NCBI GenBank assembly: GCA_030684815.1
Contig: JAUXXQ010000148.1
Location: 1 to 64,000 of the forward strand
Source of the DNA: Methylobacter sp.
GTDB lineage: Bacteria; Pseudomonadota; Gammaproteobacteria; Methylococcales; Methylomonadaceae
Reading direction: 5' to 3'
Length of the DNA: 64,000 bases
Shown here: piece by piece, positions 1 to 64,000 of the stretch
Position numbering within the stretch: the stretch's first letter is position 1
How the letters are laid out: each line of letters begins with the position of its first letter
Notes under the pieces: model-generated
Seen by the model: only the letters and a program-made list of their open reading frames with translations
Database searches by the model: none
Told to the model about the DNA's origin: nothing
Translations under genes and position numbers: made by a program

Positions 1-232
1 TTTCCACACGGCGCGTGGGAACCAGGGAAAACACGTTGGAGTAAAACAGCTTTAGCTGTTTTCACCGCCAATAGCTAAAGCTATTGGACTCCATGTTCTT
101 GCCCCTGCAATGTTATATTTCCACACGGCGCGTGGGAACGAGGGAAAACACGTTGGAGTAAAACAGCTTTAGCTGTTTTTTACCGCCAATAGCTAAAGCT
201 ATTGGACTCCATGTTCTTGACTCCAATGTTAT
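1..232. repeat. Tandem 117-bp repeat carrying palindromic element R1 (copies 1 and 2)
   Basis: Two near-identical copies of a unit of about 117 bp lie head to tail, from 1 and from 118. Each has a GC-rich lead (CCACACGGCGCGTGGGAAC) followed by two adjacent hairpins, AAACAGCTTTAGCTGTTT and CCAATAGCTAAAGCTATTGG. The double hairpin is the R1 element that recurs at 327, 6524, 30956 and 37072. No gene is visible here. Confidence 0.85.
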
Positions 233-392
233 GAACACAACGCGCGATGGGGTATGTACCCCGTCGCAACGTTTTGATGTGAACATAAAACGTTTCAGAC
301 GGGGCAACATGCCCCGTCCGGCGAAGGTAAAACAGCTTTAGCTGTTTTCACCGCCAATAGCTAAAGCTATTGGACTCCAATGTTATAAACAC
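233..392. repeat. GC-rich hairpins and R1 copy 3
   Basis: This stretch holds two short GC hairpins (GGGGTATGTACCCC near 250; GACGGGGC...GCCCCGTC near 298-318) and a third R1 double hairpin at 327-385. It lies directly downstream of the minus-strand kinase gene ending at 393, so the hairpins could help end that transcript. No coding sequence is supported. Confidence 0.7.
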
Positions 393-3300
393 CTACAACG
401 GCAATTCAAACCAAAACACACAGCCCCGCCCTTCGCCAGCCGATTCCACACCAATACTGCCGCCATGATGCTCGACAATCTTACGGCACAAGGCCAAACC
501 CACACCAGTGCCTTCAAAACGGCTGCGCGCCTGCAAGCGCGAAAACACCTTGAACAAGCGGTCGATTTGGCTGGGGTCGATGCCGATACCCTGATCGCGC
601 ACCGCGACCCGTAACACGGTGCCGCGCACCTCGCCATGAACCTCAACCACAGGCGGCTGCCCCTCCCGATAATATTTCAGCGCATTACCAATCAGGTTTT
701 GCAGCAAGCGCGTCAATTCATCGGGGCTGGCAAACAATTCCGGCCAGTCGCCGCTGACCTTGACTGTACCGCCGCAAGTGCTGATTTCAGGTTGCAAAAA
801 AGCCAGCGCCTCGTCTAAAGCCGTTTTGCTGCTGAGCCGGATTTTATCTGCAGAAACCCGGCCTATGCGCGAATACTCCAACAATGACAAAATCATCGCA
901 TCCATACGCTTGGCGCCGTTCAGCGCAAAATCGAGGCACTGCCGGGTTTCTTCATCCAATTTTCCAGCTAAAGCACTTTCAATCAAGGCCAAATAACTAC
1001 TGACCATGCGTAACGGCTGGCGCATGTCGTGCGACACCGCGTAAGCAAATTGCTCCAATTCGGCATTGGAACGGGTCAGTTCTGCTTCGATTTGTTTACG
1101 CTCGGTAATGTCGTACAGTATGACCAAATGCACACCGTTAAAATTCTGATCAAGTGCCGCCGCCGTGACCATGACGGTTTTAACGCTGTTGTCCTTGCAG
1201 CAAATGGCCAGCTCCATCGGCACAAAATCGACCTGTTCCTGTTTGGCCTGTTCCAATTCCGATTGCCAAGTGCTTTCCACCCACTGCCGATAATCCGGGT
1301 CGGGGTAAGCGTTCTGCCACCAGATGGACAACGTGGGAATATCCGCCAAAGTATAGCCAAAGGTTTGTACAAAGGCCGGATTCAAAAAAATAACGTTCAT
1401 CTGGTCATCATTCAATGCCATCGGCACCGGCGACGCTTCAATAATTGAGCGGAATTTTGCCTCACTGGCTTTTAGCTCATGCTCCGCCCGCTTACGTTCA
1501 CTGATGTCATGGAAATAACCGGCCATATATTCGTCGTCGTTGTACGCCAAATAACTCACCGAGAGTTCGACCGGGACTTCCCGCCCCGAGGCAACATGGT
1601 GAACCGTCTCAAGCACAAAACCTTTCTCGGCCTTTATCTGTTGCCACACGGCTTCAAGGTCGGCCTCGGTTTTAAAGTTAGGGTCCCAATCGGGTATGCG
1701 CCATTGCAGCAATTGCTCACGCGTTACGCCAAAGTGTCGGCAGGTCGAGTCATTGACAAACACAAACCTGGAATCCTGCTTTGCGCTGATCAAAAACATG
1801 CAATCCGATGCCATCTCAAACAGGCTATGGAATAGCCCCAGTTTATGCTCATGCTGCAAGCGCTCGGTGATGTTTTCATGACTGACCACCACGCCATGAC
1901 GCGAGCCTTGCAAAGGCGACACATTCATCTGGAACCAGCGCTGTTGGTCGGGTGAGTGGCACGGATAGTCTAAATGAAAAGCCTCTTGCTCCCCGGTTAG
2001 CACCGCTAAAATGCCGCTACGGGCGCTATTGGACTCATCGCCATAGCTGCCATTACAGGCCTCCAGATAATTAATCCCCTGCATATCCCGACTAAATTCC
2101 GGCATCGCATTGTCTTGGGCAAACTGCCGCCAAGCCTTGTTGACGGCAACAATAACGCCCTGTGCATCGAGCACCGCAATCTGCGCTGTTAATGAATCGA
2201 GAATACTGACATTAAATGCATTGCTGTCACGCAGCTCATCTTCCAATTTCCTGCGTTCGCTAATGTCAGTATGCGTGCCAATCATACGCAAAGGTTTGTC
2301 CTCTGCATCGCGGCTGACCACGATACCGCGCGCCAATATCCATTTGTAGTGGCCATCCTTACAAAGCAGCCGGTGTTCGATGCTATAAACCGGGATTTTG
2401 CCGTCGAAATAAGCCTGCAATGTAGCGGATACCGCTGCCTTGTCGTCAGCATGTATGCGTTGCTCCCATGCCTCGAAATGATTGTGCAGTTCGTTGTCGC
2501 CAAAACCTATCATGCCTTTCCAACGCTTGGAAAAAAACACTGTGTTGTTGGCAATATCCCAGTCCCACAAGCCATCGCCCGAACCTTCGACCGCAAATTT
2601 CCAGCGGTATTCGCTTTCACGCAGCGCGGTTTCCATTTGCTTACGCGCACTGATGTCCTGCCCGCTGCACAGCACAACCGGCTTGCCATCGAGTTGCGCC
2701 GGAACCAGTTTGATAAAACAGGTTATTTTTTCACCATCAACCTTGAGATGCTGCCATTCAAAGCTCTGCACCCTACCCTTTTTGACCGTCTGTAACAGAC
2801 GCTCTGCCTTAACTGCCGAAGCCTCACCGTCAGGTTGCTGTTCCGGCGATATGTCCAGTGGACTAAGACCTAGCACCGAGACTGCATCTGAAAAACCGAA
2901 CATCCGCGCCGCCGCCGCATTACAACCGATAAAACGCCGGTCAGCCATGATCCACATCGCTTCCGGCGAATGCTCAAACAGCGTGGCGAAACGTTGCTCA
3001 CCTTGCCGGATACGGCGGTTTTGCAGCAGCAGGTTCGCGCCCGCGCCCGCCAGCAAAAGCCCCAACATAAAAATCGCGATAATCCAGGCCGTGTACTGAT
3101 GCCACAAATCAGTCAAGTTAAAATCCGGTGGCACATCAAAAGGCGGTAAGCGTAGCTCCTGAAGCAAATCGACGACCGGCATATAGTCAGCCGGTATGGT
3201 AAAACCGCAAATATGCATCGCACGCAGGGCGGCGGTATCTTTTTCCAGCAAAAACAGCGCGGCGGCAACATGACGAGCCAGTTTTTCATCGGTCTGCGGC

Positions 3301-4055
3301 AACGCTGCAAACGGCCATTCAGGATAAAGCCGGGTCGAGACCTGCATAGGAAAATCGGGCGGATATTGACGGTTCAAAATATTGATTTGAGCCATGTCCA
3401 ACCGGCCTTCCTGCACCAAATCTTCCAGCACACCGCTGCGGACAAAACCGACATCAGCTTGCCCGGCCAACACCGCATTGACCACCTTGTCATGGGGCAT
3501 ACCAAGAGACATCAGCTTAGCGTCTTGCGGCAGCTTGACCCCGGACAGCTTCAATTCATAAGCCTGCATTTGGTAACCGCCCAGCGAATCGATATGGGTT
3601 ATCGCAACAGTTTTCCCTTTAATGCCGCCCAGCGTATCGATAGGAGATTGTCCGGCACGGCTAAAAATGACCCCGCCAAATGCCGTGCTGGACTGCCCCT
3701 TATCATTGACCGCCAATGTGGCCAAGGGTGCGGACACACCGCCGCGCTTGGTCAACAGCACATAATGCCCGGGGTTGGTCAGTACAAAATCCAATTGACG
3801 GCGGGCGACCGCCTCATTTAATTCGGGATAGGTAAATGCCTGCACCACAAAATCGCGCTCCGGTATGGCCTGTTTCAACACCGCCGCCAACGGTTGCCAT
3901 TGCGCCAGTGCTTGCGGCTTGGGGCGGTACGCAAGCACGCCGATTTTGACAATGTCGGCCGCATGAGCCAACGTAAGTGGCAAAGCCGTACCCAGCATTA
4001 ACGCTGCCCACAGCAGCAAACGGACAAATAGGTTTATTTGCAGTGATGTATTCAT
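393..4055 (-). CDS. Hybrid-input sensor histidine kinase: PhnD-like periplasmic domain, multiple PAS domains, HisKA, HATPase
   Basis: 1220 residues. An N-terminal hydrophobic segment ends in LTLAHA and acts as signal or first membrane anchor. It is followed by a periplasmic domain of the phosphate/phosphonate-binding (PhnD) type at about residues 35-300, then a membrane helix near 330-355. The cytoplasmic part has about five PAS/PAC modules (linkers such as DISARKQ, DISERRKL, DISERKRAE, DITERKQIE). The kinase core has an H-box AVSHDMRQPL at about residue 1010, N-box NLIGNALKYY, G1 DQGIGIDPSQI and G2 GTGVGLALCRKIVEHHGG. The arrangement suggests a small ligand is sensed outside by a binding-protein fold and PAS inputs are integrated inside. 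No receiver domain is fused and no response regulator is adjacent. The ligand is unknown. The start is the ATG before NTSLQINLF. Confidence 0.9.
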   Translation of the reverse strand: MNTSLQINLFVRLLLWAALMLGTALPLTLAHAADIVKIGVLAYRPKPQALAQWQPLAAVLKQAIPERDFVVQAFTYPELNEAVARRQLDFVLTNPGHYVLLTKRGGVSAPLATLAVNDKGQSSTAFGGVIFSRAGQSPIDTLGGIKGKTVAITHIDSLGGYQMQAYELKLSGVKLPQDAKLMSLGMPHDKVVNAVLAGQADVGFVRSGVLEDLVQEGRLDMAQINILNRQYPPDFPMQVSTRLYPEWPFAALPQTDEKLARHVAAALFLLEKDTAALRAMHICGFTIPADYMPVVDLLQELRLPPFDVPPDFNLTDLWHQYTAWIIAIFMLGLLLAGAGANLLLQNRRIRQGEQRFATLFEHSPEAMWIMADRRFIGCNAAAARMFGFSDAVSVLGLSPLDISPEQQPDGEASAVKAERLLQTVKKGRVQSFEWQHLKVDGEKITCFIKLVPAQLDGKPVVLCSGQDISARKQMETALRESEYRWKFAVEGSGDGLWDWDIANNTVFFSKRWKGMIGFGDNELHNHFEAWEQRIHADDKAAVSATLQAYFDGKIPVYSIEHRLLCKDGHYKWILARGIVVSRDAEDKPLRMIGTHTDISERRKLEDELRDSNAFNVSILDSLTAQIAVLDAQGVIVAVNKAWRQFAQDNAMPEFSRDMQGINYLEACNGSYGDESNSARSGILAVLTGEQEAFHLDYPCHSPDQQRWFQMNVSPLQGSRHGVVVSHENITERLQHEHKLGLFHSLFEMASDCMFLISAKQDSRFVFVNDSTCRHFGVTREQLLQWRIPDWDPNFKTEADLEAVWQQIKAEKGFVLETVHHVASGREVPVELSVSYLAYNDDEYMAGYFHDISERKRAEHELKASEAKFRSIIEASPVPMALNDDQMNVIFLNPAFVQTFGYTLADIPTLSIWWQNAYPDPDYRQWVESTWQSELEQAKQEQVDFVPMELAICCKDNSVKTVMVTAAALDQNFNGVHLVILYDITERKQIEAELTRSNAELEQFAYAVSHDMRQPLRMVSSYLALIESALAGKLDEETRQCLDFALNGAKRMDAMILSLLEYSRIGRVSADKIRLSSKTALDEALAFLQPEISTCGGTVKVSGDWPELFASPDELTRLLQNLIGNALKYYREGQPPVVEVHGEVRGTVLRVAVRDQGIGIDPSQIDRLFKVFSRLQARSRFEGTGVGLALCRKIVEHHGGSIGVESAGEGRGCVFWFELPL

Positions 4056-4290
4056 ATTAATAGTTGTAAATCAGTCATATAGGCATTCACTTCCTCGTTC
4101 CCATTTATGTACTAGGATGCAGGCGACCCACTTAAACCGGGGCAATCGGAAACGCCAAGCCCCAACTTGGAGTTCAAAGCTGGCTTTGAACTCTTGGCTA
4201 TCAACTTAACACGGGACAGACCTTCCAGGTTTTAAAAACCTGGAAGGTCTACTTCGGCATACTTGTCCCGCTTTAAATGGGAAGCCCACT
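4056..4290. repeat. Intergenic palindromic repeats, including element R2 copy a (about 4197-4286)
   Basis: No gene is visible. About 4153-4193 contains a short inverted repeat around a CCAAGCCCCAACTTGG segment. From 4197 comes element R2: TATCAACTTAACACGG, a core hairpin GACCTTCCAGGTTTT / AAAACCTGGAAGGTC, then TTCGGCATACTTGTCCCG and a TTTAAATGGGAAGCC end. R2 recurs at 51638 and 55964 and in part near 17490. Confidence 0.75.
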
Positions 4291-6414
4291 TTATACGCCC
4301 GGCAAATCAAATACCACCGTCAAGCCGCCGCCGGACGTTTCCTGCAACACCACCGAACCGTCGCAACTTTCGACAATGCGCCGGACAATGGCTAAACCGA
4401 TGCCAGTAGAGTTTTGGTCATCCTGCACCTGCAAGCGCTCGAATACGCCAAACACACGTTCCCGGTATTGTTCAGGAATCCCAATACCGTTATCGGCAAA
4501 CCGGTAAATCACCCGCCCCGCTTTCAGTTCGGAACGGATGCGTACCTGTAAAGGCTGTTCAGGATGGCGGTATTGCAAGGCATTATCGAACAAAATACTG
4601 AAAATATCTTTCAAGCGGGGGCGGTCGATAGAAACCGGATGGACACCTTCAAAATCAATTTGCGCACCGATTGCGCCAATAAATGCCGCCCGTTGCTCCA
4701 GCAGGCCAGCAATAACGTCAGCCGCCGAAATCTTTTCCACGGTGCTGCGCGGCTCGGCGGCAGCCAGATACAATTGAATATCGCAGACCAACGCGCTTTG
4801 CCGCAAAGCGCTCTGCTCAATAAAATGCAATGACATCAACGCATCTTCATTGAGTTGTTCCATTGGCAGCTGCAAGCGTAAGCGCTGCACAAAACTGCCC
4901 AAACGCCGTGCCGGTTCTTGCAAATGATGCGCGGCAATATAGGTAAACTGGCGCAATTCGGCATGGGCACGGCTCAGCTTGCCGCCCATTTGTTTCCATT
5001 CAGTGATGTCAATGCAGGAACCGATATAGCCCAGAAAAGTCTGGTCATCGGCAAAACGCGGTATGCCTGTGTCCAGCAGCCAACGGTAAACGCCGTCATG
5101 GCGGCGCAAGCGGTATTCCATCAAAAAGCTTTCACGCCGGTCGAATGCCGCATTATAAGTGTCCAGACAGTATTGATAATCGTCAGGATGCAAATCGCCC
5201 GCCCAGCCGTTGCCGCGTGACTGTTCCAAACTGCGGCCGGTAAACGCCAGCCAGACTTTATTGAAGTAGAAGCACTGCTTGTGGATGTCAGACAACCAGA
5301 TCAGTACCGGCGCAGAATCGGCCAGTAAACGAAAACGCTGCTCGCTTTCGCGCAATTTGAACGTCAGTTGATCCGCCATTTGAGCGGCGTTGACGCGCAT
5401 ATTGAGGTTAGCGCGCAACAGCAAAAACAACAAAAAAGCGCTCGACAGCCCTGCCGCCAGGGTAATCCACATCTTACTGTAATCGATGCCGCCCTCGCTA
5501 CCGGCAACCTGTTCAAACTGCAATGCCCACAGCATGCCGTTAAAGTCAGTTGCCATTTCTATCTGCGCCAGAATCCGGGCATCCTCGGCATGAGAACTGT
5601 CCACGCTGCTATATAACAGTTTTCCCGGCTGTACAGCACCGTCATAAACACGCAAATGCACATGTATCGCACTTTTGCCATCAATCTCCGGCAACACCTT
5701 ATTGAGCAGGTCATTCATACGGAAAGGGCTGTACACCCAACCGAACAAAGCGTTGCGGCGTTGTTCAACAGTGTCGGTAGGCTGGTTTTTTCGGTAAACC
5801 GGCACATACATCAGCGTACCGGCCTGTTTCTCTGTCTCGGTTTCCTGCACCAGCACCACCTTGCCCGACAGGCTGACTTTGTTGTCGTCCCGCGCCTGTT
5901 GCATGGCCGCACGGCGCACCGGTTCGGAATACATGTCATAACCGAAGGCGCGTAAATTACGCCCGCTAAACGGTTCCAAATAAATGATTGAACTGTACGT
6001 GTCACGCGGGCCGTCGGGGCGCAGCCGGTAGTCGGGAAACCCTTCGGCGCGTAGTTGCGCCTGATGTGCGGCCAATTGTTCAGGCGGGATCCACAACGAA
6101 AAACCCAAGCCTTGAATGCCGCTAAAATGTTCATCGCCGCTTAAACGCTGTACAAAAACACGCCATTCCTCGCGCGCCACCTCATCCGAGGCATCAAACA
6201 TAGCCGCGCCGCTCAGCAATATCTGTTTATGTACGTTAAGCCGGGCTTCTATTTTCAGACGGATTTCATCGCAATAAAAGGTAAAGCGGCGGTATTCATC
6301 GTGCTCTATATCCCGCCTTACCCAATAGCCGGACAGCCCGGTAACGAGCAGCCCGGCCAGCAACAGCAGCCAAGGCAGCATAACGCGAAGATAGCGCCGG
6401 ATAGTTAGTTTCAT
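4291..6414 (-). CDS. CHASE-domain sensor histidine kinase with PAS domain
   Basis: 707 residues from the ATG at 6414 (MKLTIRRYL). The frame stays open upstream to 6537, but that part reads through the edge of repeat R1, so the inner start with an immediate membrane helix (PWLLLLAGLLVTGLSGY) is preferred. A periplasmic CHASE domain (about residues 45-290, including GFSLWIPPEQL and GYDMYSEPVRRAAMQQA) is closed by a second helix near 320. A PAS domain follows (WLSDIHKQCFYFNKVWLAFTGR) with a PAC linker. The dimerisation segment carries IAAHHLQEPARR with the likely phospho-His. The ATPase core shows LFDNALQYR, FADNGIGIPEQYRERVFGVF and STGIGLAIVRRIVE. The CHASE fold binds small ligands in other kinases; the ligand here is unknown. 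It is probably membrane-bound and works with a response regulator outside the window. Confidence 0.9.
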   Translation of the reverse strand: MKLTIRRYLRVMLPWLLLLAGLLVTGLSGYWVRRDIEHDEYRRFTFYCDEIRLKIEARLNVHKQILLSGAAMFDASDEVAREEWRVFVQRLSGDEHFSGIQGLGFSLWIPPEQLAAHQAQLRAEGFPDYRLRPDGPRDTYSSIIYLEPFSGRNLRAFGYDMYSEPVRRAAMQQARDDNKVSLSGKVVLVQETETEKQAGTLMYVPVYRKNQPTDTVEQRRNALFGWVYSPFRMNDLLNKVLPEIDGKSAIHVHLRVYDGAVQPGKLLYSSVDSSHAEDARILAQIEMATDFNGMLWALQFEQVAGSEGGIDYSKMWITLAAGLSSAFLLFLLLRANLNMRVNAAQMADQLTFKLRESEQRFRLLADSAPVLIWLSDIHKQCFYFNKVWLAFTGRSLEQSRGNGWAGDLHPDDYQYCLDTYNAAFDRRESFLMEYRLRRHDGVYRWLLDTGIPRFADDQTFLGYIGSCIDITEWKQMGGKLSRAHAELRQFTYIAAHHLQEPARRLGSFVQRLRLQLPMEQLNEDALMSLHFIEQSALRQSALVCDIQLYLAAAEPRSTVEKISAADVIAGLLEQRAAFIGAIGAQIDFEGVHPVSIDRPRLKDIFSILFDNALQYRHPEQPLQVRIRSELKAGRVIYRFADNGIGIPEQYRERVFGVFERLQVQDDQNSTGIGLAIVRRIVESCDGSVVLQETSGGGLTVVFDLPGV

Positions 6415-6793
6415 TAGTGTTTGTTTAGGTTCAAGGTAACTATTCAGCGAAAAAGCAATAGAACTCGGATGGCACTGATTAGACGGATAATAACTGATTA
6501 AAAGCCCATTTCTTTTAACATTTACATTGGAGTCCAATAGCTTTAGCTATTGGCGGTAAAACAGCTAAAGCTGTTTTACTCCCAACTTGTTTGTTAAGAA
6601 ACTTTTGAATGACTACTTAACAAATCGATTTATATTACTTTAGTTACACTAAAAATCTGAACATCGAGTGGCGAATTCAACCCACAAATTTAATTGTAAA
6701 TCAAAAAACCATTAAGCCATCATTTCTCGCTCCCACATTCGTCGCAGGATTGGGTTAAACTCTTCGGCCATTTAAGCAACCTTGGGGAATAAG
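6415..6793. repeat. Intergenic region with R1 copy 4 (about 6524-6620)
   Basis: A 379-bp divergent gap. It holds an R1 copy in inverted orientation (ATTGGAGTCCAATAGCTTTAGC ... ACAGCTAAAGCTGTTTTACTCCC) plus the flank AACTTGTTTGTTAAGAAACTTTTGAATGACTACTTA, shared with the copies at 30956 and 37072. The AT-rich part at 6610-6720 is a plausible promoter region for the downstream oxidoreductase, but no clear boxes were assigned. Confidence 0.7.
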
Positions 6794-7645
6794 ATGAAAA
6801 CAGGCATGATAGGCTTGGGCGCGATGGGCGTTGGCATGGCCAGGAATCTGGCAAAGGCAGGCTACTTAACCGGCGTTTATAACCGCAGCACAAACACAGC
6901 ACAAAATCTGGCCGAGGAATTGAAGGTGGCCGTCTTCACGCACCCGGAAGAACTTGCCGCCAACGTCGAGTTGGTGTTGCTTTGCGTTTCCGCCGACAGC
7001 GACGTGTTGGCGGTGGTGGAAAAACTGCTAAAAACCATTAAACCTGGCACCATCGTCGTCGATATGTCGACCGTCAGCAGCGCAACCGCACAACAAGCCG
7101 CCGCCCTGCTGGCCGAAAAACAGGCGGTTTTTCTCGATGCGCCGGTGTCCGGCGGCGTAGAAGGCGCCAAAAACGGCACACTGGCAATGATGGTCGGCGG
7201 TGAGGCGGCAACGCTGGAAAAAGTCCGCCCGATACTGGAAGCCATGACCGCACGCATCATGCACATAGGCGCAAGCGGTGCGGGACAGGCGACCAAAGCG
7301 GTCAATCAAATTATGGGCGCGGGCATCAATCAGGCGGTAACCGAAGCGCTGGCCTTCGCGGAAAAACAGGGCTTGCCGCTGGACAAAGTCATCGACGTCA
7401 TTTCCGGCGGCGCCTCGGGCAACTGGTTTTTGCAGCATCGCGGCGCGACCATGACCCAAGGCCGTTTTGCCCCCGGCTTTAAACTGGCGCTGCACCATAA
7501 AGACCTGCTTATCTGCCAACAAATGGCGCAGCAAGTCGGCGCATCAAGCACGCTGATCGATAAGACGCTTGCCGATTACGAACAGCTGATGGCGCAAGGC
7601 TACGGCGATGAGGACATTTCGGCGTTGTATCGGCTAAAGCGCTAA
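6794..7645 (+). CDS. NAD(P)-dependent 3-hydroxyacid dehydrogenase (3-hydroxyisobutyrate dehydrogenase family)
   Basis: 283 residues, the usual length for this family. The ATG at 6794 is preceded by TTGGGGAATAAG as ribosome site; an in-frame TTG at 6782 is less likely. The N-terminal Rossmann fold begins GLGAMGVGMARNLAKAGY. The substrate signature is DAPVSGGVEGAKNGTLAMMVGG-like around residues 115-135, and the catalytic Lys region is GAGQATKAVNQ. A C-terminal helical domain follows (GASGNWFLQHRG). The family reduces or oxidises short 3-hydroxy acids such as 3-hydroxyisobutyrate, tartronate semialdehyde or 4-hydroxybutyrate. The exact substrate cannot be read from the sequence. It stands alone and converges on the dgkA gene. 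Confidence 0.9.
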   Translation: MKTGMIGLGAMGVGMARNLAKAGYLTGVYNRSTNTAQNLAEELKVAVFTHPEELAANVELVLLCVSADSDVLAVVEKLLKTIKPGTIVVDMSTVSSATAQQAAALLAEKQAVFLDAPVSGGVEGAKNGTLAMMVGGEAATLEKVRPILEAMTARIMHIGASGAGQATKAVNQIMGAGINQAVTEALAFAEKQGLPLDKVIDVISGGASGNWFLQHRGATMTQGRFAPGFKLALHHKDLLICQQMAQQVGASSTLIDKTLADYEQLMAQGYGDEDISALYRLKR

Positions 7646-7653
7646 ACGGTTGA

Positions 7654-7691
7654 GGGAGCGACGCCCATGTCGCGGTGTAGGCGGCGCTCCC
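7654..7691. terminator. Hairpin between convergent genes
   Basis: GGGAGCGACGCC (from 7654) pairs with GGCGGCGCTCCC (to 7691) around a 14-base loop. It lies between the stops of two convergent genes, so it may act as a terminator in both directions. It also belongs to the family of GGGAGCG(A)CGCC intergenic palindromes at 19049, 26041 and 42335. There is no U-tract. Confidence 0.45.
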
Positions 7692-7704
7692 ACGATTTAA
7701 GACA

Positions 7705-8139
7705 CTAAGCGGCAGGGAACAATTGCCGGATATACGGAGCAAAAATAACCCAAGCCACACCAAGACTGCCCAGCACAGCAACCAGCAGCGCCCCGGCCGC
7801 CGTATCTTTTACCATTTTGGCCTGCCGATGATAGCGAGGGGAAACGAAGTCGATCATTTCTTCAATAGCGGTATTAAACGATTCCAAGGCCAAAACCACG
7901 CAAGAGGTAAAGATTAACAAGGCCCATTCGATAGCGCTGATGTGAAACCAGCCACCGCCCAGCATAACGATGACCGCCATTGCCAATTCAATTTTGGCAT
8001 TAGGCTGGGTACGCAAGGTATAACAGATACCGTTTATTGCCGCGTTTAAACTCCGCCAACGCCCCGCCCAAAAGCCAAGATCGCGCCCTTTAAGCGTGGC
8101 CAACGCGATTTTAGAATCATCTTTTGTTTCTGTTAACAC
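7705..8139 (-). CDS. dgkA: Diacylglycerol kinase (prokaryotic DgkA type)
   Basis: 144 residues, slightly longer than the E. coli enzyme because of an N-terminal extension. The DgkA core is clear: an amphipathic start (GFWAGRWRSLNAAINGICYTLR), three membrane helices, and the active-site stretch ALESFNTAIEEMIDFVSP followed by HRQAKMVKDTAAGALL, with the conserved Glu, Asn, Asp and Lys residues. The enzyme phosphorylates diacylglycerol (or undecaprenol in some lineages) in the inner membrane, recycling lipid from membrane-derived oligosaccharide or lipopolysaccharide modification. It is separated from the large exported protein gene upstream (ending 8182 on the same strand) by 42 bp, so co-transcription is possible. 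Confidence 0.95.
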   Translation of the reverse strand: MLTETKDDSKIALATLKGRDLGFWAGRWRSLNAAINGICYTLRTQPNAKIELAMAVIVMLGGGWFHISAIEWALLIFTSCVVLALESFNTAIEEMIDFVSPRYHRQAKMVKDTAAGALLVAVLGSLGVAWVIFAPYIRQLFPAA

Positions 8140-8181
8140 CGGTTTATCCCCATTTACACTGTTTTCCCTGCATTAAGACGG

Positions 8182-11100
8182 TCATTTGGCGATCAACTCC
8201 AAATTCTCCGGTAATTCAAACAACGGGGCAAAATCGGACAAATCGTTTACCTGCGTCGTGGTAAGGGCCAGTTGCCGGTTAAAGGTATGTTGCCAAACCA
8301 GATCGGTTAAGCCATCACCGGTAAAATCACCCAATGAAGCCAAGCGCCAATCCAATGGCACCGGTATCTCGGCACTGCCGCTTTGGCGCGTTGTCGCGTC
8401 CATATACAACACGTTGACCATACCGCTTACGCTATGCCGCAACAGTAAATCAGCCTGATCGTCACGATTGAAACGCCCGTGCCCTAAGAGCTGCCAATCC
8501 AGTGACAGCCGCCCTAACAGGGTTCTTTTGCCACCGCTTGCCAGCTCATCCAGTAAAAAGAAATCGCCGCTGTCGTGGTCACGTAAAATGATGGCCGCCT
8601 GCTTATCGCCATTGATGTCTGCCACCAACTGCACCGTTTCAGTCGCGCCAAGCATACCCAGTGAAACGGTTTCAACCGGGTTATAGCCATTCATCAAGAC
8701 CACGGTTAATTCCCGTGACAGCGTATTTAGCAATAAGCCATCCCAATATCCATCGCCATTGAAATCGGCGAAATGCAAAAGGCTAACCTCTTGCGACAAC
8801 GCGCCTAAGGCCACCACATTGTTCACGACAAAATGGCTAATATCGGCTAAGAACACCGTTTCATCGAGGTCATGGCGCAACAATACCGCGCTACGGCCTG
8901 CAATGATGCCATTACCTTGAAGCCGCCAGCCTTGAGGCAAGGTACCCAGAATGCCGTGTTCAGCCAGTTCTTGCCCGTTAAGGCTGCCATAATGAATGTC
9001 CCCGGACACCGTATCAACCGCCATCAAATCGGCTTTGCCACGACTGCCCAGATTAATGCCCAACTCATTGGCTGGCGTAGCGCTGAATAAGGCCTGTAAC
9101 TTTCTATCATTGTTCACGGTAAAACTGTATGCCGCTGCATCGGACACCTGGCGTCCATTTTCTTGCCAGCCAATGAACGCATAACCCGGATTAGCTATTG
9201 CCCGGACAACCGCACGACTGCCCTGCAAAAAGCGCTTATCCGCCTCAATTTGCCCGGCCTGAGTGGGTTCAACAGAGAGCGAAAGCGTATGTTTGACTAC
9301 TGGCTTTGGCTCAGGCGTTGGCTCGGGCGTTGGCTCGGGCGTTGGCTCGGGCGTTGGCTCGGGCGTTGGCTCAGGCGTTGGCTCAGGCGTTGGCTCAGGC
9401 GTTGGTTCAGGCGTTGGTTCAGGCGTTGGCTCGGGCGTTGGAATGCTAAGTTCCGTAAAAAAGCCCAATGCACCTGGATCAACAATAACGCCATTGACCT
9501 CGCCGTCACTATCGAATTCCCCGCCGTCTTTAATCACAAAATCAATGCGGTTCTTACTGCCTACCGCAACAATCTGGCTGGCAATATTAACCCACTGCCC
9601 CGTGGCATTTTGTTTGAAGTAGCCATTAATGGCAATGCTGCTATCCACCCATAAACTAAACAGTTGCGCCTCCCCGACTGTCGTTTCAGCGCGAAAACTA
9701 ATCAAACCCAATGGCATATCGATATTGTCCGGTTTATTGCTGGGCGCATCTTCTTGGCTAACAGCGGTAATAATAGCGCCATTTTGCAACCCTGCTGTTT
9801 CATTCGCGACCAAGGTGACAAATACTTTCGGGGCATTCGGATTGGTACTGGGTTTGTCGGTGTTACGAAAAACGATGGAAGTGACATTGTTTTGTTCAGT
9901 ATCGATTATCCCATCACCATTGCCGTCTCCGAGCAAACCACCGGCAATAGGTGGCGGCACATTGGCTTCGACAGCATCATCAACCCCATCACCGTCGTCA
10001 TCAATAATAGGCTCAGGTTCAGGTTCAGTAATGATGACGGGGGCGACCGGCCTAACACTGACCATTTCAGAAGCCAAACCGACGCCAATAGCGTTGACCG
10101 CACGCAGTTTAATTTGATAAGTCGTGCCGTTAGTTAAGCCAGTAATCGTGGCAGGTGATGCTGTAATGACAGGATCAAATGTGATCCACGTCGTGCCATT
10201 GTTAAGTGAATACTCGTAGTTGCTGATTGCTGCACCGCCATCATTCAAAGGCAGCGTCCACGCGAGCGTGGCTTGGGCATTACCGGCGGTGGCCTGCAAA
10301 GCTGTGGGTGCATCGGGCACGGTGACCGGTAGCTCTGGGGTGACGCTGGCCGGATCGGAAGCCAAACCGGCGCCGACACTGTTCAACGCACGCAGTTTAA
10401 TTTGATAAGTCGTGCCGTTAGTTAAGCCAGTAATCGTGGCAGGTGATGCTGTAATGGCAGGATCAAATGTGATCCACGTCGTGCCATTATCTAACGAATA
10501 TTCATAATTACTGATCACTGCACCGCCATCATTCAAAGGCAGCGTCCACGCGAGCGTGGCTTGGGCATTACCGGCGGTGGCCTGCAAAGCTGTGGGTGCA
10601 TCGGGCACGGTGACCGGTACGGTTACAACAAGCACATCTGCATTAATCTGCCCATCGTTACCAGCCACATAAGCTGCACCTTTGTTCGTAAATGTGCAGC
10701 CCTCATTCTCTACACAAACAGCATGCGTCCTTGCCGCGAAGGCATTTATATTGCCTGGTATCTCGTCACTACCTACATCGACACCTGCCGGCAAAGAAGT
10801 AACACCTACTACCCCCATAATAAAGTTGGTAATGTTAAAATCTAACACCCCCGAAGAAGTCACATAAATGGCATTAATATTACCGGAAAATTCTGTCTCA
10901 GATAAGAAAGGAAGTGATGTGACAATGCCTAATTCAGCTTTAGCCAGTTTGCCATATTGATCGGTAGAAATCGATGCCGATATTAATCCTGAATTAGTTC
11001 TCAAATCAGGCGTGTCAGGCGTTGAACTATTCGGTGCGTAGTAGGTGTAAATAAACTCACCATCCTGAAATTCATAGGCCACAATAGCATTAGCGTTCCC

Positions 11101-11385
11101 TGGCTCATCCTCTGTGGATTCTACAAGCTCTAATATATTCAGGTTAGTCAAATCGGCAGCCAATGGCTCAGCCGTTTCAAACCAGCCGCTCAGTTGTTTG
11201 TCGGTATCAAGATAAGCCTGATAGGTATTCTCAGGCACATTATCCGCTCCCAAACTATGCGTGTACTTAGGCACTTGAAAGGCGTACTTAATCGCCCAGA
11301 CACCTGGGGCATAAAGCACGGTCATGAGCACTATCAGCCATAAACTGAAACGGCGAGAAACGCTAAAAACTGAATCGTGATACAT
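8182..11385 (-). CDS. Large exported protein: two FN3 domains, PTPE linker, bacterial repeat, FG-GAP/VCBS-like repeats
   Basis: 1067 residues with an N-terminal hydrophobic signal (SLWLIVLMTVLYAPGVWA). In order: an unassigned N-terminal domain (about 30-260); two almost identical fibronectin type III domains, each starting TVPDAPTALQATAGNAQATL (about 263-450); an Asp-rich calcium-type linker (DDDGDGVDDAVEANV); a choice-of-anchor-like domain around 560-660; about eleven PTPE repeats; an InlB-type bacterial repeat (GSRAVVRAIANPGYAFIGW); and C-terminal FG-GAP/VCBS-like repeats (FADFNGDGYWDG, VADINGDKQA, LGDFTGDGLTDLVWQ). It is probably a surface or secreted adhesin-like or matrix protein. No cell-wall or autotransporter anchor was recognised. 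It is divergent from the response regulator at 11594. Confidence 0.85.
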   Translation of the reverse strand: MYHDSVFSVSRRFSLWLIVLMTVLYAPGVWAIKYAFQVPKYTHSLGADNVPENTYQAYLDTDKQLSGWFETAEPLAADLTNLNILELVESTEDEPGNANAIVAYEFQDGEFIYTYYAPNSSTPDTPDLRTNSGLISASISTDQYGKLAKAELGIVTSLPFLSETEFSGNINAIYVTSSGVLDFNITNFIMGVVGVTSLPAGVDVGSDEIPGNINAFAARTHAVCVENEGCTFTNKGAAYVAGNDGQINADVLVVTVPVTVPDAPTALQATAGNAQATLAWTLPLNDGGAVISNYEYSLDNGTTWITFDPAITASPATITGLTNGTTYQIKLRALNSVGAGLASDPASVTPELPVTVPDAPTALQATAGNAQATLAWTLPLNDGGAAISNYEYSLNNGTTWITFDPVITASPATITGLTNGTTYQIKLRAVNAIGVGLASEMVSVRPVAPVIITEPEPEPIIDDDGDGVDDAVEANVPPPIAGGLLGDGNGDGIIDTEQNNVTSIVFRNTDKPSTNPNAPKVFVTLVANETAGLQNGAIITAVSQEDAPSNKPDNIDMPLGLISFRAETTVGEAQLFSLWVDSSIAINGYFKQNATGQWVNIASQIVAVGSKNRIDFVIKDGGEFDSDGEVNGVIVDPGALGFFTELSIPTPEPTPEPTPEPTPEPTPEPTPEPTPEPTPEPTPEPTPEPTPEPKPVVKHTLSLSVEPTQAGQIEADKRFLQGSRAVVRAIANPGYAFIGWQENGRQVSDAAAYSFTVNNDRKLQALFSATPANELGINLGSRGKADLMAVDTVSGDIHYGSLNGQELAEHGILGTLPQGWRLQGNGIIAGRSAVLLRHDLDETVFLADISHFVVNNVVALGALSQEVSLLHFADFNGDGYWDGLLLNTLSRELTVVLMNGYNPVETVSLGMLGATETVQLVADINGDKQAAIILRDHDSGDFFLLDELASGGKRTLLGRLSLDWQLLGHGRFNRDDQADLLLRHSVSGMVNVLYMDATTRQSGSAEIPVPLDWRLASLGDFTGDGLTDLVWQHTFNRQLALTTTQVNDLSDFAPLFELPENLELIAK
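9309..9440. repeat. 12-bp tandem array encoding PTPE
   Basis: Roughly eleven copies of a 12-bp unit (GGCGTTGGCTCG/A on the plus strand) encode a (PTPE)n linker on the minus strand. Third-position changes (TCG versus TCA, GGC versus GGT) are scattered. The number of copies is likely to vary between strains by slippage, always in frame because the unit is 12 bp. Confidence 0.9.
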
Positions 11386-11593
11386 GGGGCGCCTTCTTTT
11401 TAGACAGCTGATTAACAGGTTGCCATCTTAGCAAAGCCATATCTCACAAAAATCTCAACGCAATTTTTTTCTGATTTTGGTCATTTTTATTTCTTCACCG
11501 GGTAAATTGTCGTTTAAGCTAATAATATCCGCTATGGCTAAAGCCCGATTTTGAAGCGGTTACAGCGCAGCATTTTAATCAAGAGGAAAAAAC
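11386..11593. promoter_or_regulatory. Divergent intergenic region, probable promoters
   Basis: 208 bp separate the divergent exported-protein gene and the two-component operon. It includes an AT-rich core (about 11455-11500). TTTAATCAAGAGGAAAAAACGTG gives a good ribosome site (AGAGGA) for the regulator start at 11594. No promoter boxes were assigned with confidence. Confidence 0.4.
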
Positions 11594-12274
11594 GTGCCTT
11601 TAACACTGTTAAAACGTTTGACGGTTTTATATGCTGAAGATGACACGGTGCTGGCTGAGTCTATGCGCCGCACCTTGGACTTATTTTTTGCTCAAGTGCA
11701 TTACGCCGAAAACGGTGATCAGGCCTGGGCGCTATTCCAGCAGTCGCAGATACATGCGGTGATTTTGGATGTGCGACTGCCGGGTCTGAATGGTCTGGAT
11801 GTGGCGCGAAAAATCCGGCAGCAGTCGCGGGAGGTGCCCATTGTTATTATCAGCGGTTATCAAGACGTACCCGATTTACTGGCAGCGGCATCGTTGCATC
11901 TGGTCGATTATCTGGTTAAACCGATTAGCTTTGATAAATTAAACGCGGTGTTACAAAAAATGGTTGAACACTTGCTTGCCTGTGGCTTGATTGAAATTGA
12001 ATTGGCGCCGGGTCTGGTTTATGACCTGGTCAGCAAGTCTGTTTATGGGGAAATGCCGGAGGTTCAATTATTAACCGCAAAAGAGGCGTTATTTTTAGAG
12101 TTATTGCTCAAACATCGCGCCAAGCCGGTGTTGTTAGGGGTGATTGAGCACGAGGTTTATAACGATGAGATGACGTTAGCCGCCTTGCGTAATTTAGTGT
12201 TGCGTTTACGTCGTAAGTTAGGCCCGCATAGCAGGATAGAAACATTGAAGGATGTGGGCTATCTATGGCGCTAA
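11594..12274 (+). CDS. Two-component response regulator, receiver plus winged-helix output (OmpR/PhoB type)
   Basis: 226 residues starting at GTG 11594, with AAGAGGAAAA upstream. Receiver domain at 1-125: acidic pair in YAEDDTVL, phospho-acceptor Asp in AVILDVRLPGLNG, conserved Ser in VIISGY and Lys in YLVKPIS. The C-terminal part (about 140-226) fits a transcriptional regulatory winged helix: LTAKEALFLELLL, an RN(L)VLRLRRKL recognition helix and a final ETLKDVGYLWR strand, where the family usually has GxGY. It overlaps the kinase gene by 10 bp, so the two form a cognate pair. The likely target is the same operon, which continues with an exporter. Confidence 0.9.
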   Translation: MPLTLLKRLTVLYAEDDTVLAESMRRTLDLFFAQVHYAENGDQAWALFQQSQIHAVILDVRLPGLNGLDVARKIRQQSREVPIVIISGYQDVPDLLAAASLHLVDYLVKPISFDKLNAVLQKMVEHLLACGLIEIELAPGLVYDLVSKSVYGEMPEVQLLTAKEALFLELLLKHRAKPVLLGVIEHEVYNDEMTLAALRNLVLRLRRKLGPHSRIETLKDVGYLWR

Positions 12275-14163
12275 GGTGTTTTTTAGGGCTGCTGTTAGGG
12301 CTAATTTTGGGATTGAAGCCGGTACAGGCTTGGGACATAGCCCACTTGGTTGGACAGCAAAATTTATTAACCGCCATTGAGTTTATTAACGCAGAACCCA
12401 CCGATACTTTAGTTGACGTGAAGCAGCGCCCTAATTGGCAGCCATTGACACAAAGCAATCTGGGCTATTTGGCTTATCCGGTATGGACACGGTTAGCACT
12501 CGAAAATTCGGCGGGGCATCGGCAAAGTGTGGTATTGAAAAATCCGCGTGCCGGTATGGATCATCTGGAGGTGTCTATTGTTCGCCATGGACAGCTTGCA
12601 GAACATTATTTTTTAGGTGATTTACAGCCGTCGGCACAGCATCCTGTGGTTCATCGCTACAGCGTCGTGCCGTTAATGTTAGACCCCGGCGAAACGCTTA
12701 TCGTGTTCACTCGGCTGCAAAATTTCGGGCCGCTAGAGGCCACCTGGATGTTACAGTCACTGGCCGACTTTTCTGAAGAAAACACGCTTGATTCGCTGTT
12801 ATGGGGCGGTTTTGCCGGGATGATTTTAACCTTGATCATTTATAATCTGAACTTGGGCTTGTCGCTAAAAACGCCCTTTTTTTTCGCTTATGTAGTCTTG
12901 GCGTTAGCCTCGTTGTTGTTTCAATTTGCGCTCAATGGCTGGTTTCGTCTTATCGACCACCCGCTGCCATTAACCTGGATAAACCTGACTACGTGGTGGC
13001 TGCCGATATTTTTATTCGGTGCCTTGACCGCGTTTGCCTGTTTGTTTTTGCAAACGCGCCGTACCATGCCGCGATTACACCGCAGCTTGTTATACAATTT
13101 TGCCGGCTTAAGCAGCCTGTATCTGTATCAATGGCTGGGCGGGATGCAAACGAATAACTGGGTAATGATGATTGCGGTGGTACAAGGCTTGCTGTTAAGC
13201 CTGATTGTTTGCGCCGGTATTCAAGGCATCCGTCAAGGCTTGCCGGGAGCTACTTATTATGTCCTCGGACAAGGTAGCTTAGGTGTCGCTTATATGTTGC
13301 AGATATTCAGCCTACTGAATTATCTGCCGATAGAAAAACGGATGATGACCATGATTGTGCCGTTAGCCACGCTGGTTGAAATCGTTTTTTTGTCGAGCGC
13401 CCAAAGTGTCTATATCAAAGCCATAGACCAGAAACGTATCAACTATCAACTCATTGCCCTGGCACAATCACGCTTTAGCACGATAGGAAAAACCATGGGC
13501 CATGTGATGCATCAATGGAAAATTCCGTTAGCGCGTATGGGCGGGTTGATTACCGAATTGCAGGCGAGTGCGTATTATCAACCACCGGAAGATTTTTCTG
13601 CTTCGGCGCAACGCATTCTTCCCGGCTTGGAGCAGACGCTGGACATGCTCGAACAGACGCTGAGTGAATTCCGCTCTTTTTACGCCGCCGATTCACTGCC
13701 CCAACAGTTCAGCCCTAGCGAGCAAATTAACGAAGTCGTGGATTTCTTTGCCACCAAGATCATGGCGACATCGGTGCAAGTGGAATTTAGCGCAGAACAT
13801 GAACAATTGATTGTCAATTACCCACATTCATTTGCTCATGTAGTGATGATACTGCTCGATAATGCGTTGGATGTGATCAGTGAACGGGGCATTAAAGCGG
13901 GACGCATCCACCTTCATCTCAGCGGTGTTGAGCCGCACTTATGTTTGCAGGTGAGCGATAATGCAGGCGGCATTGCGCTTAAACCGATTGATACGGTATT
14001 TAATGCTTTTGTCAGCGAAAGAGTGGAGGCGTCGAGTGGTTCGGGTCTGGGTTTGACCATTGCCCGGATGATCGCACGCGAGCGTTTAGGGGGTGATTTG
14101 CAGGTTAGCAATAGCTCAAGCGGCGCTTGTTTTTCATTAACACTGGCGTTGGCACAACAATGA
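12265..14163 (+). CDS. Sensor histidine kinase with 7TM-DISM input domain
   Basis: 632 residues. A signal-like N-terminus ends in KPVQAW. A periplasmic 7TMR-DISM extracellular domain follows (about 30-170; VWTRLALENSAGHRQSVVL, DHLEVSIV). Seven hydrophobic segments then run from about 180 to 390 (GGFAGMILTLIIYNLNLGL onward). The kinase module has an H-box HVMHQWKIPLARM near residue 415, N-box ILLDNALDVI, G1 VSDNAGGI and G2 SGSGLGLTIARMIA. The HQWxxPL-type H-box is usual for DISM kinases. DISM domains are thought to bind carbohydrate-like or other small ligands; the signal is unknown. Its gene overlaps the regulator gene upstream and is followed after 10 bp by the RND exporter. Confidence 0.9.
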   Translation: MALRCFLGLLLGLILGLKPVQAWDIAHLVGQQNLLTAIEFINAEPTDTLVDVKQRPNWQPLTQSNLGYLAYPVWTRLALENSAGHRQSVVLKNPRAGMDHLEVSIVRHGQLAEHYFLGDLQPSAQHPVVHRYSVVPLMLDPGETLIVFTRLQNFGPLEATWMLQSLADFSEENTLDSLLWGGFAGMILTLIIYNLNLGLSLKTPFFFAYVVLALASLLFQFALNGWFRLIDHPLPLTWINLTTWWLPIFLFGALTAFACLFLQTRRTMPRLHRSLLYNFAGLSSLYLYQWLGGMQTNNWVMMIAVVQGLLLSLIVCAGIQGIRQGLPGATYYVLGQGSLGVAYMLQIFSLLNYLPIEKRMMTMIVPLATLVEIVFLSSAQSVYIKAIDQKRINYQLIALAQSRFSTIGKTMGHVMHQWKIPLARMGGLITELQASAYYQPPEDFSASAQRILPGLEQTLDMLEQTLSEFRSFYAADSLPQQFSPSEQINEVVDFFATKIMATSVQVEFSAEHEQLIVNYPHSFAHVVMILLDNALDVISERGIKAGRIHLHLSGVEPHLCLQVSDNAGGIALKPIDTVFNAFVSERVEASSGSGLGLTIARMIARERLGGDLQVSNSSSGACFSLTLALAQQ

Positions 14164-14173
14164 GAGCGCCCCA

Positions 14174-16453
14174 TTGATTGCTTACTATGCCACGGTGTGC
14201 GTGACGCGGCCGCGTATGATCCTGCTGCTGATATTGATACCTGTTTTGTTACTGGTTAGCGGCGGCTTACGCTTGCAGTTCGATGCCGATACCCGCACCT
14301 TTGTCGGCCACGATGGCGCTCATGCCCAGGCTTTGCAACAATTCGAGCATTATTTCGGATCGGCCAACCTGGTGATTTTTATCGTCACCGCCCGCTCCGG
14401 TCATATCATTGAGGAAGATTCTTTAAACGCCATTCAGGAGTTAACCGACAAAGCCCGACTGATGCCTTTTTCGACCCAAGTACAGTCTTTGGCCACTATT
14501 CAGCAGCTTTTAATTGAAGACCATCAGATCAGCGTCGCGCCTTTGTTTACCAAGGCCGCCATTGCAACCGCCCAAACGCTGGACACTGTGTACCAACGGG
14601 TGTTTGATCATACGGATTTAGTGGATCGTTTGATTTCGGCGGATGGCTCGGTGGCGCTGGTCGTGGTACACCTACAACCGCCGCACCAGGATCGCCATGA
14701 AGGCAGCGCCATTGCCGATTTTAGCCGTACCCTACAAGACGAAATCCAGCATCATTATCCTAGCGTTGAAGTGCGTTTATCAGGTGATGCCATTGCCGAT
14801 GCGACTTTTGGCGAGGCCACACGGCGCGACCTGCTGATATTGGCTCCGCTGATGGCGACTCTGGCGTTTCTGGCGTTAATCATCGGCTTAGGTTCTCTGT
14901 CCGCTGCGGTCATTACCCTGCTGGTGATGGCCGGTTCAGCCGCAATGACACTGGGTCTGGCCGGATGGTTGGGTCTGACCATCAATGCCGCCACTGCGGC
15001 GGCGCCGGTCATTATCATGACGCTGGCAGCAGCTGACTGCATTCATCTCATCGTGTTGGCGCAGACAAAATACCAGGCTGGCTTTTCCAGGCGTGCGGCA
15101 CTGATTGAATCAATACGCTTTAACATGCTGGCTATCTTTATGACCAGCGTGACCGATGTCCTGGGTTTTTTCACGCTTAATTTGGGTGCATCGCCGCCTT
15201 TGCGGGATTTGGGCAATCTGGTTTCGGTCGGCGTGATCGCGGCATTTATACTGAGTGTGACACTGGCACCCGCATTAATGATGTTATTGCCGAAAGCGTT
15301 GAATGGTCACCGATTAGCCAGTAGACCTCGGGGATACCGCTTCACTCAGTGGCTGATAGCGCGGCGGCGTGGCTGCGCCCTGGTGTTTTTGTTGCTCAGC
15401 ACAGTGGCGGTTTTCGGGGTGACGCGCATTGTTTATGAAGATGATTTCGTGCGTTATTTTGATGACAGCTACGCGTTTCGGCGTGACACCGAGTATCTGG
15501 AACAGCAGTTAACGGCTTTACAGATACTGGAGTTTGCCTTGCCAGCGGCGAAAACCGGCGCGATAACCGCGCCTGCGTACCTCGCCCAGATTGATGCCTT
15601 TGCGCACTGGCTGCGTAATCAGCCCGAAGTCCGGCATGTTATCGCACTGAGCGACGTGATCAAACGCCTGAACAAAACGGTACACGGTGATGACCCGAGT
15701 TTTGAGGTTATTCCAGAGGATAACGAAACGGTCGCGCAACTGCTGCTGTTTTACGAGCTGTCTGCGCCATTGGCCATGGATCTCAGTACGCAAATCGACG
15801 CGACCCGTTCACACAGCCGTTTGACCCTGATGATGCGGCGTCTTTCATCGGCGCAGACGCGGGTTTTTGCGGATCGTGCCGAAACCTGGTTAAAGACCCA
15901 TAGCCCGGACATTGCCGCGCCCGCGACCGGTCTTTATTTAACCTATGCCCATGTTGCCCAGGAAAATGTCCAGGCCATGATGGGCGGCGCGTTGCTCTCG
16001 CTGTCGTTAATCGTGATCACCTTGGTCGTCGCGTTGCGCAATGTACGGCTGGCGCTGCTCAGCCTTATCCCGAATATACTGCCGGCTCTGGTGACCTTAG
16101 GTTTGTGGGGGTGGTTTTTCGGTGAAGTTAATCTGGCGGTATCCGTTGTGGCCGCGATTTCGTTTGGTATTATCGTTGACGATACCACCCATATCTTTGC
16201 TCGATTCGCCTATCTGCGTCGAGCAGGCCTGACACCAAAAATAGCATTGCAAGAAACCATGCAGGAAGTCGGTTTTGCTATTTTTCTCACTACCGGCGTA
16301 TTGGTCACCGGCTTTTTAATCCAGGCCGGCAGCAGTTTTGCAGTATCCGCACAAATGGGGCTGCTGACAGCAATGACCATTACCATCGCCCTTATCGCCG
16401 AGTTTTGTCTGGCGCCTTCCCTGTTATTATTGAGTGAAAAGAGTCCGCCTTGA
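14174..16453 (+). CDS. RND-superfamily exporter, MMPL / HAE3 type
   Basis: 759 residues starting at TTG 14174. This start places a family-like IAYYATVCVTRPRM before the first helix; no ATG is nearer. The protein shows the two-fold MMPL plan: helix 1, a large periplasmic loop (about 35-210), five or six helices (DLLILAPLMATLAFLALI ... TLAAADCIHLIVLA ... FFTLNLG), then a repeat with helix, loop (about 420-610) and final helices including GIIVDDTTHIFARF, the usual site of proton-relay Asp residues. HAE3 members move hydrophobic molecules such as hopanoids across the inner membrane towards the outer membrane. The partner LolA-like protein is encoded immediately downstream with a TGATG overlap, which supports lipid or hydrophobic cargo. 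The cargo is not known. Confidence 0.88.
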   Translation: MIAYYATVCVTRPRMILLLILIPVLLLVSGGLRLQFDADTRTFVGHDGAHAQALQQFEHYFGSANLVIFIVTARSGHIIEEDSLNAIQELTDKARLMPFSTQVQSLATIQQLLIEDHQISVAPLFTKAAIATAQTLDTVYQRVFDHTDLVDRLISADGSVALVVVHLQPPHQDRHEGSAIADFSRTLQDEIQHHYPSVEVRLSGDAIADATFGEATRRDLLILAPLMATLAFLALIIGLGSLSAAVITLLVMAGSAAMTLGLAGWLGLTINAATAAAPVIIMTLAAADCIHLIVLAQTKYQAGFSRRAALIESIRFNMLAIFMTSVTDVLGFFTLNLGASPPLRDLGNLVSVGVIAAFILSVTLAPALMMLLPKALNGHRLASRPRGYRFTQWLIARRRGCALVFLLLSTVAVFGVTRIVYEDDFVRYFDDSYAFRRDTEYLEQQLTALQILEFALPAAKTGAITAPAYLAQIDAFAHWLRNQPEVRHVIALSDVIKRLNKTVHGDDPSFEVIPEDNETVAQLLLFYELSAPLAMDLSTQIDATRSHSRLTLMMRRLSSAQTRVFADRAETWLKTHSPDIAAPATGLYLTYAHVAQENVQAMMGGALLSLSLIVITLVVALRNVRLALLSLIPNILPALVTLGLWGWFFGEVNLAVSVVAAISFGIIVDDTTHIFARFAYLRRAGLTPKIALQETMQEVGFAIFLTTGVLVTGFLIQAGSSFAVSAQMGLLTAMTITIALIAEFCLAPSLLLLSEKSPP

Positions 16454-17250
16454 TGAAAATTATTATTTTTTACCTGACCGTCCTGTTTATGCAATCGTTT
16501 CCGGTGTTAGCCGAGACCGATGCCGAAAAAGGGCAACGCCTCATCGAAACCGCCTTACAAAAAACAGCAGGGTTTCGCTGGACGACCAGCAAAGGTCAAA
16601 TGATTCTGATCGATGCCGCCGGTAACCGCAACGAACGGCACTTTAGCGCCCGTGTGTTTGAACAAAGTCCAAATGACCACTGGATTTTGCTGGTGTTTTC
16701 GTTTCCTGCCGATGTTGCCGGAACCGCACTGCTCACTCAAGGAAAAGCCGGTAAGGGTTTTTACTGGCTGTATCTGCCAAAAGTTAAGCGGGCACTGCGT
16801 ATTGGCGGCATACAAAAAAACGGCGCTTTTTTGGCCAGCGAATTTTCTTATGAAGACCTGACGCTGCCAACGCCCGAAGATTATCAGTTTCTCTGGCTGG
16901 CCGATGAACCCTGCCCCCATCTGTTAACCCTGAGCTGTTACAAAATCGAACGACGGCCTATTTCATCTAACAGCGCTTACTCGCGGATTGTCGATTGGTT
17001 AGACCAGGAGTCATTCCGTACCTTACAAAGTGAGTTTTATGACCGCAAAGGCGAGTTGCTGAAAAAATCCAGTGTTAGCGGCTTCAAGCTGTATAACCAG
17101 CACTACTGGCGGCCTGAATACTTGAAGATGGCCAATATGCGCACCGGGAAAACCACGGAACTGCACTGGCTCGAACACGATTTCGATACACCCGTTGACC
17201 GTGCCCAATTCACTACCCGTGCCATGGAAACGCTAGCTCATGAGCAATGA
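16453..17250 (+). CDS. Periplasmic outer-membrane lipoprotein-sorting-like protein (LolA-like fold)
   Basis: 265 residues. The ATG at 16453 overlaps the exporter stop (TGATG). A signal peptide ends PVLAETDAEK. The mature protein fits the LolA-like family often encoded beside MMPL exporters: FSFPADVAGTALLTQ, FYWLYLPKVKRALRIGG and FLASEFSYEDL are the recognisable blocks. It probably accepts a hydrophobic molecule in the periplasm and hands it to the outer membrane. As the last gene of the four-gene unit with a dedicated two-component system, it points to a regulated envelope lipid export pathway. That role is inference. Confidence 0.85.
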   Translation: MKIIIFYLTVLFMQSFPVLAETDAEKGQRLIETALQKTAGFRWTTSKGQMILIDAAGNRNERHFSARVFEQSPNDHWILLVFSFPADVAGTALLTQGKAGKGFYWLYLPKVKRALRIGGIQKNGAFLASEFSYEDLTLPTPEDYQFLWLADEPCPHLLTLSCYKIERRPISSNSAYSRIVDWLDQESFRTLQSEFYDRKGELLKKSSVSGFKLYNQHYWRPEYLKMANMRTGKTTELHWLEHDFDTPVDRAQFTTRAMETLAHEQ

Positions 17251-17834
17251 ATTGTTTTATTTATTACCGGTGATATTTTTTCGATGCCAAACGAAGACAA
17301 CGAAGATAATGCAGAAAATTGTCCGCGCTTAGCACGAAAAAAAATTTCCGCCTCGTCCCCACGCGCCGCGAATCCAGGATGCAGTGACAATGAAAAATCC
17401 GCAAATCACTCGGCGCGGCGCGCCGGGACTGCATTTCCACGCGGAGCGCGCTACTTGCCAGGGGTTACCGTGAAACATGCCGATATGCAGGCCTTCCAGG
17501 TTTTAAAACCCTGGTCTAACTTGCAGCGCTCTGATTAGTGAGCTATTGCAGGATGTGTATAACGATGAGCGTGGGAACGAGGAGAATCCCTTAACTAAAC
17601 AGGGGTATTGAACATATTTGCTCACCACAAAGGGCGCGAAGAATGAATCTTCATGTTCTTTTCGTCCTTCGTGGTAACTTTTAACCGGCCATTAATGAGA
17701 AGTTACGGCAAAAATCGCTAAAGCGGTTGTGGGAACGACGACCACAACAATCCTGCCGCTAAAGCGAAAGGATTGAAAATTAACCCAAACCTGTTAAAGT
17801 CAATGGCACTTTTACCATTAACCGGGGAATACTC
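17251..17834. other. 584-bp gap with degenerate intergenic repeats
   Basis: No convincing gene is present. The stretch holds GC-rich partial palindromes (about 17350-17460), a fragment of element R2 near 17490-17520 (GGCCTTCCAGGTTTTAAAA), a copy of the CACCACAAAGGGCGCGAAG ... TTCGTCCTTCGTGG type repeat at about 17620-17672, and a CGCTAAAGCGG hairpin. An 84-codon open frame at 17284 looks like repeat translation. The ribosome site of rubredoxin (CCGGGGAATACTC) closes the gap. Confidence 0.6.
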
Positions 17835-18005
17835 ATGTCTGATTACAAAAAATACCAATGCGGCGTTTGCGGCCATATTTATGATGAAGCGGAAGGCGAT
17901 TTGGATACCGGCATTGCACCGGGCACTTTATGGAAGGATGTGCCGGACAACTGGCGTTGCCCGGAATGCGGCGTGGAAAAAAGCGAATACGCCTTAATGG
18001 CTTAA
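17835..18005 (+). CDS. rubA: Rubredoxin
   Basis: 56 residues, the usual length. The two iron-binding Cys knuckles are complete: [16 protein letters not shown] and [13 protein letters not shown], with the conserved aromatic and Pro residues between them. It is a one-iron electron carrier in the cytoplasm. The reductase gene follows after 22 bp, so the pair forms an NAD(P)H to rubredoxin electron chain. In related organisms such chains feed oxygen or peroxide reduction or hydroxylases; the acceptor here is not identified. Confidence 0.97.
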
Positions 18006-18027
18006 TCAACCCTTACTGGAGCACACT

Positions 18028-19041
18028 ATGCAAATTGTCATTATCGGCTCAGGCGTGGCGGGCGTCAGTTTTGCCGAGAAGTACCGCACCTTAGCGCCCG
18101 ATGACGAAATTACGCTGGTCACCCGCGAACATGACGGCTATTATTCGCGCCCACTGCTGTCCCGGGGTTTCTCTAAGGCCGATATTGAGCAATCGATTAT
18201 CTTGAAACCTTTTGAGCGCCTGCGTGAAAACAATATTAATGTGCTTTGCGGTGCCGAAGTCACCGCCATCAACCGCGCCGAGAAATCCATTGCCATTGAA
18301 GGCGCCTGTCAGGAAAAATCATTGCCCTACGACAAACTGATACTGGCACAAGGCTCGGCGGCGTTTGTCCCGCCGCCGTTCCGGCCTTATGGCGAGCTGT
18401 TTTTTTGCCTGAACAGCTTGGTCGATTTGAAAGCCCTGCGTAAGTTCCGCCAAAGCTTTTTGAACCAAAACCAGCACCCGGACTGGGCGATCATCGGCGG
18501 CGGTTTAATCGGCTGCGAAGTGGCGTCGGATTTGGCGGCGGCGGGCGATAAAGTCACCCTGTTTCATGCTATGGATCGGTTAATGGAGCGGCAACTGGCG
18601 GCCGAAGATTCGGCTTCATTGCTGAAAGTGTTGCAGGATTCAGGCGTTAACGTGTTGTTAAACCAAGCGGTGCAGGCCTTTATCAAGGAAGACGGCAAGG
18701 TGTGCGTCAGGACAGACGTGACCGCCGAATTCGACCGATTAATCGTTGCTTGCGGCTTCAAGGCACGCACCGAATTGGCCGAACAGGCCGGTTTGGAAAC
18801 TGGCCGAGGTATCAAGGTAGATCCGTATTTACAAACCAGCGATGCGTCCATTTACGCGCTGGGCGATGTCGCTGAGTTGCCGAACGGCAAGCTGTACGCC
18901 TTTGTGTTGCCGATCCGTAATCAGGCGCTGTGGCTGGCGGAATTTCTGGCCGGACAGCAACAGGCACCTTGGACGCCGCCGATTTTCACCACCAAAGCCA
19001 AAGTGCATGGTTTTGAGGCGGTGCATCCATATAATGTTTGA
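18028..19041 (+). CDS. FAD-dependent rubredoxin reductase
   Basis: 337 residues, short for the pyridine nucleotide-disulphide oxidoreductase superfamily, which is typical of rubredoxin reductases without a redox disulphide. FAD-binding IIGSGVAGVSFAEKY is at the N-terminus, NAD(P)-binding AIIGGGLIGCEVASDLAAAG lies in the middle, and the second FAD contact YALGDVAELPNG is near residue 275. ACTGGAGCAC precedes the ATG. It is co-transcribed with rubredoxin. Its closest functional assignment rests on that neighbour; other small FAD-dependent reductases share the same domains. Confidence 0.88.
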   Translation: MQIVIIGSGVAGVSFAEKYRTLAPDDEITLVTREHDGYYSRPLLSRGFSKADIEQSIILKPFERLRENNINVLCGAEVTAINRAEKSIAIEGACQEKSLPYDKLILAQGSAAFVPPPFRPYGELFFCLNSLVDLKALRKFRQSFLNQNQHPDWAIIGGGLIGCEVASDLAAAGDKVTLFHAMDRLMERQLAAEDSASLLKVLQDSGVNVLLNQAVQAFIKEDGKVCVRTDVTAEFDRLIVACGFKARTELAEQAGLETGRGIKVDPYLQTSDASIYALGDVAELPNGKLYAFVLPIRNQALWLAEFLAGQQQAPWTPPIFTTKAKVHGFEAVHPYNV

Positions 19042-19048
19042 CCGTATT

Positions 19049-19097
19049 GTGGGAGCGGCGTCCACGCTGCTAATTACAACGTAGGTGCCGCTCCCAC
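19049..19097. repeat. GGGAGCGGC intergenic palindrome
   Basis: GTGGGAGCGGC pairs with GCCGCTCCCAC across a loop of about 27 bases between the rubredoxin reductase stop and bluB. It belongs to the same family as the palindrome that forms the 3' end of cobD at 47626. It may also act as a terminator. Confidence 0.6.
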
Positions 19098-19113
19098 CAC
19101 CGCCATCTAAAAT

Positions 19114-19767
19114 ATGCCCCAAGCCCCTTACTCTGACGCCGAGCGCGCCGCCATTTACCGCGCCATTTATCAACGCCGGGATATGCGCCATTTTTTGCCT
19201 GACCCGATTGAGCCTGGGCTGTTGCTGCGTTTGCTGGATGCTGCGCACCATGCGCCCAGTGTCGGTTTTATGCAGCCGTGGCGGTTTATCCGCATCAGTG
19301 ACCTAACGTTGCGTAAAGCGATTCATGGCTTGGTCGAACAAGAACGCATCCGCACCGCAGAAGCGTTGGAGCAACGCGAAGACGAATTCATGAAGCTGAA
19401 AGTGGAAGGCATACTGGAATGCGCGGAAGTGCTGGTTGCCGCCTTGTGCGGACAGCGCGAACCCTATATATTCGGCCGCCGCACCTTGCCGGAAATGGAT
19501 TTGGCCTCGTTGTCCTGCGCGATACAAAACATGTGGCTGGCGGCGCGGGCGGAAGGCATCGGTTTGGGTTGGGTGTCGATGTTTGAACCGGAAGCGCTGA
19601 AAACGCTATTGCAGATGCCCGAAGACAGCCAGCCGTTCGCGGTGCTATGTCTGGGTCATGTCGAACAATTTTACGACAAGCCGATGCTGGAGCAAGAATG
19701 CTGGGCAGCCCGTCAAGACCTTAATGATTTATTATTTGAAAACGTTTGGAATACACCGTGCCGTTAA
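19114..19767 (+). CDS. bluB: 5,6-dimethylbenzimidazole synthase BluB
   Basis: 217 residues, nitroreductase fold. RRDMRHFLPDPIEPG near the start, then LLDAAHHAPSVGFMQPWRFI, an FMN-binding region characteristic of BluB. Later SLSCAIQNMWLAARAEGIGLGWVSMFEP forms the second flavin contact. BluB uses reduced FMN and oxygen to convert the flavin itself into 5,6-dimethylbenzimidazole, the lower ligand of cobalamin, so the organism can make B12 aerobically. The next gene, cobT, overlaps its 3' end, which matches product use in the following step. Confidence 0.95.
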   Translation: MPQAPYSDAERAAIYRAIYQRRDMRHFLPDPIEPGLLLRLLDAAHHAPSVGFMQPWRFIRISDLTLRKAIHGLVEQERIRTAEALEQREDEFMKLKVEGILECAEVLVAALCGQREPYIFGRRTLPEMDLASLSCAIQNMWLAARAEGIGLGWVSMFEPEALKTLLQMPEDSQPFAVLCLGHVEQFYDKPMLEQECWAARQDLNDLLFENVWNTPCR

Positions 19768-20792
19768 ACTTTACCATTACCCCGCTCAAACCAACGCTTA
19801 ACCCCGCTTTACAAGCCAAAATCGACCAGAAAACCAAGCCCCGAGGTTCGCTGGGCCAACTGGAAGCCTTGGCGCTACAGATTGGCCGCATCCACAACAG
19901 CCTGACGCCGCAGTTAAATAAACCGTGCCTGCTTATCTTTGCCGGTGACCATGGCATCGTTGATGCTGGGGTTAGCGCTTATCCGCAAAGTGTGACCGCG
20001 CAAATGGTGGCCAACTTTTTAACGGGTGGTGCGGCAATCAGCGTATTTGCCCGGCAGCACAATATTGATTTATGGATAGTTGATGCCGGGGTAAATGCCG
20101 ATTTGAATGCCCACCCTCAATTAATCGACGCGAAAATAGCCAAAGGTACCGGGAACTTCCTAAGCCATCCGGCCATGACGCCCGAGGTGTGCCAAAACGC
20201 CATTCAACGTGGCGCAGCCCAGGTTTTGCAGCAATATGACAACGGCTGTAACTGCATTGGTTTTGGTGAAATGGGCATTGGTAACAGTTCCTCGGCGGCG
20301 CTGTTGATGCACCGGCTGACCAGCCTTTCGTTGGTGCGCTGTGTCGGCCGCGGCACCGGCTTGGACGACAAGCAACTGCGACATAAAGTCACCGTATTGC
20401 AGCGGGCACTAAACCAGCATAAAGAGGCCACTGAGCCGCTGTCGGTGCTGGCTACCTTCGGCGGCTTTGAAATCGCCATGATGGTCGGCGCTTATCTGAA
20501 AGCCGCTGAATTGGGCATGCTGATTTTGGTTGATGGTTTTATTGCCAGCACCGCGCTATTGGTCGCCAGCAAGTTGTATCCGCAGGTGCTGGATTATTGC
20601 GTGTTCAGCCATGTTTCCAGTGAGCAGGGCCATCAGGCTTTATTGCACCACTTTCGTGCCAGGCCGCTGCTGAATCTGGATTTATGTCTGGGTGAAGGTT
20701 CCGGCATTGCCCTGGCTTATCCGCTGGTGCAATCGGCGGTACTGTTTTTGAATGAGATGGCGACTTTTGCCGAGGCAGGGGTTGATCAGTGA
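19746..20792 (+). CDS. cobT: Nicotinate-nucleotide-dimethylbenzimidazole phosphoribosyltransferase CobT
   Basis: 348 residues from TTG 19746; a GTG at 19758 is an equally possible start, with TTTGGA in front of it. Both overlap bluB. The substrate loop KPRGSLGQLEALALQIG matches the family (KPxGSLGxLE), and IFAGDHGIVDAGVSAYPQSV, GNSSSAALLMH and the catalytic-region CLGEGSGIALAYPL are present. The enzyme moves phosphoribose from nicotinate mononucleotide to dimethylbenzimidazole, giving alpha-ribazole phosphate. The stop codon overlaps the start of a small ORF (GTGA), which in turn overlaps cobS. Confidence 0.96.
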   Translation: MEYTVPLNFTITPLKPTLNPALQAKIDQKTKPRGSLGQLEALALQIGRIHNSLTPQLNKPCLLIFAGDHGIVDAGVSAYPQSVTAQMVANFLTGGAAISVFARQHNIDLWIVDAGVNADLNAHPQLIDAKIAKGTGNFLSHPAMTPEVCQNAIQRGAAQVLQQYDNGCNCIGFGEMGIGNSSSAALLMHRLTSLSLVRCVGRGTGLDDKQLRHKVTVLQRALNQHKEATEPLSVLATFGGFEIAMMVGAYLKAAELGMLILVDGFIASTALLVASKLYPQVLDYCVFSHVSSEQGHQALLHHFRARPLLNLDLCLGEGSGIALAYPLVQSAVLFLNEMATFAEAGVDQ

Positions 20793-20935
20793 TAAAAACA
20801 GAGGTTGATGAGGATACGCCCGATTTGGACATCGATGCCCTTTGGTTCGAAGAAGCTGAAAAAAGGTGGCAAGCTTATAAAGCCGGTGAGCTGGAAACAG
20901 TCAGTTATGAAACGGTGATGCAAAAATACCCATGA
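20789..20935 (+). CDS. 48-residue addiction-module (antitoxin)-like small protein coupled between cobT and cobS
   Basis: GTG at 20789 overlaps the cobT stop (GTGA) and the TGA at 20933 overlaps the cobS start (ATGA). The product is acidic and carries LWFEEAEKRWQAYKAGELE followed by a VSYETVMQKY tail. That resembles the C-terminal half of putative addiction-module components (WxxEAExRxxAYxAGE ... E), but the N-terminal half of that family is missing. No toxin gene is next to it. It may be a remnant kept because it links translation of the two cobalamin genes, or a small partner protein of unknown function. It is confident as an open, coupled reading frame and only moderate as a functional gene. 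Confidence 0.6.
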   Translation: MIKTEVDEDTPDLDIDALWFEEAEKRWQAYKAGELETVSYETVMQKYP

Positions 20936-21669
20936 AACAACTGCTGTTGGCTATCAGTTTCTACACCCGCCTGCCTCATCCGCAAACACTGGACTATCAA
21001 CAACTACCCCAGGCCGCTATATATTTGCCGTTGGTCGGCTGGCTAGTCGGCGGCAGTTGCGCGACAGTCTTTTATCTGGCGGATTTATTATGGCCGCAAA
21101 CCACGGCGGTCATTCTGGCGCTAATTTCCGGCATTTTGCTGACCGGCGCCTTGCATGAAGACGGCTTTGCCGATGTCTGCGACGGTTTCGGCGCTGGCTT
21201 CACTCAGCAGCGCATTCTGGCCATCATGAAAGATTCGCATATCGGCGTTTACGGTGTGCTCGGATTAGTGTTGTTGCTGGCGTTGAAAATCAGCGTGCTG
21301 GCGACACTGCCGGTTTCTGCCGTGCCTTTTATCTTTCTCGCAGGGCACAGCATTAGCCGATTATCGCCGCTGTGGCTGATGCAACGTTATGATTATGCGC
21401 GGACTAATGACAGCAAAGCAGCGGGCGCGGTTTATCGCCCCACCATCCGGGAGCTAACGTTTGCTGCGGTCATCGCCTTGCTGCCGCTGGTCTTGCTGCC
21501 GCTATTTTGTGCGTTGGCGATTATCCCGGTATTCGTTGCAACCGGGTTGCTGGGACATTATTTTTACCGCCACATCGGCGGCTATACCGGCGATTGTCTG
21601 GGCGCAAGCCAGCAAGTCGCTGAAACTGTTTTTTATTTAAGTGTGAGTGCCTTGGTTAAAGCTGCTTAA
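20932..21669 (+). CDS. cobS: Adenosylcobinamide-GDP ribazoletransferase (cobalamin synthase) CobS
   Basis: 245 residues, inner-membrane protein with six or so hydrophobic segments. Family marks: FYTRLPHP at the N-terminus, YLPLVGWLVGG, GALHEDGFADVCDGFGAG with the Asp-rich metal site, MKDSHIGVYGVLGL, and a C-terminal GGYTGDCLGASQQ. It joins adenosylcobinamide-GDP with alpha-ribazole (phosphate) to form the complete corrinoid. It overlaps the small ORF upstream by four bases. Its 3' end overlaps the convergent hicA gene by 14 bp. Confidence 0.96.
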   Translation: MKQLLLAISFYTRLPHPQTLDYQQLPQAAIYLPLVGWLVGGSCATVFYLADLLWPQTTAVILALISGILLTGALHEDGFADVCDGFGAGFTQQRILAIMKDSHIGVYGVLGLVLLLALKISVLATLPVSAVPFIFLAGHSISRLSPLWLMQRYDYARTNDSKAAGAVYRPTIRELTFAAVIALLPLVLLPLFCALAIIPVFVATGLLGHYFYRHIGGYTGDCLGASQQVAETVFYLSVSALVKAA

Positions 21670-21898
21670 GAATTCGGTAAAAATCTTTCTTCGCACAACC
21701 CGCTTGCGTCGCCATATTTTTGATAAGTTCTTGCGAGAAAGGCGCTTTAGGGCAATCGACAGTGACTTTATATTTTCTGTTGTTTTTTATCATAACCCAC
21801 TGCTCATGCGAGCCTCTTTGCGTGTCAAAGACAAAGCCAATGTAGGCTAAAATTGCTTTTAATTCTTTGCAGGTGATAGGTGGCTGCTCTTTACTCAT
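21656..21898 (-). CDS. hicA: HicA-type toxin (mRNA interferase family)
   Basis: 80 residues. HicA double-stranded-RNA-binding-like fold with the catalytic His motif: ITCKELKAILAYIGF, then QRGSHEQWVMIK, a basic KYKVTVDC strand and a closing helix QELIKNMATQAG. Toxins of this family cleave mRNA when not bound by HicB. The start codon overlaps the hicB stop by four bases (ATGA), so the antitoxin is translated first. The 3' end overlaps cobS on the other strand by 14 bp, suggesting the module was inserted tightly within the cobalamin cluster. Confidence 0.85.
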   Translation of the reverse strand: MSKEQPPITCKELKAILAYIGFVFDTQRGSHEQWVMIKNNRKYKVTVDCPKAPFSQELIKNMATQAGCAKKDFYRILKQL

Positions 21899-22209
21899 GC
21901 CAGACGTAACGGCATGGTTTCTTCGAAAACGATGCTGCTCTTGTGATAAATCAACTTGGTCATACGGATAAAATAATACTCAAGCCACGCAGATAAAGGC
22001 GCGCGCCTGGTTAATAATTGGCTGCCATAATCTTTATCATTCAACGCCTCATCCACATAAAAAACAATCTGCTCTTCAAGTTTACGCTTTGCCTCATCAA
22101 ATGAATCGCCTTGTGTGGCTAGGCAAAAATCCAGGCACACCGCAATCCAGACGCCGTTATTGTGTTTCGCATAGCACTTTACAATTAATTGTGTTGGCTT
22201 CATTTTCAT
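21895..22209 (-). CDS. hicB: HicB-like antitoxin with unusual C-terminus
   Basis: 104 residues. The N-terminal half is a HicB fold: VKCYAKHNNGVWIAVCLDFCL, then ATQGDSFDEAKRKLEEQIV, a partially degraded RNase H-like strand-helix unit. The C-terminal half (YGSQLLTRRAPLSAWLEYYF onward) has no visible ribbon-helix-helix or helix-turn-helix, whereas many HicB proteins carry one for autoregulation. It precedes and overlaps hicA. Its promoter should lie in the 158-bp divergent gap shared with cobC. Confidence 0.78.
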   Translation of the reverse strand: MKMKPTQLIVKCYAKHNNGVWIAVCLDFCLATQGDSFDEAKRKLEEQIVFYVDEALNDKDYGSQLLTRRAPLSAWLEYYFIRMTKLIYHKSSIVFEETMPLRLA

Positions 22210-22367
22210 CCTCGTATGTAGTGAACGAGTATGTTATCACCAAAAATTCCGCGACCCATAGCAATGCCATTATTCAAATTCAGCGCTTTAAAAGCGAGGC
22301 TGATGCTAAAATGCGGCAATTTATTGGCGGTTATCGCCAACATCATTTTCATTTACCTGAGTACTTT
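22210..22367. promoter_or_regulatory. Divergent gap between hicB and cobC
   Basis: This 158-bp region must contain the hicBA promoter and the start region of cobC. The plus-strand frame of cobC remains open through it, but translation there lacks family similarity, so the cobC start was placed at 22368. No clear promoter boxes or operator palindrome were assigned. Confidence 0.3.
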
Positions 22368-22931
22368 ATGGATATTTATTTAATTCGTCATACCCAAACC
22401 GCCACCGATCCGGGGCTGTGTTACGGCCAAACCGACATTGCCCTAGCCGCCAGTTTTGACGACGAAATGGGAAAATTACATGACAAACTGCCCGAGTTTG
22501 ACGATGACTGCAAAGTGTTCAGCAGTCCGTTAACGCGTTGTTTGCAATTGGCCGAGACTTTTTCGGACACGGTGATCACTGACACGCGTTTGCAGGAACT
22601 TAATTTCGGCGACTGGGAAGGGCAGCGTTTTGATGGCATCGACCCTGCTGCATTGCAACAGTGGACGGAAAATTTTGTCACCGCCGCGCCGCCCAATGGT
22701 GAGAACTTTGAAGATTTGTACCGGCGTGCGGGCAGTTTTTGGCAAGAGTTGCTGGGCACTGACGCCAAACAAGTGCTGGTCATCACCCATGCCGGGGTCA
22801 TCCGCGCTTTGCTGGCGCACGCACTGAACCTGCCCTTAGCCAATTCGTTCCAGCTGCGGATTGATGCCGGTTCGGCGCATAAACTGCGGCAGGTTGACGA
22901 TTATCTTTATGTCGAATACATCAACCTATAA
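22368..22931 (+). CDS. cobC: Alpha-ribazole phosphatase (histidine phosphatase family)
   Basis: 187 residues from the ATG at 22368 (MDIYLIRHTQT). The longer upstream open frame has no family match. Catalytic LIRHTQTATDPGLCYGQTDIAL carries the phospho-accepting His; SSPLTRCLQLAE, LQELNFGDWEG and VITHAGVIRALLAH complete the phosphoglycerate-mutase-like site. It removes phosphate from alpha-ribazole phosphate or adenosylcobalamin 5'-phosphate at the end of cobalamin assembly. Location close to cobS supports this role over a general phosphatase. Confidence 0.9.
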   Translation: MDIYLIRHTQTATDPGLCYGQTDIALAASFDDEMGKLHDKLPEFDDDCKVFSSPLTRCLQLAETFSDTVITDTRLQELNFGDWEGQRFDGIDPAALQQWTENFVTAAPPNGENFEDLYRRAGSFWQELLGTDAKQVLVITHAGVIRALLAHALNLPLANSFQLRIDAGSAHKLRQVDDYLYVEYINL

Positions 22932-22937
22932 CCGGCC

Positions 22938-24884
22938 ATGTCCGACCCGCATTTAGCCTCTTCCCGCGCAGCCTCCGAAAACTGCATTGCGGTGTTGAGC
23001 CTGCTCGGTATCGGCGCTTATCTGCTGTTGCGCTATGCATTTGAAATAGGCCATGACGTCTATACGCTGTCATTGAATGCGGCCTTAACTTCGATGGCCG
23101 CTGAACTTTACCGGGGGCAGTTCGCGATTGCGCTTGAACCAGTGCAACTGCCGCTGCTTGCAGTATTGGGGTTGGGCGGCATTCCGTTACTTTATCAGCT
23201 GCTGGTGAGAATTTTCCACGGTGATTTTGGCGCTGATTTGCTGGCAGGCCTGTCCATCGTGACCGCCGTTTTATTGGGCGAATATCTGGCCGGGAGCCTG
23301 GTGGTGCTGATGCTGTCCGGCGGTGTGGTGCTGGAAACCTACGCGGTGCGCAAAGCCTCCTCGGTGCTGGAGGCTTTGGCCAAACGGATGCCGTCGCTTG
23401 CGCATCGAAAATCCGGCGACCAGCTCGCCGACATTAGCACCACCCAAGTCGCTATCGGCGATACCTTATTGATACTGCCGCACGAAATATGCCCCGTTGA
23501 CGGCACTGTGCTGGAAGGTTCCAGCACCATGGACGAATCCTATTTGACCGGCGAGCCGTATCTGATGTCGAAAGTCAGCGGTTCCAAAGTGCTGTCCGGC
23601 GCAATTAACGGCGATTCGGCATTGACCATACGCGCCGACAAGCTGGCTATCGATTCGCGCTATGCCAAGATCATGGAGGTGATGAAGTCGTCAGAACAGT
23701 ATCGCCCGAACATCAGGCGGCTGGGCGACCAATTGGGTGCGCTGTACACGCCGCTGGCGGTGGTTATCGCGCTGGCCGCTTGGGCAATGAGTGGCGACGT
23801 GGTGCGCTTTTTGGCGGTGCTGGTGATTGCCACGCCGTGCCCGCTGCTGATTGGCATTCCGGTGACCATTATCAGCTCGATTTCGTTGGCGGCGCGGCGG
23901 GAAATTATCATCAAGAATCCGGCCATTTTGGAAACCATCGGCACCTGCCGCACCGCGATTTTCGACAAGACCGGCACGTTAACCTATGGCCGTCCTTCAT
24001 TGACTGCACTGATTCCCGCTACCGGCTATAACGAACAGGAAGTATTGGCCTTAATCGCCAGTCTGGAGCGTTATTCCAAACACCCGCTATCGCGTGCCAT
24101 TATGTTGGCGGCGGATAAGTCGACGCTAGCTTTATTGGCAGTGACCCACATCATTGAGTTGCCGGGTGAAGGGCTTAAAGGCCATGTGGCAGGAAAGCAA
24201 GTCCAAATCACCAGCCGCAAAAATTGTCTTGAACAACACCCTGATTTTGCCGAACACTTACCGCCGATGACCGGCGGTTTGGAATGCGTGGCGCTGATTG
24301 ACGACGCTTACGCGGCGACGCTGCAATTTCGCGATGAGGTGCGTAGCGACAGCTCATCCTTTATCAATCACCTAAAACCCAGCCATTTGTTCGACAAGGT
24401 GATGCTGGTGTCCGGCGATCGGGAATCGGAAGTACGTTTTCTGGCCGAGCAGGTCGGCATTGAGCACGTTTATTTCAGCCAAAGCCCAGAGCAAAAATTG
24501 GCGCTGGTGCGCGAGGAAACCGACGCGGCAAAAACCGTGTATCTGGGCGACGGCATCAACGACGCCCCGGCGCTGATGGCGGCGACCATCGGTATCGCTT
24601 TCGGCCAGAACAGCGATATTACCGGCGAATCGGCCGATGCGGTGATCATGGACAGTTCGCTGTTAAAAGTCGATGAGCTGTTTCATATCGGCGAGAGGAT
24701 GCGTAAAATTGCGCTGCAAAGCGCCGTGGGCGGCATGGCGCTGAGTTTAATCGGCATGGGCTTTGCCGGTTTGGGCTATTTGACCCCGGTAGCGGGCGCG
24801 ATCACTCAGGAAATTATTGACGTATTGGCGGTATTGAATGCCCTGAGGGCGGCAATACCGCCAAAAACGTTGTCGGATTTTTAG
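22938..24884 (+). CDS. Heavy-metal P1B-type ATPase with TPC motif and no N-terminal metal domain
   Basis: 648 residues. All P-type ATPase elements are present: actuator [12 protein letters not shown], transmembrane [13 protein letters not shown], phosphorylation site [13 protein letters not shown], the P1B HP dipeptide in [10 protein letters not shown], nucleotide-binding GEGLKGH, and hinge [14 protein letters not shown]. The ion-site triad reads TPC instead of the CPC of copper and zinc/cadmium pumps. There is no N-terminal CxxC metal-binding domain. TPC and SPC variants are linked to other metals such as cobalt, nickel or iron in known subgroups, but the substrate is not certain. It starts 6 bp after cobC, so it may be transcribed with the cobalamin genes. 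Confidence 0.92.
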
Positions 24885-25064
24885 AGGTGATTTTCTGAAA
24901 AGAACAGACCAAAAATTGTCCACGAAAGGCACGAAAAAATACGAAAATTTCGTGGCTTTCGTGCTTTTCGTGGACTTTATTTTTTACAGACACTGATTAT
25001 CAAGGGATGTTATTTCTCGCAAATCGACTTATTTCCCGGAAATTACCTTAAACAAGGACAACTC
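24885..25064. repeat. Gap with GTCCACGAAA inverted repeat
   Basis: About 24918-24975 is a long imperfect palindrome, GTCCACGAAAGGCACGAAA ... TTTCGTGCTTTTCGTGGAC. This CACGAAA-rich motif also occurs near 27711, 30921, 31090, 41023, 43705 and 44330. Downstream, AAGGGATGTTATTTCTCG is repeated at about 43799. A ribosome site AACAAGGACAACTC precedes the next gene. Confidence 0.7.
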
Positions 25065-25760
25065 ATGTTAGCCCATCATCCCGAAAAACACCGGACGCAT
25101 CGTATCGGCTGGCTGCGTGCAGCAGTGCTTGGCGCCAACGACGGCATCGTGTCTACGTCCAGCCTAATCGTCGGCATTGCCGCCTCTAATGCGACGCATG
25201 ACGCTATTGTGCTGGCCGGTGTCGCCGGTCTGGTTGCCGGGGCGATGTCGATGGCGGCGGGTGAATATGTTTCGGTCAGTTCCCAAGCCGATACCGAGCA
25301 GGCCGATTTAAAGCGCGAGCGCAAAGAACTGAACGAAAACCCGCATCATGAGCACAAGGAACTGGCCGCGATTTATGTGTCGCGTGGGCTTGATCCGATG
25401 CTGGCCGTACAAGTTGCAGAACAATTGATGAACCATGACGCGCTGGGCGCACATGCCCGCGACGAATTGGGCATTTCTGCCACAGGCACGGCAAGACCGG
25501 TACAGGCGGCGTTGACCTCGGCGGCCACCTTTGCTGTGGGCGCGGCTTTACCTTTATTGATTGTGGTATGGGCGCCTGCGGCCGATTTGATCGTGCGGGT
25601 GTCATTGGCCTCGTTGCTGTTTTTAATCGCACTCGGCCTGTTGGCGGCTTATACCGGCGGCTCAGGCCTGATTAAAAGCGCTGTGCGTGTCGCTTTTTGG
25701 GGCGCGTTGGCCATGGGCTTGACCGCCGCCGTCGGCGCCCTTTTTGGCACCGCCGTGTAA
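25065..25760 (+). CDS. VIT1/CCC1-family membrane protein (putative iron/manganese transporter)
   Basis: 231 residues. The N-terminal signature WLRAAVLGANDGIVSTSSLIVG and the AGLVAGAMSMAAGEYVSVSSQ helix define the VIT/CCC1 family. A polar His/Glu-rich cytoplasmic loop (ELNENPHHEHKELAAIY) carries possible metal ligands, and three further membrane helices follow. Members move iron or manganese out of the cytoplasm. AACAAGGACAACTC precedes the ATG. Its position after a metal ATPase may reflect a metal-handling group, though a 180-bp repeat-containing gap separates them. Confidence 0.9.
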   Translation: MLAHHPEKHRTHRIGWLRAAVLGANDGIVSTSSLIVGIAASNATHDAIVLAGVAGLVAGAMSMAAGEYVSVSSQADTEQADLKRERKELNENPHHEHKELAAIYVSRGLDPMLAVQVAEQLMNHDALGAHARDELGISATGTARPVQAALTSAATFAVGAALPLLIVVWAPAADLIVRVSLASLLFLIALGLLAAYTGGSGLIKSAVRVAFWGALAMGLTAAVGALFGTAV

Positions 25761-25764
25761 CGCG

Positions 25765-26037
25765 GTGAATTGGCAGGTTTATATCATCCTGTGCAGCGAT
25801 GAATCGCTGTACACCGGCATCAGCAACGATGTCGTGCGTCGTTTTAAGCAACATGAAAGCAAACAGGGCGCCAAATATTTTCGCGCTCGGCAGCCCAAGC
25901 AGTTGGTTTATGTTGAAACCGGCCATGACCGCAGTTCCGCCAGTAAACGGGAATGCGCGATAAAAAAACTGCCCCGGCTCGAAAAACTGCAACTGCTGGC
26001 GGCAGAGAACAATCAGGCCAGCGCTTTTGTATTGTAG
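25765..26037 (+). CDS. GIY-YIG domain protein (YhbQ/UPF0213 type)
   Basis: 90 residues from GTG 25765, four bases after the VIT gene stop; the TTG at 25744 inside the upstream gene is less likely. The GIY-YIG fold is compact: VYIILCSDESLYTGISNDVVRRFKQH has the YII and YTG pairs and conserved Arg, then GAKYFRARQPKQLVY, and KRECAIKKLPRLEKLQLL with the catalytic-region Glu. Small stand-alone members are related to the UvrC nuclease domain, but their role in cells is poorly defined. It is probably translated from the same message as the VIT gene. Confidence 0.85.
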   Translation: MNWQVYIILCSDESLYTGISNDVVRRFKQHESKQGAKYFRARQPKQLVYVETGHDRSSASKRECAIKKLPRLEKLQLLAAENNQASAFVL

Positions 26038-26304
26038 TGCCGTGGGAACGACGCCCACGTCGTGATTAACGCAAACCGGCTACCCATTTAAGCCGGGAAC
26101 GCTGAGCCCCAGCTCGGCAATATTAATCATTAAGGCTACTCGCCAAGCTGGGGCTTGGCGTTCCCAGCCACTCGCTTACAACTGTCCCGGCTTAAGTGGG
26201 TAACCCGCAAACCATCACCGCCGCAACCTAAGCGCCACATCCCCCCATCTGCTATCATTAGCATCCGAATCACGGCAGTCCGCCGTCAACATGAAAGAGT
26301 CCTC
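26038..26304. repeat. Nested intergenic palindrome
   Basis: GGCTACCCATTTAAGCCGGGA at 26078-26098 pairs with TCCCGGCTTAAGTGGGTAACC at 26184-26204. Inside it, GGGAACGCTGAGCCCCAGCT pairs with AGCTGGGGCTTGGCGTTCCC. It is preceded by a GGGAACGACGCCCACGTCG hairpin at about 26043. The whole would fold into one long two-step hairpin. The ribosome site for dbpA (ATGAAAGAGTCCTC) follows near 26291. Confidence 0.75.
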
Positions 26305-27693
26305 GTGAATACTGAAAAATTTTCCTCCCTAGCCTTAAAACCCGCCCTGCTTGAAAACATAGAATCCCTGGGTTACACCCATCTGACGCCGATTCAGGCG
26401 GAAAGTCTGCCGCATATCCTTGAAGGCAGGGACGTGATTGCGCAGGCCAAAACCGGCAGCGGTAAAACCGCCGCTTTCGGCATCGGCCTGTTGTCCAAGC
26501 TGGATTTGAACAGCTTCAGGGTTCAGGCAATGGTGGTGTGCCCAACGCGGGAACTGGCCGACCAAGTCTGCAAAGAAATCCGCCGACTGGCGCGCTTCAC
26601 CCAAAACATTAAAGTGCTGACCTTATGCGGCGGCGTGCCTTTCGGGCCGCAGCTGGGCTCATTGGAACATGGCGTCCATATCGTTGTCGGCACCCCAGGA
26701 CGCTTGCAGGAACATTTGCGTAAACGCAGCCTGCGCTTGAGCAACTTGAAAGTATTGGTGCTGGACGAAGCCGACCGGATGCTGGACATGGGCTTTGAAG
26801 AAGCCATCAGCGATGTCATTTCTTACGCGCCGACGCATCGGCAAACCTTGCTATTTTCGGCGACTTATACCGACCCTATCCGGGAAATCAGCCAAAAATT
26901 CCAGTTCAAGCCGGTTTCGGTCAGCATTGAGACCAGCCATCACGACAGCGATATTGAGCAGCATTTTTATCAGGTGGAAAAATCCAAACGCATCAACGCG
27001 CTGGCTTATTTGTTGGCCTATCACCGTCCCGAATCCACCGTGGTTTTTTGCAACACCAAACGCGATTGTCAGGATGTTGCCAGCGCCTTGGAAAACAGCG
27101 GCTTTTCGGTGCAGGCATTGCATGGCGATCTGGAACAAAAACACCGCGATCAAGTGTTAGTGCGCTTTGCCAATAAAAGCTGTTCGGTGTTGGTGGCGAC
27201 CGATGTGGCCGCACGCGGTTTGGATATTAAGGATATGCAGGCGGTGATTAACTACGATTTGCCGTGGGACGCGGAAATTTATGTACACCGTATTGGCCGC
27301 ACCGGCCGCGCCGGGAAAAAAGGGCTGGCGCTGAGTTTATGCACCGAACAGGAATTGAACCGGGTTAAAGCCATTGAAGATTATCAAAATACCTCCGCCA
27401 AATGGGACGAAGTCGCGCCTTTTCAGTTGAGCTATGAGCAGCGTTTTGAGCCGCCGATGGTGACATTATGGATAGATGGCGGCCGCAAAAACAAAGTGCG
27501 TCCGGGTGATATATTAGGTGCGTTGACCGGTGACGCCGGGATTACCGGTGGTGAAGTCGGCAAAATCGATATTTTCGATGCCCATGCTTATGTCGCCATC
27601 AAACGCGGCAGTGCCGATAAAGCCCTGGCTTGCCTGCGTAACGGCAAAATCAAAGGGCGCAATTTTAATGTCCATAAATCGCAATGGGGCTAG
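26305..27693 (+). CDS. dbpA: ATP-dependent RNA helicase DbpA
   Basis: 462 residues from GTG 26305 (VNTEKFSSLALKPALLENI), matching DbpA length; an upstream open frame to 26155 reads through repeat DNA. Q motif YTHLTPIQAESLP, motif I AKTGSGKTAAFG, GG and TPGR motifs, DEAD box VLDEADRMLDMGF, SAT motif, ARGLDI and HRIGRTGRAG. The C-terminal RNA-binding domain (VTLWIDGGRKNKVRPGDILG ... GRNFNVHKSQ) is the DbpA type that recognises hairpin 92 of 23S rRNA, so it acts in late assembly of the large ribosomal subunit. Confidence 0.96.
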   Translation: MNTEKFSSLALKPALLENIESLGYTHLTPIQAESLPHILEGRDVIAQAKTGSGKTAAFGIGLLSKLDLNSFRVQAMVVCPTRELADQVCKEIRRLARFTQNIKVLTLCGGVPFGPQLGSLEHGVHIVVGTPGRLQEHLRKRSLRLSNLKVLVLDEADRMLDMGFEEAISDVISYAPTHRQTLLFSATYTDPIREISQKFQFKPVSVSIETSHHDSDIEQHFYQVEKSKRINALAYLLAYHRPESTVVFCNTKRDCQDVASALENSGFSVQALHGDLEQKHRDQVLVRFANKSCSVLVATDVAARGLDIKDMQAVINYDLPWDAEIYVHRIGRTGRAGKKGLALSLCTEQELNRVKAIEDYQNTSAKWDEVAPFQLSYEQRFEPPMVTLWIDGGRKNKVRPGDILGALTGDAGITGGEVGKIDIFDAHAYVAIKRGSADKALACLRNGKIKGRNFNVHKSQWG

Positions 27694-27856
27694 TTTTCGC
27701 TCAGAAATAGCGTCCACGAAAATCACGAAAGGCACGAAAATATCTCGTTCCCAAGTTCCAACTTGGGAACGCATACCTTCAAGCTCTGCTTGATGTTACC
27801 TACCCAGCAAGCAGAGCTTGAGGGCAGTCACTCCCAAGCTAGCGAGGCGCTATTCA
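27694..27856. repeat. Gap with CACGAAA repeat and CTTGGGAACG hairpins
   Basis: The gap contains GTCCACGAAAATCACGAAAGGC (about 27711) and a small hairpin CGTTCCCAAG TTCCAA CTTGGGAACG at about 27744-27769. A second inverted pair, CAAGCTCTGCTTG ... CAAGCAGAGCTTG, lies at 27780-27822. These sit after dbpA and the convergent truncated ORF and could end both transcripts. Confidence 0.6.
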
Positions 27857-28327
27857 CTAATAGACTTTAGTGAGCTGTTTGTCTTGAAGAGCTACATTGC
27901 TATCGCAAAGTATTTTAACGCTTAAGCATTCGGATTTTATAGTGGCTGTTGAGTCACTGTCGAAGGTAATTTCTTTGGCGGGAGAATTGGAATTCGCATC
28001 ATTTGATGATGGAGTGAGTACTAACCTAGCTTTGTTGCCGTCAACATTTCCATAATATCCTTTCCAAAGCTTCATCTCAGACGATAATTCTTCCAAGCCC
28101 CCCTGTTGAATAAACGCATAGTGATCAACGAATTCATAGTGAGAAATATCACTAGGATAAAAAAGAGAAGCTGATTTTTGGTCTTTTAATTTAATGGGGT
28201 AGCCAGAAAAGTTAATTTGCTCAACAGGAATAACAGCAAGCTGTATGCGGTCAAAATTAAATATACCCCCCGTCTCAGAATTGTGTAAGCTGATACCCCT
28301 CCACCTACATGCAGGATGCCAGTAAAA
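27857..28327 (-). pseudogene. 5'-truncated ORF of unknown function
   Basis: On the minus strand the frame is free of stops from 28327 to 27857 (about 156 codons), yet there is no ATG or GTG in it. The first usable start is a TTG at 28096, in the middle of what reads like a continuous protein. The upstream part reads IFNFDRIQLAVIPVEQINF and YPIKLKDQKSASLFYPSDIS, and the C-terminal part has YYGNVDGNKARLVL and ATIKSECLSVKILCDSN. The family was not recognised. The long open frame without a start suggests the N-terminus, perhaps with a signal peptide, was removed by a deletion or rearrangement near 28320. The region is visibly AT-richer than its neighbours. Alternatively, a short protein from the TTG is made. 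Confidence 0.45.
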
Positions 28328-28418
28328 TTATTCGCGTGATGACAAAAATGCGTGGTGGTTTTGCTATAAGCGCCTAATTATTAACGCTAGGTTGCTTGGA
28401 AATTATTTATCCGAAAAA

Positions 28419-29159
28419 CTATATGTAGTAGTTACTCAGCGAAGTCGGGAAGATCACTTCAATAGCCATTAAATCATTACTATAAATACCCACTAAGGTA
28501 ATGGATGCATTCCAATAAAAATCGACGACGACACCGGTGTCATATTCGATAATGCTGCTGATGGAAGCCAGCAAATTACCCATGTTGTAGATACCGGTCG
28601 TTTCAGGGAAAAAATACAGCATATCGCGTGAAGTGTTAAAATCGGTGATGACAAAATCACCTGCCGCGTAAATTGCAAAGATGTCGTTTCCGCTTCCTCC
28701 GGCCAATACATCTTTGCCATAACCGGCCCACAGCACATCGTTCCCAGAGCCGCCGTACAGATAATCGTCACCTAAACCGCCATCAAGCACATCATCGCCA
28801 TTAGTCCCATAAATAACGTCATTGGTAAAGCTACCGATACTGTTGTCAGGATAATAACGGTAATCTATATAATCATAATAGCCAATATCGTAATAATAGC
28901 TTTCAGTAACGTAAGTATCCGCTACATAATAATCAACATAGCCACTGTCGTAATAATAGCTTTCGGCAACGTAAGTGTCGGCTACATAATAATCGACATA
29001 GCCAATATCGTAATAATAGCTTTCGGCAACGTAAGTGTCGGCTACATAATAATCAACATAGCCAATATCGTAATAATAGCTTTCGGCAACGTAAGTATCG
29101 GCTACATAATAATCAACATAGCCAATATCGTATTCATTATAGTAATAGTAATCAAACAT
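28419..29159 (-). CDS. Tyr-rich tandem-repeat protein with RTX calcium-binding repeats (putative type I secreted)
   Basis: 246 residues, preceded by a good ribosome site (AACAAGGAAAGGTA). After a Tyr/Asp-rich start come four 20-residue repeats (residues 11-90; consensus DIGYVDYYVADTYVAESYYY) and a partial fifth. Then five RTX-type nonapeptides (about 118-162; GDDVLDGGLGDDYLYGGSG, GGSGNDIF), which bind calcium and fold outside the cell. The C-terminal domain contains VITDFNTSRDMLYF, a sequence that follows RTX blocks in type I secretion substrates, and ends in a hydrophobic tail. No secretion genes are nearby. About a third of the repeat residues are Tyr, unusual for RTX proteins. It may be a surface or extracellular matrix protein; function is unknown. 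Confidence 0.8.
   Translation of the reverse strand: MFDYYYYNEYDIGYVDYYVADTYVAESYYYDIGYVDYYVADTYVAESYYYDIGYVDYYVADTYVAESYYYDSGYVDYYVADTYVTESYYYDIGYYDYIDYRYYPDNSIGSFTNDVIYGTNGDDVLDGGLGDDYLYGGSGNDVLWAGYGKDVLAGGSGNDIFAIYAAGDFVITDFNTSRDMLYFFPETTGIYNMGNLLASISSIIEYDTGVVVDFYWNASITLVGIYSNDLMAIEVIFPTSLSNYYI
28890..29129. repeat. 60-bp tandem repeat array (4 units) inside the RTX gene
   Basis: Four 60-bp units with only a few base changes each (for example GTAAGTGTCGGCTACATAAT versus GTAAGTATCGGCTACATAAT) encode the 20-residue Tyr-rich repeat on the minus strand. High identity at silent positions points to recent amplification or ongoing unequal exchange. Confidence 0.92.
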
Positions 29160-29588
29160 TACCTTTCCTTGTTACAAATTAAGCTAGATCGCATCATATT
29201 CCTGATTACTTAATGACGAATGAATAAAAAATTATTTTTACGGATACGGACAGGAAATTCCCGAAGCATCACACCTTAAATTCATTATCACGAGCGCCAT
29301 TTTTCACTCTTTCGGCACTCACCGAACTTTTGCCACGTCCACACGATCCAATTGCAAAGCCCCTGTTTTTGTTTTACCACTCTACAGGCATTGATAATGC
29401 TGGATTGTTATAGATACCGCAATGCGTCATATTTGCCACTGTATGTTTTATGTATCTTTAATAATTGCGGTATCTGTAGTCGTGGTGGTTTATGCCTTAG
29501 GGTACATGCGTAACAATGCCGCGATGCTAAACGGTGTACCCCAAAAGGGTATAAAGGGAAAACCGCCTGCCCACACTACCTGGCTCAT
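29160..29588. other. 429-bp AT-rich gap between purD and the RTX gene
   Basis: It holds the upstream region of the RTX gene (minus strand; a TATGAT-like box near 29195) and the region downstream of purD. A plus-strand open frame at 29422-29628 encodes 68 residues with one hydrophobic segment (FYVSLIIAVSVVVVVYALGY), but it runs antisense into purD and has no family match, so it was not called as a gene. Nothing else is seen. Confidence 0.4.
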
Positions 29589-30866
29589 TTACTGTTTTAT
29601 TGCCTTAAACCCAATATCAGTACGGTAATAAACCTTATTCCAATGGATATTATTAGCCAGCGCATAGGCTTTGCTTTGTGCTGCTTTAATGTCATGGCCT
29701 AAGGCGCAGGCGCATAACACCCGGCCGCCTGCGGTGACCAGATCGTTGCCGACTTGCTTCGTGGCGGCATGAAATACTTTGCTGTCTTCGTCTTCCACAT
29801 TCGGCAAGCCGGAAATGACTGCGCCGCTTTCGGAGGCATCGGGATAACCGCCCGCCGCTAAAACCACGCCTAAGGCGGCGCGTTCGTCCCAGTCGCTGGT
29901 GGTCAGATCGAGATTGCCTGCCAGCGCGGCTTCTATCAGTTCCACTAGGTCACTTTTCAAACGCATCATGATGGGCTGGGTTTCAGGGTCACCAAAACGG
30001 CAGTTGTATTCCAATACTTTAATGCTGCCATCGGCGCTGATCATTAAACCGGCATAGAGAAAACCGGTGTACGGCAGGCCGTCTTCTGCCATGCCTTTTA
30101 AGGTCGGATTGATCACATCGCGCATGACTTTTTCGTGTATTTCGGCTGTGACCACAGGGGCGGGGGAATAAGCGCCCATGCCGCCGGTGTTAGGGCCTTG
30201 GTCGCCATTGTCGCGGGCTTTGTGATCCTGTGAGGTGGCCATCGGCAAGGCATGTTTGCCGTCGGCGATGACGATAAAACTGGCTTCTTCACCGGTCAAA
30301 AATTCTTCGATGACCACGCGGTTACCGGCTTCGCCAAACACGTTGCCGGACAGCATGTCTTCAACGGCGGCAATGGCTTCGGCTTCGGTTTGCGCGACGA
30401 TGACGCCTTTGCCTGCGGCCAATCCGTCGGCTTTAACCACGATGGGTGCGCCTTGTTGCTCGATGTAGGCGATGGCTTGCTGTTTGTCGGTGAAGGATTG
30501 GAATGCGGCGGTTGGGATGTGGTGGCGGATCATGAAGTCTTTGCAAAAAGTCTTCGAGCCTTCGAGTTGCGCGGCTTGGGCGCTGGGGCCGAAGCATTTC
30601 AAACCGGCGGTTTGAAAGCGGTCGACGATGCCTAAAACTAACGGCACTTCAGGGCCGATGATGGTTAAATCAATGGCTTCTGTTTGGGCGAAGGCCAGCA
30701 GAGCGTCAATATCGTTGACCGCAATGGCGACATTTTCAACAGCCGGTTCTAGTGCAGTACCGGCATTGCCGGGCGCGACGAAGACTTTTTCGACTTTGTT
30801 TGATTGTTGGGCTTTCCAGGCGAGGGCGTGTTCACGGCCGCCGCTGCCGACGATGAGGATTTTCAT
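29589..30866 (-). CDS. purD: Phosphoribosylamine-glycine ligase PurD
   Basis: 425 residues from the ATG at 30866 (MKILIVGSGGREHALAWK); the longer open frame to 30896 adds a non-family extension. ATP-grasp enzyme: N-terminal GREHALAW, TIIGPEVPLVLGIVD, PIVVKADGLAAGKGV, VIEEFLTGEEASFI, CRFGDPETQPIM. It joins glycine to phosphoribosylamine in purine synthesis. purH lies upstream in the same orientation, as in Pseudomonas, but a 250-bp gap with repeat R1 separates them here. Confidence 0.97.
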   Translation of the reverse strand: MKILIVGSGGREHALAWKAQQSNKVEKVFVAPGNAGTALEPAVENVAIAVNDIDALLAFAQTEAIDLTIIGPEVPLVLGIVDRFQTAGLKCFGPSAQAAQLEGSKTFCKDFMIRHHIPTAAFQSFTDKQQAIAYIEQQGAPIVVKADGLAAGKGVIVAQTEAEAIAAVEDMLSGNVFGEAGNRVVIEEFLTGEEASFIVIADGKHALPMATSQDHKARDNGDQGPNTGGMGAYSPAPVVTAEIHEKVMRDVINPTLKGMAEDGLPYTGFLYAGLMISADGSIKVLEYNCRFGDPETQPIMMRLKSDLVELIEAALAGNLDLTTSDWDERAALGVVLAAGGYPDASESGAVISGLPNVEDEDSKVFHAATKQVGNDLVTAGGRVLCACALGHDIKAAQSKAYALANNIHWNKVYYRTDIGFKAIKQ

Positions 30867-31117
30867 GAGGGTTCTCGTGTTTTGTAGTACCCGCAAGGGG
30901 CATGAAGGGCAATTTGATTGTCCACGAAAAACACGAAAGGCACGAAAAGAGAGCTAAGTAGTCATTCAAAAGTTTCTTAACAAACAAGTTGGGAGTAAAA
31001 CAGCTTTAGCTGTTTTACTCCCAATAGCTAAAGCTATTGGACTCCAATGTAAAAGAAATAGGCTTACCTAGTGACAAATTTTTTCGTGTTAAGCGTGCCT
31101 TTCGTGGACGCTATTCT
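30867..31117. repeat. purH-purD spacer with CACGAAA repeat and R1 copy 5 (about 30956-31051)
   Basis: It contains GTCCACGAAAAACACGAAAGG, then R1 with its longer flank (AGTCATTCAAAAGTTTCTTA ... ACAAACAAGTTGGGAG) and both hairpins, then the complementary half of a CACGAAA repeat (CGTGCCTTTCGTGGACGCTA) near 31092. The R1 element appears to sit inside the older palindrome, splitting its two arms. Confidence 0.75.
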
Positions 31118-32677
31118 TTAATGCCGGAAATGACGCATTCCGGTAAAGACCATGGCGATATTATGTTCATCTGCAGCGGCAATCACTTCGTTATCGCGCA
31201 TCGAGCCGCCGGGCTGTATGACGGCGGTGATGCCCGCTTCGGCAGCGGAATCGATGCCGTCCCGGAACGGGAAAAAAGCGTCTGATGCCATGGCTGAACC
31301 GGGCACATCCAAGCCTGCATCGGCGGCTTTAATCCCGGCGATTTTGGCGGAATAAACCCGGCTCATTTGTCCTGCGCCGACGCCAATCGTTTGGCCGTTT
31401 TTGCAGTAAACAATGGCGTTGGATTTGACGAATTTGCCGACTTTCCAGGCAAACAGCAAATCAGCCAGTTCTTGTTCGGTGGGTTTGCGTTGGCTGACGA
31501 TGGTCAAATCGGCGGCGCTGATTTCGCCAAGGTCTTTGTCCTGAACCAGTAAGCCGCCGGCAACGCGTTTGAAGTCGAGTGATGGCTGGTTATCGCTGCT
31601 CCAAATACCACATTCCAGCACACGGATATTTTGTTTTTCCGCCAACACGGTTTGCGCGGCGGCGCTGATGGTCGGCGCAATAATCACTTCGACAAATTGG
31701 CGTTTGACGATTTCGGCGGCGGTTGCTTCGTCCAATTCGCGGTTAAAAGCGATGATGCCGCCGAATGCTGAAGTCGGGTCGGTGGCGTAAGCTTTGTCGT
31801 AAGCGCCAAGCAGGTTGTTGTCTTGGGCGACGCCGCAAGGATTGGCGTGTTTGACGATGACGCAGGTGGGTTGCCCGCTAAACGATTTGACGCATTCCAG
31901 CGCGGCGTCGGCATCGGCAATATTGTTGTAGGACAATTCCTTGCCTTGCAGTTGTCGGGCGGCGGCAATGGTGCCGCTGGCCGGTGATTTTTCGCGGTAA
32001 AACGCCGCGTTTTGATGCGGGTTTTCGCCGTATCTCATGCTTTGCTGATGATAAAACTGCAGGTTCAGCGTGTCGGGAAATTGTACGCGACTGAGATTGC
32101 CCAGATAGGTTGCAATGGCGCTGTCGTAACGTGCGGTATGTTCAAAGCTTTTTAGTGCCAAGTTAAAACGGGTTTGCTGGGCAAGGCCGCTATCTTGCGC
32201 TTTCAGTTCGGCAATAATCGCGGCGTAATCGGCCGGATCGACGACGATGGCGACATCGGCATGGTTTTTGGCGGCGGCGCGTATCATGGTCGGGCCGCCG
32301 ATGTCGATGTTCTCAATCGCGGTGTCAAAGTCGCAATCGGGTTTGGCGATGGTTTGCTCAAACGGGTACAGGTTGACCACGACCATATCAATTGCGTTAA
32401 TGCCGTTTGCCGCCATCACTGCGTCATCAATGCCGCGCCGCGCCAAGATGCCGCCGTGAACTTTGGGGTGCAAGGTTTTAACGCGGCCATCCATCATTTC
32501 CGGAAAACCGGTGTAATCGGACACTTCGGTCGCCGGGATGTTGTGTTCGGCCAGTGTTTTGGCGGTGCCGCCGGTGGATAGGATTTCTATGCCTAGTTGA
32601 TTCAGTTCGCGGCAAAAATCCACAATACCGGATTTGTCGGATACGCTGACCAGCGCCCGGGTAACTTTTTTGTTCAT
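31118..32677 (-). CDS. purH: Bifunctional AICAR transformylase / IMP cyclohydrolase PurH
   Basis: 519 residues from the ATG at 32677 ([17 protein letters not shown]), preceded by TGAAAGAGAACTGC. The N-terminal IMP cyclohydrolase domain has [13 protein letters not shown] and [16 protein letters not shown]; the C-terminal transformylase domain has [13 protein letters not shown] and [17 protein letters not shown]. It catalyses the last two steps of IMP synthesis in the cytoplasm. It lies directly downstream of fis in the same orientation, with a 49-bp gap. Confidence 0.97.
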
Positions 32678-32725
32678 GCAGTTCTCTTTCAATGACAGAC
32701 GTGGGGAGAATTAGAATCGGCTTTG

Positions 32726-33010
32726 TTATGACAAGCCGTATTGTTCCAGTTTTTTACGCAGGGTGCTGCGGCTTAGGCCTAATGTTTTGGCCGCTTTGGT
32801 TTGGTTGTAACCGGCATGTTCCAGGGTGGCCTGCAACAAAGGTTTTTCCACTTCGCCGATCACCATGGCATGTAAATCCACCGCATCATGGCCGTTCAAA
32901 TGCAAAAAATATTGCTCGACGGTTTGTTTAACATGCGCGGCTAAAGGAATAACAGCGTTTTTTTTACTGTCTATGCTGATGATTTCAGCGCTTTTTTGGG
33001 ATGCGTTCAT
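32726..33010 (-). CDS. fis: DNA-binding protein Fis
   Basis: 94 residues from the ATG at 33010; a GTG at 33022 would add four residues. The C-terminal helix-turn-helix NQTKAAKTLGLSRSTLRKKLEQYG is a close match to Fis. The core EQYFLHLNGHDAVDLHAMVIGEVEKPLL forms the dimerisation helices. Fis bends DNA and controls rRNA genes, nucleoid shape and recombination. It follows dusB by 21 bp, the conserved dusB-fis operon of gammaproteobacteria. Confidence 0.95.
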   Translation of the reverse strand: MNASQKSAEIISIDSKKNAVIPLAAHVKQTVEQYFLHLNGHDAVDLHAMVIGEVEKPLLQATLEHAGYNQTKAAKTLGLSRSTLRKKLEQYGLS

Positions 33011-33031
33011 AAGATGCAGCACTGTCGGTGG

Positions 33032-33994
33032 TTAAAGATTAAATGCCGAATTAATCAGCGCTATTTGTTGGCTTGGACATTGAGCCTGGTTGATGTTGCT
33101 TTGGCTGTCCCGAGTGATGGACGCAACATGGTTGAGATACCAAGCGATATGTTTCCGCGCTATTTTAACACCGCTTGCGCTGCCATAGAAACTATATAGT
33201 TTGCCCAAATGAATCATGAGTAGGTCGTATATTTCGCTAACTGTTGGTTTTTCAAGATGTTTTCCATGCTGGATAAAATGATTGATTTGGCTAAACAGCC
33301 ACGGGTTGCCCTGGGCGCCACGACCTATCATGATGGCGTCGGCACCGGTTGAGGCCAGTACCCATTGCGCTTGCTCCGGGCTGGTAATATCGCCGTTGGC
33401 AATGACCGGCATAGCGACGGTTTGTTTGACCTGTTTAACCGTGTCATGTTCGGCCCTGCCTTCAAATTTACAGGCACGGGTGCGGCCATGAACGGTTAAG
33501 GCGGCGATGCCCGCTTGTTCGGCTATTTTTGCGATGGCAACGGCGTTACGATTGTGCAAATCCCAGCCGGTGCGGATTTTTAACGTTACCGGAATGTCGA
33601 CCGCATTGACTACTGCATCCAGTATACGTTTGACCAGCGCTTCATCGCGCATCAGCGCCGAACCTGCGGCGACCGAACAGACTTTTTTGGCCGGACAGCC
33701 CATATTAATATCGATAATTTGCGCGCCGCGTTGCGCGTTAAATAGCGCCGCCTCAGCCATTAATTGAGGATCGGTGCCCAGAATTTGTACGGAACGGATG
33801 CCGGTTTCATTGCCGTGATCCATTTTTAGCCGTGTTGTTTTATGTTGGCGCAAGGCCGGATTAGACGCGACCATTTCGGATACGGCCAGTCCTGCGCCGA
33901 ATTGTATGCACAATTCCCTAAACGGACGGTCACTGATACCGGCCATCGGCGCGAGAATCAGTTGGTTTTTGAGTTGATAGGAACCGATGTGCAT
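33032..33994 (-). CDS. dusB: tRNA-dihydrouridine synthase B
   Basis: 320 residues. FMN TIM barrel of the Dus family: QLILAPMAGISDRPFRELC at the N-terminus, DINMGCPAKKVCSVAAGSAL with the catalytic Cys in the GCP motif, VTLKIRTGWD, HGRTRACKFEGRA, PVIANGDI and AIMIGRGAQGNPW. The C-terminal helical tRNA-recognition domain follows. It reduces uridine at a D-loop position of tRNA. It is the first gene of the dusB-fis unit. Confidence 0.96.
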   Translation of the reverse strand: MHIGSYQLKNQLILAPMAGISDRPFRELCIQFGAGLAVSEMVASNPALRQHKTTRLKMDHGNETGIRSVQILGTDPQLMAEAALFNAQRGAQIIDINMGCPAKKVCSVAAGSALMRDEALVKRILDAVVNAVDIPVTLKIRTGWDLHNRNAVAIAKIAEQAGIAALTVHGRTRACKFEGRAEHDTVKQVKQTVAMPVIANGDITSPEQAQWVLASTGADAIMIGRGAQGNPWLFSQINHFIQHGKHLEKPTVSEIYDLLMIHLGKLYSFYGSASGVKIARKHIAWYLNHVASITRDSQSNINQAQCPSQQIALINSAFNL

Positions 33995-34061
33995 GGGGGA
34001 GGCTAAAGGTGAAGGGCGAAAGGTTAAAGAGGGACTTTTCGCCTTCCGCCTTTTATCTAAA

Positions 34062-34589
34062 TCATTTATCTAAATCTTCATTCCAAATCGGATTGTCGCG
34101 GTCTTCCGCTTCCAGTTTGGCAATATCTTCAGGATATAAATGCCAGAATGATTTATCAATGGTGGCGTCGCTGTAGCCTTCTTTTTTCTCGTGGGTGAAC
34201 GGACACCACCAGTTTTCGACAATCTTGACCATATAAGCATGCCATTCAAACAGCGCGACGCTGTAAGGGCAGTACCAGGTGCAGTTTAAAATCCAGAACA
34301 GTTTGGATTGCGCAAAACTGGCGCTAAACGAGCGCTCCATGGTGATTTGGCTTTTCAGGTCATAACGATGGCTGGCGCGGTCGGGAATGAAATCGCCCCA
34401 GGTTTTGATGTTTTTGCCGCCGACCATGCGCAAGTGGTAGTAAGTCAAATAGGCGCTGGCAATGACAAAGGGGAAAGTCAGTAAGGGCAGGTAAATCAAT
34501 ACCATACCGATGCCTCTTTGCCATACAGGAATTTGTTTGTGGTTTTTGCCGATTTCAACGCGGCCGGAACAGTTTTCGCAAGCTTTCAT
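34062..34589 (-). CDS. Cys/Trp-rich membrane-anchored protein of unknown function
   Basis: 175 residues, with GAGG upstream of the ATG. It begins MKACENCSGRVEIG, with a CxxC pair. One or two hydrophobic segments follow (GMVLIYLPLLTFPFVIASAY at about 28-48). Then comes an aromatic-rich stretch with Cys residues (LFWILNCTWYCPYSVALFEW) and WWCPFTHEKKE. The C-terminus is acidic. No family was recognised with confidence. It lies 13 bp downstream of a small Cys-rich protein resembling the metal-binding domain of FixI-type copper ATPases, which suggests a role in metal or redox handling at the membrane. The pair sits between the housekeeping genes dusB and rlmI. Confidence 0.75.
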   Translation of the reverse strand: MKACENCSGRVEIGKNHKQIPVWQRGIGMVLIYLPLLTFPFVIASAYLTYYHLRMVGGKNIKTWGDFIPDRASHRYDLKSQITMERSFSASFAQSKLFWILNCTWYCPYSVALFEWHAYMVKIVENWWCPFTHEKKEGYSDATIDKSFWHLYPEDIAKLEAEDRDNPIWNEDLDK

Positions 34590-34602
34590 TATTGTTATAT
34601 CC

Positions 34603-34791
34603 TCATTTTTTTTTAGTTAGCAGGGGGGTTATTGTCGGTTTTGTATCAGCCTCATTCAGTAATTGGTAAATGCTTAGGCACCCGGCGCAGCAAAATTTTT
34701 GTACGCCGTTGCTTGTGGTCAGTGAAAATCCGGTGATTTCCACCGGCTGGCCGCAAAGCACACAAGGTTCCTTGTCTTTTCCATCGAGCAT
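34603..34791 (-). CDS. Small stand-alone metal-binding domain protein (FixI/CcoI ATPase N-terminal type)
   Basis: 62 residues from the ATG at 34791, with TGAGG eight bases upstream; a TTG at 34815 is less likely. PCVLCGQPVEITG ... VQKFCCAGCLSIYQLL matches the Cys-rich domain found at the N-terminus of FixI/CcoI-type copper ATPases (CxxC ... FCCxGCxxVYxLL). Here the domain is a separate protein with no ATPase attached. The downstream gene encodes a Cys-rich membrane protein, so the two may form a metal-receiving pair. The metal and partner are inference. Confidence 0.75.
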   Translation of the reverse strand: MLDGKDKEPCVLCGQPVEITGFSLTTSNGVQKFCCAGCLSIYQLLNEADTKPTITPLLTKKK

Positions 34792-34856
34792 AAAAAAGGC
34801 CTCACATTTTACCAAAAAAAGTCCGTAAAGCCCCTTCCTTTAGCTGGGGGTGGATG

Positions 34857-36053
34857 TCAAAAGCTTGAAGATACAGCACAAAAAAAAGTTTTCAGATATT
34901 CAGTTTCAGGGGCTGCCGGGTCAATCGGATGGTCGGGGCCTTGGCCGCCTGCGGCAAAAAAGACTAAATGGCGGTCGATATGCCGTCCTGATGAGCGCAA
35001 AATCTCATGCAGGTTTTCGCGGCTCAGGTGATGCGAGCACGATGCCGACACTAAAATGCCGTTTTTGGACAGCACTTGCAAGGCCAGATGATTCAAGCGC
35101 CGATAAGCCTCGTAGCCTTGTTTGAAATCTTTTTTACGTTTAACCAAGGCGGGCGGGTCGAGTACGATAATGTCATAAAGCTGGTTGTCCAGCCGCGCCT
35201 GTTTTAGAAATTCAAACACATCGCTACGCACAAAGTGCATTTTATCCTGCACCCGATTCAACTCTGCATTTTCTGCGGCCAATGCCAGCGCGCTTTCCGA
35301 GGCATCAACGCAAGTGACTTCGGCAGCTCCCGCCAATGCGGCCGGAATGCCCCAGGCGCCGGTGTAGGAAAATAAATCCAGCACCCGCTGGTTTTTGGCC
35401 ATGCCGGCCAATTGCGCACGGCTGCTGCGATGATCGTAAAACCAGCCGGTTTTTTGTCCGCCCAAAATATCGATTTTAAATTTGGCACCGTTTTCTTCGA
35501 TGATCAGCGGTTCGGGCAGCTTGCCGTAGGCGAGTTCCGATTCCAGACTTAAACCTTCTTGTGTGCGCTGGCTGTTGTCGTTTTTTAGGATGATGGCTTC
35601 CGGGTTGAGCAATTCAATCAGCGCGCTAAATAAGGCTTCTTTGCGTTGCTCGATACCGGCGGTAGTGATTTGCACCGATAACACCGCGCCGAAACGGTCG
35701 ATGACCAAGCCGGGCAAGCCGTCGCTTTCACCGAAAACAAGCCTGTAATAAGGTTGGTCGAACAGCTTTTCGCGCAGTATCAGTGCGGTCGTTAAACGCT
35801 CTTTAAAAAAATTGGCGCCGCATTTTAAATTGGCTTTTCTGGATAATAAACGGGCGCAAATCAGCGCTTGCGGATTGACGTAAGCGGTGCCCATGACTTT
35901 GCCGTCATCGCTTTTGACCTGCACCAAGTCGCCTGCGTTAAATTGTTCCAGCGGCGAGCGTTTGGTATCGACTTCGTTGCTGAACACCCATAAATGGCCT
36001 TTGCGCAGACGCTTGTCTTCGTTCTTTTTTAGATAAATTTCAGGATGAGCCAT
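34857..36053 (-). CDS. rlmI: 23S rRNA (cytosine-C5) methyltransferase, RlmI family
   Basis: 398 residues from the ATG at 36053 (MAHPEIYLKKNEDKRLRKGH). The N-terminal PUA domain contains GHLWVFSNEVD; the Rossmann methyltransferase core has RVLDLFSYTGAWGIPAALAG (SAM binding), VLDPPALVKRKKDFKQGY and the catalytic-region SCSHHLSRE. RlmI methylates C1962 of 23S rRNA. The C-terminus ends DHPIDPAAPETEYLKTFFCA followed by a few residues encoded by DNA that resembles a repeat end (see finding near 34815-34860). Confidence 0.93.
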   Translation of the reverse strand: MAHPEIYLKKNEDKRLRKGHLWVFSNEVDTKRSPLEQFNAGDLVQVKSDDGKVMGTAYVNPQALICARLLSRKANLKCGANFFKERLTTALILREKLFDQPYYRLVFGESDGLPGLVIDRFGAVLSVQITTAGIEQRKEALFSALIELLNPEAIILKNDNSQRTQEGLSLESELAYGKLPEPLIIEENGAKFKIDILGGQKTGWFYDHRSSRAQLAGMAKNQRVLDLFSYTGAWGIPAALAGAAEVTCVDASESALALAAENAELNRVQDKMHFVRSDVFEFLKQARLDNQLYDIIVLDPPALVKRKKDFKQGYEAYRRLNHLALQVLSKNGILVSASCSHHLSRENLHEILRSSGRHIDRHLVFFAAGGQGPDHPIDPAAPETEYLKTFFCAVSSSF

Positions 36054-36120
36054 GTTATTAAATGAGTTTAAAAGTGGTGCGGTGATAGTTAGGCAACGAT
36101 GCCTTGAGTTGATGCGGTGC

Positions 36121-37002
36121 TTATGACTGCTTAATGCCTTCAAGCCTAATCCAGTCTTCTTGCTGTACCGGCGCGGCGAATGTTATGTAAGTTCGATAAG
36201 CCGCCATTACCGACTCGGCCTGCTCTTGCAAAATGCCCGATAAAACCAGTTGGCCGCCCGGCGCGACTAGGCCGGAAATTTGTTCCGCCATATCGATTAA
36301 AGGTTTCGCCAGAATATTGGCCAGCACAATGTCCGCCTGAAACGGCGTAAAGTGTTCGGGCAGATAACAGGCGATTTTATCCAGCACCTGGTTTTTTAGC
36401 GCATTGCTTTGGGTTGCAGTGATGGCTTGCGGGTCAATATCGACCGCGTGCGCATGTTTGGCGCCCAACAGAATAGCTGCAACCGCCAGAATGCCGGAAC
36501 CGCAGCCGTAATCGATGACCTTTTTATCGGCCAAGTCGTGGCTGGCCAGCCATTCCAAACATAAAGCGGTGGTCGGATGGGTGCCGGTGCCGAACGCCAG
36601 TCCAGGATCAAGCGTCAGGCAAACCGTGCCCGGCTCGTATTGCTCTTGATCGGTCGGGCAAACCCAGAGCCTGTCAGCAAATTTCATCGGCTTGTAATAT
36701 TCCATCCAGGCGCGTTCCCACTCCTGGTCTTCTACCCGCTCATAGCGCCAGTCGTGCAATTGTTCTGAGTCAAACTTTTTATAAATCTGCGTCTTGATAA
36801 GTTCCGGTTCGGCGCCCAGTTCATACAGCGCAATGACTTCAGTATTCGTCCATATTTTGGTTTCGCCGATAGCTGGCTCGTACACCGGCTCGTCTTCGGC
36901 GTCCATGTAAGTGACGGACACCGCGCCGAGCTTGTCGAAATAATCAGCAAGTTTAGGGGCAAGGTCTTCAGTGGTGATAACGGAAATTTGGTGCCAGGTC
37001 AT
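36121..37002 (-). CDS. prmA: Ribosomal protein L11 methyltransferase PrmA
   Basis: 293 residues, full length. N-terminal substrate-binding domain with WHQISVITTEDLAPKLADYF and GAVSVTYMDAEDEPVYEP. SAM-binding core VIDYGCGSGILAVAAILLGA, preceded by DPGLAFGTGTHPTTALCLEWL, and catalytic-region VLANILAKPLIDMA. It trimethylates ribosomal protein L11. In relatives prmA follows accC directly; here toxin-antitoxin genes and repeat R1 separate them. Confidence 0.97.
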   Translation of the reverse strand: MTWHQISVITTEDLAPKLADYFDKLGAVSVTYMDAEDEPVYEPAIGETKIWTNTEVIALYELGAEPELIKTQIYKKFDSEQLHDWRYERVEDQEWERAWMEYYKPMKFADRLWVCPTDQEQYEPGTVCLTLDPGLAFGTGTHPTTALCLEWLASHDLADKKVIDYGCGSGILAVAAILLGAKHAHAVDIDPQAITATQSNALKNQVLDKIACYLPEHFTPFQADIVLANILAKPLIDMAEQISGLVAPGGQLVLSGILQEQAESVMAAYRTYITFAAPVQQEDWIRLEGIKQS

Positions 37003-37221
37003 GTGGGAAGATGTGTTTGAAAAGCTGGGTTATGTATCGGTAATCATTCAATAAGTAGATAAGTCTAATTTACACTGGAGTCCAATAGCTTTAGCTATTG
37101 TCGGTAAAACAGCTAAAGCTGTTTTACTCCCAACTTGTTTGTTAAAAAACTTTTGAATGGCTACTTAGGAGGGATGTTTTTTATGTTAAGCGACCTTTTC
37201 AAATAAGGGAATCCAACAAAA
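37003..37221. repeat. prmA upstream region with R1 copy 6 (about 37072-37167)
   Basis: R1 lies in the same orientation as the 6524 copy, with the AACTTGTTTGTTAAAAAACT flank. An upstream ATTCAATAAGTAGATAAGTC segment is AT-rich and may contribute to a prmA promoter. No gene is visible. Confidence 0.7.
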
Positions 37222-37449
37222 TCATTTTAGCGCTTGCCAATTATTTTCTGCAACAGACTCAAAAGGTTGTTTATAACAAATGTTTAGCCCACGCAATGGA
37301 TAGGCCATCATTTCAATAACTTCTCGAAGATTTTTGTTGAGTTCATCCAGTGTTTCCGCTTGCGTATGCGCGCCTTGAAATCCGGGAATAAAACCTACAT
37401 AAAGCCCCGTATCCTGGCATCGCTCAATAATGGCCGTGTAGCTTCTCAT
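37222..37449 (-). CDS. Orphan HicB-like (UPF0150) protein
   Basis: 75 residues. MRSYTAIIERCQDTGLYVG, then PGFQGAHTQAETLDELNKNL and REVIEMM is the compact HicB fold found in antitoxins. There is no HicA-like gene on either side; the next gene upstream is a RelE-like toxin. It may be a free-standing member, the survivor of a decayed hicBA pair, or a third component of the upstream module. Stop and start positions look normal. Confidence 0.7.
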   Translation of the reverse strand: MRSYTAIIERCQDTGLYVGFIPGFQGAHTQAETLDELNKNLREVIEMMAYPLRGLNICYKQPFESVAENNWQALK

Positions 37450-37473
37450 CGTGCCGTTAATTTTTTTGCGCTT

Positions 37474-37734
37474 TTAGGCAAGTAATTTGTTGTAGTCAGC
37501 ATGACTGCCAATCCAAAACCACTGCACACCCTGATCAACTGGAACGCCAAGGGCGATACCCCAAGCTAACGCGAACGCTACGAAATGCTCCATTTTTAAC
37601 GGATTTGAATTGTGCAACGAGGGATGTTGCGGATTTTGTTTGAGCTGCTCATAGTGATCGCGTGCTTGCTGCTGAATAGGCGGCGGCAACGCATCAAAAT
37701 GTTGCCAGAACCTTGAAGAGGTAAAGTGCTTCAA
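37474..37734 (-). CDS. RelE/ParE-superfamily toxin-like protein
   Basis: 86 residues from a TTG at 37734 that overlaps the antitoxin stop (TTGA), which points to coupled translation. FTSSRFWQHFDALPPPIQQQ, NPQHPSLHNSN and the C-terminal VQWFWIGSHADYNKLL fit a RelE-like family whose members end WFWIGsHxeYdkll. Such toxins cleave mRNA on the ribosome or block gyrase. It is partnered with the upstream antitoxin gene. Catalytic residues cannot be judged safely. Confidence 0.75.
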   Translation of the reverse strand: MKHFTSSRFWQHFDALPPPIQQQARDHYEQLKQNPQHPSLHNSNPLKMEHFVAFALAWGIALGVPVDQGVQWFWIGSHADYNKLLA

Positions 37735-37934
37735 AGCTCATGCCGCGCAGTACTATTATGATATTCAGCTAATGCTTCAGCAGCGAGCGCGTCGAGCTTT
37801 CCAGCTCCCGTATCGGCTTCAATTTGAGCATCCCAAGCCGCTTCCATAAACTCAGAAAACCATCGGCTAAACTCAGCCAATTCCTGAGCAGGAAGCTGTT
37901 GAACAGCCTGTTCAATTGCTTGAATAGACGTCAT
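37731..37934 (-). CDS. Antitoxin of the RelE-like module
   Basis: 67 residues from the ATG at 37934, preceded by an excellent ribosome site GGAGAGATTT. The protein is helical and acidic: IQAIEQAVQQLPAQELAEF, WFSEFMEAAWDAQIEAD and GKLDALAAEALAEYHNST. This is the typical shape of the small antitoxin encoded before these toxins. The good ribosome site here against the TTG start of the toxin would favour antitoxin excess. The pair is inserted between accC and the prmA block. Confidence 0.75.
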   Translation of the reverse strand: MTSIQAIEQAVQQLPAQELAEFSRWFSEFMEAAWDAQIEADTGAGKLDALAAEALAEYHNSTARHEL

Positions 37935-37964
37935 AAATCTCTCCAAAATTCTGTCGTTAATGCC

Positions 37965-39308
37965 TTAATAAATGCCTAATTTCTTTTCCAAATAATGGAT
38001 ATTCTGCCCGCCAGCGGCAAAGGCGCTGTCGTTCATGATGTCGTGTTGCAGCGGGATATTGGTTTTAATGCCGTCGATGATGATTTCGCTTAACGCGGTG
38101 TTCATCCGCGCAATCGCGCTTTTGCGGTCTTCGCCGTGGGCAATCAGCTTGCCTATCATCGAATCGTAATAAGGCGGCACTTTATAGCCGTTGTAAATAT
38201 GCGTTTCGCAACGGATGCCGGGGCCGCCTGGCATGTGGAACTGGTCGATGGTGCCGGGACAGGGCATGAAGGTCTTGGGATCTTCGGCGTTTAAACGGCA
38301 TTCAATCGCATGACCCTGGATTTTGACCTGATCCTGGGTTATCGACAACGGCAGCCCCGCCGCAATGCGCAGTTGTTCTTTGACGATGTCAAAACCGGTG
38401 ACCATTTCGGTGACCGGATGCTCAACCTGTACGCGGGTGTTCATTTCAATGAAATAAAACTCTCCTTTTTCGTATAAAAACTCAAAGGTTCCCGCGCCTA
38501 AATAGCCAATATCAACACAGGCTTTGGCGCAGCGCTCACCTATCAGCTTGCGTTGTTCTTCGGTGATGCCGGGTGCAGGCGCTTCTTCGACCACTTTTTG
38601 ATGGCGGCGCTGCATTGAACAGTCGCGTTCGCCCAAATGGATGGCGTTGCCGTGCGAATCGGCCATGACCTGAAACTCGATATGCCGGGGGTCTTCCAAA
38701 AACTTTTCCATGTACACGGTGGGATTGCCGAACGCCGTACCCGCTTCCGCCTTGGTCATGGCGATTGCATTGATTAGCGCCGCTTCAGTATGCACGGTGC
38801 GCATACCGCGCCCGCCGCCGCCGCCGGCCGCTTTGATGATGACCGGATAACCGATTTCCTGGGCCAGCTTCAGGTTCTTTTTGTTGTCGTCCGACAAGGG
38901 GTCATTGTTGCCGGGAACACAAGGGATTCCGGCCGCAATCATTGCATTTTTGGCGGAAATCTTGTCGCCCATCATGCGGATGGTTTCGGCATTCGGACCG
39001 ATGAAAACAAAGCCGCTTTGCTTGACCTTTTCGGAAAAGTCGGCATTTTCAGACAAAAAGCCGTAGCCGGGATGAATGGCTTCGGCGTCGGTCACTTCAG
39101 CGGCGCTGATGATGGCCGGAATATTCAAATAGCTGTCAGCGGATGCGGCAGGGCCGATACAGACTGATTCATCGGCCAGACGCACGTGTTTTAGGTCGCG
39201 GTCGGCCTCGGAATGCACAGCGACAACTTTAATGCCTAATTCCCGGCACGCGCGCAAAATACGCAATGCAATCTCGCCGCGATTGGCGATAACGATTTTA
39301 TCGAACAT
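37965..39308 (-). CDS. accC: Acetyl-CoA carboxylase biotin carboxylase subunit AccC
   Basis: 447 residues from the ATG at 39308 ([19 protein letters not shown]), matching the family; the open frame upstream is not coding. Biotin-carboxylase N domain, then ATP-grasp with [51 protein letters not shown] and the C-terminal domain. It carboxylates the biotin of AccB with ATP and bicarbonate, the first half-reaction of fatty acid synthesis. It is co-transcribed with accB and aroQ. Confidence 0.97.
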
Positions 39309-39327
39309 GAGCTTTCCGTCCTTGATG

Positions 39328-39771
39328 TTATTCAATGATGAATAAGGGTTGGCCATATTCAACAGGTTCGGCATTTTCAACCAAAATTTTGGTGACAGTG
39401 CCGCTCTTGTCCGACTCAATCTGGTTAAGGATTTTCATCGCTTCAATGATGCACAAGGTGTCGCCGACCTGAACGGATTGACCGATTTCGGCGAATACTT
39501 TAGTGCCGGGTGAAGCGGAACGGTAAAAAGTGCCGACCATCGGTGATTTGACCACATGGCCGGTGATCTTTTCTTCCGCCGTTGCCGCTAATGCTGCCGT
39601 CACAACGGGCGCAGAGGCAGGTGCTGCAGGCGCAGGCGTATAGGCGACCGTCGCAGGGGCTGCGGAATATCGGCTGATACGGATCGATTCTTCGCCTTCT
39701 TTGATTTCCAGCTCGGCAATGTCGGATTCTTCGATAATTTCGATGAGTTTTTTTATTTTTCTAATATCCAT
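39328..39771 (-). CDS. accB: Biotin carboxyl carrier protein AccB
   Basis: 147 residues from the ATG at 39771 ([20 protein letters not shown]). A Pro/Ala-rich linker lies at about 40-70, and the C-terminal biotinyl domain has the biotin-accepting Lys in [14 protein letters not shown]. It carries biotin between AccC and the carboxyltransferase. It overlaps or abuts aroQ upstream (aroQ ends 39777) and is 19 bp before accC. Confidence 0.97.
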
Positions 39772-39776
39772 GGTTT

Positions 39777-40223
39777 TCAAAGTCTCTCGGTTAATATCTG
39801 ATGAGCGGCCAGTAAGGCCAGTTCGTATCCTGTTGCGCCTAATCCGCAGATAACGCCTTGAGCAATATCGGAGAAATAGGAGTGTTTTCTAAACGATTCG
39901 CGCGCATGCACGTTTGATAAATGAACTTCTATAAATGGGATCCTGGTTGCCAGCAATGCGTCCCGAAGGGCGACGCTGGTATGGGTAAAGGCGGCAGGGT
40001 TGATGATAATGAAATCAACCTGCTTATGGTAAGCGTCGTGGATCAGCTCCACCATTTGATGTTCTGCATTGTTTTGATGAAAATTAAGCTGATGCTTAAG
40101 TTCGCCCGCTTTTTGTTCCAGCTGCTGCTGAATATCGGCGAGGGTTTTGTTACCGTAAAGACCGGGTTCGCGTATGCCCAACAAGTTTAAATTCGGCCCA
40201 TTTAAAACAGTGATAGTCGCCAT
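39777..40223 (-). CDS. aroQ: 3-dehydroquinate dehydratase, type II
   Basis: 148 residues, the size of the type II enzyme. [19 protein letters not shown] with the catalytic Tyr, the [18 protein letters not shown] block, [20 protein letters not shown] with the catalytic His, and [11 protein letters not shown]. It dehydrates 3-dehydroquinate in the shikimate pathway. It is first in the aroQ-accB-accC unit, as in Pseudomonas. Confidence 0.96.
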
Positions 40224-40502
40224 GAATCTGCAAGTCAGTTAGGGTTAATAGCGTAATTTGGCCGCTAATTTTGCCCAATTTATCCAAGTTTGTCCAGATA
40301 TTCTCTTTTTAGCAAAAGATAGCGACAGAATTCAGGCTATTTCAGGGCGTTGCACACAAATCGGCTTATTTTGAAAGCTATTTGTATTGATAGCGGGCGC
40401 ACCGGTTTTTGCTTATATTTCACGCCATTGACAGCTTTTTCAGGTAAGCGTATAAAACGCAAATCCGTAACGCATCGTTGCGGCTCTATTAAGAGAATGT
40501 AC

Positions 40503-40850
40503 ATGAAAGTTCGCAATTTTTCCGGCGTATTGATGGCCGCTGCATCACTATTTATAGGGCTAGTGTCCAGCAATAATGCTGCAGCTGGCGAATCGGAGTA
40601 TTCCTTTACCGTACATAACAACACCCGGACTAAAATGACCAAGCTGCTGGTATCCGAAGACAAAAAGGACTGGGGTTATTTTGATATTGGTAAAGGCATT
40701 GCGCCAGGCGAGAGTGAGAAATTGGTTTGGGATTCAAGCTCCAACGACGAAGGTTGCGATCAGTACGTGAAAGCGGCTTATGCTGACGGCTCCGAATCCG
40801 AAGAAGCCAAGTTTAATTTTTGCGAAGCAGATTTGGAACTGGAATTTTAA
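40503..40850 (+). CDS. Small exported protein with two Cys, unknown function
   Basis: 115 residues from the ATG at 40503, with AAGAGA upstream; the longer open frame to 40350 is not coding-like. A clear Sec signal peptide (FSGVLMAAASLFIGLVSS, then NNAAAG). The mature part (YSFTVHNNTRTKMTKLLVSE, DWGYFDIGKGIAPGESEKL, DEGCDQYVKAAYADGSESEE, FNFCEADLELEF) follows a pattern known in small periplasmic beta-sandwich proteins: lyvS, W, G, C ... DG ... nlC. The two Cys could form a disulphide. The role is unknown. It stands alone, divergent from aroQ. Confidence 0.8.
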   Translation: MKVRNFSGVLMAAASLFIGLVSSNNAAAGESEYSFTVHNNTRTKMTKLLVSEDKKDWGYFDIGKGIAPGESEKLVWDSSSNDEGCDQYVKAAYADGSESEEAKFNFCEADLELEF

Positions 40851-41392
40851 GGCTGATACCGACCACTGATGCGAAATTACTGCCGAAAAACGAACATTGT
40901 TGCTTGATAAAAAACACGAAGATTTTGTGTTTTTTTGTAAAATTTGGAGGGATTCTATTTTTTATAAGCCATGAGCGTTATTTCGCGGACATCAGATTAA
41001 TCAAAGGCAAAAAATTATCACCACAAAGGGCGCGAAAAAATGAAATCTCGTGCCCTTTGCGTACTATGTTGCAAATCCCCCCACCCCTTCAGTACCGAGC
41101 AGCCTACCTGCGAAGCAACGAAAATTGTTTTTACCAAGTATAGAAAACACAGCAATTGCCGCCTAAAACGCCTAGTTTTGGCGCTCTCGATCACTGCTCC
41201 AGACGCGATTTACCCCCCGTCCAATCGACGGATAGCACAGACAAGACGGGGTTACACGGGCTTTTTTTAAAAAACATGCGGTGCTTTTACTCAGTGATCA
41301 TCTGTTTCATTTAATCATTTTTAGCTGCCGCTAAGCAGTGGCTTTTCTAAAACCCTTTGACACACTAAGACAACCGGTCGTATTATTTACCC
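40851..41392. other. 542-bp gap with degenerate repeats and the tetR promoter
   Basis: No convincing gene is present. 41018-41065 contains a CACCACAAAGGGCGCGAAAA ... CGTGCCCTTTGCG repeat of the CACGAAA family. 41200-41270 includes CCCCCCGTCCAATCG and GACGGGGTTACACGGG. The last 50 bp hold the promoter and candidate operator of the TetR gene (listed separately). Confidence 0.55.
41357..41386 (+). promoter_or_regulatory. Candidate sigma-70 promoter with TetR-type operator
   Basis: TTGACA at 41357-41362 and TATTAT at 41381-41386 are 18 bp apart. Between them lies the near-palindrome ACAACCGGTCGT at 41370-41381, well placed for repression by the TetR-family product. The predicted start of transcription would be at or beside the ATG at 41393, implying a leaderless message. 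No ribosome site is visible upstream of that ATG. Confidence 0.5.
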
Positions 41393-41989
41393 ATGAGTGA
41401 AATCACCCAAAAACAAATCAACCGCGAAAACCTGTTAAATCAGGGCGTGACCTTGCTAATGGAACAGGGCTATCACGGCACCGGGCTGAAAGAAATTCTG
41501 GATGCAGTAAAAATCCCCAAAGGATCTTTTTACAATTATTTCGGCAGTAAAGAAAATTTTGGCGCGGAAGTTATACAGCATTATATCGAGCCGTTTATTC
41601 AACAATTAACCGCGCATTTGCAAGCGTCCGAGCACGATGCGCTTGGCGCCTTGCAGCGTTATTTTGCTGAAGGCATTGCCGAACTTGAGAAGGCCAATTT
41701 TAAAGGCGGTTGTCTGTTGGGCAATTTAATGGGCGAAATTGGCGACACCAGCGACCTGTGCCAAAAATCGCTGCAATCTACAGTCAACCGCTACCGGGAT
41801 TTGTTGCAAGTCGGATTAGCCAAAGCCCAGCAACAAGGTACGGTAAGAACCGACAAGTCAGCTGAAGAAATGGCCGATTTGCTGGTCAACACTTGGCAAG
41901 GCGCTTTATTGAGAATGAAAATTGAAAAATCATCGGCACCGCTTAAACAGTGTTGCCAAGATTTATTGGGGGATTTTTTTAAAGCGTAA
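41393..41989 (+). CDS. TetR/AcrR-family transcriptional regulator
   Basis: 198 residues. N-terminal helix-turn-helix: NRENLLNQGVTLLMEQGYHG, GLKEILDAVKIPKGSFYNYF, GSKENFGAEVI. The C-terminal ligand domain contains FKGGCLLGNLMGEIGDTSD, which fits the AcuR-like subgroup. It is likely a repressor of itself and of the two genes downstream (DUF4242-like at 42051 and the exported beta-propeller at 42415). The ligand is unknown. Confidence 0.93.
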   Translation: MSEITQKQINRENLLNQGVTLLMEQGYHGTGLKEILDAVKIPKGSFYNYFGSKENFGAEVIQHYIEPFIQQLTAHLQASEHDALGALQRYFAEGIAELEKANFKGGCLLGNLMGEIGDTSDLCQKSLQSTVNRYRDLLQVGLAKAQQQGTVRTDKSAEEMADLLVNTWQGALLRMKIEKSSAPLKQCCQDLLGDFFKA

Positions 41990-42050
41990 TGTTGATTGCG
42001 CTTTAAAAATCAGTCCCTTTATTTTTACAACTAACCAGGAGATACCGACA

Positions 42051-42323
42051 ATGCCAAAATATATTATCGAACGCGAAATCCCCGGCGCAGGCAATTTGGC
42101 TTACCGCGAGTTACAAGACATTTCGCAAAAATCATGCGGCGTTCTTTGCGAAATGGGGCCGAAAATACAGTGGGTGGAAAGCTATGTAACTGACGACAAA
42201 GTCTATTGCGTGTACATCGCACCCGATGAAGCCAGCGTTAGGGAACATGCCGAAAAAGGCGGCTTCCCGGCCAACCGCATTTCCCAAATCAGATCAATCA
42301 TTGATCCGACTACCGCTGAGTAG
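42051..42323 (+). CDS. DUF4242-family small protein (nickel-responsive SCO4226-like fold)
   Basis: 90 residues from the ATG at 42051, with CCAGGAGATACCGACA as ribosome site. MPKYIIEREIPGAGNL, then GPKIQWVESYVTDDKVYCVY, APDEASVREHAEKGGFPAN match the DUF4242 ferredoxin-like fold. One member of the wider family binds nickel; others are of unknown role. It follows the TetR gene by 61 bp and is likely under its control. Confidence 0.85.
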   Translation: MPKYIIEREIPGAGNLAYRELQDISQKSCGVLCEMGPKIQWVESYVTDDKVYCVYIAPDEASVREHAEKGGFPANRISQIRSIIDPTTAE

Positions 42324-42334
42324 TCCATTGTTGC

Positions 42335-42372
42335 GGGGACACCGCCCACGTCGCAACGTGGGCGGCGTCCCC
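42335..42372. repeat. GGGGAC(A)CCGCCCACGT hairpin
   Basis: GGGGACACCGCCCACGT pairs with ACGTGGGCGGCGTCCCC around a 4-base loop, just downstream of the DUF4242 gene. It is the intergenic palindrome family seen at 7654 and 26043, and may reduce read-through into the beta-propeller gene. Confidence 0.65.
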
Positions 42373-42414
42373 ATATAAAGCCGCGTCCATCCATAAACAA
42401 GCAGAGAATCCCTA

Positions 42415-43590
42415 ATGAAAAAACAACAGCTAACCAAAATTGCCCGCTCGATGCTGGCTTGCACCGCTTTACTTAGCCCGGTATTGGCGCAAGCGCAAAT
42501 ATTGGCGATGGTCAATTATGAAAGCAAGCCCGGACAAACGCCAAGGCGCGAAGGCATTGCAATTATCGATGTTGACCCGGAATCAAAAAACTTTGCCAAA
42601 ATCCTCAACGAGATTCCGCTACCGACTGATTTAGTGGCCCATCATATTTTCTACAATAAAGACGCCAGCAAGGCTTATATCACTGCGCTAGGCAACGGCG
42701 CGCTGCATGTGATGGACATGACGCGCCAACCTTACCGGCCTAAAAAAATCGAGGTGCCGGATTGCCAAGTCGGCGAAGACGTGGCTTTTTCTGAAGACAA
42801 TAAGACCTGGTATTTGACCTGCATGGGTTCCAGTAACGTGATTGTCGGCGATGCGCAAACCGACAAACAGATTAAAGTCATAGCAAGCGACGCGGAAAAA
42901 GCGTTTATCCGTTATCCGCACGGTATTGGCCTGAATGAAAGCATTGACCGCATCATGGTATCAAGCACCGTACGGCCCTCGGATTTGGGTGATCCCGGCG
43001 AAACCGTCGCGGTGATTGAAGCCTCCAGCGGTAAGGTGTTATCCAGCCATAAGCTATCCGACAAACCCTCGCCTTCCGGTTCCGCGCCGGTAGAAACCGT
43101 GTTCCTACCCCATTCCAATCCGCCTCTGGCCTACATCAACACGATGTTTGGCGGCGCCTTGTGGACAGGCCTATGGAATCCCGACAACAAGAATTTTGAT
43201 TTTGCCCAAGTATTCGACTTTACTGCGATTAAACAAGGCGTACCGCTGGAAATTTATTTTAATGATAAGCATGACCGCATGTACATCACCACCGCCAATC
43301 CGGGGCATTTGAATATCTTCGACATTAGCAAATCGGCGTTGCAACCGAAATTGATTAAAGCCATACCGACTGCGGGCGGCGCTCACCATGTCGTACTTTC
43401 GCCTGACGAGCGCTACGCTATCGTGCAGAACAGTTTTTTAAACCTGCCGGATATGAGCGACGGTTCAATCAGCGTCATCGACCTAGCTAAGCAGGAAGTC
43501 ATCGCCACCATCGATACCTTTAAGAAACAAGGATTAAACCCTAACTGCATTATTATGATGCCGAGATGGCATCATGATGATGCGCATTAA
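42415..43590 (+). CDS. Exported YncE-like beta-propeller protein
   Basis: 391 residues. Signal peptide with ACTALLSPVLAQAQ. The mature protein has repeated blades of the cytochrome d1/YncE type: GEDVAFSEDNKTWYLTCMGS, IRYPHGIGLNESIDRIMVSS, FDISKSALQPKLIKAIPTAG, AHHVVLSPDERYAIVQNSFL. No haem ligands (CxxCH) are present. It should act in the periplasm, perhaps as a binding or scaffold protein. Position after TetR and DUF4242 suggests an inducible module of unknown substrate. Confidence 0.85.
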   Translation: MKKQQLTKIARSMLACTALLSPVLAQAQILAMVNYESKPGQTPRREGIAIIDVDPESKNFAKILNEIPLPTDLVAHHIFYNKDASKAYITALGNGALHVMDMTRQPYRPKKIEVPDCQVGEDVAFSEDNKTWYLTCMGSSNVIVGDAQTDKQIKVIASDAEKAFIRYPHGIGLNESIDRIMVSSTVRPSDLGDPGETVAVIEASSGKVLSSHKLSDKPSPSGSAPVETVFLPHSNPPLAYINTMFGGALWTGLWNPDNKNFDFAQVFDFTAIKQGVPLEIYFNDKHDRMYITTANPGHLNIFDISKSALQPKLIKAIPTAGGAHHVVLSPDERYAIVQNSFLNLPDMSDGSISVIDLAKQEVIATIDTFKKQGLNPNCIIMMPRWHHDDAH

Positions 43591-43897
43591 AAGCCGGGGC
43601 AATGTGTGGGGTGCGTACCCTGCACCCCCTATTATTTGCAACAGGGGAATAAAAAACATGATGTGGCGCAAGTTCTCATGAATGACAAGTAAAAAGAAAG
43701 ATTGTCACCACGAAGAATGAAACTTCGTGGTCAATAAAATACTTTCTTGTTAGATTGAGAGCTTTGATGCTGCCTGTAGGTAATGAGAAGTTGCCATTAA
43801 GGGATGTTATTTCTCGTAATTTAGCCTAAAGGCACTGAAACAGTTCCCTCCCTTCACCTGCTAAACAACCACCACCTAACACCTGAATTGCAAAACC
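43591..43897. other. 307-bp gap with repeat fragments
   Basis: No gene is visible. It contains a CACCACGAAGAATGAAACTTCGTGG hairpin (about 43704-43732), a GCTGCCTGTAGGTAATGAGA segment that recurs inverted at about 44251 and 46083, and AAGGGATGTTATTTCTCG shared with about 25002. Confidence 0.55.
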
Positions 43898-44146
43898 TTA
43901 AAAATCAATATCTTCGTCGTAAAAATCGCCTAGCTGCTCTTGTAAGCGTTTTTTCTCCCAGTAGAGTTCAATTTTTCTGCGTGCCGCCATCTTTTTTGCG
44001 GCACTCTCGCTTTCGCTGGGAAGGGCTATATAGTCACTGCCCAAACCCAAGTCGAGGCCGTCAATATCAAGATCGACATCATCTTTTAGTTTACCGGCAG
44101 CATTTTCAGGCACAGGTTTATCTGATACGGATTTAGCTTCTTTCAT
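43898..44146 (-). CDS. PA3496-family putative envelope integrity protein
   Basis: 82 residues, highly charged. A flexible acidic N-terminal half (KLKDDVDLDIDGLDLGLGSD) is followed by the family's conserved basic-to-acidic tail KMAARRKIELYWEKKRLQEQ and LGDFYDEDIDF. Members are small cytoplasmic or membrane-associated gammaproteobacterial proteins with a weakly defined envelope role. It is a single-gene unit between repeat-rich gaps. Confidence 0.75.
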   Translation of the reverse strand: MKEAKSVSDKPVPENAAGKLKDDVDLDIDGLDLGLGSDYIALPSESESAAKKMAARRKIELYWEKKRLQEQLGDFYDEDIDF

Positions 44147-44649
44147 AAATGGTAATTAATCCAACCTTAAAAAAACTCACTTTTTAATGGCTTATAGCCA
44201 GCTTGTAAAGCGAAATTTTAATTAACGTACGACAACTTACTTATCATTCATGTAACTTCCCATTACCTACAGGCAACATCAAGCCTCCCAATCCGGTTAA
44301 GCACTGAATGGTCATTGAAAATATTTTATTCGCCACGAAGAATGAAACGCCGTGCCCTTCGTGGTGATAATTTTTTTTACCTGTCATTAATGGGAGCCAT
44401 TCCTGCTTCAAATTTCATATACAAACATATTCATTTGATAATTCGCTTTCCGTTGATAGGTATTGCAACCTGCAACTGGAATCCTGGTATATATTTGACT
44501 ATGTTTAGATATGATTTTAGCCATTTAATAACACCACATTAATATTTTTTAGCCCACAACTTTCCTTAGCGCTTACAATGCCCCAATATCACCCAACAGC
44601 ACAGCATAACTTAAGCTTTAATGGCGCGCTTGCCTTCCCCGTGAACGAT
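44147..44649. other. 503-bp gap with repeat fragments
   Basis: No supported gene is present. It contains TAACTTCCCATTACCTACAGGCA near 44250 (the inverse of 43770), a CGCCACGAAGAATGAAACGC ... CCTTCGTGGTG hairpin at about 44331-44367, and AT-rich sequence. A 75-codon open frame at 44315 reads through these repeats and was not accepted. Confidence 0.5.
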
Positions 44650-44823
44650 GGCTGGCACGGACAGTTTTGTCCCCTACAAAAATCTGCATTCCCCACAGAC
44701 CAGTGTTGCCATGCAGGCGCTAGGAACACCAAAGTAGGCACTTTAGAAAGGTAACGGTACGGCATACCGTTGTCAAAACACCCCCTGCTGAAGGGGGGAT
44801 GATTCAAACCAGTAAGGAAATTG
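44650..44823 (+). ncRNA. Structured element A: HEARO/omega-RNA-like, ending at an ATGA start codon
   Basis: The 3' part matches element B (46209-46414) in order and sequence: GAAAGGTAACGGTA-CGGCA-TACCGTTGTCAA (hairpin arms 44753-44759 and 44765-44771), a second hairpin CCCCCT ... AGGGGG (44781-44797), and a tail CAAACCAGTAAGGAAATTG directly before ATGA. The 5' part has a GGAC-AGTTTT-GTCC hairpin and differs from B. HEARO RNAs (omega RNAs of IscB elements) are known to lie just before ATGA or GTGA; no IscB ORF is present. The AAGGA in the tail serves as ribosome site for the lipoprotein. A cis-regulatory leader is the main alternative. Confidence 0.5.
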
Positions 44824-45420
44824 ATGAAAACAAGCACTCACATTTTGTTCAGCATGGCATTGCTGACACTGGCCGCCTGTTCAATTCAGGAAGTTAAGCA
44901 AGACACAAAAACCGCGCCAGCGACCGACACCTTGGCCGCAATAACCGGCGGGGACATGCAGGGCTCAGGCCAAAACCCGCCATTGACCCAAATCAAAGGC
45001 GGAAAAATACTCAACCTAGTCAGGATTATGGATGGCGGAGCCTGTAAAAATGATTTTCAAGGCACAAAAGGTGTATTTCTTGTCTACGCCGACCCCGATG
45101 ATATAGAACGCATTAAACGCGAACAAGGCACGCAAGTTTTTGCTGAATTTGAAAGTGAAATTCAACACCTCTCAACAGATGCGTTGCAAGACGCCATCAA
45201 TGCAACCAACTTGGCTGAAGATCCGTTTTCCTTGGGTGCCGATGAGGCACAAGAAAAACTGGGCAAGCAATTGTCCAACAATTTCCGCAACAGCATCGCC
45301 CAACGCATTAAGGACTTTCAACAAAAAACCGGTTTGACCATTGATGTCACACCCTTTGCACCTTCTTTGTTTTTTTACCAACAAGGCTGCGACGCAACGC
45401 AGCTGGAACCGGAAAACTGA
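44824..45420 (+). CDS. Putative lipoprotein of unknown function
   Basis: 198 residues from the ATG at 44824. Signal peptide II: STHILFSMALLTLAAC, with lipobox LTLAAC. The mature domain starts with a Lys/Asp-rich linker. It contains IKGGKILNLVRIMDGGACKN, GVFLVYADPDDIERIKREQG and a helical C-terminal half (LGKQLSNNFRNSIAQRIKDF). The family was not recognised. Its ribosome site is provided by the end of structured element A. Confidence 0.8.
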   Translation: MKTSTHILFSMALLTLAACSIQEVKQDTKTAPATDTLAAITGGDMQGSGQNPPLTQIKGGKILNLVRIMDGGACKNDFQGTKGVFLVYADPDDIERIKREQGTQVFAEFESEIQHLSTDALQDAINATNLAEDPFSLGADEAQEKLGKQLSNNFRNSIAQRIKDFQQKTGLTIDVTPFAPSLFFYQQGCDATQLEPEN

Positions 45421-45541
45421 GCATCCTACCCTTTGGGCTATTCATTTAACGCGGAACAGACGGCCTACACCCTTTTTAAACCCGGTCTAACACCGCCTTA
45501 AAGGCTAGCCTACCTTGAACAACAAACCAATGAGGTGATTT

Positions 45542-45937
45542 ATGAGCTGGAGACAACGCACACACGAAGAAACTTATTCCGACGCAGAAGTCGAGCTGCG
45601 GCTCAAGGAAGAATTGCCGCACTGGTATCTGGAAAATGGCTGGATTCGGCGCAAATATAAAACCAGCGGCTGGAAAGCGACGCTGATGGTAGTCAATACG
45701 GTCGGGCATTTGGCGGAGGCGGCATTTCATCACCCAGACCTGACCGTTTCTTATGCCTTTGTCATCGTTAAACTGATGAACCATGCGGCCAAAGGCATTA
45801 CCAACAAAGATTTTGAGCTGGCCCGTAAAATCGAGGACGTGATTACATGGCAGCCGGGTAAAGAAGGCGGCGCATTGGAAGGCACGCCGGACGACCCACG
45901 GTTTAAATACATCAAATATGATGACGCTAAAGGCTAA
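45542..45937 (+). CDS. phhB: 4a-hydroxytetrahydrobiopterin dehydratase (PCD/DCoH family)
   Basis: 131 residues, with AATGAGGTGATTT before the ATG. The catalytic block AEAAFHHPDLTVSYAFVIVK matches the family's (E)xxxHHPxxxxxY pattern, and the conserved C-terminal NKDFELARKIEDVI follows. The enzyme recycles oxidised pterin cofactor of aromatic amino acid hydroxylases. No hydroxylase gene is next to it, so in this organism it may serve another pterin; many bacteria carry such orphans. The length is slightly above the family average because of N- and C-terminal tails. Confidence 0.88.
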   Translation: MSWRQRTHEETYSDAEVELRLKEELPHWYLENGWIRRKYKTSGWKATLMVVNTVGHLAEAAFHHPDLTVSYAFVIVKLMNHAAKGITNKDFELARKIEDVITWQPGKEGGALEGTPDDPRFKYIKYDDAKG

Positions 45938-46208
45938 AAAATTTCAGTAACTGTTAAAATGGAACACGGAGAACACAGACCAGACGGATTTGCACTGATT
46001 TTTTTAAAATAAGCCCTGCCTGAGCCATAAACACGACAATTTCGTGTTTTTCGTGTTTTTTAACAGCCACTGGGCGTAACTTCTCATTACCTGCGGGCAG
46101 CATCAAGGCGCTTAAACCAAAATGAGAAGTTACACGCTGGGCAGTTACACGTTTTAATAACAGGGATGCTGCGCGCACCCTTATATCTTGATTCTGACTG
46201 ACTGACAG
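45938..46208. other. Gap with tandem intergenic repeat fragments
   Basis: It contains an AACACGGAGAACACAGACCAGACGG segment (about 45962) like those at 54064 and 58486, a CACGACAATTTCGTGTTTTTCGTG stretch, and TAACTTCTCATTACCTGCGGGCA ... AAATGAGAAGTTAC (about 46077-46134), a palindromic repeat also seen near 43770 and 44250. No gene is visible. Confidence 0.55.
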
Positions 46209-46414
46209 GGATTGAATGACCGATGTTTCAATCCACACTCGACCTCATCTGCCAAATGACTTGCCTTACGACAACCCATCGACAGATGGAGGCCGGTGGA
46301 TTGCCTCGCCGTAAACGACGAGGTTACCTGAAAGGATAACGATGCTAAAGCATCGTTGTCAACGTTTAACAAATCTCCCTGAAGGGAGAGGTCTCAAACC
46401 AACAAGGAAATTTG
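46209..46414 (+). ncRNA. Structured element B: HEARO/omega-RNA-like, ending at an ATGA start codon
   Basis: About 206 bp with five nested or serial helices. CAATCCAC (46229-46236) pairs with GTGGATTG (46296-46303), enclosing CCTCATCTG (46243-46251) with CAGATGGAGG (46283-46292). Then come CCTCG/CGAGG (46304-46308, 46319-46323), AACGATGC/GCATCGTT (46338-46345, 46350-46357) and CTCCCT/AGGGAG (46375-46388). The tail CAAACCAACAAGGAAATTTG is followed at once by ATGA, the cobD start. A competing pair GGATTGAA/TTCAATCC (46209-46216, 46227-46234) exists at the 5' end. The architecture and ATGA junction fit HEARO-type RNAs of IscB mobile elements, but no IscB gene is present. A novel leader RNA is the alternative; no B12 box was found. 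Confidence 0.55.
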
Positions 46415-47704
46415 ATGAACCACGGCGGTAATATTTACCAGTTCGCGCAGCGCCTTGGCTGTCTGCCGGAACAGGTGCTGGACTTTTCAGCCAACATCAA
46501 TCCGTTGCAGGCTGTTGATTTAAGTTGTTTGCAGCAGGTTCAGCTAACGCCTTATGCTGACCCCGATTACGGCTTGTTAAAACAGGCCATCAAGCAACGT
46601 TATCCGTACCCGTCCGGCATCGACATTGAGCTTTTTAACGGTGCAAGCGCGGCTATTTTCGCGCTGTTGCGCAATTTGCAGCCGAAAGATTTGGTGTGTT
46701 ATGCGCCGCTGTATGGCGAATATGCGCACATTGCCGGGGAAATGGGCTGTAAAGTGCAATACATCAACCGCTTCAACCAGCTGATGGCGGACATTCCAGA
46801 ACGCAGCACCGTTATTTTTGTCAATCCGTCGACGCCGGACGGTCAGCTTTATGATCTGAACGAGCTGTTGGCAAAATGGCAGGCGGCAAATTGCACGATT
46901 ATTATTGATGAGTCATTTTTGGATTTTTCGACCGCCAGGGATGGTGGCCGCGACTGCTCCCGGCAGTCGTCGGCATTTCCTCCATCCATGGAGGTCAGAA
47001 GTGCCGCAATGGGTAGGGAACCCATGCGGCCGACTGCCAAGGATGACGGCCGCGACTGCTCCCGGCAGTCGTCGGCATTTCCTCCATCCATGGAGGTCAG
47101 AAGTGCCGCAATGGGTACGAAACCCATGCGGTGTGCCGATTCTGTGGCCGAACAGATAGCCGGTTACGACAAGCTGTATCTAATCAAATCATTAAGCAAG
47201 TTTTACGGTTGCGCCGGTATCCGCATCGGTTTTATTCTGGCGGCAACAGCGGCGATCAAGGAACTACGGCGTTTTGAACCGGCCTGGAAACTGTCCAGCT
47301 TGGACATGGCTTATATGCAACAAGCGCTAGCCAATACCGATTTCATAGCACAAACCCGCCAGCAGACCACCCATTTACGCGGCTTGCTGCATCAAGTCCT
47401 GTACGATTCAGGCTTGTTCGACAAAATTTATCCGGGACAAGCTAATTTTCTGCTGGCGCGCTTGGCAAATCAGGGGGATGGTTATCAGTTACAGGCGCAC
47501 TTGGAAACGGCACGAATTTTAATCCGCGTCTGCGATAATTTTGCAAGCTTGGATAAAAGCCACGTCCGTTTTGCGGTCAAGGATGAGCAGGCGATAACGC
47601 GGCTTGCCGGCAGCCTTCAAATAATTGTGGGAGCGGCCACCCGGCCGCGAACAGTACGCGATTGTTCGCGGCCGAGTGGCCGCTCCCACAACTTGTGCGT
47701 ATAA
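46415..47704 (+). CDS. cobD: Threonine-phosphate decarboxylase CobD with in-frame repeat insertions
   Basis: 429 residues from the ATG at 46415, well above the roughly 360 usual. PLP fold type I: HGGNIYQFAQRLG, DFSANINPLQ, FNGASAAIFALLR, IFVNPSTPDGQLYDL, IIIDESFLDF, and SLSKFYGCAGIRIGF with the PLP-binding Lys. Residues about 174-241 are a foreign 2 x 34-residue repeat (DCSRQSSAFPPSMEVRSAAM in each), inserted between the DF and the DKLYLIKSLSK strand. The last 26 or so residues are encoded by a GC-rich palindromic repeat that also supplies the C-terminus. It makes aminopropanol phosphate from threonine phosphate. All catalytic blocks remain, so it may be functional. It heads the cobD-cobQ-cbiB-cobU unit. 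Confidence 0.9.
   Translation: MNHGGNIYQFAQRLGCLPEQVLDFSANINPLQAVDLSCLQQVQLTPYADPDYGLLKQAIKQRYPYPSGIDIELFNGASAAIFALLRNLQPKDLVCYAPLYGEYAHIAGEMGCKVQYINRFNQLMADIPERSTVIFVNPSTPDGQLYDLNELLAKWQAANCTIIIDESFLDFSTARDGGRDCSRQSSAFPPSMEVRSAAMGREPMRPTAKDDGRDCSRQSSAFPPSMEVRSAAMGTKPMRCADSVAEQIAGYDKLYLIKSLSKFYGCAGIRIGFILAATAAIKELRRFEPAWKLSSLDMAYMQQALANTDFIAQTRQQTTHLRGLLHQVLYDSGLFDKIYPGQANFLLARLANQGDGYQLQAHLETARILIRVCDNFASLDKSHVRFAVKDEQAITRLAGSLQIIVGAATRPRTVRDCSRPSGRSHNLCV
46934..47137. repeat. 2 x 102-bp direct repeat inserted in frame in cobD
   Basis: Units 46934-47035 and 47036-47137 are almost identical. Each contains GGCCGCGACTGCTCCCGGCA, TCCATCCATGGAGGTCAGAA and GTGCCGCAATGGGTA. The length is a multiple of three and the insert is open in at least three frames, so it does not interrupt cobD. 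The organisation resembles Rickettsia palindromic elements, which also insert in frame within genes. Confidence 0.9.
47626..47690. repeat. 65-bp near-perfect palindrome forming the cobD 3' end
   Basis: TGTGGGAGCGGCCAC-CCGGCCGCGAACA pairs with TGTTCGCGGCCGA-GTGGCCGCTCCCACA around a short loop. It encodes the terminal VGAATRPRTVRDCSRPSGRS of CobD, and it is the GGGAGCGGC family of 19049. It would form a strong hairpin between cobD and cobQ, and might modulate cobQ expression. Confidence 0.9.
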
Positions 47705-47735
47705 CGATGAGCATGCTACGCAGGAACGAGAAAAA

Positions 47736-49136
47736 ATGAACCCCTTAGCCATCTTCGGCACCAGTTCGGATGCCGGAAAAACCACTTTGGTCATGGCTTT
47801 GTGCCGCATTTTTGCCGATCAAGGCTTAAAAGTCGCGCCGTTCAAAGCGCAAAACGTGTCCAATAATTCGGCAGTCACGAAAGAAGGCCGGGAGATTTCC
47901 CGTGCGCAATGTTTTCAGGCCGAAGCCGCACGCGTCGAGCCGAGTTACCTATTCAATCCGGTGCTGCTTAAATCGCACGGCAACGGCTCGGTGCAGGTGA
48001 TTGTCAACGGCTTGGTTTATCAAAACCAATCGATTGCGGCTTATTACGCGGAAATCGCGGGCTTAAAACAACAGGTCAGTGCTGCGTTTTTGCAGCTGCA
48101 ACAAGATTATGACGTGGTCATTGCCGAAGGCGCAGGTTCGCCGGTCGAACTGAATTTACTGAATAAAGATTTGTCCAACACCTTTGTCGCTAATGCTTTC
48201 AATACCCAAAATATTCTGGTTGCCGACATTGAGCGCGGCGGTGTGTTCGCGTCGATTTACGGCACGCTGGAGCTGATGGATCCGGTCATGCGCCGTAATT
48301 TAATCGGCGTGGTGATTAACAAATTTCGCGGCGACCGGCGTTTTTTCGACGACGGCGAAAAGATTATTGCCGAGCGTTTCGGCATCCCAGTTTTGGGCGT
48401 GTTGCCGTTTCAGCCGCTGAATATCGACATGGAAGATTCCCAGTCGTTGCGCAATTATCAGCAACGGCTGGGCGAGGTCAAAATCCGCGTTGCGGTGCTG
48501 GCCTATCCGGGCTTGAGCAATTACAACGACCTCGACGTGTTGATGGCTGATCCCGAGCTTGTTGTCGAACTGATTCACGCTTACCGCCCGCTCGACGGCT
48601 TTGATATGCTGTTGTTGCCGGGCAGTAAAACCGTAATCCGCGATTTGCAATGGCTGAAAAAACAAGGCTTGTTTGAAGCGGTTTTACAGTTTAACAAGCC
48701 GGTGTTCGGCATTTGCGGCGGCTATCAAATGCTGTGCCGGAGTTTGCACGATCCCGATACGTTAGAATATGATAGCGCGATTACCGAAACCGGCTTAGGC
48801 TTTATCGACGATACCGTCGTTTATCAAAATCCCAAAATTCTTACACGTGGCCACTATCCGCTGTTTTCTTATGCCGAAATTAGCGGCTATGAAATCCACT
48901 GCGGCCGCATGAATAAATACCCGTTGTATTATCAGCGCGGTCCGTTCGCAGGTACTCATATCCATGGCGTGTTTGATGACGATACTTTCCGCACCGATTA
49001 TTTTAAAGCCATTAATCCACAGTATCAGGGCTATCGCTACGCCGCTTATCGTGAAGCTGAAATACAGGGCTTTGCCGATATGGTTGCAGAAAATCTCGAC
49101 ATAGCCGCCATTTTGCGGGCGTTACAGGAAAACTGA
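47736..49136 (+). CDS. cobQ: Cobyric acid synthase CobQ/CbiP
   Basis: 466 residues from the ATG at 47736 (MNPLAIFGTSSDAGKTTLV), with GGAACGAGAAAAA upstream. The N-terminal dethiobiotin-synthetase-like P-loop domain has SSDAGKTTLVMALC and PFKAQNVSNNSAVT; the middle has IAEGAGSPVELNL; the C-terminal type I glutamine amidotransferase has GICGGYQMLCR with the catalytic Cys and GTHIHGVFDDD. It amidates four carboxyl groups of adenosylcobyrinic diamide. Its stop overlaps the cbiB start (TGATG). Confidence 0.96.
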   Translation: MNPLAIFGTSSDAGKTTLVMALCRIFADQGLKVAPFKAQNVSNNSAVTKEGREISRAQCFQAEAARVEPSYLFNPVLLKSHGNGSVQVIVNGLVYQNQSIAAYYAEIAGLKQQVSAAFLQLQQDYDVVIAEGAGSPVELNLLNKDLSNTFVANAFNTQNILVADIERGGVFASIYGTLELMDPVMRRNLIGVVINKFRGDRRFFDDGEKIIAERFGIPVLGVLPFQPLNIDMEDSQSLRNYQQRLGEVKIRVAVLAYPGLSNYNDLDVLMADPELVVELIHAYRPLDGFDMLLLPGSKTVIRDLQWLKKQGLFEAVLQFNKPVFGICGGYQMLCRSLHDPDTLEYDSAITETGLGFIDDTVVYQNPKILTRGHYPLFSYAEISGYEIHCGRMNKYPLYYQRGPFAGTHIHGVFDDDTFRTDYFKAINPQYQGYRYAAYREAEIQGFADMVAENLDIAAILRALQEN

Positions 49137-50032
49137 TGTTTTTTGAATTAGCGGCTTTAGCCTATCTGGCCGATCTGTTTTTTGGTGAATTCCCGTGCAA
49201 ACATCCTGTCGCATGGATGGGCGATTTTATTGCTGCATTTGAACGGCGTTTTTACCGCGACCGGATTTTGCCCGGTGCATTGTTAGTGCTGTGCTTGCTG
49301 GCCTTGGTTTTATTAATTAGCATCACGCTGGTTTATTTAAGCAGCTACTTGCCGCACTGGCTGGCGCTGCCGGTTTTGGCGTTATTCGCGTCCACCGGTT
49401 TGGCGATGAATATGCTGCACGAAAGCGTTGCCGGATTGCTAAGCGCCGGGCAGCCGAAACAGGCTTTAAGTTATCTGGTCAGCCGCGACACTGAAAATAT
49501 GACTGAGACCGAAATTTATACAGCTGGCCTTGAAACCTGGGCGGAAAATATCAGCGACGGCGTCATCGCGCCGCTGTTTTATTTGCTGCTGTTCGGGCTA
49601 CCGGGCATCGCGGTGTATAAAGCCATCAACACGCTGGATTCGATGATTGCCTATAAAACCGAGCGTTATTTTCAGTTCGGCAAAACGGCGGCTATCGTCG
49701 ACGATATAGCCAATTTTATTCCTGCCCGATTGACCGCGTTGCTGATTGTTGCTTTAGCGAAAGACAAGCGACGCGCCTGGTACTGTTTATGGCAAGACGG
49801 CAATAAGCTGGATAGCCCCAATGCCGGTTACCCGATTGCAGCCATGGCCGGCGCCTTGGGCGTGGCCTTGGGCGGCGATGCGCGTTATCACGGACACATC
49901 AAACATAAACCCACGCTGGGCTTGGCCATCAAGCCAGTCGTTCCAGCAACCTTAAGCGAAGCCTTGCAAATGAAAACTGGCATTAATATTATTGTTTTAA
50001 GCCTGTTAACGGCGGGAATTTTACTGTCATGA
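49136..50032 (+). CDS. cbiB: Adenosylcobinamide-phosphate synthase CbiB
   Basis: 298 residues, polytopic inner-membrane protein. Family marks: AYLADLFFGEFPCKHPVAWMG at the start, LVSRDTENMTETEIYTAGLE, ENISDGVIAPLFYLLLFGLP, YKAINTLDSMIAYKTERY and DSPNAGYPIAAMAGALGVAL. It attaches aminopropanol phosphate, the product of CobD, to adenosylcobyric acid. It overlaps cobQ and cobU by one and four bases, so the three are co-translated. Confidence 0.96.
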   Translation: MFFELAALAYLADLFFGEFPCKHPVAWMGDFIAAFERRFYRDRILPGALLVLCLLALVLLISITLVYLSSYLPHWLALPVLALFASTGLAMNMLHESVAGLLSAGQPKQALSYLVSRDTENMTETEIYTAGLETWAENISDGVIAPLFYLLLFGLPGIAVYKAINTLDSMIAYKTERYFQFGKTAAIVDDIANFIPARLTALLIVALAKDKRRAWYCLWQDGNKLDSPNAGYPIAAMAGALGVALGGDARYHGHIKHKPTLGLAIKPVVPATLSEALQMKTGINIIVLSLLTAGILLS

Positions 50033-50526
50033 AAACACTGTTCACCGGCGGCATCAAAAGCGGTAAATCGCGTTTGGCCGAAGTTTATATTTTAGAACAA
50101 GCGGGAAATATCAAACCTTACTATCTGGCGACCACCGAATTTTTTGATGACGAAATGCAGGCGCGTATCGCCATTCATCAACAACGCCGCCAAGATTTAT
50201 TTGTTACCCTCGAAGAACCCGTTAAACTATTCGACGCCGTGCAACAATGCCAAGCGCCAATATTAATCGAATGTGTGTCGATGTGGCTAAACAACCTGCT
50301 CTATCACAAAATTTCCGAAGCCGACATCTTGCAGGAACTGGAGGCGGTGCTACAGTTAAAGGGCGACATGGTTTTGGTACACAATGAAGTCGGGCTAAGC
50401 GTCATCGCCGACAACCCATTGGCCAGACAATTTGTCGATCTGTCCGGCAAAGCTGCGCAATTAATGGGGCGCTACTGTGACCATGTTTATTTTTGCAGCG
50501 CCGGCTTGAAGCTGAAAATGAAATAG
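50029..50526 (+). CDS. cobU: Adenosylcobinamide kinase / guanylyltransferase CobU
   Basis: 165 residues. P-loop FTGGIKSGKSRLAEVY at the N-terminus; RIAIHQQRRQD holds the His that takes GMP in the guanylyltransferase step; ILIECVSMWLNNLLYH and LVHNEVGLSVIADNPLARQF are the other conserved blocks. It activates cobinamide to adenosylcobinamide-GDP, the CobS substrate encoded in cluster 1. It is the last gene of the cobD-cobQ-cbiB-cobU unit. Confidence 0.95.
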   Translation: MKTLFTGGIKSGKSRLAEVYILEQAGNIKPYYLATTEFFDDEMQARIAIHQQRRQDLFVTLEEPVKLFDAVQQCQAPILIECVSMWLNNLLYHKISEADILQELEAVLQLKGDMVLVHNEVGLSVIADNPLARQFVDLSGKAAQLMGRYCDHVYFCSAGLKLKMK

Positions 50527-50569
50527 ACGCTGATGATGCAAGACACCTTTATTTAAAGAAGAGATCCTC

Positions 50570-51568
50570 GTGAAACATACACTTTATAAACGCATAGTTA
50601 AACTGGCGATAGCGCTCATATTGAGCGGCTGCGCCAGTAATACACCGGTGCAAAATGATGCCCCGCATCACGTTACCGTTATAAGACCTCCCGTTCATAA
50701 AATCCCGGAACAACAGCCGAGCCAAGGCTTAACCGGCATTTACGCTAACTCGCTGCCGGCAAAGCACTTTATCCAACACATGGTGCGTGAACACGGTTTT
50801 TCGGAAGATTATTTAAACGGCCTGTTTTCAAGAGCTAACCGCCTCGACTACGTCATTCGCCTAGAAACGCCGGAACCCTATCACGGCCCCAAACCGGCGC
50901 ACCCAAAGGTCGGCGGCTGGACGCGCTACCGCAAGCAATTTATCACCGATGCGCATATTAATAATGGCGTCGCCTTTTGGGGCAATAATGCCGAGGCGAT
51001 ACAAAAAGCCAGCGCCACTTACGGCGTAGACCCCGAATATATTGTGGCGATTATCGGCGTGGAAACTTTTTATGGCCGCAATGTCGGCAAAACCCGCACT
51101 TTTGAAGCCCTTACCACGTTGGCATTCGACACCCAACGCCGCGCCAAATTTTTCACCTCGGAGTTGGAGAATTTCTTGTTGATGACCCGCGAAGAAAACT
51201 ACGAAGTGTTTAAGCCGGTCGGTTCGTGGGCCGGTGCGATGGGGTTGGGCCAATTTATGCCCAGCAGCTTCCGCAAACTGGCGGTTGATTTCAATAACGA
51301 TGGGCGGCGCGATTTGTGGGATCAGGATGACGCCATCGGCAGCGTCGCGCATTACTTTTCGCGTAGCGGCTGGCAAAGCAACAGGCCGGTCGCGGAACCG
51401 GCTAAAAGTTACAGCGATGACGCCGTCATTACCCTGAGTGCCGATACCGGCAATGAACACTGGCGTGTCCATCCTAATTTTAAGGTTATCAAGAAATACA
51501 ATAACAGCGATAAGTATGCGATGGCCGTGCATCAATTGGCGCAGGCGATTAAGCAGCGGCGCTTGTAG
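50570..51568 (+). CDS. mltB: Membrane-bound lytic murein transglycosylase B
   Basis: 332 residues from GTG 50570, with AAAGAAGAGATCCTC upstream. A lipoprotein signal ends in LILSGCAS. The catalytic domain has IVAIIGVETFYGRNVGKTRT with the catalytic Glu, then WAGAMGLGQFMPSSFRKLAV, DFNNDGRRDLWDQDDAIGSV with an EF-hand-like calcium loop, and HYFSRSGW. It cleaves peptidoglycan glycan strands with 1,6-anhydro ends, at the outer-membrane inner face. It stands after the cobalamin unit and is probably separately transcribed. Confidence 0.95.
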   Translation: MKHTLYKRIVKLAIALILSGCASNTPVQNDAPHHVTVIRPPVHKIPEQQPSQGLTGIYANSLPAKHFIQHMVREHGFSEDYLNGLFSRANRLDYVIRLETPEPYHGPKPAHPKVGGWTRYRKQFITDAHINNGVAFWGNNAEAIQKASATYGVDPEYIVAIIGVETFYGRNVGKTRTFEALTTLAFDTQRRAKFFTSELENFLLMTREENYEVFKPVGSWAGAMGLGQFMPSSFRKLAVDFNNDGRRDLWDQDDAIGSVAHYFSRSGWQSNRPVAEPAKSYSDDAVITLSADTGNEHWRVHPNFKVIKKYNNSDKYAMAVHQLAQAIKQRRL

Positions 51569-51775
51569 GTTGTAGCCGCGTTAACCCACTGATTGTGAAA
51601 AACAAAGCCTACGAAAATCACAAAATTTTCGGACTATCAACTTAACACGAAGTAGACCTTCCAGGTTTTTACTGGAGCCATCCATGGCAGTCGTAAAACC
51701 TGGAAGGTCTACTTCGGCATGCTTGTCCCGCTTTAAATGGGAAGCCAATTTTCGTGTTTTTTCGTGGACAGCGCC
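51569..51775. repeat. Gap with R2 copy b carrying a nested insert
   Basis: CTACGAAAATCACAAAATTTTC (CACGAAA-family arm) is followed by R2 from about 51638 to 51747, and then the second arm (TTTTCGTGTTTTTTCGTGGAC). In R2 the core hairpin is interrupted by ACTGGAGCCATCCATGGCAGTC. Elements are thus nested three deep. The region lies between the convergent mltB and corC genes. Confidence 0.7.
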
Positions 51776-52618
51776 CTACTCTATTATTTTCAGCTTCAGC
51801 AAATGCACGCGTCGACTATCCGCCCGGATGACTTCAAATTTCATCGTATCGACCACCAGACTTTCGCCTTTTTTCGGCATGTGTTCAAGCTGACTAACGA
51901 TAAAACCGCCGATGGTGTCGTATTCATCGGTGGCCAAATGGGTGGAAAAGTAGTCGTCAAACTCATCGATAGGCGTTAGCGCCTTGATCATATATTCATG
52001 GGTATTGCGCTGAAAAATATAGCCTTCATCTTCATGCTCGTCGTGCTCGTCTTCAATCTCACCGACAATCTGCTCTAACACATCTTCAATGGTGACCAGG
52101 CCTGCCGATTGGCCGTATTCATCGACGACAATGGCCATGTGGTTGCCGTTGGTGCGCAATTCTTTCAGCAGCACATTCAAACGCTTGCTTTCCGGCACGA
52201 TGCAGGAGGGGCGCATTATTTCATGCACTTTCATGGTCTTGTTGTCCAGAATGCGGGTCAGCAGGTCTTTGGCCAGCAACACGCCGACCACCTTGCTGCG
52301 GTCGCCGTCGATGACCGGATAACGCGAGTGCCCGAATTCGCACACTAGCGGCATGATGGTTTCCAGTTCGGCATCTTTAGGCAGGACAACCATTTGTATA
52401 CGCGGGATCATGATGTCCCTGACCCGCATTTGCGACACTTGCAACACACCTTCAATCATCGACAAGGCGTCTGTGTCCAACAGGCGTTTTTCCCGCGCCT
52501 CCCGTAATATTTCCAGCAAATCCTCAAGGTCTTGCGGCTCCCCAGTCAGTAAGTGGCTAATTTTATCGACCCAACTTTTCTGCGGGGAGTGTCTACTGGG
52601 GGGTTGTTCATCACTCAT
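51776..52618 (-). CDS. corC: CorC/HlyC-family CBS-domain protein
   Basis: 280 residues. Without the membrane DUF21 domain, as in E. coli CorC. Two CBS repeats: VRDIMIPRIQMVVLPKDAEL ... SRYPVIDGDRSKVVGVLLAK and VHEIMRPSCIVPESKRLNVL ... HMAIVVDEYGQSAGLVTIED. A C-terminal CorC_HlyC domain (YDTIGGFIVSQLEHMPKKGE) follows. Members affect magnesium and cobalt resistance or assist membrane partners. It overlaps ybeY by eight bases in the conserved ybeZ-ybeY-corC unit. Confidence 0.92.
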   Translation of the reverse strand: MSDEQPPSRHSPQKSWVDKISHLLTGEPQDLEDLLEILREAREKRLLDTDALSMIEGVLQVSQMRVRDIMIPRIQMVVLPKDAELETIMPLVCEFGHSRYPVIDGDRSKVVGVLLAKDLLTRILDNKTMKVHEIMRPSCIVPESKRLNVLLKELRTNGNHMAIVVDEYGQSAGLVTIEDVLEQIVGEIEDEHDEHEDEGYIFQRNTHEYMIKALTPIDEFDDYFSTHLATDEYDTIGGFIVSQLEHMPKKGESLVVDTMKFEVIRADSRRVHLLKLKIIE

Positions 52619-53075
52619 TTATTAGTGCCTCGATATAGGGGTTATCAATCTGTAATTTAGTTAAAATAGCTATTTCTTTGGCTTCCATCAGCTCGGCCTC
52701 TGCTTCGTCAATATGATCGTAGCCCAGCAAATGCAACACGCCATGGACAATAATATGCGCCCAATGATGCGCTAACAGTTTGCCTTGTTGTTGCGCCTCC
52801 CGTTCCAATACCGGCGCACAGATGACCAAATCGCCGAGCAAATTCAGCTCGACGCCGTCAGGCAGTTCGACCGGAAAACTGAGGATATTGGTCGGGCCTG
52901 ATTTATGGCGGTACTGCTCATTTAGTTCGGCGCTTTCCTGTTCGTCAACAATGCGCACCACAACTTCAGTGTCCTGAGCGTAATCATCCAGCGCCGTATC
53001 GACCCAACGCTGAATTTGCTCCGGTTCAGGCTGACCGGGCGAGGCAAAAATAGTCTGGATTTCTATATCATTCAC
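52611..53075 (-). CDS. ybeY: Endoribonuclease YbeY
   Basis: 154 residues. The zinc site HIIVHGVLHLLGYDHIDEAE is complete (HGxLHLxGYDH), and NEQYRHKSGPTNILSFPVEL is the conserved substrate-side strand. YbeY takes part in 16S rRNA 3'-end maturation and ribosome quality control. It overlaps ybeZ and corC. Confidence 0.96.
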   Translation of the reverse strand: MNDIEIQTIFASPGQPEPEQIQRWVDTALDDYAQDTEVVVRIVDEQESAELNEQYRHKSGPTNILSFPVELPDGVELNLLGDLVICAPVLEREAQQQGKLLAHHWAHIIVHGVLHLLGYDHIDEAEAELMEAKEIAILTKLQIDNPYIEALINE

Positions 53076-54043
53076 GATACGGCCTTATGTTCTTTCTCGT
53101 AGGCTTCGTAAGCATAAACAATGCGTTGCACCAACGGATGCCTGACCACATCGCGCGCATCGAAAAAGGTAAAGCTGATGCCTTCAACGTTTTTCAGCAC
53201 CACCAGCACATGGCGCAAACCGGACATCCTTTCCGACGGCAGATCAATCTGCGTCACATCGCCAGTGACTACAGCTGTCGAGCCAAAGCCGACCCGGGTC
53301 AGGAACATTTTGATTTGCTCGACCGTGGTATTTTGCGCTTCGTCCAAAATAATAAACGCATCATTCAATGTTCTGCCGCGCATGAAAGCCAGCGGCGCAA
53401 CCTCGATAATGCCTTTGTCTATCATTTTTTCGACCCGCTCGAAACCGAGCATGTCGTACAAGGCATCATACAAAGGCCGCAAATAAGGGTCGACTTTTTG
53501 CGCCATATCGCCGGGCAAAAAGCCCAGTTTTTCGCCCGCTTCAACCGCCGGGCGCACCAGAATAATTTTCCTGACCTTTTCGCTCTGCAAGGCTTCAATA
53601 GCGCAAGCAACCGCCAGATAAGTCTTGCCGGTACCGGCAGGGCCGACGCCGAAGTTAATATCATGGCTCATGATTTTGCGCAGATAATCCTGCTGATTAA
53701 TGCCGCGCCCGCGAATCATGCCGCATTTGGTCTTGATGCTGATAGCCTGGCCGTTCGCCGCCGGCACTTCCAACAACTCATCAATCGACGCGTCCTGCAT
53801 GGCTAAATGCACCAGCTCGGAGGTCAGCTGTTCTTTTTCGGTGCAGTCAAACAACGTCTGCATCACCGCACAGGCTGCTTTGACCGAATTATCCAGGCCG
53901 GTCACCCGGAACTGATTGCCACGATTGGCAATTTCAACCTGAAGGCGCGATTCAATCTGCCGTAAATGGGCATCGAACTGGCCGCACAAATTGGATAAAC
54001 GCTCGTTATCGGCTGGCTCTAAAGAAATTTCTTGTGAAATCAT
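53072..54043 (-). CDS. ybeZ: PhoH-like ATPase YbeZ
   Basis: 323 residues. N-terminal KH-like part (RLQVEIANRGNQFRVTG), then the P-loop FGVGPAGTGKTYLAVACAIE and Walker B DAFIILDEAQNTTVEQIKMF, with TRVGFGSTAVVTGD. The ATPase works with YbeY in RNA metabolism and heat-stress survival. It is first in the ybeZ-ybeY-corC unit. A 381-bp repeat block separates it from miaB upstream, which elsewhere is adjacent. Confidence 0.95.
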   Translation of the reverse strand: MISQEISLEPADNERLSNLCGQFDAHLRQIESRLQVEIANRGNQFRVTGLDNSVKAACAVMQTLFDCTEKEQLTSELVHLAMQDASIDELLEVPAANGQAISIKTKCGMIRGRGINQQDYLRKIMSHDINFGVGPAGTGKTYLAVACAIEALQSEKVRKIILVRPAVEAGEKLGFLPGDMAQKVDPYLRPLYDALYDMLGFERVEKMIDKGIIEVAPLAFMRGRTLNDAFIILDEAQNTTVEQIKMFLTRVGFGSTAVVTGDVTQIDLPSERMSGLRHVLVVLKNVEGISFTFFDARDVVRHPLVQRIVYAYEAYEKEHKAVS

Positions 54044-54424
54044 AGTGTAGTTACGTTTATATAGAACACGGACGGCACGGATTGAACGGATGTGCTTTTA
54101 AATCAGTGTTTATCTGTCTAATCCGTTCAATCTGTGTCCTATTATATTTAATGTTTGAGAAAGTTTTTAACCGCAGAGTTACGCAGAGTGCGACGCAGAG
54201 TTTCGCAAAGATTTAAAAAACTCTGCGCGCCTCTGCGCTAACCTTTGCGTAACTCTGCGGTTAACGCTTTTAGCTCGCTCCCAAACCGGAGCTTAGGAAT
54301 GAGCAAGTTTTTAACCGCAGAGTTACGCAGAGTGCGGCGCAGAGTTTCGCAAAGATTTAAAAAACTCTGCGCGCCTCTGCGCTAACCTTTGCGTAACTCT
54401 GCGGTTAACGCTTTTAGCTCGTTC
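54044..54424. repeat. miaB-ybeZ spacer: ACGGATTGAACGGAT repeat and two 120-bp hairpin repeats
   Basis: 54062-54140 has AACACGGACGGCACGGATTG ... CCGTTCAATCTGTGTCC, an inverted repeat like those at 45962 and 58486. Then two nearly identical copies, about 54161-54281 and 54305-54424 (period 144 bp), each fold as TTAACCGCAGAGTTACGCAG ... TGCGTAACTCTGCGGTTAA. The second copy ends at the miaB stop. Confidence 0.85.
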
Positions 54425-55756
54425 CTAAGAAACATCGACCATCCGGCCGCGCAAAGAATTGGGCAAGGCTTCGGCAATCAGCACATCGACGAATTGTCCG
54501 GCCAATCGGGGATGGCCGATAAAATTAACCACCCGGTTATTTTCAGTCCGCCCCTGCATTTGCAGCGGGTTCTTTTTCGATTGCCCTTCGACCAGAACCC
54601 TTTGCACAGTGCCGATCATGCTTTCGGAAATCGCCGCCGTCATTTCGTTAATGCGGTTTTGAAACCGCTCCAAGCGCTGTTTTTTAACATCCCCCGGCAC
54701 ATCATCCGGCAACTCGGCCGCAGGCGTTCCAGGGCGGGCGCTGTAAACAAAACTAAAAGACAAATCGAAACCGATTTCTTCAATGAACGCCATCGTCTCT
54801 TCAAACTCAGCATCGGTTTCGCCGGGGAAGCCGATAATAAAATCCGATGACAAATAAATATTGGGGCGTACCGCACGCAACTTGCGGATGATTTCAATGT
54901 AATCGGCACGAGCATGGCCGCGCTTCATCATTTTTAAAATATGATCGCTGCCGCTTTGTACCGGCAAATGCAGATGATCGACCAGTTGCGGAATTTCGGC
55001 GAAAGCCTCAATCAGCGCGTCAGTGAATTCCATCGGGTGCGAAGTGGTGAAACGGATACGGTCTATACCGTCGACCGCCGCGACATAATGCAGCAACAGG
55101 GCAAAATCGGCGATGTCGCCATCGTCCATTTCGCCGCGATAAGCATTGACATTTTGGCCTAGCAGATTAATTTCGCGCACGCCTTGTTTCGCCAGCGCAG
55201 TGATTTCGGCGATTACATCATCAAGCGGGCGGCTGATTTCTTCGCCACGCGTGTAAGGCACCACGCAGAACGTGCAATATTTGCTGCACCCTTCCATCAC
55301 CGAAACAAAGGCTTTCGGGCCTTCAGCTCTCGGTTCGGGCATGGCATCGAATTTTTCTATTTCAGGAAAGGAAACATCAACGACGGGTTTATGCTGGCTG
55401 CGCGCCTGATCCAATAATTGCGGCAAGCGGTGCAAGGTTTGCGGGCCAAATACAATATCGACAAACGGTGCGCGTTTTTGCAGCGCCGCACCTTCCTGAC
55501 TGGCGACACAGCCGCCAACGCCGATAATCACGTCGGGGCGCTTGTCTTTAATCTTGCGCCATTTGCCCAAGGCCGAAAATACTTTTTCCTGCGCTTTTTC
55601 GCGTATCGAACAGGTGTTCAGCAACAAGACATCGGCTTGTTTAGGGTCGTCAATCAATTCAAACCCATGTGAGGCACTGAGCACATCCCGCATTTTGTCG
55701 GAATCGTACTCGTTCATCTGACAGCCGTTGGTTTGAATATAAAGTTTTTGTGTCAT
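54425..55756 (-). CDS. miaB: tRNA-2-methylthio-N6-dimethylallyladenosine synthase MiaB
   Basis: 443 residues from the ATG at 55756 ([19 protein letters not shown]). The N-terminal UPF0004 domain carries the auxiliary cluster Cys ([34 protein letters not shown]). The radical-SAM motif [16 protein letters not shown] has three Cys. A C-terminal TRAM domain has VLVEGQSKK. It adds methylthio to i6A37 of tRNA. Confidence 0.97.
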
Positions 55757-56153
55757 ATTTTTAAAAGTTAACTCCTGCAAAAATCACTGAGGCCAAGCCT
55801 CCGTTTGTTGATTTTATGGGAAAACGGCGCTGGATGGCACCTTGGTCATAATAAAAAAGCCCGGGCAATTGGCCAGGGCTGAGTAATCGGCGGCCATTAT
55901 AACCTGAACGCGATTTAAACAGTAAGTTGCGCCAGTGATAGACAGCCGCCTTGCCTGAACAGGCTATCAACTTAACACGGGACAGACCTTCCAGGTTGAA
56001 GGTCTACTTCGGCAGGCTTGTCCCGCTTTAAATGGGAAGCTCCTGAACAGATCTCGCATCAAGGTGGATTTTTGAAAAATCCACCTTGATGCCCACCGAA
56101 TTTAGCCAAAACCGCCGCACTTTTTCTTGCGGCCCACGTTACACGTAAGCACT
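55757..56153. repeat. 397-bp gap with R2 copy c and a perfect hairpin
   Basis: 55854-55885 has AAAAAAGCCCGGGC ... GGCCAGGGCT, a weak hairpin. R2 copy c runs at about 55964-56041 with a shortened core. Next, GCATCAAGGTGGATTTTT and AAAAATCCACCTTGATGC (56056-56092) form a near-perfect hairpin. GCCGCACTTTTTCTTGCGGC follows at about 56112. These lie downstream of the chemoreceptor gene on the minus strand and are likely to end its transcript. Confidence 0.65.
56056..56092. terminator. Perfect hairpin downstream of the chemoreceptor gene
   Basis: The two 18-base arms GCATCAAGGTGGATTTTT and AAAAATCCACCTTGATGC nearly touch, giving a long stem with an A/T-rich tip. It is placed 62 bp past the receptor stop. 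There is no U-run after it in the minus direction, so intrinsic termination is possible but not certain. Confidence 0.4.
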
Positions 56154-57818
56154 TTAGAAAACGTCTGAACCGCTATCGACAGTAAAACGCCCCACCGTCA
56201 CCGACAAACTTTGCGCTTGTTCTTCCAGCAATTCCGCAGAAGCGGCCGCTTCCTCCACCAAGGCGGCATTTTGCTGCGTCACTTCATCCATTTGCCCAAT
56301 CGCTTGATTGACCTGCTCAATACCCGATGTTTGTTCAACAGAGGCAGACCTGATCTCGGACATAATGTTAGTCACGCCGCGGATTGCGCCGACAATTTCT
56401 TCCATGGTTTTCCCCGCCTGGGCAACCAACTTAGTGCCGTCCTCAACCTTTTCCACCGAGTCGCCAATCAGGCTCTTTATTTCCCCGGCGGCGGCGGCGG
56501 CGCGTTGCGCCAGATTGCGCACTTCGCCGGCCACCACGGCAAAACCGCGCCCCTGTTCACCGGCGCGAGCCGCTTCAACGGCGGCATTGAGCGCCAAAAT
56601 ATTGGTCTGGAAAGCAATACTGTCAATCACCGTGATAATGTCGACAATCTTGCGCGAAGACTCATTAATGTCTTCCATCGTCGCCACCACCCGGTCAACC
56701 ACGGCAACACCTTTACCGGCAATGTCGGTCGCTCCGACAGCCAGCTGGTTAGCGTATTGGGCGCTTTTGGCATTTTGCTGCACAGTGGAGGTCAGCTCCC
56801 CCATGCTGGCTGCGGTTTCTTGAAGGCTCGCCGCCTGCTCTTCAGTACGGTGCGACAAGTCATTGTTGCCTGCCGCGATTTCTTTGGCCGCCATATTGAT
56901 GCTGCAGGTGGATTCCTTAATTTCTCCGACCAATCCCCGAAGATTTTCCACAGTGCCGTTCATACCGGCAATCACCGCGCCAAAAGTACCGGGATAGTTT
57001 CTGCTGATAGTTTGGGTCAAGTCGCCTTCAGACAAGGCATTGGCGATAACGGAAATGTCGTTCAAACTGCCTAAGGCATCCAAGGACATATTAATGTCGT
57101 CTTTTAACCGGCCAAGATCGCCGCGCCCTTGGGCTTGAACCCGTTGGCTGATGTCGCCTTGGGCAACGCCACCCATGACCTTGCCGACATCGCCCAGCAT
57201 GGTCTGCATGGTCTGCATGGCTTGCATGGCGTGGTCGATGGCAAGCCGATACTCACCTTCGACATTAATATTTACTTTTTTATTAAAGTCGCCTTCAGCA
57301 ATGGCATTCATCAATTCAGCAATGCCGCTGGTGGTGACCGACAGCGTTTTTGCAACCCCATTAAGTTGCTTCAAGGCCGTTGCAAAGCCGCCATGCAGGC
57401 CTTGCGGATAGCTTTTCCGGCCAAAATCGCCATAAGTCACATAGGCCATCGAATAATACATATCGACCTGTGCCGTTTCCACCTGATCCATCAGATTATT
57501 CAGCGCCCAAGCAATCTGTTGTAATGGCCGTTGTTTGCCGCCAATATGAACCAACCGCACATCAACCGAACCTTGCGCCCATTCCTGACTGGCGTTAAGC
57601 AAATTTTTCAGCAATTGTTGATCGGCTGACTTCGACGCGCGCCACCAAACGACAGATAAAGCCGAGCCGACAGTCAATAAAGACAGGATGATGACGCCAC
57701 TTGCTCCGGCTCCAGCCAAAACTAATAGCATCCAGCCATAAGCCAGCGCGCCGATCCAGCATAAAGCGGCCACTGCCAAGGCGGCAGATTCATTATTCTT
57801 AAAGCGACTGTAAAACAT
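56154..57818 (-). CDS. Methyl-accepting chemotaxis protein (Aer-like signalling half)
   Basis: 554 residues, preceded by the strong ribosome site GAGGAGCTGATCA. Two adjacent membrane helices near the N-terminus (about 13-56) form a hairpin anchor without a periplasmic domain. HAMP-type repeats follow ([59 protein letters not shown]). The conserved signalling tip is [20 protein letters not shown] and [19 protein letters not shown]. There is no sensor domain; the upstream gene, which overlaps by 20 bp, supplies a PAS domain. Together they make an Aer-like energy or redox receptor split into two proteins. Confidence 0.93.
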
Positions 57819-58329
57819 TGATCAGCTCCTCGTAAGTGACGCCCTTGTCTTTTAACACATTGCCCAATACCGCCCCGGAGGCCGCCATTGCCTCTTTTGG
57901 GCCCGCGTTGCGCTCGGCCTCCAACATTGTACGATAAACATCGGTCACAATCGGAATGGCTTTGGGGTTAGGCATACGGCGCACCGAGCTGTAGCCAATC
58001 TTTTGTTTATTTTTGTCTTTCATCGGCGCGACATGGGTAAACACCCAATAAAAACCGCCATCTTTCGACATATTTTTAACGTAAGCAAAAATCTCCTTAT
58101 CTTCCGCCAAATAATCCCACAGCAACTTAAACACCACGCGCGGCATATCGGGATGGCGAATCATATTGTGCTGGCTACCCAAAAGCTCTTCCTCGCTATA
58201 CCCTGAATATTCGATAAAAATCTCGTTGCCGTAAGTAATGCGTCCGCTCAAATCGGTTTTGGAAACGATAAAATCATTTTCCCGCATCACCCGTTCCTGG
58301 GTTGTCGGGACTATATCTTTTCTCTTCAT
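57799..58329 (-). CDS. Aer-type PAS domain protein
   Basis: 176 residues with CTGAGGAGTACTC before the ATG. The PAS domain is close to that of Aer: [79 protein letters not shown]. Aer binds FAD in this domain to sense redox state. A C-terminal tail of about 45 residues ([19 protein letters not shown]) lacks membrane helices. It overlaps the MCP gene, so the two are made together and probably interact. Confidence 0.9.
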
Positions 58330-58647
58330 GAGTACTCCTCAGTTAATTATTTGGCCAAAAAAAAACGCAGCCGGTTTATTTTTATCAAACGTCAGATGGA
58401 AAATAGGATTGAAAATATTAGCACAGTCCTTCGCTTTTCGCTTGCCCCCAACATCCAAACCTAACCTGTAACTACTCAGCGAAAATAGAACACGGATGAT
58501 ACGGATAGGACAGATTTACACAGATTTTTTTAGAATGTGCTGCGCTTTTAATCAGTGCCTATCCGTTTAATCAGTGTCGCCTAGAGGCGCCTACTTTTGG
58601 CATCCGTGTTCAATTTAGTCATTTTTAACAGTCCCTGAGTAATTGCC
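58330..58647. other. 318-bp gap with an ACACGGAT repeat
   Basis: About 58486-58580 contains AACACGGATGATACGGATAGG ... CCTATCCGTTTAATCAGTGT, an inverted repeat of the family at 45962 and 54062. 58580-58595 has CTAGAGGCGCCTAC. The first part holds the promoter region of the PAS gene. No gene is visible. Confidence 0.55.
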
Positions 58648-59172
58648 CTAACCTTGAACAACCTTAACCACAAGCCCAAACTTCGGATGGTCCAGATAAT
58701 AAATCTCATCCGGTTTAACCGGGCGTTTTTCATTTAAGCGGTAAACCACCCCTGCCCCATCGACCGAATCAGCGGCCAACTCCACATCAACCAACAACAG
58801 CAAACCTGGCCCCTGTTGCAAGCGGACATAACCGGTCAATTTGCCGTCGGCACTTTGAATACGCACCGGCGCACTCAAGCCACCCGCGCCAAGCGGCTGA
58901 ATCCAAGCCAGATGCAAAAGAGGCCGGTACGCCGAATCTTGGGACAAGGCCGCATAGCTGTCGGCCAGCGCCAAATTATCCGGCTGATGATAAGCACTCG
59001 GCTCAGTCAAATCAGACGGCCAGCTTAGTTCGCTGGCTGTCTGCCCAAACACTTCAGTGGTGGGCATAGCTTGAGAAAAAGCGATCAACTCTATTTGATA
59101 CGCGCCACCTTCGGCTACAGCCTGATTGCTGATTAGCACCAGCATGGCCGTCAATATTTTTAACAAAGTCAT
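58648..59172 (-). CDS. CsiV-family exported protein
   Basis: 174 residues. Signal peptide LLKILTAMLVLISNQAVAEG. The mature protein starts AYQIELIAFSQAMPTTEVFG, the family's opening strand (YxVELIxFxQ). Other blocks are RPLLHLAWIQPLG, GYVRLQQGPGLLLLVDVEL and the C-terminal PDEIYYLDHPKFGLVVKVV. CsiV-like proteins bind peptidoglycan and are commonly encoded just after mfd. Here the start overlaps the mfd stop. Confidence 0.85.
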   Translation of the reverse strand: MTLLKILTAMLVLISNQAVAEGGAYQIELIAFSQAMPTTEVFGQTASELSWPSDLTEPSAYHQPDNLALADSYAALSQDSAYRPLLHLAWIQPLGAGGLSAPVRIQSADGKLTGYVRLQQGPGLLLLVDVELAADSVDGAGVVYRLNEKRPVKPDEIYYLDHPKFGLVVKVVQG

Positions 59173-62100
59173 TTCTTAACCGCCGATTTCAGGGTGAGTT
59201 TGTCGAGCAAACCGCTGATAAACGCCAGTTTCTGCTCGGTTGTTTCAAACGGCTGGATAAAGCGTAACTTATCCGCGCCGTCGAATTTATACAGTTGCGC
59301 CTGGGTTTGTATCAGCAAAATCAACTGCTCGGCATCGATATTCGGCGTCGCGGTAAAAATAATGCGCCCACCGCCGGCATTGGCCTCTATTTTCTTGATG
59401 CCCAGTTTTTCGGCCTGCTGTTTTAATTCGGTGGCGCTGAACAAGGTTTTTACTTGTTCTGGAAACAAACCAAAACGGTCTATCATTTCCACCTGCAATT
59501 CGCGCAAATCGTCTTTGCTTTGGGCATTAGAAATGCGTTTGTACAATACCAATCGGCCATGAATGTCGGGCAGATAATCTTCCGGAATCAGCGCCGAGGT
59601 TTGCAGATCGACTTCCGGCCCTCTGTCCATCGGCGTGTCGAGTTCCGGTTGTTTGCCCGATTTCAACGCGCTGACCGCACGTTCCAGCAACTCGGTATAC
59701 AGGGTAAAGCCGATTTCCTGAATTTGCCCACTTTGATCATCACCGAGCAATTCACCAGCACCTCGAATTTCCATGTCATGCGACGACAACATAAAGCCTG
59801 CGCCCAACTCGCCGGACGCTTCGACCGCTTCCAAGCGCTTAACCGCGTCTTTGCTTAACAACGTTTTCGGCGGCGTAATAAAATAAGCATAAGCCCGGTG
59901 ATGCGAGCGCCCTACCCGGCCGCGCAACTGATGCAATTGCGCCAAACCGAGTTTATCGGCGCGGTTAATAATAATGGTATTGGCGCTGGGAATATCGATG
60001 CCGCTTTCGATAATGGTCGAACACAACAGCAGATTGAAACGCTGATGATAAAAATCCAGCATGATGCGTTCCAGCTCGCGTTCCGGCATTTGCCCGTGCG
60101 CCATTTCAATGCGCGCTTCCGGCACCAGCGTTTGCAGTTCCCCAGCCATTTTTTCCATCGACTTGACATCATTGTGCAGAAAAAACACTTGGCCGCCGCG
60201 CTTGATTTCGCGCAAACAGGCTTCCCGGATCTGCGCGTCTATCCATTCGCTGATAAAGGTTTTGATCGCATGACGGTTCGGCGGCGGGCTGGCGATAATG
60301 GAAATATCGCGCAAACCCGACATTGCCATGTTCAAGGTGCGCGGAATCGGCGTTGCGGTCAGCGTCAGCATGTCCAGCTCATTGCGCAACTTTTTAAAAT
60401 GCTCTTTTTGGGTGACGCCGAAACGGTGTTCTTCGTCGATAACCACCAGCCCCAGCGCTTGATATTTAATGTCTTTCGACAATAATTTATGCGTGCCGAT
60501 GACAATATCGACCTTGCCCAACTCCAAATCATCAGTAATCTCCTTTTGCTGTTTGGCGCTGACAAAACGCGACAACACCTCGACGCGCACCGGCCAGTCG
60601 GCAAAACGATCTTGAAAGTTCTGATAATGCTGTTGCGCCAGCAACGTGGTCGGCACCAGCACCGCCACCTGTTTGCCGTTTTGCACCGCAATGAATGCCG
60701 CACGCATCGACACCTCGGTTTTGCCAAAACCAACATCGCCGCAAATCACCCTGTCCATTGGATGCGGGCTGGCCATATCGTCCAATATCGCCTCAATCGC
60801 AGTCTGCTGGTCGGGCGTTTCTTCAAACGGGAAGGCATCGGCAAAAGCGGCATATTCAACATTTTCAACCGCAAACGCATGGCCTTGCTTGACCGCGCGT
60901 TTGGCGTGGATTTCCAGCAATTCGGCGGCCACATCGCGGATGCGCCTAATGGCTTTTTGCTTGGCCTTGCTCCACTGATCGCCGCCCAACTTGTGCAACG
61001 GCGCGTTTTCCTCGCTCATACCGGTGTAGCGGCCTATCACATGCAAGGATGAAACCGGCACATACAACTTGTCCTGATTGGCGTATTCCAAGGCCAAAAA
61101 CTCGGAAGCGATACCGCCAATCTGCAAGGTCTGCAAACCCAAATAGCGGCCGACGCCATGTTCCTGATGCACCACCGGCGAACCCACGGTCAGTTCGTTC
61201 AGGTTGTTGACGATGTTTTCCAGCTCATGCGCGCCGGATTTTCGCCGTCTGCGCCGTTGCTGCACTTTTTCGCCAGACAGCAGGCTTTCGGTGATGATAG
61301 CGATAGCCGGGCTGGTCAGGCACAAGCCCTGATCCATCGGCGCCACCAAAATACACGGCGACAATTCGGACTGAAGAAATTTATCCCAATTTTCGACCGG
61401 CCGGGCGTTGATTTTATACTGCCTTAATTTGTCGATTAACGCTTCCCGACGCCCCGCCGATTCGGCGACAAACAAAATCTTGCCGGCAAAACTATCGACA
61501 AACTGCTGCAAAGCCTGGGCGGGTTGTTCCAATTTGGCGTCGATAGTGACATTGAGCAAAGGCTGGCAATCGAACACAACGCCATCGGCTGCCGAACTCA
61601 GCCGAATACGGGCAAACGCGCCGGTTCTTTGCGCCAGTTCATCGGCCGATAAAAACAACAATTCCGGCTTTAATAATGGCCTGTCGACATCATATTTTCG
61701 TTGCTGGAAACGGTCTTCGGCTTCGGCATAAAAAGCCTGAGAAGTTGCCTCAAAACTATCCGCCATCACCAGCGTCGCCGAAGGTGGCAAGTAGTCGAAC
61801 AACGACGCCATGAAATCGACAAACAGCGGCAAATAATATTCAATGCCGCCGGGCGTGATGCCTTTGCTGACATCCAGATAAAAATGGTTTTTCGGCGAAG
61901 TTTCCGGAAAAGCATCCCTGAACGCTTGGCGAAAATGTTTGATCGCGTCATCGGTAAACGGAAATTCCCGCGCCGGGAACAACTGGATTTGCCCGATTTT
62001 ATCCAATGAACGCTGGGTATCGGGGTCGAAAGTGCGGATAGACTCGATTTCTTCATCGAACAATTCGATACGGTACGGCACCTTGCTGCCCATCGGGAAC

Positions 62101-62630
62101 AAATCGACAATCGAGCCCCTGACCGCAAATTCGCCGTGCTGGTAAACCTGCGCCACACAGTGATAGCCGACGCTTTCCAGCTTGAGACGGTTCAGCTCCA
62201 AATTAAAATCATCGCCGACCTTAACCGCAAAGCTGTTGGCCAACACATGCTCGCGGGGCGCCAGCCGTTGCATCAACGTCGTCACCGAAACCACCAGCGC
62301 GCCGCGTTTCACCTGCGGCAACAAAGCCAGCGTTTTCAGCCGTTCCGAAATAATTTCCGGCAGCGGCGAGAACACATCGTAAGGCAGCGTTTCCCAATCG
62401 GGAAAATGCAAAATCGGGTGCGCGCCCTGCAAAAAGAACGACAACTCATGCTCCAGCCGCAAAGCCGTCTGCGTATCCGGCGTGACAATCACAAACAGGC
62501 AATTTTGATTTTTAATCGCCGACGCCAGCGCCAGCGAATCGCCGCAGCCGGAAAGCCCCGTCCAGGCCAGCGTTTGATCATGTTGTTGCGGAATTTTAGG
62601 GGAGAAAATCAGAGTGTGTTGATGAGCCAT
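59169..62630 (-). CDS. mfd: Transcription-repair coupling factor Mfd
   Basis: 1153 residues, full length. The N-terminal UvrB-homology part (PILHFPDWETLPYDVFSPLP, RGSIVDLFPMGSKVPYRIEL), RNA-polymerase interaction domain (GSPVVHQEHGVGRYLGLQTL onward), RecG-like translocase with GDVGFGKTEVSMRAAFIAVQ, DEEH box VIDEEHRFGVTQKE, TATPIPRTLN and QLRGRVGRSHHRAYAYF, and the C-terminal inhibitory domain. It removes RNA polymerase stalled at lesions and recruits UvrA. Confidence 0.97.
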   Translation of the reverse strand: MAHQHTLIFSPKIPQQHDQTLAWTGLSGCGDSLALASAIKNQNCLFVIVTPDTQTALRLEHELSFFLQGAHPILHFPDWETLPYDVFSPLPEIISERLKTLALLPQVKRGALVVSVTTLMQRLAPREHVLANSFAVKVGDDFNLELNRLKLESVGYHCVAQVYQHGEFAVRGSIVDLFPMGSKVPYRIELFDEEIESIRTFDPDTQRSLDKIGQIQLFPAREFPFTDDAIKHFRQAFRDAFPETSPKNHFYLDVSKGITPGGIEYYLPLFVDFMASLFDYLPPSATLVMADSFEATSQAFYAEAEDRFQQRKYDVDRPLLKPELLFLSADELAQRTGAFARIRLSSAADGVVFDCQPLLNVTIDAKLEQPAQALQQFVDSFAGKILFVAESAGRREALIDKLRQYKINARPVENWDKFLQSELSPCILVAPMDQGLCLTSPAIAIITESLLSGEKVQQRRRRRKSGAHELENIVNNLNELTVGSPVVHQEHGVGRYLGLQTLQIGGIASEFLALEYANQDKLYVPVSSLHVIGRYTGMSEENAPLHKLGGDQWSKAKQKAIRRIRDVAAELLEIHAKRAVKQGHAFAVENVEYAAFADAFPFEETPDQQTAIEAILDDMASPHPMDRVICGDVGFGKTEVSMRAAFIAVQNGKQVAVLVPTTLLAQQHYQNFQDRFADWPVRVEVLSRFVSAKQQKEITDDLELGKVDIVIGTHKLLSKDIKYQALGLVVIDEEHRFGVTQKEHFKKLRNELDMLTLTATPIPRTLNMAMSGLRDISIIASPPPNRHAIKTFISEWIDAQIREACLREIKRGGQVFFLHNDVKSMEKMAGELQTLVPEARIEMAHGQMPERELERIMLDFYHQRFNLLLCSTIIESGIDIPSANTIIINRADKLGLAQLHQLRGRVGRSHHRAYAYFITPPKTLLSKDAVKRLEAVEASGELGAGFMLSSHDMEIRGAGELLGDDQSGQIQEIGFTLYTELLERAVSALKSGKQPELDTPMDRGPEVDLQTSALIPEDYLPDIHGRLVLYKRISNAQSKDDLRELQVEMIDRFGLFPEQVKTLFSATELKQQAEKLGIKKIEANAGGGRIIFTATPNIDAEQLILLIQTQAQLYKFDGADKLRFIQPFETTEQKLAFISGLLDKLTLKSAVKK

Positions 62631-62830
62631 TGCAGGTGAGCTACTAAAGCGGAATTAATCTAAAGATTTGGATTATATCGTATTTAAATTATTTCCTCTG
62701 CGGGAAGTTGACAATCATCCGTAATGGTCATAAATGGCGGAAAAATAACAACTTGGATTTGGTGTATACAACGATGTCTAGTATATTTCGGTTTTAATTC
62801 CCCGTGATCCGGTCTCTTTTTTACTTATTC
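62631..62830. promoter_or_regulatory. Divergent gap between mfd and a TonB-dependent receptor
   Basis: A 200-bp AT-rich divergent region. It must hold both promoters, but no boxes were assigned with confidence. No B12 box or other riboswitch core was found upstream of the receptor gene. Confidence 0.35.
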
Positions 62831-64000
62831 ATGAACAACTCCTTATTTACAGTGACCACACTCATCGCCATGGTGTGGTCGCCGGTCACATTAGCCGAAA
62901 ATAGCCTTCAGCTGCCGACTATGGTCGTTAACTCCATACAGGGATCCAGCCTTGGCAGCACACTGAATGCAACACACCTGGATGACGAAGACCTGCAGCG
63001 CTCCGGGCAGCGCGAACTATCGCAAGTATTACGAGGCACCCCCGGCCTCAGCATTGTTCAAGGCATGAAAGGTGCGCCCAGCGGCCTGAGTCTGCGCGGT
63101 GCCTCTGGAGGCATGGGATTGGTCAATATCGACGGCATTCCGCTACACGACACCATGCCTGGCGTGGTTAACCTCGACTTATTTCCCGCCGAAACTTTCG
63201 GCAGCAGCGATATTCTGCGGGGCTCCTCCGCAATGCTCGACTTTGGCCGCAGTCTGGGCGGCACAATCAACTTGCACAGCCGGGATAGCCCCACACATGG
63301 TGCCCATCTGCATGTGGAAGGCGGCAGTTTCGGCAGCTTACGCGAGAGTGCATCTGCGGACTGGGGCAATGCAGACCATTACCTGAATCTCACTGCCGGA
63401 CGCGATGACCTGTTCGACGGCACCCATTGGGCAGACCCAAAACAAGGCAATAGCGAACGCGACGATTTTCACGCCTACCAACTGGCGCTGCATCTGCACA
63501 ATCGATTTGCCGAACGCATTCAACTCGACAGCTCGGTTTATTATGTTAATAGTGAAAACGGGGTCGATAAGGCTGAATTAATCCGGCCAACCCCTGAGTA
63601 TGCGGTAGTCGACGATCCAGGCCGCTTAAAGCAGGAAACGTGGCTGACGCAGAGCACCGCTGGCATTGACTTACATCCACAATGGCATAGCGAATTGCAA
63701 CTTGGTTATACGAAACACCGCTTTAACACGGTTATAGGCGGCATTTTGCCCGGCTCTGCGCCCTATCAAATAGGCTTTGAAAATCAATTGTCGCTGGTGC
63801 GCTGGAAAAACAGCCATCCTGTTTGGCTGGATAAGCAACAAAAACGCGGTTTTCAATTCAACTGGGGAGGCGAAGGCCTGTATGAGCAAGGCTTTAGCAT
63901 CACCGGCGCAGGCGGACAGCGCGGCACCGGCAGCGGTTTTGCAAATCTGCAAGGCGATTGGGACGACTGGCAAGGTACGCTGGCGGTACGCGCCGATCAT
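62831..64000 (+). CDS. TonB-dependent outer-membrane receptor (3' end outside the window)
   Basis: 390 codons are present from the ATG at 62831 to the window edge, with no stop. Signal peptide FTVTTLIAMVWSPVTLAEN. The plug domain is clear: LQRSGQRELSQVLRGTPGLS, SGLSLRGASGGMGLVNIDGI, PAETFGSSDILRGSSAMLDF, GRSLGGTINL. Beta-barrel strands follow (HLHVEGGSFGSLRESASADW, IDLHPQWHSELQLGYTKHRF). The cargo may be a siderophore, vitamin B12 or other. With no riboswitch and no linked transport genes visible, the ligand stays open. Confidence 0.9.
   Translation, partial: MNNSLFTVTTLIAMVWSPVTLAENSLQLPTMVVNSIQGSSLGSTLNATHLDDEDLQRSGQRELSQVLRGTPGLSIVQGMKGAPSGLSLRGASGGMGLVNIDGIPLHDTMPGVVNLDLFPAETFGSSDILRGSSAMLDFGRSLGGTINLHSRDSPTHGAHLHVEGGSFGSLRESASADWGNADHYLNLTAGRDDLFDGTHWADPKQGNSERDDFHAYQLALHLHNRFAERIQLDSSVYYVNSENGVDKAELIRPTPEYAVVDDPGRLKQETWLTQSTAGIDLHPQWHSELQLGYTKHRFNTVIGGILPGSAPYQIGFENQLSLVRWKNSHPVWLDKQQKRGFQFNWGGEGLYEQGFSITGAGGQRGTGSGFANLQGDWDDWQGTLAVRADH

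Follow-up and report, generated by a model that had tools for sequence, protein, structure and literature searches.

A gene-free, structured repeat of Methylobacter that inserts immediately before ATGA start codons and is probably a non-autonomous mobile element

The DNA directly upstream of a cobalamin-cluster gene in a 64,000-nucleotide stretch of a Methylobacter genome (the window) is one copy of an interspersed repeat family that has inserted, many times over, in front of the start codons of unrelated genes. We regard this repeat as probably a non-autonomous mobile element without an Rfam entry, named the ‘start-codon element’ here, that targets ATGA and prefers ATGAA. The wider account that we favor, with comparable confidence, is of an IS200/IS605-HEARO-like element that is moved in trans and is kept through an end that can act as a ribosome site. 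The family seems to be undescribed in Rfam, and a search of the open literature found no described start-codon repeat of such kind. Table 1 lists the features of the window copy and its surroundings.

Table 1. Coordinates of the start-codon element, its parts and neighboring features in the window
Feature	Position	Strand	Evidence
Mobile element	46223..46414	+	Boundaries of 25 copies; empty sites of sister copies; covariance model R1, 216 bits
Long hairpin H1 (helices 1 and 2)	46229..46303	+	Covariation
H1 outer helix	46229-46235 / 46297-46303	+	Covariation
H1 inner helix	about 46239-46255 / 46279-46296	+	Covariation
Hairpin H2, CCTCG..CGAGG (helix 3)	46304..46323	+	Five two-sided pairs
Hairpin H3, AACGATGC-TAAA-GCATCGTT (helix 4)	46338..46357	+	Five two-sided pairs
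3′-proximal hairpin H4, TCTCCC-TGAA-GGGAGA (helix 5)	46374..46389	+	Covariation
Conserved unpaired tail, Shine-Dalgarno-like AAGGA at 46404-46408	46390..46414	+	Copy alignment
Target/junction ATGAA, the downstream start codon	46415..46419	+	Junction shared by the genome's 25 near-complete copies, without exception
Class I/II aminotransferase (CobC/CobD-type), head of cobalamin cluster	46415..47704	+	Pfam PF00155; same ATGAA start in the orthologues of relatives
Second, degenerate copy, abutting the ATGAA that opens a 198-aa lipoprotein-like ORF	44664..44823	+	Covariance model R1, 38.4 bits, E 4.2e-7

Comparing positions 46180-46420 of the window with all 4.29 Mb (235 contigs) of the genome returned 41 matches, most of them spanning query positions 43-47 to 240-241, and 25 of these roughly 41 matches are near-complete copies. 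Similarity in the 25-copy alignment opens at GTTTCAATCC, in many copies with AT before it, and closes at GGAAATTTG, with unrelated flanks beyond. These repeat boundaries place the conserved part of the element at 46225-46414 on the forward strand; the leading AT (46223-46224), counted in Table 1, could be either the first two bases of the element or a 2-nt copy of the target’s AT. The preliminary description had drawn the interval as 46209-46414. Its 3′ end stands, but its 5′ start shifts to 46225 (46223 with the AT), the 14 bases at 46209-46222 being unique flank outside the element. Copies are 175-195 nt long and hold no gene. The first 12 bases of the element (46225-46236, GTTTCAATCCAC) presumably correspond to the reverse-complemented end of a common CRISPR repeat; the match is probably a coincidence, and no CRISPR-repeat link through it was found in the element loci inspected. 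Four copies in other Methylobacter genomes (L083, L078, L062 and L116) contain a nested IS/MITE with ends TGTGTAGATAGC...GCTATCTACACA in the fourth hairpin.

One end of the element is fixed and the other is less so. The 3′ junction reads GGAAATTTG/ATGA, exact in the window copy as had been described, and ATGAA follows directly in 25 of 25 near-complete copies in this genome. The 5′ junction is usually AT/GTTTCAATCC: 50 of 66 ends (76%) read AT/GTTTC, and the other 16 differ, some with a deletion of the target. ATG is found on both sides of most copies. On the opposite strand ATGA(A) reads TTCAT, a fixed short target on one side of the element. The degenerate second copy in the window, with its ATGAA junction, occupies 44664-44828.

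Insertion is directly visible at sister copies. Both flanks of each copy were joined and matched against the genus, and the close relative G005 carries uninterrupted sites with whole-junction identities of 98% at feoB, 93% at prlC, and 91% each at fabD, a cytochrome c gene and hypD. At base level the empty site reads flank/ATGAA and the occupied site reads flank/ATGTTTC...AAATTTG/ATGAA, with the junction GCATACTGAC/ATGAATAACC as an example; sites L004, L019, L021 and L027 agree with this pattern. The uninterrupted sites of relatives identify the element as a mobile insertion and not an ancestral leader, and in this respect the earlier view of a mobile inserted element lacking a nuclease gene is borne out. 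Comparison of orthologous loci was less complete for the copy in the window: none of the relatives compared offers a clean empty site, because the upstream region here is rearranged with respect to theirs. Those relatives lack the element at this gene and start the gene at the same ATGAA, which in some overlaps or abuts the stop codon of the upstream gene. A riboswitch-like cis-regulatory leader, ancestral to the cobalamin operon, would account for the conserved structure and for the position before a cobalamin gene. The same sequence, however, precedes feoB, prlC, fabD, hypD, a cheA-like gene and other unrelated genes, empty sites exist, orthologues in relatives have not kept it, and no Rfam family, riboswitches included, matches the element at threshold. 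We consider an ancestral leader so improbable that we reject it; regulation gained after insertion is possible. The prlC start codon is occupied in two species by copies of different subfamilies (L047/L127 in G002:C160 and L014 in G000:C107), either through an old shared insertion or through a repeated hit.

Placement at gene starts exceeds what the target motif would give. The ATGs that follow the 25 near-complete copies start ORFs of 78 aa or longer in 21 cases, compared with 44 of 164 background ATGAA sites in the window (27%; binomial P ~4e-9). Copies that do not sit at starts are more numerous in certain other genomes; part of the excess may therefore reflect selective removal of harmful insertions. 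The gene behind the window copy had been called cobD; it is confirmed as an aminotransferase gene that leads a cobalamin cluster, its predicted product fits a CobC/CobD-type protein, and the exact name is plausible. At 46929-47131 the same gene contains a tandem duplication that keeps the reading frame, with two copies of about 102 bp that are 94% identical.

The conserved tail offers an explanation of how such insertions may be tolerated. The tail CAAACCAACAAGGAAATTTG runs directly into ATGA, exactly as described for the window copy (46395-46418), and is conserved across copies. Within it, in AACAAGGAAATTTG, AAGGA stands 6 nt 5′ of the ATG, the position in which this motif acts as a Shine-Dalgarno sequence. 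The tail AAGGAAATTTG would in this way supply the Shine-Dalgarno of the downstream gene; of the earlier proposal that the element’s end serves as a ribosome site, the placement is observed and the function is predicted from it. Insertion at a start codon would delete the native ribosome site or displace it by about 190 nt, and since the tail carries AAGGA at this spacing, the insertion would substitute a site of its own, from which translation would presumably start. An insertion that brings its own ribosome site would be tolerated, and would afterwards be difficult to shed. The native Shine-Dalgarno region has been lost at two sites, L017 and L026 (TAAGAGGTAA and AGAGGT). Relatives read TATTATAAGAGGTAAACGATGAAA and TTTTAGAGGTTTTTATGAAA at these sites, and the occupied sites run from TATTA or TTTTA straight to GTTTC, where the deletion breaks.

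An old insertion before aroK is probably common to several genera. A decayed copy precedes ATGAC at aroK in genera g13, g33, g34 and g5, and a different leader is present in g1, g4, g32 and g15. The simplest reading is a single old insertion common to the four genera; recurrent insertion could also give the pattern. Preservation in the aroK copy is best over the final 15-20 bases, ACCAGCAAGGTATTTTG, which would be expected of a tail that had turned into a ribosome site. Three g34 species (L215, L221 and L223) also have a related sequence, reversed and flanked by an rpsA-like and an ihfB-like gene, away from any start codon.

Of 61 relatives, 11 carry the element by DNA search, and all 11 belong to Methylobacter; it is multicopy in several genomes of that genus. 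With a covariance model, detection widens to 50 of 201 genomes, spread over 9 of the 29 genera in the host’s family. A second covariance model found two genomes from other gammaproteobacterial families with at least 7 strong copies apiece, the best scoring 193 and 171 bits, and almost none elsewhere. Such a patchy, high-copy distribution is as expected of a mobile element. Searches of phages, plasmids and viral contigs returned no copy, except for one contig of the viral set with a Methylobacter-type copy.

The five helices proposed earlier, a long two-part hairpin followed by three hairpins, are real beyond chance. The single-sequence fold has z = -4.0, with none of 200 shuffles equally stable. 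In a diverse alignment of 23 sequences, 82% of cells pair and 23 of 43 pairs show two-sided changes, with a covariation score of 0.248 compared with 0.159 when shuffled and at most 0.105 when slid; in a 51-copy alignment 90% of cells pair and 13 pairs are two-sided. We also tried to choose the RNA strand from G-U versus A-C mismatches by column. Counts of 17 versus 20 and 11 versus 20 favor neither strand clearly, so the structure under selection may be either a DNA hairpin or an RNA, and the lack of preference counts against our best explanation. A structural switch at the 5′ end, also suggested in the preliminary description, requires the strand GGATTGAA. This strand lies in the 46209-46222 flank and is absent from every other copy among the 25, so the switch would belong to this locus and not to the element.

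The central proposal of that description, a HEARO/omega RNA turned operon leader, survives as a mobile insertion at a gene start and is not supported as to HEARO identity. RF02033 gave no match on the window at the gathering score, none to E = 10 on 46000-46500, and none to E = 1 on nine other copies, while the same searches detected two true HEAROs elsewhere in the genome at 107.5 and 91.8 bits. HEARO membership is rejected on this basis: the element resembles the class in target choice and is not a member by the available test. The genome-wide search for iscB found a single trace, a 52-aa RRXRR remnant at a true HEARO, and iscB-type domains, both short, occur in 2 of 23 Methylobacter genomes. 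With the element multicopy in several of these genomes, we reject IscB as the mobilizer, and the idea that an IscB elsewhere could still act on the element is weakened. One true HEARO, with a broken iscB (L002:1501-2048, G000:C43), has itself landed at the very start of a cheW-like gene, directly ahead of its ATGAA. In the same transposon superfamily, an IsrB is reported to read an NTGA target motif (PMC9581776), with which the ATGA beside the element could be compatible. A divergent or degenerate HEARO/omega RNA, its 5′ flank serving as guide and still used by IscB or IsrB, would fit this motif, the structured, gene-free form and the end at ATGA, which a HEARO of the same genome shares at an ATGAA start codon. 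We consider it improbable, given the silent RF02033 model, the different helix order and sequence, and the absence of iscB from 21 of 23 Methylobacter genomes.

The start-codon element inserts immediately 5′ of ATGA, and as it carries no gene it would be moved in trans by some enzyme. The bottom-strand target TTCAT and the hairpins near both ends suggest single-strand transposition of the IS200/IS605/HEARO type, for which the most likely enzyme would be a Y1 transposase with a TTCAT target. Y1 transposase genes are present in all 23 Methylobacter genomes. Among the Y1 loci of the genus, none was found beside an element copy, and no transposase with ends matching the element was found; the one IS200-type TnpA element read closely has other hairpins and ends. 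We also looked for a longer, autonomous version. Where a 3′ end stands alone in this genome, about 1.5-3.4 kb of sequence upstream of it showed no matching 5′ end, and truncated copies elsewhere contained only nested IS/MITE insertions or ordinary genes. The variable 5′ junction and the target deletions of some copies run counter to precise IS200/IS605 transposition. A different chemistry, either ATGA-primed copying (target-primed reverse transcription) or a recombinase that crosses over at ATG, would leave one fixed and one variable end, and is possible though unlikely in our estimate. It would explain the fixed 3′ end with its variable 5′ partner, the deletions that break at GTTTC, and the ATG on both sides of most copies. 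However, no reverse transcriptase or recombinase is linked to copies in the loci inspected, the same AT forms 76% of 5′ ends, and the deletions could be later events. It is also possible, though unlikely, that the family represents a new class of mobile element whose machinery recognizes start codons or their transcripts, either by new chemistry or with the element serving an unlinked nuclease as guide RNA, and that it swaps ribosome-binding sites at many genes simultaneously.

Insertions beside start codons are usually harmful. Through its own ribosome-binding site, this family appears to turn such a position into a refuge, a ratchet from mobile repeat to fixed gene leader. With dozens of copies in some genomes and several gammaproteobacterial families reached, it offers many natural before-and-after pairs for measuring how a mobile, RNA-like leader affects expression.

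Among known systems, HEARO RNA elements (RF02033; the omega RNA of IscB, IS200/IS605 superfamily) are likewise structured, joined to ATGA or GTGA, often free of a nuclease and interspersed; the start-codon element differs in its helices, its shorter length, its tail positioned like a ribosome site, and in having neither a covariance match nor an iscB partner in the genus. The NTGA motif of IsrB/IscB OMEGA systems (PMC9581776) would accept ATGA, whereas the element has no protein partner and any guide function is putative. Non-autonomous IS200/IS605 derivatives (PATE-like) and MITEs share its short, gene-free, multicopy form, the hairpins near both ends and the one-sided fixed target. From these it is set apart by a parent transposase not found, terminal inverted repeats not seen, a variable 5′ junction, and its strong placement at start codons.

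Follow-up and report, generated by a model that had tools for sequence, protein, structure and literature searches.

In a methanotrophic species of the genus Methylobacter, the vitamin B12 biosynthesis gene cobD carries within its coding sequence what is very probably a non-autonomous REP-like element, present in two tandem copies and inserted in an ancestor of this species and its sister species. Since the repeat folds back on itself and related copies lie in frame in dozens of genes, it is best described as a gene-invading mobile repeat, a type familiar chiefly from Rickettsia. The gene is located in a stretch of 64,000 nucleotides (assembly GCA_030684815.1, contig JAUXXQ010000148.1, positions 1 to 64,000), hereafter called the window.

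The open reading frame at 46415..47704 (+ strand) encodes a threonine-phosphate decarboxylase-like, fold-type I PLP enzyme; its identity is indicated by the PDB entry for Salmonella CobD (1lc5), which it matches in two blocks that flank the insert, the Pfam domain Aminotran_1_2 is likewise split into two stretches, and cobD orthologues are present across the genus. Between the motif DESFLDF and the PLP-lysine motif SLSKFYG, and in frame with the ORF, TRF detects an array of period 102 × 2.0 with 94% matches (46929-47131), so that the original prediction of an in-frame, twice-repeated 102-bp segment is borne out by both TRF and the ORF. From TRF and an alignment of 56 units, the first unit extends over 46929..47030 and the second, ~94% identical to it (95 of 101 positions), over 47031..47132, both on the + strand. 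Folded as single-stranded RNA, the array reaches −114.8 kcal/mol as compared with −83.1 in shuffles (z −7.3), while an Rfam search of the window gave no match. A second, unrelated REP-like inverted repeat (GTGGGAGCGGCC ... GGCCGCTCCCAC; 47625..47691, strand unassigned) lies at the 3′ end of cobD, where it encodes most of the last ~25 residues of the protein, the stop codon following directly; this repeat is shared with the sister genome G005, and the peptide that it encodes recurs elsewhere in both genomes. TRF also reports other tandem arrays in the window, at 54156-54425 (144 bp × 1.9, CGCAGAG-rich), 10070-10619 (288 bp × 1.9), 28869-29132 (60 bp × 4.4) and 9302-9441 (12 bp × 11.7).

The 102-bp unit, originally taken as the primary element, is one 51-bp module nested, in inverted orientation, inside another. 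Removal of the inner 51 bp (A) from the 102-bp consensus restores, letter for letter, the smallest unit of the family (B; 51 bp or 17 codons, CGACTGCCAGGGATGGCGGAAGTGTCGCAATCGGTAGGGAACCGATGCGAC), and the reverse complement of A can be aligned with B (shuffling P 0.001) and also matches a subfamily of solo A modules of the same genome, whose tandem copies at two loci (L004 and L018) likewise have a period of 51. In the cobD array the nested A modules, inverted relative to B, occupy 46948..46998 in unit 1, as delimited by dissection of the consensus, and, in register, 47050..47100 in unit 2 (both − strand). In each module a bulged hairpin with the loop NGGGA comes after the tag GGATGGnGG..GTG. 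In unit 1, hairpin A (46947..46974, +) has a 6-bp upper stem, a 5-base loop and a 4-bp lower stem, with 96.6% of cells paired and both-side changes in three pairs, and hairpin B (47003..47030, +) has 5 bp, a bulged A and 6 bp closed by the loop AGGGA, with both-side changes in five pairs; in unit 2 the corresponding hairpins lie, in the same register, at 47049..47076 and 47105..47132 (both +). Over the 56 units, 94.9% of the pair cells are standard pairs and the compensatory cells, in which both sides have changed, number 34 as opposed to 6.0 in shuffles. Both unit sizes are open in frames +1, +3, −2 and −3; the contention that the unit is open in several frames thus holds for four of six, but this is no excess over what composition alone yields (shuffle mean 2.7, P 0.22).

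The search for further copies that had been proposed returned six matches to the unit in the same genome and at least 330 BLAST matches in 20 of the 23 genomes of the genus, among them that of the isolate M. tundripaludum SV96. When 84,980 species genomes were scanned for a degenerate 33-base core, 54 stretches emerged, nearly all from Methylobacter (among them Ca. M. oryzae KRF1 and the isolates SV96 and OWC-G53F), with a few from other Methylococcales. At the level of the order, matches were found in 41 of 301 genomes, all of one family, and 369 genomes sampled from the class added only two, G313 and G426 of other orders, in which short stretches match the A module. Phages, plasmids and viral contigs, searched as carriers, gave no match. 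In SV96, 13 of 25 matches are inside coding sequence, as judged by flank length or Pfam, the rest being at gene ends or intergenic. The SV96 copies (L284-L306) are clustered, seven gaps being shorter than 15 kb where 2.2 would be expected (P 0.003), and the largest of the three contigs contains 23 of the 25 (P 0.0005). In Ca. M. oryzae KRF1 (G011; L143, L146, L147, L153 and L179) the module is embedded in a longer composite repeat, AGACCTTCCAGGTTTTA...TAAAACCTGGAAGGTCT.

The architecture of the unit recalls that of REPINs, in which two bulged hairpins in opposite orientation constitute one mobile unit (PMC3116915). That the copies represent a true REPIN population, moved by the trans-acting RAYT transposase of their host, is a possibility that we regard as real but doubtful: the two inverted palindromes do occur here as one unit, any target duplication left by the insertions is of ~1 bp at most, and Y1_Tnp genes are present in all 23 genomes of the genus. 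On the other hand, the second module is nested in the first and not placed beside it, and no cognate RAYT emerged from 70 fetched Y1-transposase loci of the genus (a subset of the Y1_Tnp hits), none of which has its transposase gene directly flanked by the repeat or its subfamilies. Only L179 and L228 have a copy nearby and in neither case does it adjoin the transposase gene, the L179 copy being ~240 bp past the end of the match, inside the Ca. M. oryzae composite repeat, and the L228 copy at the margin of its stretch; other palindromes flank several of the RAYT genes. Furthermore, the stem bases in the consensus of the 56 units (GTGTCGC...GCGAC and GGCCGA...TCGGC) show neither a GTAG nor a CGTC tag, and the 13 intragenic copies among 25 in SV96 contrast with the mostly intergenic location of REPs (PMC3733652). 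A RAYT is thus a possible mobiliser, albeit one that these loci do not support. Three of the Y1-transposase genes (L202, L213 and L219) are flanked by a different palindrome, TTCAAAGC(C/T)GGCTTTGAA, with which they likely form a RAYT-REP pair.

The repeat is short, palindromic, and dispersed both in and between genes, as a MITE derived by deletion from a DDE transposon would also be, yet this origin seems improbable. The ends of the repeat (CGACTGCC ... GATGCGAC) are not terminal inverted repeats, and at the junctions of filled and empty sites no target duplication beyond ~1 bp was found, as follows from the length gained through a solo insertion, which equals the tandem period (51 or 102) exactly.

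The REP-like element, whatever its mobiliser, is found at 32 independent in-frame coding sites, which include MurE, MurF, PurK, CobK (twice), CobN, CobQ and RecC. Pfam places the inserts in or beside the domains of PurK, RecC, CobK, CobN, UDG (uracil-DNA glycosylase) and ABC ATPases, as well as of MurE, MurF, CobS, CobQ, an NRPS and others, and some of the invaded genes are usually essential. The genome with the cobD array also has members of the solo 51-bp subfamily in frame in LeuRS (L025), AroA (L006), a DUF29 protein, an ABC-F-like protein, a NadD-like nucleotidyltransferase (two copies in tandem; L018) and RapA (L021), the last with two copies that match each other at no fewer than 50 of 51 bp. 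Filled and empty alleles are mostly 51-bp steps apart: relative to the shortest allele, the net length is 102 at two different sites of cobK and in murF, and both 51 and 102 in each of cobS, modC, cobQ and murE, whereas a few sites have other net lengths (e.g., 60, 63 or 33, partly due to other modules) that are still multiples of three. The cobQ of the window (about 47685-49100) is itself an empty site, whereas the corresponding position is occupied by an insert of 51 bp in SV96 and by one of 102 bp in G005. The peptides predicted from the inserts in SV96 include GRIDSLSIATLPPSLAVA in CobQ and RLPGMTAETAPGSPR in RecC.

The reading frames used over the 32 sites (−3 at 15, +3 at nine, +1 at six, −1 at two, −2 and +2 at none) are unevenly distributed among the open frames (P 0.001 for coding sites selected partly by their open frame); that frames which are all open should nevertheless be used so differently points to selection on the encoded peptide. 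Of 120 copies examined separately, 51 lie in a frame that continues through the copy and for 60 codons or more both before and after it, and seven have long, unjoined frames on both sides; six of these were read out and resemble junctions of two genes, most clearly at L005, L290 and L302, as judged from start codons and products, and in most of the six the repeat provides the end of the upstream ORF. No clearly broken or split gene was seen among the 120 copies, a check which lessens, without removing, the ascertainment that partly accounts for the scarcity of broken genes, the coding sites having been found partly through the requirement for an open frame. Translation of the inserts is what the frame use suggests, together with the dN/dS of cobD presented below. 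Removal of the repeats from the mRNA, or their skipping by the ribosome, which would leave the proteins normal, could be envisaged in view of the strong hairpins with compensatory changes and of the insertions in usually essential genes, but is very unlikely: the uneven use of frames, the absence of stops in the coding copies and the net lengths in multiples of three would all be needless if the repeat were removed.

The history of the insertion can be read from the alleles of cobD. A search of 61 genomes produced 26 cobD genes with the DESFLDF motif, namely that of the window, 20 others from the same genus and five from other genera of the family. No insert is present at the site in 23 of the 26 (18 of these 23 being of the same genus). 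The spacing between DESFLDF and SLSKFYG, assumed originally to be of a few residues, is 20 to 23 residues in all but three of the 26 genes and exactly 20 in the 18 other genomes of the genus, as compared with 87 in the cobD of the window and 71 in that of the sister genome G005. Of the 68 foreign residues initially proposed, the insertion stands and the number becomes a net gain of 67 (201 bp), one codon below two full 102-bp units; the net gain in G005 is 51 residues (153 bp), corresponding to an array of 102+51 at the same site. The array is not an assembly artefact, since G005, assembled independently, has this 153-bp version and the repeat is present in the isolates SV96 and OWC-G53F. The cobD units of the two genomes have in common a private stem, ATGGGT/ACCCAT, which suggests that the duplication took place within the cobD locus; this agrees with the premise of a duplication but not with its being strictly recent, for G005 already has 102+51 and the flanks of the two genes are separated by a dS of 0.22. 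Comparison of the cobD flanks in the two insert-bearing genomes (dS 0.217, dN 0.033, dN/dS 0.15) shows that the gene stayed under purifying selection while carrying the insert.

On the structure of Salmonella CobD (1lc5) the insert falls between chain residues 193 and 207, at the junction of the two aligned blocks, and, judged by homology only, would form an exposed loop. The cobD of another genome (G009; L050) has at the same place an unrelated palindromic insert of 84 bp, in frame, with the ends GTAGGGGC...GCCCCTAC, which looks like a pair of GTAG-type REPs; this second insert shows that the spot was invaded twice and suggests that it tolerates insertions. A useful function of the insert in CobD, which its retention in two species and the low dN/dS of its flanks might indicate, has very little in its favor when set against the difference in length between the two species (67 vs 51 residues), the lack of the insert in all other relatives and the occurrence of the same peptides in unrelated enzymes. 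Finally, the idea of a minisatellite born in cobD by slippage, without any mobile element, to which two near-identical tandem units in frame might lend themselves, is refuted by the dispersion of the unit at hundreds of unrelated places, often as a single copy and with clean empty sites.

For the REP-like element a mechanism can be outlined in which copies assembled from 51-bp modules, nested in opposite orientation in a REPIN-like fashion to give the 102-bp unit, would move as short, folded single-stranded DNA, with a putative transposase acting in trans and leaving a target duplication of about 1 bp at most. Since 51 is divisible by three and the majority of frames are open, a gene that is hit would gain 17, 34 or 51 codons and not be broken, selection then purging the copies located in harmful places or frames. 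In the case of cobD, insertion in the ancestor of the two sister species would have placed a loop of ~67 residues after the Asp-PLP motif and before the Lys-PLP strand. It may tentatively be added, as a reading less likely than not, that two diverged subfamilies have both kept the length of 51 bp because modules that leave the frame intact persist in genes, in which case the element would be mainly intracoding and would supply new peptide segments to core enzymes.

Translated palindromic insertions are, as a kind, already known. Like the Rickettsia palindromic elements (RPEs), with which the original prediction compared it, this is a dispersed palindromic repeat with many in-frame copies in unrelated genes whose flanks are intact, as seen from the 32 coding sites, their Pfam context and the empty sites; the likeness concerns the pattern of insertion and implies no membership in any of the RPE families. 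The hosts here are free-living gammaproteobacterial methanotrophs, and the repeats are built from 51-bp modules with nested inverted pairs. Nor is the phenomenon as confined to Rickettsia and Wolbachia as had been supposed, since intragenic REPs or RPEs have been described in Rickettsia conorii, Opitutus terrae, Thauera, Thioalkalivibrio, Xanthomonas and others (Di Nocera et al. 2013, PMC3733652). Like the repeats described here, the intragenic GTAG- or CGTC-tagged REPs of that study occur as single, paired or grouped palindromes inside ORFs, are found in recBCD-type repair genes and in some cases provide an upstream gene with its stop codon; they differ in having a tetranucleotide at one end of the palindrome, absent here, and a size of 20-40 bp as opposed to 51 or 102, and in that about half of the SV96 copies are intragenic. 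Similarly, the enterobacterial repeats RU-1, RU-2 and RU-3 are small mobile repeats with open reading frames that have been fused into genes, but are MITE-like, of 103-168 bp and of a different lineage (Delihas 2007, PMC2759123). What is new, as far as our searches show, is the frame-preserving 51-bp module, its nested inverted pair devoid of a GTAG or CGTC tag, and its spread through the genes of free-living methanotrophs, for which no earlier report of such repeats was found in the literature searched, a body thin on subscription journals.

Palindromic insertions that are probably translated can now be studied in free-living bacteria amenable to culture (M. tundripaludum), among whose sister species both filled and empty alleles exist; as a consequence, where repeat-coded protein segments come from, what they cost and how well they are tolerated, questions hard to approach in Rickettsia, should become measurable in Methylobacter. 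Annotators and structure predictors are warned that methanotroph proteins may contain repeat-coded insertions, and the 17-residue steps in LeuRS, NadD, MurE, MurF and the cobalamin enzymes illustrate a way in which proteins may acquire loops from small mobile DNA.
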